Source: Candidatus Poseidoniales archaeon (GTDB lineage: Archaea; Thermoplasmatota; Poseidoniia; Poseidoniales; Poseidoniaceae). From it: 33,378 bases of DNA. Under the pieces are notes generated by a model. The model was not told where the DNA came from. It did no database searches and saw nothing but the letters and a program-made list of their open reading frames with translations. The stretch lies in assembly GCA_003602605.1 (NCBI GenBank), contig QQRW01000044.1, forward strand, positions 1 to 33,378, written 5' to 3'. This document shows positions 1 through 33,378 of this stretch, in pieces. The stretch's first letter is position 1. Each line of letters begins with the position of its first letter. The translations under genes and the position numbers were made by a program.

Positions 1-19
1 ATATTTCAAACGCCAAAGA

Positions 20-26
20 GTATAAG
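20..26 (+). promoter_or_regulatory. Possible TATA box of the first gene
   Basis: The AT-rich GTATAAG lies about 60 bp before the ATG at 85. An archaeal start site 25 bp downstream would leave a leader of about 35 nt that carries the ribosome binding site GGAGAT at 71-76. Assigned by pattern only. Confidence 0.35.
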
Positions 27-84
27 ACCTTTCAAGTGAAGCAGGGGGTAAGCCGGAACAAACTGGCGAAGGAGATGGGAAAAA

Positions 85-672
85 ATGCCGAACGACAAAT
101 ATGACATCCAGGAGCTACTCCAAAGAGATGTTTATGTGAACGATAAGAAAGTAGGAAAAATAGTTGGTGAACGTCACCATCCGAACGAAGCACGCGTGCG
201 ATCCATGCGATTGCAGGTCGAATCGGATGTGGCTGATGAATTCATGCGGAAGCCCGCAGAACTCGTACCACTGCCAAAGGAACTGGTACACAGTATTCGT
301 AACGATGGAACTGTTAAACTTTCAAAATCTATGAGAGAACTGCAACGACGATGGAGAAACACCGTCCGAATTGATGAAAAACTATACGCACCAGATGAAA
401 TGCTTGATCGAGCTGTTCTCGACAACCAAGGAGACGAGATTGGCGTTATTACGGACTTATTCAAAGTAAAGCGCACATACCGAGGCGTCATCGTACAAGT
501 ACGAATTGGAATTCAAAAGCAATATGGAGTAGGCCCTCAGCTTCGAATACCGATTAATGCATTTTCGCGAACACGTGAACGCTTGGACGAAGTTGTTCTC
601 TCGCGAACGTTTGACAAAGTGCTTACACTTCCGTCATACATTTCGATTAACGCAATGAGCGAAGAAGAGTGA
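85..672 (+). CDS. PRC-barrel-like protein, 195 aa
   Basis: This is a soluble 195-residue protein with no signal peptide or membrane segment. Residues about 107-140 (LDRAVLDNQGDEIGVITDLF) have the usual look of a PRC-barrel strand pair, in which a conserved Gly follows 'D..G..IG.I.D'. A similar pattern near residues 12-30 (RDVYVNDKKVGKIVGE) may be a first, divergent barrel half. PRC-barrel proteins in archaea are linked to RNA processing, ribosome maturation or cell division, so the exact role here is open. The ATG at 85 is supported by a purine-rich ribosome binding site, GGAGAT at 71-76. The gene is followed by tRNA-Ile on the same strand. The family call is from motif appearance only. Confidence 0.5.
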   Translation: MPNDKYDIQELLQRDVYVNDKKVGKIVGERHHPNEARVRSMRLQVESDVADEFMRKPAELVPLPKELVHSIRNDGTVKLSKSMRELQRRWRNTVRIDEKLYAPDEMLDRAVLDNQGDEIGVITDLFKVKRTYRGVIVQVRIGIQKQYGVGPQLRIPINAFSRTRERLDEVVLSRTFDKVLTLPSYISINAMSEEE

Positions 673-705
673 ACAACCAACGGTGCTTACGACACCCTTG
701 GCCCT

Positions 706-723
706 CCGTCACTCTTATGACGG
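706..723 (+). terminator. Hairpin between the PRC-barrel gene and tRNA-Ile
   Basis: CCGTCA and TGACGG form a perfect 6-bp stem with the loop CTCTTA. Flanking CCT/AGG can extend it past a bulge. It could end the upstream transcript. The AT-rich loop also sits about 30 bp before the tRNA, where a TATA box would be expected, so its role is ambiguous. Confidence 0.3.
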
Positions 724-749
724 GGAGGTGAGTCGGCCGAACTACAGTT

Positions 750-823
750 GCGCGGGTAGCTTAGTCGGTTGGAGCACCCGGCTGATAACCGGGAGGTCGC
801 AGGTTCAAGTCCTGCCTCGCGCA
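750..823 (+). tRNA. tRNA-Ile (anticodon GAU)
   Basis: The 74-nt sequence folds as a full cloverleaf. The acceptor stem GCGCGGG pairs with CTCGCGC with one G-U pair. The anticodon stem is CCCGG/CCGGG around the loop CTGATAA, giving anticodon GAT. The T arm is GCAGG-TTCAAGT-CCTGC, followed by discriminator A. No intron is present and the 3' CCA is not encoded, as is common in archaea. It lies alone between a PRC-barrel-like gene and the PRPP synthetase gene. Confidence 0.95.
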
Positions 824-913
824 CTCTTACAGCATCTACAGGGGTTGTTTCGAGACATTTGCACTCGCAAAGAACATGAAGGGGCAGTGTTTCGCTCACA
901 TCAAGGGAATCGT

Positions 914-1861
914 ATGGTCGTCTTATCCGGAAGCAATTCTCGCTTGTTGGCTGAACAACTCGCAGCCTCGCTCAAGTGGGAACACCACCAACTGGAAACT
1001 CGACGTTTTCCAGACTCGGAGGGTTACATTCGAATTCCAAGCGAAACCATCCAAGCCGTTCGAAAAGAACCGGTTGTGTTGGTATCCAATACTTTCCCCG
1101 ATTCAGGAATCGTAGAAACACTCCTCATGCTTGAGGCAATCAACGATGTTCGGAAAGGGAAAATGGAAAACCTACGCGAGATTGGTCCTCAAAAAATGGA
1201 TGATGTTGGCTCGGGCATTCTTCTTGCGATACCCTACTTTGGCTATTCACGACAAGACAAGCGCTTCAAACCTGGCGAAGCAATCTCAGCCCGTGCAATA
1301 GGGCATCTTCTCGCATCTCGTTGCGATGGAATCATTGTCTTCGATTTGCACGCCCCTTCTGTTCTCGAAGATCTACCTGTTCCGGTGGCGTTCACTTCTG
1401 CGATGCCAGAACTTGCCCTCCACCTACAAGAAACAGTTCAACCAGACTTTATCCTCTCGCCTGACAAAGGGGCAATTCAGCGAGCATCAACCGTCGCCAA
1501 GGAAATTAATTGTGAGTTTTCATACCTTGAAAAGACAAGAATCGACGCACACACCATCGTTCACAAGGCGAAGGACCTCGATGTGGATGGAAAAACCGTC
1601 GCAATTGTTGACGATATGATCGCAACGGGTGGGACCATTTGTAGGGCTGCTGAAGCATTAAGAAACCAAGGAGCGATTGCTGTACACGCAGCTTGTTCAC
1701 ACGGACTGTTCACTGGAGGAGCGATTGCTCGCCTGATTCGTTACGTCGATGGTGTGCATGCCACGGGCTCGTTGTCAAATCCACGCGATGTGATATCCGG
1801 CGGCCCGGCGCTGGCTCGAGGCGTAAATGAATTGTTTGAGCGTTTGAATTGGCAGAAATAA
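914..1861 (+). CDS. prs: Ribose-phosphate pyrophosphokinase (PRPP synthetase)
   Basis: This enzyme makes 5-phosphoribosyl-1-pyrophosphate from ribose 5-phosphate and ATP for nucleotide, His and Trp synthesis. The 315-residue protein opens with the family's GSNSRLLAEQLA segment. It has RRFPDSEGYIRI near residue 30, PYFGYSRQDKRF in the ATP/catalytic region, DLHAP and the PRPP-binding loop VDDMIATGGT near residue 236. The length is slightly above the archaeal norm because of an extra segment of about 12-20 residues (RKGKMENLREIGPQKMDDVG) just before PYFGYSRQD. The ATG at 914 is chosen because the conserved N terminus begins there. The frame is open back to 683, but that would run through the tRNA-Ile gene. 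A weak AAGGGA lies just upstream, at 903-908. Confidence 0.92.
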   Translation: MVVLSGSNSRLLAEQLAASLKWEHHQLETRRFPDSEGYIRIPSETIQAVRKEPVVLVSNTFPDSGIVETLLMLEAINDVRKGKMENLREIGPQKMDDVGSGILLAIPYFGYSRQDKRFKPGEAISARAIGHLLASRCDGIIVFDLHAPSVLEDLPVPVAFTSAMPELALHLQETVQPDFILSPDKGAIQRASTVAKEINCEFSYLEKTRIDAHTIVHKAKDLDVDGKTVAIVDDMIATGGTICRAAEALRNQGAIAVHAACSHGLFTGGAIARLIRYVDGVHATGSLSNPRDVISGGPALARGVNELFERLNWQK

Positions 1862-1948
1862 CCTCGCAGTGTAACGAAAAAGTTTCTCGCCGTTGTTTGA
1901 ATGACCACAGTTTGTTGTGAAACCACCCAGTTCATTCTTTCCGCTGTG

Positions 1949-1956
1949 TTTATATC
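1949..1956 (+). promoter_or_regulatory. TATA box of the ribosomal protein operon
   Basis: TTTATATC lies 42-49 bp before the GTG at 1998. A start site about 25 bp downstream gives a leader of about 20 nt carrying the GAGGA ribosome binding site at 1989-1993. This would drive L7Ae-S28e-L24e. Confidence 0.5.
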
Positions 1957-1997
1957 CGCGAGGTTGTGCGGAGGAACGCCCTTAACATGAGGACAGA

Positions 1998-2378
1998 GTG
2001 ATTCCAGTGACTGTACACGTGCAATTTGAAACCCCTGAAGAAGTATCGAACCAAATCTATGACATGCTACAAGCCAATTCCAACGGCCGTATCAAGAAAG
2101 GTAGCAATGAAGTGACCAAGACCGCAGAACGCGGCACTGCTCAATTCATTATCCTCGCAGAAGACGTCAATCCACCTGAACTCCTTGCTCACGTTCCTTT
2201 GATTTGCGCAGAAAAGGGTATCCCATTCGGATACGTGCCTTCTCAAGAACACCTCGCACAAGCTGCTGGACTCCCAGCAGGTGTCAAGGCAGCCTCGATT
2301 GCTGTGATGGAAATCACCAAAGGCGCCCAAGAAGATTTTAGCAAAGTTGTTGAAGCCATTAACGGCCTCAAGGCTTGA
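1998..2378 (+). CDS. rpl7ae: Large ribosomal subunit protein L7Ae (eL8)
   Basis: L7Ae binds kink-turn RNA in 23S rRNA, in box C/D and H/ACA guide RNPs and in RNase P. The 126-residue protein matches the family throughout: [12 protein letters not shown] (RNA-binding helix), [36 protein letters not shown] and the C-terminal [13 protein letters not shown] core. The start is a GTG at 1998, four bases after GAGGA. A second GTG at 2007 is possible but has worse spacing. The gene leads a tight operon with S28e and L24e, the usual archaeal order, and its stop lies 23 bases before the next start. Confidence 0.95.
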
Positions 2379-2401
2379 AACCAATACTGGAGATGACAAA
2401 T

Positions 2402-2626
2402 ATGAGCGAAGAACTCGGTGGATGGCCTGCTGAAGTCGTCGAAATTGTCGGTCGAACCGGTATGACAGGCGAAGCAACTCAAGTGAAAGTTCGTGTCAAC
2501 GACGCACCAAACCCTCGTGACGTTGGACGAATCATTTCTCGAAACGTCTTGGGACCAATTCGTGTTGGCGATATTTTGATGCTCAAGGATACCGGCCGAG
2601 AAGCCCGTAAATTGAACGCACGGTGA
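2402..2626 (+). CDS. rps28e: Small ribosomal subunit protein S28e (eS28)
   Basis: S28e is a small OB-fold protein of the 30S platform near the mRNA exit. The 74 residues include the typical [20 protein letters not shown], the [13 protein letters not shown] segment and the strongly conserved end [16 protein letters not shown]. The frame stays open back to a TTG at 2375, but the ATG at 2402 gives the standard length and sits about 9 bases after GGAG at 2389. It is the second gene of the L7Ae-S28e-L24e operon and is followed by only six bases before L24e. Confidence 0.95.
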
Positions 2627-2632
2627 TGAACA

Positions 2633-2821
2633 ATGCCTGAACGACGTATTTGCAATTTTTCTGGAGAAGAGATCGAACCTGGTACGGGCATGATGTTCGT
2701 CCGACGAGACGGAAGCGTCTTGTGGTTCAAGAACTCAAAAGCACGCAAGAACATGGTGAAACTCAAGCGTAACTCTCGTCGAGTTAAGTGGACTCGTCAC
2801 TATGTCAAAGGCGGCTTCTGA
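2633..2821 (+). CDS. rpl24e: Large ribosomal subunit protein L24e (eL24), zinc-site-deficient form
   Basis: This 62-residue protein keeps the L24e core: EIEPGTGMMFVRRDGSV, the SKARKNM helix and the RVKWTRHY end. The family normally carries a CxxC...CxxxC zinc ribbon. Here only C7 is left. The second position is S10, and the third and fourth are K33 and A37 (F-K-N-S-K-A in place of F-C-S-S-K-C). The protein therefore almost certainly does not bind zinc. As I recall, the eukaryotic cytosolic homologue has a similarly degenerate CSFSG site. The gene closes the ribosomal operon. A hairpin follows 13 bases after the stop. Confidence 0.93.
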   Translation: MPERRICNFSGEEIEPGTGMMFVRRDGSVLWFKNSKARKNMVKLKRNSRRVKWTRHYVKGGF

Positions 2822-2834
2822 GGCTCCTCCCTTC

Positions 2835-2860
2835 GAAATGACCTCATTTCTACCTCTTTT
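2835..2860 (+). terminator. Hairpin plus T-rich tract after L24e
   Basis: GAAATGA-CC-TCATTTC is a perfect 7-bp inverted repeat, followed by TACCTCTTTT. It lies directly behind the ribosomal operon and ahead of ndk, fitting a transcript end or processing site. Confidence 0.45.
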
Positions 2861-2934
2861 AGAGTGCAACCGCTGTGCCTTTTAGGCCGTATGGCTCATA
2901 AAGGGGTGTCAAGTCGGCTGAATTGGTGAACAAC

Positions 2935-3381
2935 ATGGAAACTACCTACGTAATGGTCAAGCCTGACGGTGTACAACGCGGATTAATCGGAGAAATTATT
3001 GGACGGTTTGAGCAGAAAGGCCTCAAACTTGTTGGATTAAAGTCGGTCGTTCCAAGCAGAGAAACTGCTGAAACCCACTACGCTGTTCACTCCGAACGTC
3101 CATTCTACCCTGGATTAATTAATTTCGTAACCTCTGGCCCTGTTGTCTGTATGGCATGGTCTGGAAAAGATTCCATTGCTGTTGCTCGAACCCTCATTGG
3201 CGCAACCAACGGCCGTGAAGCTGCACCAGGCACCATCCGTGGCGACTTTGGCATGGACATGGGCTACAACATGATTCACGGTTCAGATGCTGCTGATACG
3301 GCTGCGTTCGAACTTGGACTTTGGTTCCCTGAGGGGCTCATGGATTGGGAACAAACCATTACCTCTTGGGTTTATGAATAG
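2935..3381 (+). CDS. ndk: Nucleoside diphosphate kinase
   Basis: NDK moves the gamma phosphate of ATP onto other nucleoside diphosphates through a phospho-histidine. The 148-residue product is full length and highly conserved: [17 protein letters not shown] at the start, [16 protein letters not shown] (Kpn loop region) and the active site NMIHGSDA with the catalytic His at residue 115. TTG and GTG codons lie in frame at 2923 and 2926. The ATG at 2935 gives the family's normal N terminus, and GGTGA lies five bases ahead of it. It sits between the ribosomal operon and the aIF5B gene, a common archaeal neighbourhood. Confidence 0.96.
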
Positions 3382-3406
3382 TCGAATCATACAGTAGTTG
3401 ATTCAC

Positions 3407-5407
3407 ATGTCTGATGACGGTACAGAAGAAATCGGTGAAATTCTTCGCCAACCAATCGTTGCTGTAACCGGCCACGTTGACCACGGTAAAACCAGTCTAC
3501 TGGACCTGCTTCGCTCGATCGGAGATAAGAATCAGACGAACGTTATGAACAGGGAAGCCGGTGGAATCACACAGGAACTTGGTGTCACCAACGTACCTGC
3601 AGAACTACTGAACAATGCAATCCAGACCATGCCGTTCAAAGTAAAGCCGGTATTTGAAAGCCCAGGTATCATTTTCATCGATACGCCCGGGCACGAATCG
3701 TTTGGGTCTATCCGGAAAAGAAGCGGTAGTGTAGCCGACATAGCCGTACTCATCGTTGATTTAGTTGAAGGATTCAAACCACAAACAATTCAGAGCATCA
3801 AGATTCTTGAGAAAAACGATATCCCGTTTGTGGTCGTTGGAAATAAAGTAGACAGAGTCCATCAATGGGAATCGAAACGTGGGCGCTCATCGTGGCAATC
3901 ATGGAAAGAACAGTCGAAGGATGTCCAAAAAACTGCAGATGAATTCTACTACAAACTTCTTGGGCAAGTCGCAACGAATTCTAGGTTTAACCTCACAAAG
4001 TACTGGGAAGGAATCAAAAATTTCGATATTGATAACGATCGATTTTTTGTCCCAATGAGTGCCAAAGAAGGTGAGGGGTTGCAAGATCTTCTTTTTGTCA
4101 TTCTCGCAATGGCTGAAAAATTCGCTCGTAAAGATTTGATTGTTGACCCGACAGAAATGGCGGAAGGATATGTTTTGGAATCTCGAGAAGAGACAGGACT
4201 AGGAAAAACCATTGATATCATACTTACAAAAGGTACAATCAGCGTAGGCGATGATGTTGCTTACAATACAAACGAAGGACCTGTCGGAAACATTGGCGGC
4301 GAAGATGCTGTGCGAATCCGAGCCATACGAGAACCGAGAGATATGGCTGAGATGCGTGACGCAGGGAAAAGATGGAATGATGTCAAACAAGCGTCGGCGG
4401 CTGCAGGATTGAAGGTAATTATTCCACATCTCAAGGATATTCATATTGGCAGCAAAATCTACTTTCCGAAACCGGGTGATGATTACCGCTCCGTTTTCAA
4501 CGAGATGAACCGTGAAAATAAGCGGATTCGCAACGATACTCCGATCATGTGCAGTATCTGTAAAGAAGTCGTGTCCCGCAAGATGTTTTCAGACATACAC
4601 TCAAACCCAGACGCAATGGGGAGCGGGTTCTCACCAGGCTGCCAAAACGCGGAAGAACTCCGTGAGGGGGCTGTGGTCAAGGCTCGAACGGTGGGTGGTC
4701 TAGAAGCACTCATTTACGAACTGGCGAAGAGAAAAATACCGATCAGTCGAGCTGAGGTTGGCCCTGTGAATCGACGTGATCTGCGTCAGATCATGGCAAC
4801 AGAAAATGAAGAACATCGTTTCTTGGTGGCTCTTTCGGTCAAAGGAAATGATCAAGTCGAAAAAGAGCTGGCTGAAGTATTGAAAAAGAAAGGGACAGCC
4901 TCTTACAATTTTATTCAAGCCGACATCATTTACCAAGTGATGGAGAAAATCGACGAAATACAGGATGCCATCCGAGAAAAAACGTCGTCCTCCTCTGGCC
5001 CAGTTTTCATGCCGGGTCAAGTTCGCTACCTTACCAAGTACGGGATGATGAGAGATGACCCTGCAATATTTGGAGTCCATGTCCTCAAAGGAAGCATACG
5101 AGTTGGTCAAGAATTACTTCGCAACGATGGAAGTGGCCGGACGCTTGGGAAAGTCCTCTCAATCGGTGAAGAAGGACAAACTGTGGCTCGCGAGGGTGAG
5201 CAAGTTCCGATTAAAATGAACATACGATTTACTCGAAGTAAAATTGTTGACGATGAAGAGTTTTGGTGTGATGTACCGTCTGCAGACGCTAAGATGATGA
5301 GGAATATCTCGATGACTGAATCTGAGAAATCGGCTTTCGATGAAATAAAGAAGATTCACAACATGATTCTCGAAGACCGCCGGTACGGTTTTGGATGGAA
5401 ACTGTAA
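3407..5407 (+). CDS. infB: Translation initiation factor aIF5B (IF2 homologue)
   Basis: aIF5B is the GTPase that promotes subunit joining with initiator tRNA. The G domain has G1 GHVDHGKT near residue 24, the switch region REAGGITQELGVT, G3 DTPGHESF and G4 NKVD, followed by EF-Tu-like domain 2, domain 3 (VKARTVGGLEAL) and a C-terminal tRNA-binding barrel (VRYLTKYGMMRDDPAIFGV). At 666 residues it is longer than the roughly 600 usual in archaea. Part of the excess is a segment with CSIC (residues 382-385) and a further Cys at 412 between domains 2 and 3. The ATG at 3407 is preferred over an in-frame TTG at 3398. No intein is present. It starts 25 bases after ndk and is probably cotranscribed with it. 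Confidence 0.95.
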   Translation: MSDDGTEEIGEILRQPIVAVTGHVDHGKTSLLDLLRSIGDKNQTNVMNREAGGITQELGVTNVPAELLNNAIQTMPFKVKPVFESPGIIFIDTPGHESFGSIRKRSGSVADIAVLIVDLVEGFKPQTIQSIKILEKNDIPFVVVGNKVDRVHQWESKRGRSSWQSWKEQSKDVQKTADEFYYKLLGQVATNSRFNLTKYWEGIKNFDIDNDRFFVPMSAKEGEGLQDLLFVILAMAEKFARKDLIVDPTEMAEGYVLESREETGLGKTIDIILTKGTISVGDDVAYNTNEGPVGNIGGEDAVRIRAIREPRDMAEMRDAGKRWNDVKQASAAAGLKVIIPHLKDIHIGSKIYFPKPGDDYRSVFNEMNRENKRIRNDTPIMCSICKEVVSRKMFSDIHSNPDAMGSGFSPGCQNAEELREGAVVKARTVGGLEALIYELAKRKIPISRAEVGPVNRRDLRQIMATENEEHRFLVALSVKGNDQVEKELAEVLKKKGTASYNFIQADIIYQVMEKIDEIQDAIREKTSSSSGPVFMPGQVRYLTKYGMMRDDPAIFGVHVLKGSIRVGQELLRNDGSGRTLGKVLSIGEEGQTVAREGEQVPIKMNIRFTRSKIVDDEEFWCDVPSADAKMMRNISMTESEKSAFDEIKKIHNMILEDRRYGFGWKL

Positions 5408-5461
5408 ACCGTATCATTCGCTTCATACAATGAAAACTGTATGACATAACCACACCTCACA

Positions 5462-5470
5462 TTCATATAT
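5462..5470 (+). promoter_or_regulatory. TATA box of the MoxR gene
   Basis: TTCATATAT lies 40-48 bp before the ATG at 5510. A start about 25 bp downstream would leave a short leader that still carries the strong GGAGG at 5498-5502. Confidence 0.5.
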
Positions 5471-5509
5471 GGATAGTTGTGGTTGACAAATATCCTCGGA
5501 GGCATTTAC

Positions 5510-6520
5510 ATGGAATCTGGTATGACTGGAGCACCCGCAATGGGTCAAAACCCCGCCGCACAAGACTTAATCGGAACAGTGTCGGCAATCTCAAACAGCC
5601 TCATGAATGAAGTTGGAAAGGTAATCATCGGCAAACCACAGAACCTTCGCAGAGTCACCGTTGGGATTCTATCAAACGGAAACATGCTTCTGGAAGATTT
5701 CCCTGGACTTGCAAAGACGTTGCTTGCAAACACGTTTGCTCGAGCATTGGGATGTAAATTCAAGCGTGTACAATTCACACCAGATTTGCTACCTTCTGAT
5801 ATCATGGGGACCTACATGTACGACCAAAAATCAGGTGAATTCAAACTTCGTGCTGGGCCTCTGTTCTCAAACATCCTCTTGGCTGACGAAATTAACCGTG
5901 CGCCACCTAAGACTCAGGCAGCATTGCTTGAAGCAATGGAAGAAAAACAAGTCACGATCGAAGGTATCACACACAAATTACCCGCACCTTTCGTCGTTCT
6001 TGCCACACAGAATCCAATCGAACAAGAAGGAACATACCCGCTTCCAGAAGCACAAATGGACCGGTTTTTGATGAAACTGAGCATGGGCTATCCAGACCGG
6101 CCTCAGGAAAAGGCAATCCTTGCTCGCCGAAAACTGCGTGGAAAAGACGCTCACGATGTTGAGCAGATTACAACTCCTAAGAAACTCGTGGCCATGCAAA
6201 AAGCACTGGAGACCGTTCACGTTGACCCAGCGATTCTCTCGTACATCGTCGAAATCGTTCAGCGAACTCGCGAAGACCACCGAGTAACCAACGGTGCATC
6301 TCCTCGTGCTTCGCAATCGTTGTTCAAGACCGGAAGAGCTGCTGCTGCAATCGCTGGTCGAAACTACGTCATTCCCGATGACATCAAGGACATTGCATTA
6401 CAAATCATCTCCCACCGTATCAACATGAAGCCCGAAGCAAAGATTCGTGGTATTACTGGAATGCACATCGTTCGGAAGATTCTCTCCGAAGTCCCTGTTC
6501 CAGTCATTCAACCTGCTTGA
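5510..6520 (+). CDS. MoxR-family AAA+ ATPase
   Basis: MoxR ATPases act as chaperone-like remodelers that help assemble or activate partner proteins, often ones with VWA domains. The 336-residue protein has the Walker A variant EDFPGLAKT (about residues 62-70), the segment FTPDLLPSDIMGT, Walker B LLADEINRAPPKTQAALLEA, sensor 1 LATQNPIEQEGTYPLPEAQ and the arginine-finger region MDRFLMK. All are diagnostic of the family. The start at 5510 follows GGAGG by seven bases and drops an 11-residue extension. The usual DUF58 and VWA-domain partners are not adjacent. Instead the gene is followed, after a hairpin, by a ParA gene. The partner and target are therefore unknown. Confidence 0.93.
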   Translation: MESGMTGAPAMGQNPAAQDLIGTVSAISNSLMNEVGKVIIGKPQNLRRVTVGILSNGNMLLEDFPGLAKTLLANTFARALGCKFKRVQFTPDLLPSDIMGTYMYDQKSGEFKLRAGPLFSNILLADEINRAPPKTQAALLEAMEEKQVTIEGITHKLPAPFVVLATQNPIEQEGTYPLPEAQMDRFLMKLSMGYPDRPQEKAILARRKLRGKDAHDVEQITTPKKLVAMQKALETVHVDPAILSYIVEIVQRTREDHRVTNGASPRASQSLFKTGRAAAAIAGRNYVIPDDIKDIALQIISHRINMKPEAKIRGITGMHIVRKILSEVPVPVIQPA

Positions 6521-6544
6521 TTTTGAAACGCTGGGGCTTGCATT

Positions 6545-6564
6545 GAAAGGGGAAGGCCTCTTTC
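6545..6564 (+). terminator. Hairpin between the MoxR and ParA genes
   Basis: GAAAGGGG-AAGG-CCTCTTTC forms an 8-bp stem (one G-U) with a 4-nt loop. It starts 25 bases after the MoxR stop and ends before the ParA ribosome binding site at 6577-6583. It could end or attenuate the MoxR transcript. Confidence 0.4.
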
Positions 6565-6591
6565 ATCAAATTGTCCGAGGAGGTAGCTGTG

Positions 6592-7551
6592 ATGAATCCG
6601 TACAAGATGGTCGTTGCCGTAGCCAATCAAAAGGGCGGCTGTGCGAAAACAACCACCGCTGTGAACTTGGCAGCCGCACTCGCAAAGGGTTCACCGCGCC
6701 AAGGCCTTCCAAAAGCGAAGGTCCTACTCATCGACCTTGACCCACAAGGAAACTGTGCGACATCCTTCGGAGTTGAAAAGAAAAAAATCAAAAAAACTGC
6801 TTACGACCTTCTCACCAACGACTCAGGTGAAGACCTTCCCCTAATGGAGGAATATCTGATTGGTCCGGATGAACTTACTCAATCCATGCGTGACGCCTGG
6901 AGTTTGAGAAACAACAACAAAAAACCGCCTGAAAACCTATCTGTCGGTCACCTTTGGCTTCTTCCCAGCGATATCCACTTGTCCGGTGCTGAGATTGAAC
7001 TGAGCCACAAAATCGGCAGGGAAACTCGCCTACGAGAAGCCCTGCTCCCAATAATCGATCAGTTCGATTACATTATTATCGACACCCCACCATCACTCGG
7101 CCTGTTGTCAATCAACGCTATGTGCGCTGCAAACTGGGTCATGGTTCCAGTCCAAGCGGAATACTATGCGCTCGAAGGATTCAGCATGCTCATGAATTCC
7201 ATTAAGATGATTCAACGCCGTATTAATCGGAATCTGAAGATTTTCGGTATTGCCATGACGATGGTCGATGCCCGTTCGAAACTCAGCCGCCACGTTTGCG
7301 ATGAAGTGAACCGTAAGATGCCGAACAAGTTGTTCAAAACAACCATTCGCAGATTGGTGAAAGTAGCTGAAGCGCCTTGGAGTGGCGCACCTACTGTTTT
7401 GCTCAACAAGCCCACGAACTCCGGTGCTGGAGCGGGTTCACTCGAATACTGGACGCTTTCCAAAGAATTCCACCAACGCGTCATCGAAATGCGACGGGAA
7501 TTCGGTGTCAGCGAAAACCCTCGGCTTATGCTTGAACGTAAAAACCGCTGA
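6592..7551 (+). CDS. ParA/SegA-like partition ATPase
   Basis: This is a 319-residue ParA-type ATPase of the kind that positions chromosomes, plasmids or large complexes by ATP-dependent binding to DNA. It has the deviant Walker A NQKGGCAKTTT at residues 12-22 with the signature lysine, Walker A' LLIDLDPQGNCATSFG, and Walker B YIIIDTPPSLGLLSINAM followed by VPVQAEYYALEG. These make it a ParA/Soj rather than a MinD protein, and no C-terminal amphipathic MinD helix is visible. The start at 6592 follows GAGGAGG by eight bases. The next gene encodes a small ribbon-helix-helix protein, so the pair resembles the archaeal SegA-SegB arrangement. This pairing is inferred from context. Confidence 0.9.
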   Translation: MNPYKMVVAVANQKGGCAKTTTAVNLAAALAKGSPRQGLPKAKVLLIDLDPQGNCATSFGVEKKKIKKTAYDLLTNDSGEDLPLMEEYLIGPDELTQSMRDAWSLRNNNKKPPENLSVGHLWLLPSDIHLSGAEIELSHKIGRETRLREALLPIIDQFDYIIIDTPPSLGLLSINAMCAANWVMVPVQAEYYALEGFSMLMNSIKMIQRRINRNLKIFGIAMTMVDARSKLSRHVCDEVNRKMPNKLFKTTIRRLVKVAEAPWSGAPTVLLNKPTNSGAGAGSLEYWTLSKEFHQRVIEMRREFGVSENPRLMLERKNR

Positions 7552-7657
7552 GATTGCCTAGTGACAATCGATGTCGCCTCGTGAAATCGCCGTTTCAATG
7601 ACCAATCCTTTCGCGCAGGTTAAGTATGCTATAGAACAGAGGAGGTTCGGGATAGCC

Positions 7658-7900
7658 ATGACAGGTGAAGGGATGACCTCGGTCAGTGTGAGTTACGAAG
7701 TACGACGACAACTCAACACAATGCGAACGATGAGTGGGCATAAAAGCGTGAACGAACTACTCACTGACTTGGTCCGAGCTCATAAGATGAAGACCATGAA
7801 CGGTGAAATCGAGACATTGCGTGAGCGTATGAAGGCAATCGCAGATGTCGAAGTCGAACACCTGGTTGACCGACTTAATCTCTCACCATTCAAGGTTTGA
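7658..7900 (+). CDS. Ribbon-helix-helix protein, possible SegB/ParB-like partner
   Basis: The 80-residue protein begins with a short strand (TSVSVSYEV, residues 7-15), followed by two helices (RRQLNTMRTM and SVNELLTDLVRAHK). This is the order of a ribbon-helix-helix DNA-binding fold. The remaining 35 residues are charged and probably helical (NGEIETLRERMKAIADVEVE), suited to dimerisation. The frame is open back to 7571, but the fold and a GAGGAGG at 7639-7645 favour the ATG at 7658. A second ATG at 7673 remains possible. Its place right after a ParA gene suggests a centromere-binding partner, although antitoxins such as VapB share this fold and no toxin-like domain was recognised in the next gene. 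Confidence 0.65.
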   Translation: MTGEGMTSVSVSYEVRRQLNTMRTMSGHKSVNELLTDLVRAHKMKTMNGEIETLRERMKAIADVEVEHLVDRLNLSPFKV

Positions 7901-7905
7901 TTCAC

Positions 7906-8160
7906 ATGATGGAATGGCGTCCAAAAGGCTACGAATTTGATGCTAAGAATCTCATTCGCGCTTTGTTTGGCGAACATACGGATGAAGGGAAATTACTCGA
8001 GGCTGCTGCATGTGGTTACGTGGAAATTTTTGCACGTGCGAACGCTTGGAACGGCGTATTGTGGCTTATTATGAACACGCTCAAACAAGACGGGGTTCCC
8101 GTCTATACCGGTGAAGAACTCAAGGCGCTTCGCGAGTCATTACCAATTGTTTGGCGATAA
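7906..8160 (+). CDS. Small conserved-looking protein of unknown function
   Basis: This 84-residue protein has no family I recognise. It is mostly helical in appearance, with aromatic and hydrophobic patches (AWNGVLWLIMNTL) and an acidic middle (FGEHTDEGKLLEAAACGY). It carries one Cys, with no signal peptide or convincing membrane helix. It starts five bases after the ribbon-helix-helix gene, with AAGGT upstream, so it is probably translated from the same mRNA. It might be a third component of the ParA cluster. It is not an obvious PIN-type toxin, since no acidic catalytic triad pattern is visible. Confidence 0.6.
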   Translation: MMEWRPKGYEFDAKNLIRALFGEHTDEGKLLEAAACGYVEIFARANAWNGVLWLIMNTLKQDGVPVYTGEELKALRESLPIVWR

Positions 8161-8164
8161 ACAA

Positions 8165-8180
8165 ACACTTGAACAAGTGT
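8165..8180 (+). terminator. Inverted repeat between convergent genes
   Basis: ACACTTG-AA-CAAGTGT is a perfect 7-bp inverted repeat in the 67-base gap between a gene ending at 8160 (+) and one ending at 8228 (-). The position fits a shared transcript end, but no T tract follows directly. Confidence 0.3.
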
Positions 8181-8227
8181 CAAGTGGTTTATCACAATAC
8201 AAATACGATTGGAACGAGAGTTGAAAA

Positions 8228-10645
8228 TCACTGGTTCTTATCAAGCCACTCTTGACCGTACCATTTCCACTGATCTATGGTCCACCCTTCCGGAAGACCG
8301 CCAGGAGGCAGTGGAGGGGCTTCAACAGGTGCTTCAGATACTTCCGGTACCGGTGATGACGGTGTTTCAACACCTGCAATCGATTCAAGACTGTCCTCAT
8401 CTCCATACAAGCTCGCCGCATCTATGGTTTGGATGTCCTCAGTCTCTTCGGCAAACTCATCGGTGGCTACTGAAAAATCCATACTTTCAATCTCATCATC
8501 CCATGATGAGTCTGAAACGATGCCACCTTGAGCGGAGAGGCCTGCTGTACCCTCCAATGCCTCGTTCTCAGCCGATCTGTTCTCAGATGGAATAAATGGC
8601 ACTCCGTACATCTTGACCAAAGAATTGGTCTTCCTGCGTTTCACAACAAAGCCAATTCCCAAAATTACGACTGTAAGAGCAAGGAAAGCCCCGCCGCCAA
8701 CCATTACTACCTGTTGGACAGTGTTCGAATCAATTGAATTGGTGTCGAGAAGTCCTGCGTTTTTACTCGTGTTCCAAGCAGCGAAACTCAAATCAGTTTC
8801 TCCATCTTCTTTGTCACGTGAAAGGTAAGTCTGGTAGTCCTTGCTTCTCCAACCCTGGCAGTCCAAAGATTGATCATCAAAATTCAACAGACAATGGTCT
8901 TCTTGGGTTTGAATAAGCGGTCTTGTGTCATCGTAATCTGAATTGGAGCCAACGCCATCGTTGTCACCGTCAAAGTGTTCATTTGGATCAAGGTCCATGT
9001 TGAGAGATTCTGTAACATCGACCCAGCCGTCACCGTCTAAGTCTTCACAACCGTAAGAAGGGACTTCCTTGAAACCAACTGCAGCCGTAGAGTTTGCAAT
9101 CCATGCCTTGGTCGAAGTTCCAGCTTTCCAATTACAGTCATCGGGGAGTTCACCTGTTAAATTATCACCGTAACCGTCACCATCGCCGTCACGCCATTGT
9201 GATTTTTGCAGAGGAAGGGCATCTGCTCCTTGTGCAATGGTCCAATTCGTAGTCGGGTTGGACCAACCGTCTAAATCAGAATCAAGACAACCAAACCTGT
9301 CTTCGGTTGAAAAACCGTTCACAGATGGACATGCATCGGGAGTAACACCGTTCGGATTGTCACCAAATCCATCTTGATCAGCATCTGACCATTGTGAAGG
9401 TTCATCTATGAACATATCACCATTGAGTCCGTTGGTGTTGTCGCCGTAGCCATCACCATCAGTATCTGACCATTGTTCGGCATTCGATGGGAAAATGTCC
9501 CCTTCAAATCCACTCGGATTATCACCGTAGCCATCACCATCTGCATCTTCCCATTGCGATGCTTCGTTCGGGAAAACATCACCAAGGAAGCCGTTGAGGT
9601 TATCACCGTACCCGTCACCATCTGTATCGGCCCATTGAGTGAACTCAAGCGGGAAGACATCGAGTTGATCGGTGACTCCATCTCCATCGGTGTCGAGATC
9701 ATAGAGACGGATTTTCGAAACCGTATTGGATGAAGTTACAATGTAAAGTTCGCCGGAAAACTCCTGGACAGAACCGACGACGCGACCGGAAGAGGAGTAT
9801 GTGCTCCCTTCGGAAAAAGTCGAAACTTGTACCTGAGTTAACTTGCCGTTTTGTGTTCCAATGTGGTAGGTGAGATTGTCATATTCTTCAAGCGATATAA
9901 TCGATTTCCCGTGGCTGATTGAAAGCGTTTCAACTGCCCAAGAATTGGTATCGTATCGGAACAATTTGCCGTTTGCAGTTCCAACCAGTAAATCGCCATT
10001 ATGGTCCTCAAATACTGCGTTGACAATGGCGTTTGAATCGCTGAGCGTAGTGAGGGTTGTGCCGTCTTCTGACGATGCGATGTAAACATTTGAGTCGTAC
10101 GATCCGAGCACCAAACGTCCACCGGAGATGATTTCAAACGCATTCATTCCAGATTGCACCACTGGGGAATAGAGGCCGGTCGGGCCGAAATTATCAAACT
10201 CTTCAGCACGACGACGGCCTGCGAAAAAGGCCAACCAAAGATCACCCTCCTCATCCCAATCTGCAGCATTGACTGGATCGCTTGTCGAAATGTTACGGTT
10301 TGCAATCTGTAGATCCATGTGCACCGTATAAGCCCCGCTATCGTGGCAAACAACTGTTAATTGTTGAGCGGCATCCAAACGTGCTGAATTCGCATCGACA
10401 TCCAAATCAAGGCTCCACTGGGGAAGAAGTACGCCATTACTGAAACTGTTCACGGTCAAATTTCCCGATGTATCTACGGTTAGAATGGAGCCGTCAAACA
10501 TCTCTTTCCAATAGACAAAACTAGGTTCGGTTTCTTGAGTGTACCCTGCATCAACAAGGTTTGAACCTGTTGCAGCCACATGAGGAAGGAGTGCTGCAAT
10601 GGGCAACATCAACACAGCTACAAGAAGAACAAGTGGCCTCTTCAT
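8228..10645 (-). CDS. Membrane-anchored surface protein with thrombospondin-3-like calcium repeats
   Basis: The 805-residue protein starts with a signal peptide (MKRPLVLLVAVLMLPIAALL). Residues about 30-315 form repeated short blades, with phrases such as GDLLVGTANGKLFRYD and YHIGTQNGKLTQ, suggesting a beta-propeller. Residues about 318-625 carry Asp-rich 'DTDGDGYGDN' repeats like thrombospondin type 3 calcium repeats. A single membrane helix (about 641-668, VVMVGGGAFLALTVVILGIG) is followed by KRRK and an acidic, Pro-rich cytoplasmic tail. The tail ends with PEGWTIDQWKWYGQEWL. It is probably a cell-surface calcium-binding or adhesion protein whose ligand is unknown. A TATA-like box about 25 bp ahead of the ATG suggests a leaderless transcript. 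Confidence 0.85.
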   Translation of the reverse strand: MKRPLVLLVAVLMLPIAALLPHVAATGSNLVDAGYTQETEPSFVYWKEMFDGSILTVDTSGNLTVNSFSNGVLLPQWSLDLDVDANSARLDAAQQLTVVCHDSGAYTVHMDLQIANRNISTSDPVNAADWDEEGDLWLAFFAGRRRAEEFDNFGPTGLYSPVVQSGMNAFEIISGGRLVLGSYDSNVYIASSEDGTTLTTLSDSNAIVNAVFEDHNGDLLVGTANGKLFRYDTNSWAVETLSISHGKSIISLEEYDNLTYHIGTQNGKLTQVQVSTFSEGSTYSSSGRVVGSVQEFSGELYIVTSSNTVSKIRLYDLDTDGDGVTDQLDVFPLEFTQWADTDGDGYGDNLNGFLGDVFPNEASQWEDADGDGYGDNPSGFEGDIFPSNAEQWSDTDGDGYGDNTNGLNGDMFIDEPSQWSDADQDGFGDNPNGVTPDACPSVNGFSTEDRFGCLDSDLDGWSNPTTNWTIAQGADALPLQKSQWRDGDGDGYGDNLTGELPDDCNWKAGTSTKAWIANSTAAVGFKEVPSYGCEDLDGDGWVDVTESLNMDLDPNEHFDGDNDGVGSNSDYDDTRPLIQTQEDHCLLNFDDQSLDCQGWRSKDYQTYLSRDKEDGETDLSFAAWNTSKNAGLLDTNSIDSNTVQQVVMVGGGAFLALTVVILGIGFVVKRRKTNSLVKMYGVPFIPSENRSAENEALEGTAGLSAQGGIVSDSSWDDEIESMDFSVATDEFAEETEDIQTIDAASLYGDEDSLESIAGVETPSSPVPEVSEAPVEAPPLPPGGLPEGWTIDQWKWYGQEWLDKNQ
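9330..9690 (-). repeat. Tandem 29-residue (87-nt) calcium-type repeats within the surface protein
   Basis: Four to five copies of a unit of the form QW.D.DGDGYGDN..G..GD.FP follow each other at 29-residue spacing. The conserved core is also visible in the DNA as a recurring ATCACCGTAGCCATCACCAT on the + strand near 9525, with close variants near 9433 and 9602. A separate, looser copy lies near 9170. Confidence 0.75.
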
Positions 10646-10665
10646 AGTAGCCCGAGGACCTCAAT

Positions 10666-10674
10666 CAATATGAA
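10666..10674 (-). promoter_or_regulatory. TATA box of the surface-protein gene
   Basis: On the minus strand TTCATATTG is centred about 25 bp before the ATG at 10645. This spacing places the start site at or near the start codon, implying a leaderless mRNA. No ribosome binding site is visible. Confidence 0.5.
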
Positions 10675-10701
10675 GCGTGCCCTTTAGGGCGTCAAGTTGT
10701 T

Positions 10702-13251
10702 TCACTCGTCAGTATCTTCGTCGACATCTTTGCTTTCGTCAGTAGATGCCTTCGTTAATTTCAGTGGCGTCAATTTCTGCACTGGTTTCAATGTCGTTGT
10801 CGAAACCGCAGTTGGCTTTTCTCCAGCTTTCGACTGAGGAGGAGAACCGCGTTTTTTCTTTGGAATCAATTGAGGGGGTCGTGCGGTCAGCGTTGTTGTT
10901 TTTACTGGCTCAGGCGCTTCATGTGCTTCGAGAACTGCCGTGATTGGTCGCATGGTTGCTGACATCTGTGGGCCGTCCTCTCGTTCTTCAACTTCTTCTG
11001 CAATTGACTCTGTAACCGTTTCATCAACAGTTGGTTCTTCACCAACAGTTTCGATATCCATTTCAGGTTCACTTTCCGGCTCTGCAACTGGTTCACTTAC
11101 CGGTTCTGGGGCTTGTTCCATTTGAGTCTCAGCAAGTGGTGAAGTCACCGGAGAGAGAGGCTTGCGGACTAATTTTTGCACTGGTTGAGGTAATTGCTGA
11201 GAGAGCCCATCACCAAGTGGTGCTTTGACCGGTTTAGCGAGTGGGACACCAGCGAGTGGCTGAAGCGGCTTTGAACTGGTCATTGGTGTCCTCATACCAC
11301 CAAGACCCATTCGAGACTGAGGGGGCTGTTGCTGACCTTCGAGAATACCTCGCATAGGTCGGCCTCCACTCGAGCCAAGAGCATCCGGTCGAGCACCGAG
11401 CGCTGATGGATTCATCGTACTCGCAGTTTGAGCAGGACCTTGGCCTGATATCGATTGCATCCACATTTGACGCTTTTCGGCTCGTGTATCGGTCGACTGG
11501 AGGTCACGGAACTCGGATTCACGAGTCTTCAAATCCGATTCCTCGGCGCTGATCTCTCCTTCGATTTGGCCGGTAATAGCGTCTCGCATCTTGTCTTCTG
11601 CCATCTCCTTGAAGGCATCCATTTTCTCGCTTAGACTTTGCAACCGCGTGCGAATTTCGGCTCTCTTGAGACCCAGCTGGGCCTCAATTTCTGCCCGGAT
11701 GTGTGTCTCACGCTTTCGAACATCGATGAGTGCTTTGTTACGCATGATTTCCTCACGCTTGTCGAGTTGGCGCTCAAGTTGTGTGGCAACTTCCTCTTCC
11801 TTTCGAATTCGGAAGTTGTTGAGACGCTCTTCCATCTCGACTTCAAGTTCGAGTGAAGTTTCCTCTTTGAGCAGGTCAAGATCTGTTTCAAACGTTAGTC
11901 TCTCGTTTCTTAGACCGGCGTCAACCTCGGACATAATCGCCTTACGAGCTGATGCTTCGCGGGATTGGAATTCCAATTCCAAACGCTCGGACCAATCTGT
12001 TTTCTTCGAATTGTATTGTTCCTCAAGTTGCTCACGGAGTTCCGCTTCACGCTCGTATCGGAAACGTGCGAGGCGATTCTGGATTTCTGCTTCCCGAGCG
12101 GTTCTGTAACTCGTGAACTCTTCGTCCATGCGGACTTCAAGTTCAGACTCTACATCAGATTTTAACGAGCGGGAAATATCATCAATTGCTTTTGAGAAGG
12201 TAATATCGTATTTCTCGCGAAGTCTCGATTTGCGATCAGACAAGCGTTCTGAATGGCGGGCTTGCAATTGCTGCTCAATCTCAACACGGAGTTCATCTCG
12301 GCGACGAGCAATTGCCAATTCTACATCTTCTCGCATTCGCTCTTCAAGGTCTTCTGTTTCCTTGCGTAATTGCCCTTCAAGTTCCATTTGTAATTGTTCA
12401 GCAATGTCCTCTTCAAGACGCAGACTTCGACGTTCATATTCTGCTTTAAGCCGCGCCTCACGTTGCTTAAGACGAGAACGAAGTTGTTGTTCTAAGCGAG
12501 TTCGAATACCTCGCCGAAGTTGTTCCTCGCGTTCAGCGAGACGAGCGGCATGACCTTCCTCAAGGCGAGAAATTTCCGCGACTTCCATTTCCTTGAATCG
12601 TTCTTCCATTTCGAGTTCTATGTTCGATTCAATTTCACGTACTCGGCGCTGCAGTTCTTGGTTGTAGTCCATTGCTAGGCGCTCTTTCTGAATTTCGAGT
12701 CTTTGGCGATGTTCATCCTGAAGTTGAGTTTCAATCTGAGCTTTGAGTTGGGCTTTGTGTTCCTCCAAACGCCGGTCTTGCTCAACATCAAGTTTGTCTT
12801 GCAGTGCTTCTAATTGCCTGTTAAGGCGCAAATCAAGTTCACCACGCATTCGCGATTCTTCTCGGGCAAGTGAATCGCGCTCCAGCGTACTGAGATCTCG
12901 CTCCATCTCTTCACGCATCTCTTTTTCCAAAGAGTCCAAAGTCAGTTCGTGTTGAACAGCAAGGTCGCTAGCTAGAGCCTCTTGCATTGCTGAAACCCGT
13001 TCAGCAATAGCCTGCTGTCGAATACGACGCTCCCTTCGAAGGTCGGCTCGTAGACGCTCTTCTTGTCGGAATCGAGCGCTCGTCATCGTTACTTGATCGA
13101 GGGTGGATGTGGCCGTCGACGTGAACTGTGAACGTAGTGCTGAAAGGGAAACTTTCGAGGTGTTTTCTCGCTTCTTGCGAGCCTCTTCGAGAGCATCGCT
13201 GTTATTGCTTGCGCTCATTCCCATCGTATCCATCCAGTGATTCATGCACAT
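10702..13251 (-). CDS. Large cytoplasmic coiled-coil protein, 849 aa
   Basis: The protein has no signal peptide, membrane segment or nucleotide-binding motif. Residues about 58-585 are an almost unbroken highly charged helix rich in Glu, Arg, Leu and Gln. They show motifs such as LEEDIAEQLQMELEGQL and REEQLRRGIRTRLEQQL and alternating acid-base blocks typical of long coiled coils. Residues about 600-849 are Pro, Ser and Glu rich and probably disordered, with basic KKKRGSPP near residue 820. It lacks the SMC or Rad50 ATPase heads. It could be a cytoskeletal, scaffold or chromosome-associated filament, but the function is unknown. The start is uncertain: in-frame ATGs at residues 1, 3, 7, 10 and 12 are all possible. 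Confidence 0.8.
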   Translation of the reverse strand: MCMNHWMDTMGMSASNNSDALEEARKKRENTSKVSLSALRSQFTSTATSTLDQVTMTSARFRQEERLRADLRRERRIRQQAIAERVSAMQEALASDLAVQHELTLDSLEKEMREEMERDLSTLERDSLAREESRMRGELDLRLNRQLEALQDKLDVEQDRRLEEHKAQLKAQIETQLQDEHRQRLEIQKERLAMDYNQELQRRVREIESNIELEMEERFKEMEVAEISRLEEGHAARLAEREEQLRRGIRTRLEQQLRSRLKQREARLKAEYERRSLRLEEDIAEQLQMELEGQLRKETEDLEERMREDVELAIARRRDELRVEIEQQLQARHSERLSDRKSRLREKYDITFSKAIDDISRSLKSDVESELEVRMDEEFTSYRTAREAEIQNRLARFRYEREAELREQLEEQYNSKKTDWSERLELEFQSREASARKAIMSEVDAGLRNERLTFETDLDLLKEETSLELEVEMEERLNNFRIRKEEEVATQLERQLDKREEIMRNKALIDVRKRETHIRAEIEAQLGLKRAEIRTRLQSLSEKMDAFKEMAEDKMRDAITGQIEGEISAEESDLKTRESEFRDLQSTDTRAEKRQMWMQSISGQGPAQTASTMNPSALGARPDALGSSGGRPMRGILEGQQQPPQSRMGLGGMRTPMTSSKPLQPLAGVPLAKPVKAPLGDGLSQQLPQPVQKLVRKPLSPVTSPLAETQMEQAPEPVSEPVAEPESEPEMDIETVGEEPTVDETVTESIAEEVEEREDGPQMSATMRPITAVLEAHEAPEPVKTTTLTARPPQLIPKKKRGSPPQSKAGEKPTAVSTTTLKPVQKLTPLKLTKASTDESKDVDEDTDE

Positions 13252-13340
13252 CTCATCATAGATAAGGAGCGCGACAGGAACGCGACGCTATAACCCTGTT
13301 TTTTGGGGTTTTTCTGCTTTCCAGATTGGATAAGAGGCGT

Positions 13341-13348
13341 AAAAAAAA
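13341..13348 (-). terminator. Poly-T transcript end of the dehydrogenase gene
   Basis: Eight consecutive T on the minus strand start 13 bases after the dehydrogenase stop at 13361. They are flanked by short AAGAG/CTCTT arms. A T run alone is a typical archaeal termination signal. Confidence 0.55.
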
Positions 13349-13360
13349 GACTCTTGTCGT

Positions 13361-14272
13361 TTAAATTTGAAACTGTATTCCAATCATGGATTCGGTGCGT
13401 TCCCATAGTTTACGAGCCATCTCCTTATCGCTCGCTCGTGATGTGATTTTCGCCTTTCCGGTCCAACCTCGCGCCTCGAGGAATCCGATTGGGCCCCAAT
13501 ATCGGTGAAGCAGAGCGTTAGGCTCTGTTGCAGCATAAAGAGTCGGAGCTGCCCCTCGTATAGGCTTCATCCCAAACAAGGGATTGAGGAATCTCCACCC
13601 GCGAGAATACCGTTGAAGATCTGTATTTGAATAACCTGGATGACTGCCCAACGATTCAATGTGAGACCCCACTGCCTTGAGGCGACGGTCCAGTTCCAGA
13701 GCAAACAGTAGGTTTGCTAACTTACTTTGGGAATACATTCCCCACTTGTTGTATTTCTTATTCTCACCATTCATGTCTTCGAGATCGATGACCCCTGACC
13801 AGTGGGCAATGCTCGAAAGTGTTACAACTCTCGGTTTTTCGGCTGCCGATAGTAATGGCATCAAGTGTGATGTTAGAGCGAAATGGCCGAAGTGGTTGGT
13901 GCCAATCTGCAATTCAAAACCATCTTTCGTCGTCGATTTCGGTGGGATCATCACACCTGCATTGTTGATGAGAATATCCAGCCGCTCATATGATTTCTTT
14001 AATCTCGTTGCGAACTTTTCTACATCAGAAAGATCTGCTAAATCTAATTTTTCGACCGAAATTTGAGCAGTAGGTGAATATTTGAGCATCTCCTTTTTTG
14101 CCGTTTCAGCCTTCTCAAGATTTCTGCATGCGAGTATTACGTGAGCACCCTTGTCGGCCAAAACGAGAGCCATATGGTACCCAATACCCGTATTTGAACC
14201 GGTCACGACAGCGATTTTTCCACTTTGGTCGACCACATCCTGTGCCTTCCATTTGATGCCAATCTTCTTCAT
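13361..14272 (-). CDS. Short-chain dehydrogenase/reductase, retinol-dehydrogenase-like
   Basis: This is a classical Rossmann-fold SDR of 303 residues. The cofactor-binding motif TGSNTGIG is at residues 24-31, with ACRNLEKAE after strand 2 suggesting NADP preference through the Arg. NNAG lies at 103-106, the catalytic Ser in TLSSIAH near 153, and YSQSK with Tyr180 and Lys184. HPGYSNTDL follows in the substrate loop. The organisation resembles the retinol dehydrogenase, WW-domain oxidoreductase and protochlorophyllide reductase branch, whose substrates vary widely, so the substrate here cannot be given. The N terminus has a short extension (KKIGIKWKAQDVVDQSG), usual in that branch. A TATA-like GTATATG lies about 47 bp upstream. 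Confidence 0.92.
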   Translation of the reverse strand: MKKIGIKWKAQDVVDQSGKIAVVTGSNTGIGYHMALVLADKGAHVILACRNLEKAETAKKEMLKYSPTAQISVEKLDLADLSDVEKFATRLKKSYERLDILINNAGVMIPPKSTTKDGFELQIGTNHFGHFALTSHLMPLLSAAEKPRVVTLSSIAHWSGVIDLEDMNGENKKYNKWGMYSQSKLANLLFALELDRRLKAVGSHIESLGSHPGYSNTDLQRYSRGWRFLNPLFGMKPIRGAAPTLYAATEPNALLHRYWGPIGFLEARGWTGKAKITSRASDKEMARKLWERTESMIGIQFQI

Positions 14273-14315
14273 GACACTGCGTCAAGAACATCGTTGTTAA
14301 ACTCGTGGCATTGAG

Positions 14316-14322
14316 CATATAC
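14316..14322 (-). promoter_or_regulatory. TATA box of the dehydrogenase gene
   Basis: GTATATG on the minus strand, preceded by the purine-rich AA that often marks a BRE, lies about 47 bp before the ATG at 14272. This leaves a leader of about 20 nt. Confidence 0.45.
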
Positions 14323-14351
14323 TTTGAACCGAAGTTAAATGAATAGACCTT

Positions 14352-15104
14352 TCACGAAGAATACAAGATGGTGACCTGGTGAGATATATCAACCATATCT
14401 TGTCCATCATCATAGGAAACCTCTAACTCGTGAATCAAAAAAGTGTTGAAGTGTAGAGTATACCAATTATCCGATTCGCCGTCATCAATTTGTGCAGTCT
14501 TCTTTTGACAGACATCATCAAGTTCATCAACGATATTCCATGTCACTTGAACTGCTTGGGAATTGCTATCTAAATTTTCAAGGAAACTTGGATTATCAAC
14601 AGTAGATTGAATTTCGACCATTTTGGGGTTTGGCCCTCCATTCACTGGGTTAGGATCGAAAATCAATGCTTTCGGGTCGCGAGTATTCGACTCAGTCCAA
14701 TCAATCATCAAGTCAATTCGCAAAGTGAGATTCGTTCGTTGTTCGCCGCCGTTTGAATCAATTGCGAAAGCAATAATGTCGTAGATTCCGTGGTTTTCGA
14801 AGTTGAGTTCTATTTGCGATTCGACAGTGGCGTCAACAGTTACTGAAGGTCTTCCGTCCATTGGATCGATTCCGAATGAGACAAGTTGGAGATCTGAGGT
14901 GGTCTTTGAGAAGTCATACATCACCGAGATGTTCGTTACAGAAACCAATTCCCCATTGGAATACGTCTCGACAAGAGTTGTGTTTTCAATATCTGCAACC
15001 ACGGAAAGAGATATTGAGGCTTCCGACCGGTCTTCAGATAGGCAGCCAGTTAAGCTCGAAAAAAGGAGCAAAACCAAAACCCACAAGCACTTGCTTTGTC
15101 CCAT
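14352..15104 (-). CDS. Small secreted lipoprotein of unknown function
   Basis: The 250-residue protein has a lipoprotein signal: a hydrophobic stretch (LWVLVLLLFSSL) and the lipobox LTGC with Cys21 as the anchor. The mature part looks all-beta, with phrases like VTVDATVESQIELNFENHG and YDIIAFAIDSNGGEQRTNLTLRI that recall PKD or Ig-like folds. I do not recognise a specific family. It lies downstream of the metal-transport genes on the same strand but has its own TATA box, so a link with metal uptake is possible but unproven. Confidence 0.75.
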   Translation of the reverse strand: MGQSKCLWVLVLLLFSSLTGCLSEDRSEASISLSVVADIENTTLVETYSNGELVSVTNISVMYDFSKTTSDLQLVSFGIDPMDGRPSVTVDATVESQIELNFENHGIYDIIAFAIDSNGGEQRTNLTLRIDLMIDWTESNTRDPKALIFDPNPVNGGPNPKMVEIQSTVDNPSFLENLDSNSQAVQVTWNIVDELDDVCQKKTAQIDDGESDNWYTLHFNTFLIHELEVSYDDGQDMVDISHQVTILYSS

Positions 15105-15126
15105 GCAGTACCCTGTGCTTATTGCC

Positions 15127-15133
15127 TATAAAA
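15127..15133 (-). promoter_or_regulatory. TATA box of the lipoprotein gene
   Basis: TTTTATA on the minus strand is centred 26 bp before the A of the ATG at 15104, which places the start site on the start codon. This implies a leaderless mRNA separate from the upstream transporter operon. Confidence 0.6.
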
Positions 15134-15219
15134 CGGCAACGAACCGTTTACATCGGCTCATTCCACAACAAAAAGCACTTTGAACAAAAGCAAACGTCAA
15201 ATGTGCTGAAAACATCAGA

Positions 15220-16137
15220 TTAGAGATTGTCCATTGGTTTGATAAATCCAAGAATAACTGTTTTGAAAATCGCAACAACGGCGAAAATTGTTGCAGCAAC
15301 CAGAGCAATCATGGCCCCGCTTCCAGAATTGTACTCTGCTGAAAAGTAAAGACCCAAAAAAACTGCCGACAGTCCGAAAATTTGTGTCCAGATCAGACAT
15401 GAACGGAAACTTCGCCCCACCAACTGTCCAGTTGCCGCTGGAGTAACCAGTAGTGCTGTGACAAGTAATGCACCTATCACTTGAACCATGCTCACAACAA
15501 CAGCAGCGGTGAGAATACTAAAAACAAGCCCAATCGCTCGAACCGGAAGGCCTTGAACACGAGCGGCAAGTGGGTCAATGGTCGTCGATAGCAATCCTGA
15601 ATAAAGCCCCAAGAGGGAAATCAGCGCGAAAACACTTATTGTAGCAATTAAATCGAGACTCTGCTCATCAATGAGGAGTAAACTGCCAAAGAGATATCCC
15701 TCGATATCGCTGGTGATACCTCCACCAAATATCCGTATAACTACGAGGCCCAATGCGAGCATACCGGTCAAAAAGATAGCAATAGAAGCATCGCCGGTGA
15801 GTAACTCTCTGGTTTGCATTTCATGAATAATGATAGCTGAAATAACACTGAACACCAAAGCGTACCAAAGTGGCGACGAAGCACCTAGCACCACGCCAAC
15901 TGCTACACCGCCGAAAGAGACGTGAGCCAAACCATCTCCAATGAGGGCAAGGTTACGAATCAACAAAAATGAACCGAGTACGCCAGCGACCGTGGTTACC
16001 ATTATGGCTGCAATGAGAGCCCGTTGAAACATCTCCATGGTGAAGAAATATGGGAAAACCTCTCCTGGAACGAGAGGCGAAATCAATTCGAGAAGTGGCG
16101 CAACTATGTCCAAAATCGTCATCCCAATCCCCATCAT
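15220..16137 (-). CDS. znuB: Metal ABC transporter permease (ZnuB/MntB family)
   Basis: This ABC-3 family membrane permease of 305 residues forms the channel for divalent metal import. About eight hydrophobic segments are visible. The family hallmarks are present: IRNLALIGDGLAHVSFGGVA, the EGYLFGSLL segment and a C-terminal QVIGALLVTALLVTPAATG. The ATG overlaps the znuC stop as ATGA (16134-16137), with GGAGG just upstream, so translation is coupled. The substrate, zinc or manganese, cannot be told from the permease alone. The His-rich binding protein encoded upstream argues for zinc. Confidence 0.92.
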   Translation of the reverse strand: MMGIGMTILDIVAPLLELISPLVPGEVFPYFFTMEMFQRALIAAIMVTTVAGVLGSFLLIRNLALIGDGLAHVSFGGVAVGVVLGASSPLWYALVFSVISAIIIHEMQTRELLTGDASIAIFLTGMLALGLVVIRIFGGGITSDIEGYLFGSLLLIDEQSLDLIATISVFALISLLGLYSGLLSTTIDPLAARVQGLPVRAIGLVFSILTAAVVVSMVQVIGALLVTALLVTPAATGQLVGRSFRSCLIWTQIFGLSAVFLGLYFSAEYNSGSGAMIALVAATIFAVVAIFKTVILGFIKPMDNL

Positions 16138-16991
16138 TCTTCCTCCTTAACGGGGTCATCAATGTCGCTGGCTTCCAGTACACTGGTCTTCGAAGCATGC
16201 GATTTATGACCATGTACTGGTTCAATCCCACGTAATCCTGCAAGACTGGTGAGATCTGGGAACTGATCAGTATGTCCATCGAAACGTATCGATTCCTCGA
16301 GGTAAATCATTCGATGAGCAGTCTGCCGTATTGCAGCAAGGTCATGCGAGACCATCAGAATTGTCTTGTTTTCATCATGGCATAGTCGGTCAAGAAGCAA
16401 CAACAAAGAATTACGTGATTCACGGTCTATACCAACTAGAGGTTCATCAAGCAAAATAAATTCTGCCTCAGATGCCAGTGCTCGACCTATGACCGCACGC
16501 TGGCGTTGCCCTCCAGAGAGTCGCGAGATGTCGTGATCTGCAAGTTCTTCCAAACCAACCATTTTCATCGCTCTATCGACTTTCTCTCGATGAGTACCTC
16601 GTCTTCGCCAAAACATGTTACGCGAGTTCAATGTACCAAGTTGAACGAGTTCTCGGACTGTGATTCGTACGCTCTTTGGCATGACAGCAGCGGCTTGCGA
16701 AACCCAACCAATTTTACCAAGAATGCTTCTGGCCATTGGTTTTTGACCGTAAACTTCGACCGACCCGTTCTGGGCTCTCAATACTCCAAGAATCGTCAAA
16801 AGCAGCGTGGATTTACCACTACCGTTCGGCCCTACGAGACCAATAAACTCTCCTTTTGAGATTTGTAAGTCGACCTCGCTGAGTACGACCTTTCCGGCAC
16901 GACTTACCGTCAAATCCTTGATGTCGAGGATTGACGTAGCTTGTTTCATGACTTGTATGTCCGCTGGAGGTTGCATATTAAGCACTACCAT
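16134..16991 (-). CDS. znuC: Metal ABC transporter ATP-binding protein (ZnuC family)
   Basis: This 285-residue ATPase powers the ZnuB channel. It has Walker A GPNGSGKST at residues 54-62, a Q-loop in GWVSQAAA, the ABC signature LSGGQRQR, Walker B FILLDEP, the D-loop and the switch His in SHD. An extra C-terminal tail of about 45 residues ends in an acidic DDPVKEEE and contains HGHKSH, which could sense or bind metal. The first ATG is used, but Met15 (ahead of QATSILDIKDL) is an equally possible start. It follows the small membrane-protein gene by 49 bases and overlaps znuB. Confidence 0.93.
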   Translation of the reverse strand: MVVLNMQPPADIQVMKQATSILDIKDLTVSRAGKVVLSEVDLQISKGEFIGLVGPNGSGKSTLLLTILGVLRAQNGSVEVYGQKPMARSILGKIGWVSQAAAVMPKSVRITVRELVQLGTLNSRNMFWRRRGTHREKVDRAMKMVGLEELADHDISRLSGGQRQRAVIGRALASEAEFILLDEPLVGIDRESRNSLLLLLDRLCHDENKTILMVSHDLAAIRQTAHRMIYLEESIRFDGHTDQFPDLTSLAGLRGIEPVHGHKSHASKTSVLEASDIDDPVKEEE

Positions 16992-17040
16992 GTCAAGTAA
17001 GTTCGGTACAGTTGATTCAAACCCACTCGAAGCTTAAAAT

Positions 17041-17160
17041 TCACAAGCCATCGTCACGATTAGACCGTCGTGCCCAAAAAGAATCAACGAGAAGGTATCC
17101 GAAAAAGACAACAAAAATCGTCGCTGTAAAGAGTATCGGGAGTGAATCTACATAGTGCAT
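17041..17160 (-). CDS. 39-residue single-pass membrane protein between znuA and znuC
   Basis: The minus strand from 17160 reads ATG CAC TAT GTA GAT through to TGA at 17041-17043, giving 39 residues. It starts MHYVDSLP, runs through a hydrophobic segment of about 18 residues (ILFTATIFVVFFGYLLV) and ends WARRSNRDDGL. The Arg-rich end predicts an outside N terminus and a cytoplasmic C terminus. A purine-rich GAAGG lies about ten bases ahead of the ATG. It fills the gap between znuA (stop 17210) and znuC (start 16991), so it is likely cotranscribed with them. It may be a small accessory subunit of the transporter. No family is recognised. Confidence 0.6.
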   Translation of the reverse strand: MHYVDSLPILFTATIFVVFFGYLLVDSFWARRSNRDDGL

Positions 17161-17209
17161 ATTCTCAACCTTCCTTCATTTTGGTTCCTTAAGTTCTAAT
17201 TTCTCTTCA

Positions 17210-19978
17210 TCAGCATCCAATACCAGCGACGAGATTGTTGAGGTTCTTCGTCATCATGGTCATGTAAGTGTCATCGACATCACTTGGTGCCATCTCCATC
17301 GTGTAGAGAATTTGAATCGTAACACCGGTTTGGTCTACAAGGCTCTGAACAGAGGATTGATCGGTGTACTCCTCAACAAACAGGACAGTGATTCCTTCTT
17401 CGTTAATGAAGTTGACAACCTTTGCTATATCTTCAGGAGAAGGCTCTCCTTCAGGGTCAAGGCCGTGAACGGTAACAAATTGAATACCATACTCGACTGC
17501 AATGTAGGAGTAAGCGTTGTGATTCGCTGCAACGGTCTTTTGTTGACCTGCAACCGCACATGTTCCTTCTTCTCCAAAGGCCGTCTCGTATGCGATTGCC
17601 AGTGAGGTCAATTCAACTGAGTAAGCATCTGCATTGGTTTTGAAAACTTCTTCTCCGGCAGGGAAAGCAGTGGTGAGTCCGTCCAAAACCACGTTAACTT
17701 GTGCCTTGAAGGCCAAAGGACTGAGCCAGCTGTGAGGGTCGTAATCGAGAGAGTCTTCACCGTCATGGCCGTCATGGTCATCGTCGTCTTCACCTGCGTG
17801 ATCATCATGCCCAGCATGGTCATCATGCCCAGCATGATCATCATGGCCGCCTTCTCTCTCCAGGATATGGAATTTAACATCCATTGGAAGAGCAAAACCA
17901 TAGTCGCCTTCTGCATAGACGTGTATTGTGAGGTATCCTGCATGATGGTCGCCCTCTTCGAGTTCTTCAACCATTTCGATAAATTCGCCTAATTCTGTGA
18001 TGTTCAACAATTGGTCGCCATCCATGTCTGATTCATTGAACGCTTCCATCAGTTCGCTTTCAGTTGGTTCAGCATGTTCGTCATGGTCATCATGAGTGTC
18101 CGGTCCACCGGTTGATGCAGTCCACATGAATCCTGCAGCTTCACAGTCGGATTCGGTTGTGTAGGATGTGTTCAACGTATGTGTACCCATATCGTAACAA
18201 ACCATGTCTGAACCATGGTCGTCATCGTGATGCATCAAAGAAAGATCTGGCAGGAGAGACATATCCGAAGAGTTTGGCGCCCATGCGATGAACTCTGTTG
18301 TTTCGGGAATGTGAACCGAATCTATGCCCACATTGCTTACTTCCCAACCAGGTACTGTGGCCGTCTCGTTCCAAAGCATAAGTTGCCAGTACCATGAGTA
18401 GTCATCTGCAGCTAGTACCCCGTTGATTCCTTGGAGGTTCGTTCCGTATGTCGGGTGAACGGTATAATTGAGAACTAGACTTTCGTTGCCCATTTTTGCA
18501 ATGGTTGTAAGGTCCCATCCTGATGCGTTTTCGGGTAGCGCATCATGTTCTGCCCCATACATTTGGAGGCATTTGTTGGGGAACAAAACCACGACTCCGT
18601 AGTGTTCTTCATCATGGCCATCTTCGTGGTGGTCGTCTTCTTCATGATCATCGTGTTCCCAAGAAGCCCAAAATTCATCCCAGGAGATGTGGCTATCGTT
18701 GTTTGTATCGAACTCCTCGAGTGCTCTTTCCGGAGTCATGTGGTCTTCATCATGCCCGTCATGGTCGTCACCGTGAGCATCATGGTCGTCTTCATGGGCA
18801 TCATGGTCGTCTCCGTGAGCATCATGATCATCTCCATGGGTGTCACACGGGTCATCGTGGCCATCATGTCCGTCTTCTTCCATCCACATGTGGCCTGCTG
18901 CTTCACATTCTGATTCAGAGGTATGGTTGGTGTTTTGGTGAGTTGTTGTGTCGTGACAATAGTCGCCATCATGCTCATCGTGATCGTCTTCTTCCATCCA
19001 GATGAAGCCACCTGCTTCGCAATCAACTTTGTTGTCGATGTCGTTGTTAGTGTGGTCTGACATGTCGTGGCATACAAAGTGTTCTTCACCGTCATGGTCG
19101 TCATGGTCGTCATGGTCGTCACCATGGTCGCCATGATCATGGTGGGCGTGACCGCCAAGCATCTTCAGGGCAGCCATTGAGAAATGTTCTGGGCTTTCTT
19201 CATCGAATTCGATAACATATTCACCCTCTTCAAGATGGAAGATAGAGACAATGGTATCTGCTGGACATCCGGCAGGATTGGCAATGGTCTTTTCAGCTTC
19301 TAGGTGACTGTGGTCTTCATGCCCATCATGGCCATCTTCATGGCCATCGTCAGCATGGTCATCATCAGCATGGTCATCGTCGTCTTCATGCTCGTCATGC
19401 TCCTCCTCAGCGAAAGAGATGTTGTAGGCAGTGAATTCAGCGTGGATTTCGACATCATCAGCGTGCTCCTCTTCAGCTTCGAGTTCGACCATTTCGAACG
19501 GTCCTGCAACGAGAGTCTTACACAAGTCAGATGTAAGTAGGGACTCGTAGTCAAGCGTACTGAGGCCCTCAGGCATAGTGTGAACCTGAATAGAAGTTGG
19601 GGCATCGCTACCGAGTGAATCGAGAGTTTCGTCAACCCAAGGTTCGAGTCCCAAACCGTGGTAAAAGAATACATCGGCGTTCTGTAGACGGATAAGATCC
19701 GCAGCAGATGGCTCATAGTCGTGGACTGGAATGTTGTCAAGACTCATGTACTCCATCTCTACATTTTCACCAGCGATACCTTTCACGAGTTCACCGATAT
19801 GGTAGGTGGACACCATAACGGTCCCTAGCACACCAACTACGGTAGAATTGTTACCATCATTCATGTTGTCAGTGGAATCTTCAACGGTGATTGTTCCATC
19901 ATCGCCAAGACACCCAGCAAGGCTGGTAAAAATCATGATCAGGCTTACGAAAACGACTCTCATACGGTTGTTGTTCAT
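17210..19978 (-). CDS. znuA: ZnuA-like metal-binding lipoprotein with a giant metal-rich insert
   Basis: This 922-residue lipoprotein (lipobox LAGC, anchor Cys23) captures metal for ZnuB/ZnuC. The two halves of a cluster A-I binding protein are clear. The first half is residues 47-160 with ligand His86 in VHDYEPSAADLIRLQNADV. The second is residues 745-922 with DPHSWLSP (His749), NHNAYSYIAVEYG (His820) and LFVEEYTDQSS (Glu869/870). The usual short His-rich loop ahead of DPHSW is replaced by nearly 600 residues. The insert has Asp/His-rich tracts, EF-hand-like loops at 424-435 and 651-662, and a two-Cys module three times (C303-C320, C341-C358, C594-C612). A globular segment at 460-568 loosely resembles DUF4430. 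The family is normally about 300 residues. A TATA box and a dyad lie upstream. Confidence 0.88.
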   Translation of the reverse strand: MNNNRMRVVFVSLIMIFTSLAGCLGDDGTITVEDSTDNMNDGNNSTVVGVLGTVMVSTYHIGELVKGIAGENVEMEYMSLDNIPVHDYEPSAADLIRLQNADVFFYHGLGLEPWVDETLDSLGSDAPTSIQVHTMPEGLSTLDYESLLTSDLCKTLVAGPFEMVELEAEEEHADDVEIHAEFTAYNISFAEEEHDEHEDDDDHADDDHADDGHEDGHDGHEDHSHLEAEKTIANPAGCPADTIVSIFHLEEGEYVIEFDEESPEHFSMAALKMLGGHAHHDHGDHGDDHDDHDDHDGEEHFVCHDMSDHTNNDIDNKVDCEAGGFIWMEEDDHDEHDGDYCHDTTTHQNTNHTSESECEAAGHMWMEEDGHDGHDDPCDTHGDDHDAHGDDHDAHEDDHDAHGDDHDGHDEDHMTPERALEEFDTNNDSHISWDEFWASWEHDDHEEDDHHEDGHDEEHYGVVVLFPNKCLQMYGAEHDALPENASGWDLTTIAKMGNESLVLNYTVHPTYGTNLQGINGVLAADDYSWYWQLMLWNETATVPGWEVSNVGIDSVHIPETTEFIAWAPNSSDMSLLPDLSLMHHDDDHGSDMVCYDMGTHTLNTSYTTESDCEAAGFMWTASTGGPDTHDDHDEHAEPTESELMEAFNESDMDGDQLLNITELGEFIEMVEELEEGDHHAGYLTIHVYAEGDYGFALPMDVKFHILEREGGHDDHAGHDDHAGHDDHAGEDDDDHDGHDGEDSLDYDPHSWLSPLAFKAQVNVVLDGLTTAFPAGEEVFKTNADAYSVELTSLAIAYETAFGEEGTCAVAGQQKTVAANHNAYSYIAVEYGIQFVTVHGLDPEGEPSPEDIAKVVNFINEEGITVLFVEEYTDQSSVQSLVDQTGVTIQILYTMEMAPSDVDDTYMTMMTKNLNNLVAGIGC
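17803..17838 (-). repeat. 18-nt tandem repeat coding for Asp/His units in znuA
   Basis: Two nearly identical 18-nt units (17803-17820 and 17821-17838) with partial copies on both sides encode the HDDHAG repeats at residues about 712-729. Such repeats are prone to length change. Confidence 0.75.
18760..18843 (-). repeat. 21-nt tandem repeat, four copies, in znuA
   Basis: Units at 18760-18780, 18781-18801, 18802-18822 and 18823-18843 share a core close to CATGGTCGTC on the + strand. They encode seven-residue HGDDHDA-type units at residues about 380-406. Confidence 0.8.
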
Positions 19979-19999
19979 AGCGGCCGGTTCACTATTAAC

Positions 20000-20008
20000 T
20001 ATTTAATC
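20000..20008 (-). promoter_or_regulatory. znuA: TATA box of znuA
   Basis: GATTAAATAG on the minus strand is centred about 26 bp before the ATG at 19978, so the znuA mRNA is probably leaderless. It lies directly downstream of the dyad at 20014-20040. Confidence 0.5.
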
Positions 20009-20013
20009 AAAAC

Positions 20014-20040
20014 TAATAATTCGCAACTTCACAATTATTA
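20014..20040. promoter_or_regulatory. Candidate operator dyad upstream of znuA
   Basis: TAATAATT and AATTATTA form a perfect 8-bp inverted repeat separated by 11 bases. It ends only a few bases before the znuA TATA box, where a bound regulator would block or recruit the transcription factors. A winged-helix dimer such as the ArsR-like protein encoded at 20508-21023 is the obvious candidate. This is inference from position and symmetry. Confidence 0.45.
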
Positions 20041-20062
20041 TTCGAAGGGTAGTGAAAGAGAA

Positions 20063-20455
20063 TCAAAAAGTGACTTTGAAATTCTTTGAGCATGCAGGGC
20101 ATTCGATTTGACGCTCACCTGGTCGGCGCTTCATACGAAGTTGACGATCACATCCAGGGCATGATATTTCGACCCGAGGAATGTGTGGAGTGAGTGTAAA
20201 GTGAGTTGAGCATGATGCGCATTGAAGATGTGCAGGTCTTTTGTTTACGCCTGCCACGAGTACTTTACCACATTCGGGACAACCTAGTTTTTCTTCGCGC
20301 CACTTTCTACGAGTAACTGGGTGATCAACTCGAACGCGAGCGCTACAAAGTTTGCATGTAAGTTCACCCAATTCATTCGGAAGCAATCCGTTGCACTTGG
20401 GGCAAGAGAGTGCTGGAGGTGAAATGCGTGATTCTACAGTCAGTTCTTCGCCCAT
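20063..20455 (-). CDS. Triple zinc-ribbon protein, 130 aa
   Basis: The 130-residue protein holds three zinc ribbons with the ligand pattern CxxC-n-CxxC: Cys18/21 with 34/37, Cys59/62 with 79/82 and Cys99/102 with 119/122. It is basic and lacks a signal peptide or enzyme motif, so it probably binds nucleic acid or protein. The frame is open upstream to 20677, but that overlaps the ArsR-like gene. The ATG at 20455 has AGGAG eight bases ahead and leaves a 52-base gap. Its place between the ArsR-like gene and znuA could mean that it acts in the zinc response, or simply that it uses zinc. Confidence 0.75.
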   Translation of the reverse strand: MGEELTVESRISPPALSCPKCNGLLPNELGELTCKLCSARVRVDHPVTRRKWREEKLGCPECGKVLVAGVNKRPAHLQCASCSTHFTLTPHIPRVEISCPGCDRQLRMKRRPGERQIECPACSKNFKVTF

Positions 20456-20507
20456 ATACAACGCTCCTGTTCTCTGTTCTTGAGGTGTTTGCTTCTCTGT
20501 GTTGGAA

Positions 20508-21023
20508 TTACTTTTTCTTCGCAATAAGGGCGATACTCGCTGGAAGGAAATTCCAAGGCAAATTGAGTTCGATACCGTGCTCCAGTGCAAGAAGTTCCAG
20601 TACTCTCTTAGCACCGACCTGGTCACGTGATCCGTCCAATCGTAAGATATGGATTTCACCACCGTCAGAAACCGCATCGGAAAGTGTCGACGGAAGAGAG
20701 TCTACATCACCAACTGAAACTTGAGTCGATGCAGGTTGGGTAGCAGGTGGTGACGGATTGGGCCGAGTCGTAAGCATCTCAGGCAAATCCACGTGTGTGG
20801 ATTTCTTCCACCATCGCGCACGGCCAACATCCCTGTGATTTTCAATGAGTCCAAGCGATGCGAGTTTCTTCAGGTGGTGGTAGAGGTTGTACCGCTCGAC
20901 ATCAACTTCAGCTTGTAGTTGCACAGTACTCATCTCTTCAGCTGTAGCTAGGCAGATGTACAACGCCCTTCGAGTAGGATGGGCAAGTGCGGTCGTAACT
21001 GGGTCTGCTCGAACTCGTGCCAC
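20508..21023 (-). CDS. ArsR-like winged-helix transcriptional regulator
   Basis: The first 75 residues form an ArsR-type winged helix: HPTRRALYICLATAEEMST, the recognition region VDVERYNLYHHLKKLASLGL and a wing ending GRARWWKKS. The rest (about 76-171) is a Pro/Ser/Thr-rich linker and a small domain (GGEIHILRLDGSRDQVGAK) that I do not recognise. The only Cys, at residue 24, is not in a CxC metal-sensing motif, so direct metal sensing is not evident. The start is a GTG at 21023 following GGTGAG. It sits between the metal P-type ATPase and the zinc genes and may control them. Confidence 0.75.
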   Translation of the reverse strand: MARVRADPVTTALAHPTRRALYICLATAEEMSTVQLQAEVDVERYNLYHHLKKLASLGLIENHRDVGRARWWKKSTHVDLPEMLTTRPNPSPPATQPASTQVSVGDVDSLPSTLSDAVSDGGEIHILRLDGSRDQVGAKRVLELLALEHGIELNLPWNFLPASIALIAKKK

Positions 21024-21092
21024 CTTCTCACCGTTGGCTGAGAGATGCTTCTAAGGTTTGAAGATGCCGCGTCACGAAGTGATGAGTTGCCT

Positions 21093-23792
21093 TCACTGAG
21101 ACAGATAACGCAACTTAAGGACATGGAATGCATCCTTTGTATCGAACCATAGCGACTTGAGAATGGATTTCAACAGTATAATTGCGCCATCGCCGCCTGC
21201 GAGTCGTGCACCGTTCAGAATAACGAGTATGACCGATGCCTCGTGAATAAGTACCCCAACCCATAACTCGTCATACAGTTGCATAATGACCGCCACAACA
21301 AGAGAAAGAGTGATGCCTACCGTAATCAGGAGATTCCCGATGAGAATACGTTGGGCACTTCTCGCCAAGTCAACCAAATCAGTGAGCATGAGGGGGTTAT
21401 CGCTGGGTATCAAAACATCCGCCGCTTCAAGATTGACTGTTTCACCGGTACCAACAGCAACACCGACATCTGCCAATGCCAATGCTGCAGCATCGTTGAA
21501 TCCATCACCAACCATCATAGTGATATGGGTCTTTGAACGGTTCTTTACCCATTCAACCTTCTGCTCAGGCGAAAATCCACCGTGTGCAGCAGACTCAGGC
21601 AATCCTACACTCTTCGCAAAAGCGGAGACTGCCGATTGATGATCACCGGATAAGATTTCGACATTGATTGAACGAGCAGTCAGTGAAGAAATCAATTCTT
21701 TACTGCCATCATGGGTATCATCGTGGATAAACGTCACCAAAGCAATTGCCTCGCCACCTCGGACGAGTAAACTTGCACCATGACCCTTCGCCTCGGTTAC
21801 GGAATAAGCCGATTGCAAATCAGTGGGTACAACCACATCAAGAGATGCTGCACGGTCAAAACGAATGAACATGACTTCTTTCCCAGCAACCATCCCTCGA
21901 ACCCCTGCCTCAATATCAGAGATTGCTGAAACCTGAGTCGGGACAATGTTTTGCTCATCGAGGTACTCCATCACCGATAATGCGTAAGGGTGCGAAGATC
22001 GGGCTTCAAGTCCACCTGCGAGTTTGAGGGCAGCAGAGCGTTGCTTACCCTTCGCCATGATGAATTCGCCTAAGCGGGGTTTTCCAGAGGTCAATGTCCC
22101 GGTTTTATCCAAGAGAATGTGGTTAACACGAGAGAGACGTTCGATAACATCACCACCGCGAGCTATTGCTCCAAAATGTGCCGAACGTGAGAGCGCTGCT
22201 GCATGAGGGACTGGGGTCGCCAGAAGCAAAGCGCACGGACAGGCGACAACCCAAATCAGCAGTATCACTTTCCAGTTTTGAGGGAACATGAAATACCAAA
22301 TTGCAACTGCACCCAAAAGAACAATTGGCACCCATATAGCGGTAAACAGTTCGATGCTGCTTTGCAATCGCGGAGGGTCTTCGCGGAACGTATGGACGGC
22401 ATCGATGAGACCAGAGAGGCGTGTATCGTCGCCAACAGCTGTCACCCTTACTACAACAGGACCTCGGGCTAAGATCAGTCCAGCCTGTATCTCATCTCCA
22501 TCCGATACTTCGACTGGAACCGATTCGCCGGTCAGAGGTGCTTTGTCGAGTGACCCATGGCCTTCGATGATGACTCCATCTGCTGGAATCAACTCCCCAC
22601 TGCGAATCTCGATGGAATCCCCAATACGGATGAGTTCGATTGGCACGGTTTCATGAAGAGAATTAGGATCCGGTAAAGCGCAACCGTCAGCACCAATGAG
22701 TGGAGAAGGAGTGGTAGCCATCTGTAAAGTAAAACCGGTGTTTGCAAGTTGAGAGATGCTTTTTGGCTTGTTCCCTGTAATTCTTCGTGCGGTACGAGGC
22801 AAACGGTCCAAGCCGCCTTGCATTGCTTCACGAGCTTTGGTTAGAGCGTCACCCTCAAGATGAGCAGTGAATGCTACCAAGATGGCTACAACAAGTGCCT
22901 CTTCCCACATCCCAAGAATGGCAGCGCCTATTACGGCTAGACTGGTCAGCACTTGAAAACCAAGTTGTTTGTTGTTGATACTGGCTGCGGCTTCCTTGAA
23001 CATTTGAGAGCCACCAATGATGAGACCGGGCAAAGCAAGAGCACCGAGAACGACATTCGACATGCCAATGATTTCTCCAATGATGACCATCACGAGAAGA
23101 GGAAGCGCAATTCCGCCGCCAATTAATCGCCACTGATCTGGGCGAATACGGTTCGATTCTGCTGGTGCATAGCGAACCTGTGTGCCGATTATTTCTGAAA
23201 GAGATGCATCGCGAACTTCAAAAATCTCCTTTGAAACTTCTGTAGCCAACTGCAGAAGAATTCGTTCATCGTCGGTGATTTCAACATCCAATACTCCGGG
23301 TTGTTGTTTGAGAATTTTCACCAGTTTACGTTGGTCAACTTCGTTACGTTGAGCCATTTGCGAACTACGAACTCCGACGATTTCGTGAAAAGGAACATCG
23401 GGGGCATGACCTAAGGAACGGAGAACCGACGAGATTTCAGACAAAGGACCGTCTTCAAGGTCGACTTCAACCGTCACCATACCAGCTGTAGCGGAAACCT
23501 TTGTGGTCTTTACCTGCGGCAGAAAATTAAGTGCACGTGTTGCTTTACTCGCACAATCAGGACAGTCCATTCCGAGCAGCGGCCAACTCACATCGAATAT
23601 TCCAGTTGCTTGAGTAACCATTGTGGCATCCAAAATCTCCGCATCAAGAACTTCAGTTGGACGGTTCTTGACGGTTTTCTTTAGCGCACGTATACGTGAT
23701 TTTGGTGAATTCGGACCAAGTACCGGTTCCGGAATAAGAGCATCATCGTCATCGAGCGAGAGGAAGACATCACTCTTGTCACTCTTAGACAT
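21093..23792 (-). CDS. Heavy-metal-transporting P1B-type ATPase
   Basis: This 899-residue pump exports (or occasionally imports) soft or transition metals. An N-terminal HMA domain has GMDCPDCA (Cys77, Cys80), and a second domain of similar shape at about 153-210 lacks the Cys pair. Then follow the actuator loop TGES (421-424), membrane motif CPC (518-520), phosphorylation site DKTGT (Asp562), the SSHPYA motif (His601) and GDGFNDAAALALADVG. The last membrane pair carries HEASVILVILNGARL (His850, Glu851) rather than the copper-type pattern. This suggests zinc, cadmium or cobalt, although the class is not clean. A roughly 40-residue insert (341-381) lies ahead of the actuator domain. The start follows GAGGG. 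Confidence 0.92.
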   Translation of the reverse strand: MSKSDKSDVFLSLDDDDALIPEPVLGPNSPKSRIRALKKTVKNRPTEVLDAEILDATMVTQATGIFDVSWPLLGMDCPDCASKATRALNFLPQVKTTKVSATAGMVTVEVDLEDGPLSEISSVLRSLGHAPDVPFHEIVGVRSSQMAQRNEVDQRKLVKILKQQPGVLDVEITDDERILLQLATEVSKEIFEVRDASLSEIIGTQVRYAPAESNRIRPDQWRLIGGGIALPLLVMVIIGEIIGMSNVVLGALALPGLIIGGSQMFKEAAASINNKQLGFQVLTSLAVIGAAILGMWEEALVVAILVAFTAHLEGDALTKAREAMQGGLDRLPRTARRITGNKPKSISQLANTGFTLQMATTPSPLIGADGCALPDPNSLHETVPIELIRIGDSIEIRSGELIPADGVIIEGHGSLDKAPLTGESVPVEVSDGDEIQAGLILARGPVVVRVTAVGDDTRLSGLIDAVHTFREDPPRLQSSIELFTAIWVPIVLLGAVAIWYFMFPQNWKVILLIWVVACPCALLLATPVPHAAALSRSAHFGAIARGGDVIERLSRVNHILLDKTGTLTSGKPRLGEFIMAKGKQRSAALKLAGGLEARSSHPYALSVMEYLDEQNIVPTQVSAISDIEAGVRGMVAGKEVMFIRFDRAASLDVVVPTDLQSAYSVTEAKGHGASLLVRGGEAIALVTFIHDDTHDGSKELISSLTARSINVEILSGDHQSAVSAFAKSVGLPESAAHGGFSPEQKVEWVKNRSKTHITMMVGDGFNDAAALALADVGVAVGTGETVNLEAADVLIPSDNPLMLTDLVDLARSAQRILIGNLLITVGITLSLVVAVIMQLYDELWVGVLIHEASVILVILNGARLAGGDGAIILLKSILKSLWFDTKDAFHVLKLRYLSQ

Positions 23793-23848
23793 ACTTCACC
23801 CTCGGAGCGACCTTAGATAATCTCTCGCATTTAGTATCATTAATCATC

Positions 23849-24622
23849 ATGAAAACAAGGGCGAAAATTGATGTTGAACTGCACGCTCGCAATACCATGG
23901 AGTGGCTACCGAAAGACTGGACTCCTAAATTCATCGCAGTCGATATTGACGGCACAATTACCGATGAGAAAAAACAACTCAACACCAGAGCCTTAGATGC
24001 TCTAAAACGGCTTGAAGAAAACGGCATTCCCGTTGTTTTAGCAACCGGAAACGTTCGAGCCGTAACCTATGGATTGTGGAGGTTCCTCAAACTATCTGGC
24101 CCGATATGCTGTGAAAACGGCGGAGTTCTTTGGCACCCAAGTTTCGATAAACCGCTGTTACAAGCAGATGGTAACGAAGCAAAACAGGCTGCTGAATGGC
24201 TGTCTACGGTCATGGAGATTGACCCAAGAGGGATTGAATCGAACCAGTGGAGAGAAAGTGAATGGTGCCTCAATCCAAACGAAGACCTCGAAGGTATTCG
24301 AATGCATTTAGCCCAAAGCAAATGGTCGCATTTGACTGCTCTTCGAACTGGCTTTGCAATTCACTTGATGGAGCCCCACCTGTCCAAGGGTAACGGACTT
24401 GAGATTCTCATGAAACATATGGGGTGGTCCGCTGATGATATGCTGTGCGTTGGTGATGCACCTAATGATTTGTCAATGTTTGAAACAGCCCGCTGGTCGG
24501 TTGCTGTGAAGGGTGCTTTTGAGTCGGTTTCAGAAGCCGCTGATGTCTGCTCTCCGCATCTGCACGGTGACACATTTGAACCTCTTGTTAACGCAATATT
24601 GGACGCTCGAAAAAAGTCCTAA
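23849..24622 (+). CDS. HAD-superfamily phosphatase, phosphoglycolate-phosphatase-like
   Basis: This 257-residue hydrolase has the catalytic motif DIDGTIT (Asp32 nucleophile, Asp34), the second motif LATGN, the Lys motif SKGNGLEIL, and GDAPNDLSMF with the metal-binding acidic pair. The cap sits in the later part, as in the C2B HAD (Cof and archaeal phosphoglycolate phosphatase) group. The likely substrate is 2-phosphoglycolate, but sugar-phosphate phosphatases share this design. The N terminus is about 20 residues longer than usual, and Met17 (EWLPKDW) is an alternative start. It is divergent from the P-type ATPase across 56 bases, and no ribosome binding site is visible. Confidence 0.85.
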   Translation: MKTRAKIDVELHARNTMEWLPKDWTPKFIAVDIDGTITDEKKQLNTRALDALKRLEENGIPVVLATGNVRAVTYGLWRFLKLSGPICCENGGVLWHPSFDKPLLQADGNEAKQAAEWLSTVMEIDPRGIESNQWRESEWCLNPNEDLEGIRMHLAQSKWSHLTALRTGFAIHLMEPHLSKGNGLEILMKHMGWSADDMLCVGDAPNDLSMFETARWSVAVKGAFESVSEAADVCSPHLHGDTFEPLVNAILDARKKS

Positions 24623-24670
24623 CGGTTCTCGAAAAAACGCCTACAGCGTAGTATTGTAAAAGAAAAGAAG

Positions 24671-24752
24671 TGCCGGGGGCAGGATTCGAACCTGCGAAGC
24701 TTTACGCAGAGGATCTTGAGTCCACCCCCTTTGACCGCTCGGGAACCCCGGC
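24671..24752 (-). tRNA. tRNA-Leu (anticodon CAA)
   Basis: The 82-nt minus-strand sequence has acceptor stem GCCGGGG/CCCCGGC and D arm CCC-GAGCGGTCAAA-GGG. The anticodon loop CTCAAGA gives CAA, the variable arm is 13 nt (class II), and the T arm is GCAGG-TTCGAAT-CCTGC. The anticodon stem GTGGA/TCCTC contains one U-U mismatch. CCA is not encoded, and T-rich sequence follows the 3' end (24640-24670 on the + strand). It lies downstream of the giant surface protein on the same strand. Confidence 0.92.
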
Positions 24753-24784
24753 TTCTTGTTGGGCGTGGGACAATCTGTTTTTGA

Positions 24785-27700
24785 CTATTCCTCTTGACTT
24801 AACTCGACTAAATCTTTGGGGCGCGGTGGCGGAGGGCTACTGCGTTCTAAGGCTGATTGGACTTGCTCGGCAATATATTGGTGCGAATGTTCGCGCCTAC
24901 GAAGAATCGATGCGACAAATATTCCCCCTGAGAGCATGACTACGAGCACTGCGAAACCTAGCGCGGTCGTCGTCTGGCCGCTGTTTTGGTCGTATTCACC
25001 CACATTCGCCATTGACACGGGTACATTGCCCGTATGATTGACAATTTTCACTGTAAGACCGAGGCGCCCTGTCTTCCATGCCTCAACTTCCCAAAGATAG
25101 TCAACCCAGGAACCACCTTCAATGAAACTTGAGTTGGTTTCGAGAAGCATGCCTTCGTCGTCATAACATTCAACGGTCACATTCCCGGGAAGAACACCAA
25201 TGTTCGAAACTCGAACAAAGATAGAGACCTGTTCGCCGACTTTAGCACGGTACGGAGTGGCTACAATGTTCTCGAACTGTGGCTCAAAGGCAATCCACCG
25301 GAAATTGGGCGTGACCGGTTCTACTTCCGTTCCGAACCCTGAAAGAACATTGCCGGATTGGTCTTTGCCGCTGAACCATACAACCAGTTGATCGTTCTTC
25401 TGCAGCAGTGATGCATTGAAAGGCCGCATATCAATTTGAGAGGAAAAAGTAGCCGTGATGCTGGTTTGGCTCAAGAAGTCAACATATGCTTCCCCCTGTG
25501 AGCCTTCAATGAGGTCACCCGCCCGTGTGAAGTACCAGTGCATTTGAATCGAAGAACGATTTATTCCGACCTCATCATTCACCATGAGAATGACATCGAC
25601 CTCGTCCAGTGCATTCGAATCAATTTGAGAAAGAATGCCAGGAGGAATGGAAATTCGAGGTGATTCACTGTCAAAACTAATGTTGAATACCTTGCGCAAG
25701 GAGAATGTTGGCAGGCCAATTACCTCGAACTCCAGCATAGCCTGCTGAAGTTTGACGACAGATGGGTTGAGATGGACCGTCATGACTGCCTTACCTTGAA
25801 GAGAGAAACTAGCGTTGGAATTAGAACTGCGTTCACCGTCGCTCAATAAGGCATGAAGTAAGACCGAGTCAGGCAAATGTTCGGCCGCAATGGAAGTATT
25901 CGCATGAAACATACCGACGTTTACGGAGAGTGTGTCGTTCTTGTGAAACCAAAGATTCGACTCTTCACGGGTACCTAAAGGAAGCGTCTGGTCTCGAATA
26001 TCAAACGAACTCAATTCAAGTTGACTGGACAGCGTCCAATTGAATACGTTCAATCTCGATAAACCGAGACCGAGGTCTTGTCCTTCGTCGAATATTTTCA
26101 ACGACGGCGTCCCTGTCAACGAGTTCCCAAGCAAGTTCCATGACATTCGGAAGTGGATTTCAACCTGCCATTCCGATAGTAAAGGATGCTTGGATACATT
26201 GACCACCGGCGCTGCCACAAAACACTCTGCATCGTATTCGACCTGTTCGAATCGAGGTTCATACTTGACGGCACACGCTTCGTTTTGATCACGACTTAGC
26301 AAAGCAAACTCAATGAAATCAAACGAATCTATTCCGTTGCCATCGGTCACTGTGAATGCAAAAGTATGCTCATTTCCAGGCAGAAGTTGCGATTGGAACA
26401 GGTCAAACGACACGGTTTCTGTATCGATGGTTGTATCGTACCGTTCCTGAACCTCAAAAGTAGCAAGGTCAAAAGCCTCTCCAAATTGACCTCCACCTTC
26501 GAGTGGATTCCCCGCCAAATCAAATCCTTTAACGACGACACTTGCTGTTCCAGACGATTGTCCGGCAGGCAAAATCTGCTGCCAAGGTAGCATAGGCAGA
26601 TCAATCAAAACCGTGGTCAGACCCGAGTTAAACGTCACCGTTTGAACACTGTATTCATTCGCTTCCATGATTCCATTACCGTTGACGTCATGACTGGATT
26701 CAAGCCATGTGTAGAGTTGCAACGAGTTGGATAACCCTTCTGGATCCTGTAGAGTGAGTCGTAACGCAATATCCTGTTGTGCCGTCCAGATGTGTCCATC
26801 AGCTGGCACATAATCACCCGAGTCAAGTGCATCGATAGAAACGGTCGTTGGGTGTACTTTATCGAACAAAAAGGGAATACTGATGAATGGACTGGTTTGA
26901 TCTTCACTGGATGATGTATCTTCGTCCACTGGACCCGAGCGATGAACATGCGGAGAAAGAAGAATGCGGGTGTTGCTCGGAAGCGCATCTTCCATCCCAG
27001 GTGCTCTAAGGTCAATGGAAAAAGCGCCATTGGAATCGACATCCCCGAACCACGAAGTGCTCCAATCAACAGCTTCACTGGGCCATTCATTAGGACCTCC
27101 ACTGAGGTTTATTGGAGGAACTGCTGTTGCATCAATTCGAATTTCAGCATCGCTCGATTCGACAAAAGCATTCGCAATTCCTTCAAAACGGACTTTCCCT
27201 GTTGCCACCATCTCTTGACTTGCGTTCAAATGGAAAGGCCATTGGGGGTTCGACCAGTCATCAAGGACTCGATTAAGATCGTCGACCACATTGAAATCAA
27301 CAACTTCCAAATCATTCTCGACTTCGTTAAACGGAGTTTGACGAACTTCCACATCTGGACCTGTCGAAAAACCGTCAACATCTGTAGCCTTAGCGAATAC
27401 ATACAAATCATCTACATCATCCATCAGCCAATGGCTTGTCAAAGACCAATTGACTGAGCAGGTGTTCATGGTGCATTGTGCCAAAGATTGTGACGCCTCC
27501 AATGAAGCGTATCCTGCTCCAGAAAGTTGTCGGAACTGAGGTGTAGATTCGAGATTGTACGCCTCAACCTCAACCAATCGGCCACCGTAATCCGATTGTG
27601 CCGAAAGTACGAGAGATACCGAAGACAGATCCGGTGCATCGACTTCCATGCTGTGAGCATCACCTCTCCAGTGATGGGTTTCAAGTTGGATTGTTTGTTT

Positions 27701-30700
27701 GGGCAACCAGCGTACGTGGGAAGGAGTAAGTACTCTATCGACAAGCTTGGTCTGCATCGTATAACTCAGATTGACCATTTGGGATCCACTCGTCGATTGC
27801 ACGCGTAGCGGCAGGCCTACAAGTGGAGCCGGAGACTGGGCATAGGACTGATTGAGAAGGGAATTGAGAACTTGATGGGACAGTTGTGTTGTCAGTACTT
27901 GTTGATGAGGAATAAAGTGCAATTGAGAGAAGTTCGCAGTAAAATTTCCTTGTAATTGCAAATCAAGAGTACAGATGTCAAGATGCTCCGTATACTGCAC
28001 TTGAGTGGAACATACTGATGTGAACTGAATTCGATGGTGCTGTTGTGAAGATGTAAGTTGCAAATCGACGGTCTGGAGGTTGCCGTGACGTAACAAGCCA
28101 GGTGTTCCGTCGCTGGTGATGGCAGCCAAGTAACTAATGTCAAAGCCAGATACGAGTGCAGTGTCTCGGTTTCGAGCGACGAGAACGGACAATTGTGCTG
28201 AACTCATAGCCCCTGCATGAGAAAATGAGATGTCCTCAATTCCATTTACAACCGATGACGGTGACTGCTGGAAGGTGTGGAAGTGTTGATTCAGCCCAAG
28301 TGTAGAACTCGCTGTAGACTCAGGCCATGCGAACAGCGAAGTGGGTGGATCTCCAAGTTTGATTTCTGTGCCAACTGGGGCAACTGAACAATACGGTTCG
28401 AAAAGGAATCCTTTCGAGGATTGGCCTGGTGACCAAGTGAGAGAGAAATCTACAGACATTTTCGGCCTACCCTGACGCTCAATGGTTTGGGAAAGGGTAG
28501 GATACGGGGACGCCTCCCATTGAGATGCCACAACGGAATAATCGCTGTGTGCAGCACTTAGGTTACCTGCAAGCAGTTGAAATTGAGCCATTTGGAATGG
28601 ACAGAACGCCTTGGTATCCCACATCAAGGAGACATAACTTGCCGTAGGCGGTGTTCGCAATGTGTAATCGCTGCTCGTCTCAAGTTGCTCAAGATTGGAG
28701 CCGGTGAATCCTGCCAAGTGAGCAAGGTGGTAAGCATCGAAATAGGTAAGTGTTCCAACTGAGAGTCGTTCGATACTCGGTGTAATCAAGCGATCAAGGC
28801 TTGTCATGTGAACACGGACATACAATTCAGGATGTTGAATCGCATCAAAGGGCAAGTCAATTGGTAGAGTTCTGTTCTGATACCCGGGGATCAAAGTTCC
28901 ATTGGCATCAAGAACATCGAATCTCACAGTGGTATTGGATGGTTCAACCACGAATCCATCGATTTGCCCCCAACCAAACAACGAATCGGGTGTGATGGCT
29001 TCTGAAGTCCATGAGCCATTCGGCTCGTAGACATCGATTTCAATTCCTGCGTCATCAATATACCATCCATCAAGTTCAACCAACTGGTCTGAGAAAAAGG
29101 TAAACTTCGCACGTACTGTTGAACCCGTAAGATTGGAGAGGTCGTATTCTTTCAAATCAAATCCTCGTTGTACATTGTGACACCCGCCCACGACTCTTGA
29201 ACCGTCGAAAATACCTTGATTGTACAAGGGTGAATAGATGTTCGTGGTTGAGAGTTGGTCGTGGAATCCACTGTAAGTTGGAGGGATAAACCACCAATTT
29301 TCTCCACCATCCGTCGATATCGAGACTGCTCCTCCGTCCCAATTCGCTTCGGTACAAACCCAACTTCTGAACGTGAGTCGGGAAGTCGAATTTTCTGGAA
29401 TGTAATACTCTGGAGTGAAGAGTTCAGTCCACATATCACTTCTGTATTCATCATCAAGGTATATTCCTGCACCGTTCAGACCAGAATGCCAAACGCCAGG
29501 CCCGAAACCGGAGGAATTACTGGTGGCACCAACTTCCCAACGTCGGTTTGTTTGAGACCACAATGACCAGCCTGCAGGTAATTCGTTCCCTGAATCAAAA
29601 TCAAAAACGGTAACTTTGGGGGAGTTGTGTTCGAAAAAAGTCAGCCATTGCCATTCATTAGGAGCGCCACGGGACTCAAGCCAACCGTCGTCTGAGCCGT
29701 TGATTCCGGTCGGTTGTGCTGTGAAGTTCTTGAGTCGTGTGTAGGATTGATTGTTTGTTCCGCGATTCAACCACACACCCAAATCATCGATGGCAATTCC
29801 TTCCCAAGCTGATGAGGTTGAACCACCGTAGTTGATTTGGTTGTTCGTTTGTACATTGAATCGGAGGTAAATGCTGCTTGCATTTGTCGGGGCAGTCTGC
29901 GACCATGGCAGAACGAAGATGAACGGGCACCACCTGTTCGCAGAATCTCCACCGTTGAACCACTGACCGTTGCAGACTGCACCGACAGAAGGAATTCCAG
30001 GATAAGTGGAAAGCGTGTAGTATGAAGATCCATTGTCATACGAGATTTCAATGGTCAGTGTATCAAATGCCGCCCCTTGAATGTCCCAGTTCGACCAGAC
30101 CTCAAGTTCGACGTTTTGACCCGTCATATTAGAGAAATCCACTGGAAGAATAAAGTCGCCGTCAGCATTCGGAGCATAGTCCGCAGATAAGTTTCCATGA
30201 AACCATGCGCCGGGGCTATCGCCTTGGTTGCGAACCTCAAAATTATCAATAAACCAGCCCCCGCGCAGTCCAGATGAGGAGCTGGTTTGGAAACACAACC
30301 TGAATTGAACTGTGGGTTGGAACTGGGCAACCAGCGTATCAAGTTGGAAAGAAGTCGATTTCCAAGCCGAATCTTCGCCGTTCCACACGCTGCTTGGAGT
30401 GGAATTGAGTGCTGAAGTGGATGAATAACCGCCGAGCGGCGAGAGAAGCGACCAACTTCCGTTCATATCGCGCATCTCGATCCATGCAGCATCATCGTTG
30501 TACAAGGCGGTCCAATGTTCGAATTGGAGCGTATAGTTGCTGATGCGAAAAGGAGTATCTATCGTTGGAGATACCAAACATCCATCCATGTCAGGGCCGA
30601 TATCGCCTCGGGCTTGAGTGGCGAGAAAGCCGATGGAGTTTGAACCGTTTGTAGGAACTGCCATCCCCGAATTTGATGAAAACGAAACGATGCTGGGGCG

Positions 30701-31180
30701 TTGGATGGACCATGCTTCATGGTCATTACCCGACCCAAGCCATCGTGGTGCAGCTAGAACAGTTGATTCAAAATCGGTAATTGTGCCCAGCGATGAATTG
30801 GTCGCAAGCGTTAATTGCCCACCATGGCCTATTCCGTTGGTCATCGAGTGGGTTCCATTCCACTGGTTAAATGCGCCAACGCCAAAATGAGTTCCGTTTG
30901 AAACAGAGCGGTTCCAAAGCGGCTCGACCTTAACAGAGCCGTCGATGAACGTATGATTTGACGGTACTTGAATCAAGGAAGAAAGACTGGTATTCACGCT
31001 GGTTTGGTTCGGGGCAGGGTGGAAGAACAATTCACCGGTCGAATCATAATCCGGTTCAGGAAGTAAACTGGCTCCGAAATCGGAATCATTTGCTGCAGAT
31101 AACACACTGCCTAACATGAGAAACATGAGGAACAAAGCGGTGCCTGCAGACTTGCGCCTTGGTAAAAATGAGTCACTCAT
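24785..31180 (-). CDS. Giant membrane-anchored extracellular protein, about 2131 aa
   Basis: A signal peptide (SAGTALFLMFLMLGSVLSA) is followed by about 2050 extracellular residues and one membrane helix near the C terminus (TALGFAVLVVMLSGGIFVA). Then come basic RRREH and a short Pro-rich cytoplasmic tail. The outer part has at least three jelly-roll-like modules marked by GGWFIDNFEV (~312), EGIAIDDLGVWL (~465) and DGWYIDDAGIEID (~708), resembling the domains found with secreted peptidases. A single EF-hand-like loop DVNGNGIMEANE occurs later, and a CARDB-like domain near residue 1980 (VGEQVSIFVRVSNIGVLPGN). Many NxS/T sites are present. No peptidase motif was seen. The frame extends to a TTG at 31195, and the ATG at 31180 is preferred. 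Confidence 0.85.
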   Translation of the reverse strand: MSDSFLPRRKSAGTALFLMFLMLGSVLSAANDSDFGASLLPEPDYDSTGELFFHPAPNQTSVNTSLSSLIQVPSNHTFIDGSVKVEPLWNRSVSNGTHFGVGAFNQWNGTHSMTNGIGHGGQLTLATNSSLGTITDFESTVLAAPRWLGSGNDHEAWSIQRPSIVSFSSNSGMAVPTNGSNSIGFLATQARGDIGPDMDGCLVSPTIDTPFRISNYTLQFEHWTALYNDDAAWIEMRDMNGSWSLLSPLGGYSSTSALNSTPSSVWNGEDSAWKSTSFQLDTLVAQFQPTVQFRLCFQTSSSSGLRGGWFIDNFEVRNQGDSPGAWFHGNLSADYAPNADGDFILPVDFSNMTGQNVELEVWSNWDIQGAAFDTLTIEISYDNGSSYYTLSTYPGIPSVGAVCNGQWFNGGDSANRWCPFIFVLPWSQTAPTNASSIYLRFNVQTNNQINYGGSTSSAWEGIAIDDLGVWLNRGTNNQSYTRLKNFTAQPTGINGSDDGWLESRGAPNEWQWLTFFEHNSPKVTVFDFDSGNELPAGWSLWSQTNRRWEVGATSNSSGFGPGVWHSGLNGAGIYLDDEYRSDMWTELFTPEYYIPENSTSRLTFRSWVCTEANWDGGAVSISTDGGENWWFIPPTYSGFHDQLSTTNIYSPLYNQGIFDGSRVVGGCHNVQRGFDLKEYDLSNLTGSTVRAKFTFFSDQLVELDGWYIDDAGIEIDVYEPNGSWTSEAITPDSLFGWGQIDGFVVEPSNTTVRFDVLDANGTLIPGYQNRTLPIDLPFDAIQHPELYVRVHMTSLDRLITPSIERLSVGTLTYFDAYHLAHLAGFTGSNLEQLETSSDYTLRTPPTASYVSLMWDTKAFCPFQMAQFQLLAGNLSAAHSDYSVVASQWEASPYPTLSQTIERQGRPKMSVDFSLTWSPGQSSKGFLFEPYCSVAPVGTEIKLGDPPTSLFAWPESTASSTLGLNQHFHTFQQSPSSVVNGIEDISFSHAGAMSSAQLSVLVARNRDTALVSGFDISYLAAITSDGTPGLLRHGNLQTVDLQLTSSQQHHRIQFTSVCSTQVQYTEHLDICTLDLQLQGNFTANFSQLHFIPHQQVLTTQLSHQVLNSLLNQSYAQSPAPLVGLPLRVQSTSGSQMVNLSYTMQTKLVDRVLTPSHVRWLPKQTIQLETHHWRGDAHSMEVDAPDLSSVSLVLSAQSDYGGRLVEVEAYNLESTPQFRQLSGAGYASLEASQSLAQCTMNTCSVNWSLTSHWLMDDVDDLYVFAKATDVDGFSTGPDVEVRQTPFNEVENDLEVVDFNVVDDLNRVLDDWSNPQWPFHLNASQEMVATGKVRFEGIANAFVESSDAEIRIDATAVPPINLSGGPNEWPSEAVDWSTSWFGDVDSNGAFSIDLRAPGMEDALPSNTRILLSPHVHRSGPVDEDTSSSEDQTSPFISIPFLFDKVHPTTVSIDALDSGDYVPADGHIWTAQQDIALRLTLQDPEGLSNSLQLYTWLESSHDVNGNGIMEANEYSVQTVTFNSGLTTVLIDLPMLPWQQILPAGQSSGTASVVVKGFDLAGNPLEGGGQFGEAFDLATFEVQERYDTTIDTETVSFDLFQSQLLPGNEHTFAFTVTDGNGIDSFDFIEFALLSRDQNEACAVKYEPRFEQVEYDAECFVAAPVVNVSKHPLLSEWQVEIHFRMSWNLLGNSLTGTPSLKIFDEGQDLGLGLSRLNVFNWTLSSQLELSSFDIRDQTLPLGTREESNLWFHKNDTLSVNVGMFHANTSIAAEHLPDSVLLHALLSDGERSSNSNASFSLQGKAVMTVHLNPSVVKLQQAMLEFEVIGLPTFSLRKVFNISFDSESPRISIPPGILSQIDSNALDEVDVILMVNDEVGINRSSIQMHWYFTRAGDLIEGSQGEAYVDFLSQTSITATFSSQIDMRPFNASLLQKNDQLVVWFSGKDQSGNVLSGFGTEVEPVTPNFRWIAFEPQFENIVATPYRAKVGEQVSIFVRVSNIGVLPGNVTVECYDDEGMLLETNSSFIEGGSWVDYLWEVEAWKTGRLGLTVKIVNHTGNVPVSMANVGEYDQNSGQTTTALGFAVLVVMLSGGIFVASILRRREHSHQYIAEQVQSALERSSPPPPRPKDLVELSQEE

Positions 31181-31196
31181 CTTCGACACGAACAAA

Positions 31197-31215
31197 CACC
31201 TCGCTCTGCGAGGTG
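31197..31215. promoter_or_regulatory. Perfect inverted repeat in the divergent promoter region
   Basis: CACCTCGC-TCT-GCGAGGTG is a perfect 8-bp inverted repeat with a 3-base centre. It lies 17-35 bp ahead of the giant-protein ATG and just downstream of a TATA-like ATTCATAT (31223-31230, minus strand), so it overlaps the likely start site. It could be an operator or a 5' mRNA hairpin. Confidence 0.45.
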
Positions 31216-31299
31216 AGCCATTGAATATGAATGGGCGCGCTCGTTGTTTGATAAATCGGGAATGAAGGGTTCAAAGTATGTCGGCCACAGGAGTGGACG

Positions 31300-32319
31300 A
31301 TGTCGAACCTTGGCGACCTTGACAGTGCTCAGTCGCGAGAGGTAGAAGAACAGCTGTTTGCGACGCATCGGTTGCAAATTAACCGCCATGTCCCGGTTCC
31401 ACTTCCTCGGCAAGATTTCTGGAAAATGGTTCACCAACTTCTTGGCAGCCTAGACAACGAAATACAAAGTATGCTCATGAAAGGCATGACCGGGATGAGG
31501 CTCCAAAATCTGCAGAAAAGACAGGCTAACATTCGACTGATTGCTTCAGAACTCGCTCGAAAGAGATTGGTTGCCATGATGCAGCATGTATCATCTCAAT
31601 CGTTGCGCACATCAACCCAACCCGGACAAGACTTGCCAGCATTGGACTGGCAGCGACATGATCCTGCTGAGAAAGCGATTTACCATATGATGCAGGTGCA
31701 AATTGATCGCTTCAAGATGGAAGTTGATTGGAACTCCATGCAGAACGGTATCGCAGGAGAACTTCGCCCAGAACAAGCAAGGCACGCTCCAGGTACAATG
31801 CAACTCGATTCGTACATCGATACAAATCTGACAGGTGCGGCACCACCGGATTTAGCCTTTGAAGACAAAGAACCACCTGTACAAGCCATGGAGTACGACG
31901 GCGATGACGAAGAACGGTTTGTGGATGAGGAATGGCCGGACCTCGATGAGTACATTCACGCAGACCTAGCAGATGAAACGCCTGCAAAGAGTGCTGTACA
32001 ACCTCAACCAGCCCCTCCAGTAAACGAGAGCAAAAAGCACGCTGCAGCATTGGAACTTGCACCATCTAAGAAATCTTCATCTGCAATTGAAATGTTCGAA
32101 ATGAACCCCGAACCAAAAAAGGATCAGGTGAACGTTGAACAGCAGTCAACAGAAGAAAGTGAACTGCAACGGGTACGTGTGTTGATTTCTAGCCCCGAAC
32201 CCATCGCAACCAAGAACGGTGAGGAACTCATGCTTGAGGAAGGCGATGTACAGTTTGTTGACTCTGAAACCGCCGCATGGCTCATCGAATCGGGCGTGGC
32301 TGAAGATGCCGCACTTTGA
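31300..32319 (+). CDS. Probable GINS subunit Gins51 (Sld5/Psf1-like) with long acidic linker
   Basis: GINS joins MCM and GAN/Cdc45 in the replicative helicase. The C terminus (about 291-339) matches the GINS B domain: VRVLISSPEPI, a short turn, then EEGDVQFVDSETAAWLIESGVA, as in archaeal Gins51. The first 150 residues are helical, with LPRQDFWKMVHQLLGSLDNEI and ELARKRLVAMM, fitting the GINS A domain. Between them lies an acidic, Pro- and Lys-containing linker of about 140 residues, probably disordered, which makes the protein (339 aa) nearly twice the usual archaeal length. The ATG at 31300 follows AGGAG by seven bases. It is convergent with S10/EF-1A. The family call rests mainly on the C-terminal motif. 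Confidence 0.65.
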   Translation: MSNLGDLDSAQSREVEEQLFATHRLQINRHVPVPLPRQDFWKMVHQLLGSLDNEIQSMLMKGMTGMRLQNLQKRQANIRLIASELARKRLVAMMQHVSSQSLRTSTQPGQDLPALDWQRHDPAEKAIYHMMQVQIDRFKMEVDWNSMQNGIAGELRPEQARHAPGTMQLDSYIDTNLTGAAPPDLAFEDKEPPVQAMEYDGDDEERFVDEEWPDLDEYIHADLADETPAKSAVQPQPAPPVNESKKHAAALELAPSKKSSSAIEMFEMNPEPKKDQVNVEQQSTEESELQRVRVLISSPEPIATKNGEELMLEEGDVQFVDSETAAWLIESGVAEDAAL

Positions 32320-32412
32320 AACAAAGCAAGCTGTAGAAATCAGTTTGACAGTGCGTCGAAAAGAAACAGCCTTACGGCATTTCACAATAACTGCGGATCT
32401 ATCGGGTACAAA

Positions 32413-32742
32413 TCAATTGACAGAGCGCATTGAAAGTTCAATGCTGACAGTATCAGGAATTGGGATTCGTGTCACTTGTCGGAGAGCAGATTCGCCCTTA
32501 CCGGATGTGATGTCCATCTCGAGGAGACGCTTGTGAACACGAAGTTCCCAGTGGTCGTATGTCTCGACGCCTTCGCCATCAGGTGCTTTGCGCACAGGGA
32601 CGACTAAGTGACGTGTAGGCAACGGAATAGGACCTCGTAGAGAGATTCCACCGGTGTCACAGATGGTCTTAATTTGGCTTGCAACGTTATCGATATCTCG
32701 ATGGTTTTGGCCGGTGAGCTTGATAATCGTGACAGCTGCCAT
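32413..32742 (-). CDS. rps10: Small ribosomal subunit protein S10 (uS10)
   Basis: This 109-residue protein matches archaeal S10: IKLTGQNHRDIDNVASQI, GGISLRGPIPLPTRHLVVPV, YDHWELRVHKRLLEM and the C-terminal IPDTVSIELSM. S10 sits in the 30S head. It follows the EF-1A gene after 42 bases in the conserved archaeal tuf-rps10 order. Its ribosome binding site GGAAGGAATC is present twice in tandem directly ahead of the ATG. At the C terminus it is convergent with the GINS-like gene. Confidence 0.96.
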   Translation of the reverse strand: MAAVTIIKLTGQNHRDIDNVASQIKTICDTGGISLRGPIPLPTRHLVVPVRKAPDGEGVETYDHWELRVHKRLLEMDITSGKGESALRQVTRIPIPDTVSIELSMRSVN

Positions 32743-32745
32743 ATT

Positions 32746-32765
32746 GATTCCTTCCGATTCCTTCC
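32746..32765 (-). repeat. Duplicated 10-bp ribosome-binding segment ahead of rps10
   Basis: Two exact copies of GATTCCTTCC (+ strand), with a diverged third copy at 32766-32775, lie next to the rps10 ATG. On the coding strand each carries AGGA, and the nearer copy has the right spacing to serve as the ribosome binding site. Confidence 0.6.
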
Positions 32766-32774
32766 GATTTCTTC

Positions 32775-32790
32775 AAGTGATGAATCACTT
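32775..32790 (-). other. Inverted repeat overlapping the EF-1A stop codon
   Basis: AAGTGAT-GA-ATCACTT is a perfect 7-bp inverted repeat that includes the EF-1A stop codon. It lies in the short gap before rps10. It could be an mRNA processing or attenuation hairpin, or chance. Confidence 0.3.
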
Positions 32791-33378
32791 CTTGTCAATC
32801 TTCAAACAAACGCCTGCTGCGACGGTCTTACCCATGTCACGGATAGCGAAGCGAGAGAGTTCAGGGAACGTGTCCATTTGCTCAATCGCCATTGGCTTGT
32901 TTGGTTGGAAACGGATAAGACATGCATCACCAGTCTTGAGGAAAGACGGGTTTGCTTCCTTGCCGGATCGGTTGGTCTTCTCAAGCAGGTCGAGGAATCG
33001 AACAGCGACTTGAGCGGTGTGAGCGTGGAATACTGGTGTGTATCCGACGGAAACAGCCTTTGGAATGTCCATCAACTGGATTTGGCCGACGAAGGTTTCG
33101 TCGTGACGGACGAACATTGGTTCGTTGTCTGCGTATCCAGCAACGTCACCACGGCGGATGTCGACTTGTGCAAGCCCACGGACGTTGAAACCAACGTTGT
33201 CTCCAGGCTCTGCCTTAGGGACCATGGTGTGGTGCATTTCGATGGACTTGACTTCAGCAGACTTCTGTGAAGGGTTGAAGACGACAGTCTTTCCGACGTT
33301 TAGGGTTCCAGTTTCAATCTTACCGACTGGGACTGTACCGATACCGGAAATCTTGTAGACATCCTGAATTGGCAAGCG
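32785..33378 (-). CDS. tuf: Translation elongation factor EF-1A (C-terminal part, cut by window edge)
   Basis: EF-1A brings aminoacyl-tRNA to the ribosome. The visible 197 residues begin at the domain 2 start (RLPIQDVYKISGIGTVPVGK) and continue through MHHTMVPKAEPGDNVGFNVRG, the domain 3 segment YTPVFHAHTAQVAVRF and the end FAIRDMGKTVAAGVCL. The GTPase domain lies outside the window, and the reading frame is open through base 33378. It is followed by rps10 in the usual archaeal order. Confidence 0.97.
   Translation of the reverse strand, partial: RLPIQDVYKISGIGTVPVGKIETGTLNVGKTVVFNPSQKSAEVKSIEMHHTMVPKAEPGDNVGFNVRGLAQVDIRRGDVAGYADNEPMFVRHDETFVGQIQLMDIPKAVSVGYTPVFHAHTAQVAVRFLDLLEKTNRSGKEANPSFLKTGDACLIRFQPNKPMAIEQMDTFPELSRFAIRDMGKTVAAGVCLKIDKK

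Follow-up and report, generated by a model that had tools for sequence, protein, structure and literature searches.

The locus and its ZnuA-type protein

The window, by which we mean the whole stretch of 33,378 nucleotides that was analysed, carries on its minus strand a 922-amino acid open reading frame without an internal stop, which encodes a ZnuA-type substrate-binding lipoprotein (Table 1). PF01297 matches this protein in two stretches (E 3.9e-51, 174.5 bits against a cut-off of 29), the best of them covering residues 725-918, and its best relative by sequence in the PDB, AdcA (7jj8), aligns with residues 54-125 and 730-916. These stretches flank residues 141-744, consistent with the proposal in the initial annotation of a single ZnuA whose metal loop carries a multi-domain insert. 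The genes for an ABC ATPase and an ABC-3 permease come after the ZnuA gene, and this is the case in all 60 of the 60 loci that extend past it, the operon arrangement of the ZnuA group. Just upstream in the window lie genes for a P1B-type metal ATPase and an ArsR-like regulator; such neighbours are found at 7 and 6 of 81 loci, respectively, many of them on short contigs.

Table 1. Features of the window protein and its transporter, all on the minus strand
Feature	Residues	Window positions	Basis
ZnuA-type zinc ABC transporter substrate-binding lipoprotein with D-loop insert	1-922	17210..19978	ORF; PF01297; AdcA/ZnuA structures by sequence
Signal peptide with SLAGC (Cys23), which we take to be a lipobox	1-23	19910..19978	sequence; Cys23 invariant in alignment A1 (10 rows)
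N-lobe, ligand His86	47-140	19559..19840	PF01297 and AdcA alignment; 10-residue pLDDT blocks 87-97 from residue 51
Insert in metal loop (D-loop), 604 aa	141-744	17747..19558	PF01297, AdcA alignment, locus survey
Accessory domain piece 1: helix with Cys153, strand EIHAE	141-190	19409..19558	Cys153 in 44/44 rows; pLDDT blocks 86-94
Asp/His tract 1	191-222	19313..19408	composition; pLDDT <50 at 195-222
Beta core part 1: His223, Cys238, hairpin FHLEEGEYVIEF, GGHAHHDH (His277, His282)	223-284	19127..19312	conservation and model; strands 230-233, 242-249, 252-259, 265-272; pLDDT blocks 88-94 over 231-270
Two two-Cys modules, C303/C320 and C341/C358		18905..19072	positions computed, pairing by eye
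Asp/His tract	~366-412	18743..18883	TRF arrays, period 21 and 42; tract 381-413; pLDDT <50 at 368-411
EF-hand-like loop 1, DTNNDSHISWDE	loop 424-435	18653..18733	PF00036 22.4 bits; helices 416-423, 433-442
DUF4430-like globular module	458-590	18209..18607	related to modules of SCO1-like protein, same genome, E 1e-9
Third two-Cys module, C594/C612		18143..18199	positions computed, pairing by eye
EF-hand-like loop 2, DMDGDQLLNITE	loop 651-662	17954..18061	PF00036 E 5.4e-4, 19.8 bits; helices 640-650, 660-675; pLDDT blocks 92-95 over 641-670
Beta core part 2: hairpin LTIHVYAEGDYGFAL, His686	676-712	17843..17953	His686 in 44/44 rows; strands 680-687, 691-698, 703-706; pLDDT blocks 92, 94, 80 over 681-710
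Asp/His tract running into DPHSWL	712-742	17753..17845	TRF period 18; composition; pLDDT <50 at 710-742
C-lobe, ligands His749, His820, Glu895, conserved C807 and C922	745-922	17213..17746	AdcA alignment, conservation rows
ABC ATPase of same transporter		16134..16991	PF00005; NCBIfam best AztA, below cut-off
ABC-3 permease of same transporter		15220..16137	PF00950 E 3.2e-59; NCBIfam best AztB, below cut-off

Structure prediction indicates that the window protein is one ZnuA fold with an insert in its metal loop, as had been expected of its two halves. This call is based on the smallest member of the family (L089), whose AlphaFold model matches AdcA in Foldseek with a TM of 0.84 of the target and an rmsd of 5.4, and on the per-residue confidence of the window model, in which both lobes are confidently predicted (10-residue blocks 76-98, mostly >87), although the Foldseek alignment of that model (pTM 0.55) spans only ∼180 columns, about one lobe.

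The metal ligands can be placed by alignment with AdcA, in which His63, His140 and His204 (positions as given in PMC7858048) correspond to His86, His749 and His820 with a constant, hand-counted offset of 26. By the same offset, AdcA Glu279 falls on Glu895 (in LYTMEM), not on the Glu869/870 pair of the initial annotation, whose three His ligands are retained. His86, His749, His820 and Glu895 are each kept in 44 of 44 aligned rows, and Glu869 and Glu870 are likewise Glu in all 44. A set of three His and one Glu is described as typical of zinc-specific groups (PMC7731109); the AdcA alignment gives the window protein this set, which we count in favor of a zinc importer, with high-affinity zinc binding and uptake as its putative activities.

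The insert ends directly ahead of His749, before DPHSWL. It had been assigned to residues ∼160-740 (window positions 17700-19550), and its place stands, but it begins ∼20 residues earlier, at residue 141. Histidine makes up 71 of its 604 residues (11.8%) and Asp plus Glu 29.5%, with a net charge of about -169, while the mean His content of the other 19 genes taken in the window is 2.2% and the maximum 4.1%. The parts named in the initial annotation are present: several Asp/His tracts, counted here as five runs of Asp, His, Glu, Gly, Ala and Asn of at least 12 residues each; three two-Cys modules; a globular segment at residues ∼458-590, for which model confidence is only 54-84 in most 10-residue blocks; and two EF-hand-like loops. 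Both loops score below the Pfam gathering threshold (PF00036, 22.4 and 19.8 versus 25.4 bits; PF13499, 26.7 versus 30), and we term them EF-hand-like only; a third, loose match to the EF pattern at residue 585 is probably due to chance. Similarly, Pfam gives no match, to PF14478 (DUF4430) or otherwise, on residues 455-580, and the SCO1-like protein with related modules scores 17.2 bits with PF14478, below the threshold of 23.8.

Conservation of the insert in related genomes

Both lobes occur in one open frame at 49 of 78 related loci (5 of the 49 with ambiguous bases), drawn from records whose titles name Poseidoniales or Marine Group III. The insert is found in relatives, and an assembly fusion or an arrangement as two separate genes is ruled out. 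Seven of the 78 loci are broken, two by frame breaks without N (L054 and L111) and five by breaks with N runs, and 22 have a single lobe (18 the N-lobe only, 4 the C-lobe only). The breaks that we read, in G259, G112, G190, G198 and G118, fall in or beside Asp/His tracts, and the gene is often where a contig stops or where N runs lie; such frequent assembly breaks may have concealed the architecture. None of the 20 short frames checked, a subset of those listed, is a ZnuA of ordinary short length native to the clade: 13 run up to the edge of a contig, 5 have N runs, 1 has a frameshift (L189, in G259) and 1 is a bacterial contaminant (L191). The architecture had been called unusual for a small marine archaeon; within the clade, the insert-bearing ZnuA instead looks like the rule.

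The insert is two-layered: a beta domain with invariant His and Cys is conserved, whereas the Asp/His tracts, two-Cys modules, EF-hand-like loops and further domains form a payload that can be exchanged. A minimal member such as L089 has the beta domain with tracts and none of the remaining payload. The beta domain is discontinuous (residues 141-190, 223-284 and 676-712), and its His223, His277, His282, His686, Cys153 and Cys238 are kept in 44 of 44 rows and His280 in 43; the second hairpin of the beta core is found in 48 of 50 scored proteins. The payload varies among the same 50 proteins, with a two-Cys pattern in 42, EF-like loops by a loose pattern in only 37, an EWAGF domain in 15, a DUF4430-like module in 12 and an LDLa-like module in 3. 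The 44 clean inserts range from 329 to 821 amino acids (median 573) and contain 8-15% His. For the one sequence pair compared, dN/dS is 0.137 in the insert versus 0.138 in the C-lobe, so that in this pair the insert is under purifying selection, and the indels of the pair fall in or beside the tracts.

A 963-amino acid lipoprotein (L050) is built from this set of parts, with Cys modules, EF-like loops, LDLa-like stretches and Asp/His tracts, but lacks ZnuA lobes. The EWAGF domain of some relatives has no match in the PDB, Pfam or NCBIfam, and a search that had no positive control did not find it in the window's own genome. ZepA was considered as a candidate for this domain and set aside, as its motif H-X2-9-H-F/Y-H (PMC10957091) was not recognised there by eye.

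Other Thermoplasmatota also have inserts at this place. Those of L151-L153 and L158 are ∼130-150 residues long, and no Asp/His tracts or modules like those of the window protein were seen in these loci. Homology of these inserts to the Poseidoniia beta domain is no more than suggested by sequence comparison: hhalign gave 69.7% with all four sequences, and 36.7% and 0.2% with two subsets, and a sequence search of 292 genomes returned only the source family and two weak matches. L155 has ∼400 residues of propeller-like sequence at the same loop position. An AztD in cis was rejected for this insert, with no NCBIfam AztD match and no PDB match below E 0.05. Of 100 genomes in the family of L155, one was found to have an insert of this type within a ZnuA frame. 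The 5 of the 100 that matched are L155 itself and four whose matches are weak (E about 5e-4 to 8e-4) and fall on 238-amino acid frames, which are too short for such a ZnuA.

Candidate roles of the insert

We give even chances to the reading that the window protein is the lipoprotein of a ZnuABC/AztABC-type zinc importer, and that its D-loop insert is a zinc-collecting accessory domain acting in cis. One point in its favor is the position of the insert next to His749, which corresponds to the His-rich loop of AdcA and the D-loop of AztC; others are the predicted single fold, the ligand set, the invariant residues of the beta domain, the dN/dS of the one pair, the operon arrangement and the reported distribution of a zinc transporter in Ca. 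Poseidoniales (see below). The beta domain, with its invariant His and its place between the N-lobe and DPHSWL, would gather zinc and pass it on to the main site (His86/His749/His820/Glu895) of the same chain. In bacteria this part is played at the D-loop by a separate protein, AztD and probably also ZinT, and the insert would take it over in cis. The Asp/His tracts would serve as a kinetic antenna, that is, as capture area, more than as a reservoir, and the Cys modules, EF-hand-like loops, and DUF4430-like and other domains would fold or extend the insert.

Free zinc in surface sea water is far below hundreds of nM. The comparable sites that have been published are weak (340 nM for the third site of AztD and 287 nM for site 4 of ZrgA). 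Since free zinc is far below the Kd of such sites, the tracts would be nearly empty at equilibrium. In place of a bulk buffer, of the kind put forward in the initial annotation, we favor a kinetic antenna or else tighter sites on the folded beta domain. The acidic tracts may be occupied mainly by Ca and Mg. Sea water contains ∼10 mM Ca, with which EF-hands would be permanently loaded; given this and the presence of EF-like loops in only part of the scored proteins, the gating by calcium suggested in the initial annotation is not supported.

Helper proteins of the bacterial kind were not found in 59 genomes, either for ZinT (PF09223) or for AztD (NF038015). Among 14 control genomes, the same searches were positive in 3 for ZinT and in 2 for AztD, and the absences are weak evidence because most control genomes also lack these proteins. 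Trans-chaperones of another kind are possible alongside the insert.

We consider it unlikely that the insert is instead a general divalent-cation surface extension, in which Ca/Mg-filled tracts and EF-hand-like and LDLa-like modules give a stiff, charged stalk or a surface for adhesion, while the ordinary site alone supplies zinc. The strongly negative charge and the EF-like loops would suit such a surface, the module kit of L050 occurs without ZnuA lobes, and the cluster A-I protein Lmb is named bifunctional, adhesin and metal, in the visible part of its PDB title. However, neither the high His content across the 44 frames nor the invariant His would be needed for Ca or Mg, and at the 49 single-frame loci the insert sits in the loop beside the zinc site.

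It is quite improbable that the tracts are a sensor or brake that fills only at high zinc, slows loading or permease docking and averts zinc overload. A sensor role has been proposed for the weak zinc binder PA4063, and the metal ATPase and regulator upstream in the window would fit; these neighbours, however, are present at few of the loci. Moreover, most Ca. Poseidoniales are reported to have a zinc transporter that deep-water genera lack, which was read as an adaptation to zinc-poor surface water (PMC6461757). We assume that this transporter is the present one, and because of its reported absence in deep water, zinc overload is an unlikely driver.

A transporter for another metal (Cu, Ni, Co or Mn), with the insert tuned to that metal, is a similarly remote prospect. 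It would account for the DUF4430-like module held in common with the SCO1-like protein of the same genome, which is of a copper-handling type, but the three His and one Glu of the main site and the best NCBIfam neighbours (AztC, AztA and AztB, zinc systems that all score below cut-off) point to zinc. Finally, that the insert is clutter in a permissive loop, with tracts grown by repeat slippage and modules shuffled in without selected function, would fit the tandem repeats, the variable length and module content and the contig ends and N runs in the gene, but this possibility, to which we give little probability, is already weakened by the dN/dS of the one pair, by the near-constant second hairpin and invariant His and Cys, and by the lack of a short clade ZnuA among the 20 frames checked.

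Extending the reading of a zinc-collecting domain in cis, we propose tentatively that the Poseidoniia zinc-binding protein may have internalised its metallochaperone in the D-loop, as a His-bearing beta domain with a swappable metal- and calcium-binding payload that would pass zinc on in cis. The D-loop would then be a recurrent slot in Thermoplasmatota, since two other families have a globular insert of smaller size there and a third has a propeller-like one, and a chaperone in cis might have arisen more than once. The flexible loops of zinc-binding proteins have been called somewhat enigmatic, and deleting them is said to have little effect as long as no chaperone partner is taken into account (PMC7731109). 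Where the loop has become a folded domain that is conserved, keeps its His invariant and is under purifying selection, the idea of the loop as receiver can be put to a direct test. Among the planktonic archaea of the surface ocean, Marine Group II has been described as the most abundant (PMC6461757), and the insert bears on how these organisms acquire a scarce metal.

Comparison with known zinc-binding proteins

AdcA of Streptococcus pneumoniae is, like the window protein, a cluster A-I zinc-binding protein with three His and one Glu, a His-rich loop at the corresponding position and, within one chain, a further domain related to zinc. In AdcA, however, this further domain is ZinT-like and fused at the C-terminus. 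The His-rich loop, situated between it and the ZnuA-like domain (PMC7858048), has 17 residues (120-136) versus ∼600, and the passages considered mention no EF-hands, Cys modules or Asp/His tracts of the size found here. The window protein ends after the ZnuA C-lobe, and it scores 58.7 bits against a cut-off of 700 with the model for ZnuA-ZinT fusions of the AdcA type (NF033605).

AztC of the Paracoccus denitrificans AztABCD system is the best NCBIfam neighbour (NF040870, 131.3 bits against a cut-off of 350), and its D-loop receives zinc from a metallochaperone; indeed, AztC is reported to require the D-loop for zinc uptake from AztD (PMC7463823). AztD differs from the insert in being a separate beta-propeller chaperone. 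AztD and ZinT have both been tied to the loop, and loops of >30 residues have been termed extremely long (PMC7731109). ZnuA of the Escherichia coli type also has a His-rich loop ahead of the same ligand and belongs to an ABC importer operon, but its loop is described as having tens of residues and as disordered in crystals. ZrgA of Vibrio cholerae is a zinc-binding protein with a long central loop rich in His, Asp and Glu and with extra zinc sites; its fold, by contrast, is unrelated, and its loop of ∼60 residues (124-184) is reported to be dispensable. Mild or silent effects are described for deletions of flexible loops in zinc-binding proteins, which weighs against the zinc-collecting reading of the insert. 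Judged from sequence, an accessory domain in cis at the D-loop would be a new form of a known type of zinc-binding protein.

The ZnuA gene and its metal loop

The ZnuA frame of the window has no internal stop, and the Pfam ZnuA family (PF01297) matches its product with 174.5 bits in two stretches. The nearest solved structure by sequence is AdcA, the zinc-binding protein of Streptococcus pneumoniae, which aligns with residues 54-125 and 730-916. This alignment gives His86, His749, His820 and Glu895 as the ligands, where the initial annotation had proposed Glu869/870; all three Glu residues are conserved. An ATPase and a permease follow on the same strand in all 60 of the 78 loci of relatives in which the contig continues past ZnuA (the remaining 18 contigs stop within the gene; an unrelated ATPase match in L117 was left out). 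The neighborhood survey covered 81 loci, including three duplicates (L160, L163 and L164) that were removed for the 78. The top NCBIfam neighbors of the binding protein, ATPase and permease are AztC, AztA and AztB, every one below cut-off, and thus we name the system no more precisely than as a zinc-type importer of cluster A-I.

The insert runs from the N-lobe to the DPHSWL motif. At the matching site AdcA has its His-rich loop (residues 120-136; PMC7858048) and AztC its D-loop (PMC7463823). Its 71 His residues make up 11.8% of the insert, and Asp and Glu together make up 29.5%; the mean His content of 19 other genes taken from the window is 2.2% (maximum 4.1%).

Coordinates of the gene, its insert and other features discussed
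Feature	Position	Strand	Remarks
ZnuA-type lipoprotein	window:17210-19978	minus	922 residues
Insert	residues 141-744 (window 17747-19558)		
ABC transporter ATPase	window:16134-16991	minus	downstream of ZnuA
ABC-3 permease	window:15220-16137	minus	downstream of ZnuA
Beta domain, piece 1	residues 141-190		helix and strand
Beta domain, piece 2	residues 223-284		hairpin FHLEEGEYVIEF and GGHAHHDH
Beta domain, piece 3	residues 676-712		hairpin LTIHVYAEGDYGFAL
ArsR-like HTH protein; P1B-type metal ATPase with HMA domain	window:20508-23792	minus	immediately upstream of ZnuA
Secreted-looking ORF	window:8228-10645	minus	805 aa; many calcium-type D-x-D-x-D-G repeats
Lipoprotein lacking ZnuA lobes	L050:3293-6181	minus	963 aa; another genome
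SCO1-like protein	L002:670-2241		own genome, contig C51; PF02630, E 3.4e-25
ZnuA with propeller-like insert	L155:1565-3655		another Thermoplasmatota genome

The upstream ArsR-like protein recurs in 6 and the P1B-type ATPase in 7 of the 81 loci (duplicates included), the latter on the opposite strand in L059, L060 and L083. The repeats of the 805-aa ORF, which we take to be thrombospondin-3-like, predict another calcium-binding surface protein in the window.

Distribution of the insert and selection on it

A pattern scan of GTDB species genomes gave 141 relatives, of which the best 80, representing 78 distinct loci, were used; because one of the two scan patterns falls in the insert, this set is biased to insert-bearing members. 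The insert, sought in other Poseidoniales, is present there: both lobes lie in a single open frame at 49 of the 78 loci, which rules out an artefact or assembly fusion. The frame is broken in seven loci (two without N, five with N runs), and 22 contain a single lobe only. The inserted gene is in one frame in chromosome record CM001443.1 (L065; 2.06 Mb) and on a contig of 533 kb from isolate PACB-20200310-m80 (L110), presumably of long-read origin given the isolate name, and the insert is present in records titled Marine Group III (L084, L106, L122 and L128). Insert length ranges from 329 to 821 residues (median 573) in the 44 single-frame loci without ambiguous bases; the smallest insert, about 230 residues, is that of L089, one of the five with such bases.

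An order-wide profile search in which the insert was not used found a ZnuA match in 163 of 292 genomes, and no ordinary short Poseidoniales ZnuA was among the 20 short frames checked. In a phylum sample (matches in 148 of 292 genomes), end-to-end matches outside the class, among frames listed, are mostly about 265-370 aa, with a few longer.

One ZnuA-like frame in a Poseidoniales assembly (L191, G270:C25) adjoins, by eye, a bacterial prepilin-like gene and was rejected as a short Poseidoniales ZnuA, the contig being a contaminant. A Poseidoniales-type operon in a record titled Rhodobiaceae bacterium (L102, CALDQY010000237.1) is probably a mis-binned contig. One genome (JADHRW01; G053) carries two inserted copies, L085 and L112, with unlike payloads, frames of 680 and 826 aa, and a separate ATPase and permease for each.

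Between the window and L053, a single pair analyzed with our own NG86 script, dN/dS is 0.060 for the N-lobe, 0.138 for the C-lobe, 0.137 for the whole insert, 0.089 for the beta core and 0.154 for the tracts, in which the alignment is uncertain. All 36 gap columns fall within or beside tracts, and none inside folded modules. Synonymous sites turn over while tract composition is retained, which, with the low dN/dS of the insert, argues in this pair against neutral clutter. The inserted ZnuA is real, clade-wide as far as checked, and under selection.

A conserved beta domain and exchangeable modules

The insert has two layers, a conserved discontinuous beta domain and variable modules. The window protein was aligned with 43 loci out of the 78, picked for long readable frames. 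His223, His277, His282, His686, Cys153 and Cys238 are invariant in all 44 rows, His280 is found in 43 and His248 in 37. Pattern scoring of 50 proteins (49 loci and the window, with unscorable L097 counted as a miss) found core hairpin 2 in 48, hairpin 1 in 46 and the GGHAH motif in 44. The variable modules, named here after patterns or after Pfam matches below threshold, comprise two-Cys modules (42/50), EF-like loops (37/50), an EWAGF domain (15/50), a DUF4430-like module (12/50) and an LDLa-like module (3/50). In L089 the beta domain is accompanied by D/H/N tracts, and every one of the scored variable modules is missing.

The AlphaFold2 model of the window protein (54 sequences) has a mean pLDDT of 75.5 and a pTM of 0.55; 10-residue blocks score 76-98 in the lobes, mostly 80-94 in the beta-domain strands and mostly 54-84 in the DUF4430-like module, with most tracts below 50, and Foldseek aligns only about 180 columns of it. 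The model of L089 (44 sequences; pLDDT 81.7, pTM 0.76) matches AdcA in Foldseek over 494 columns (TM 0.84 of target, rmsd 5.4). By this match and the confident lobes of the window model, both halves form one ZnuA body, as initially proposed, with the beta domain inserted in it. Both models are metal-free, and the metal site of the beta domain remains putative.

Within the window's own genome, two-Cys modules were found in the ZnuA gene only. The L050 lipoprotein is built from the same kit: it combines two-Cys modules and EF-like loops with Asp/His tracts and an LDLa-like stretch, and ends in a hydrophobic C-terminal tail resembling a PGF-CTERM signal. Two modules of the SCO1-like protein are relatives of the DUF4430-like module of the ZnuA insert, a module common to a zinc-binding protein and a copper-type chaperone in one genome; the gene of the SCO1-like protein adjoins a short membrane ORF that resembles a cytochrome oxidase small subunit.

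Zinc handling and the loop as a slot for domains

Zinc binding and transfer by the insert is a reasonable inference from its position and invariant His residues. AztC must have its D-loop to receive zinc from the chaperone AztD (PMC7463823), and PMC7731109 discusses the importance of the D-loop in interaction with AztD and ZinT, also a chaperone. ZinT and AztD were found in 0 of 59 genomes; among 14 controls, the same searches were positive in 3 for ZinT and in 2 for AztD. In the best supported mechanism, the D-loop of the window protein would house its own accessory domain, which would hand zinc in cis to the transport site; the tracts may raise the rate of zinc capture, or act near particles. 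The insert is less likely to be a simple buffer of high capacity, because comparable sites have Kd values of hundreds of nM, orders of magnitude above the free zinc concentration of surface sea water. Calcium gating, as initially suggested, is without support, since sea water would keep the EF-like loops saturated.

Rinke et al. (PMC6461757) report a zinc transporter, which we assume to be the ZnuA system of the window, in most Ca. Poseidoniales, absent from deep-water genera, and interpret this distribution as adaptation to zinc-poor surface water. No description of the insert was found in the available parts of mostly non-subscription papers on Poseidoniales or Marine Group II zinc, cluster A-I proteins and ZnuA His-rich loops.

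Smaller inserts of about 130-150 residues occupy the matching site in other Thermoplasmatota (L151-L153 and L158), and their last hairpin is similar to that of the Poseidoniia beta domain; hhalign gives 69.7% with all four and 36.7% and 0.2% with subsets, so that relatedness is suggestive only. The propeller-like insert in the matching loop of L155 spans about 400 aa (DUF5711 just above cut-off, PQQ_2 just below); in a search of 100 genomes of that family, it was found inside a ZnuA frame in one. By eye, ATPase and permease frames follow ZnuA in L151-L153 and L155. Since differing inserts occupy the matching loop, the D-loop appears to serve as a slot into which domains can insert. The window protein is a ZnuA of known type, and its D-loop insert is a new variation on it.
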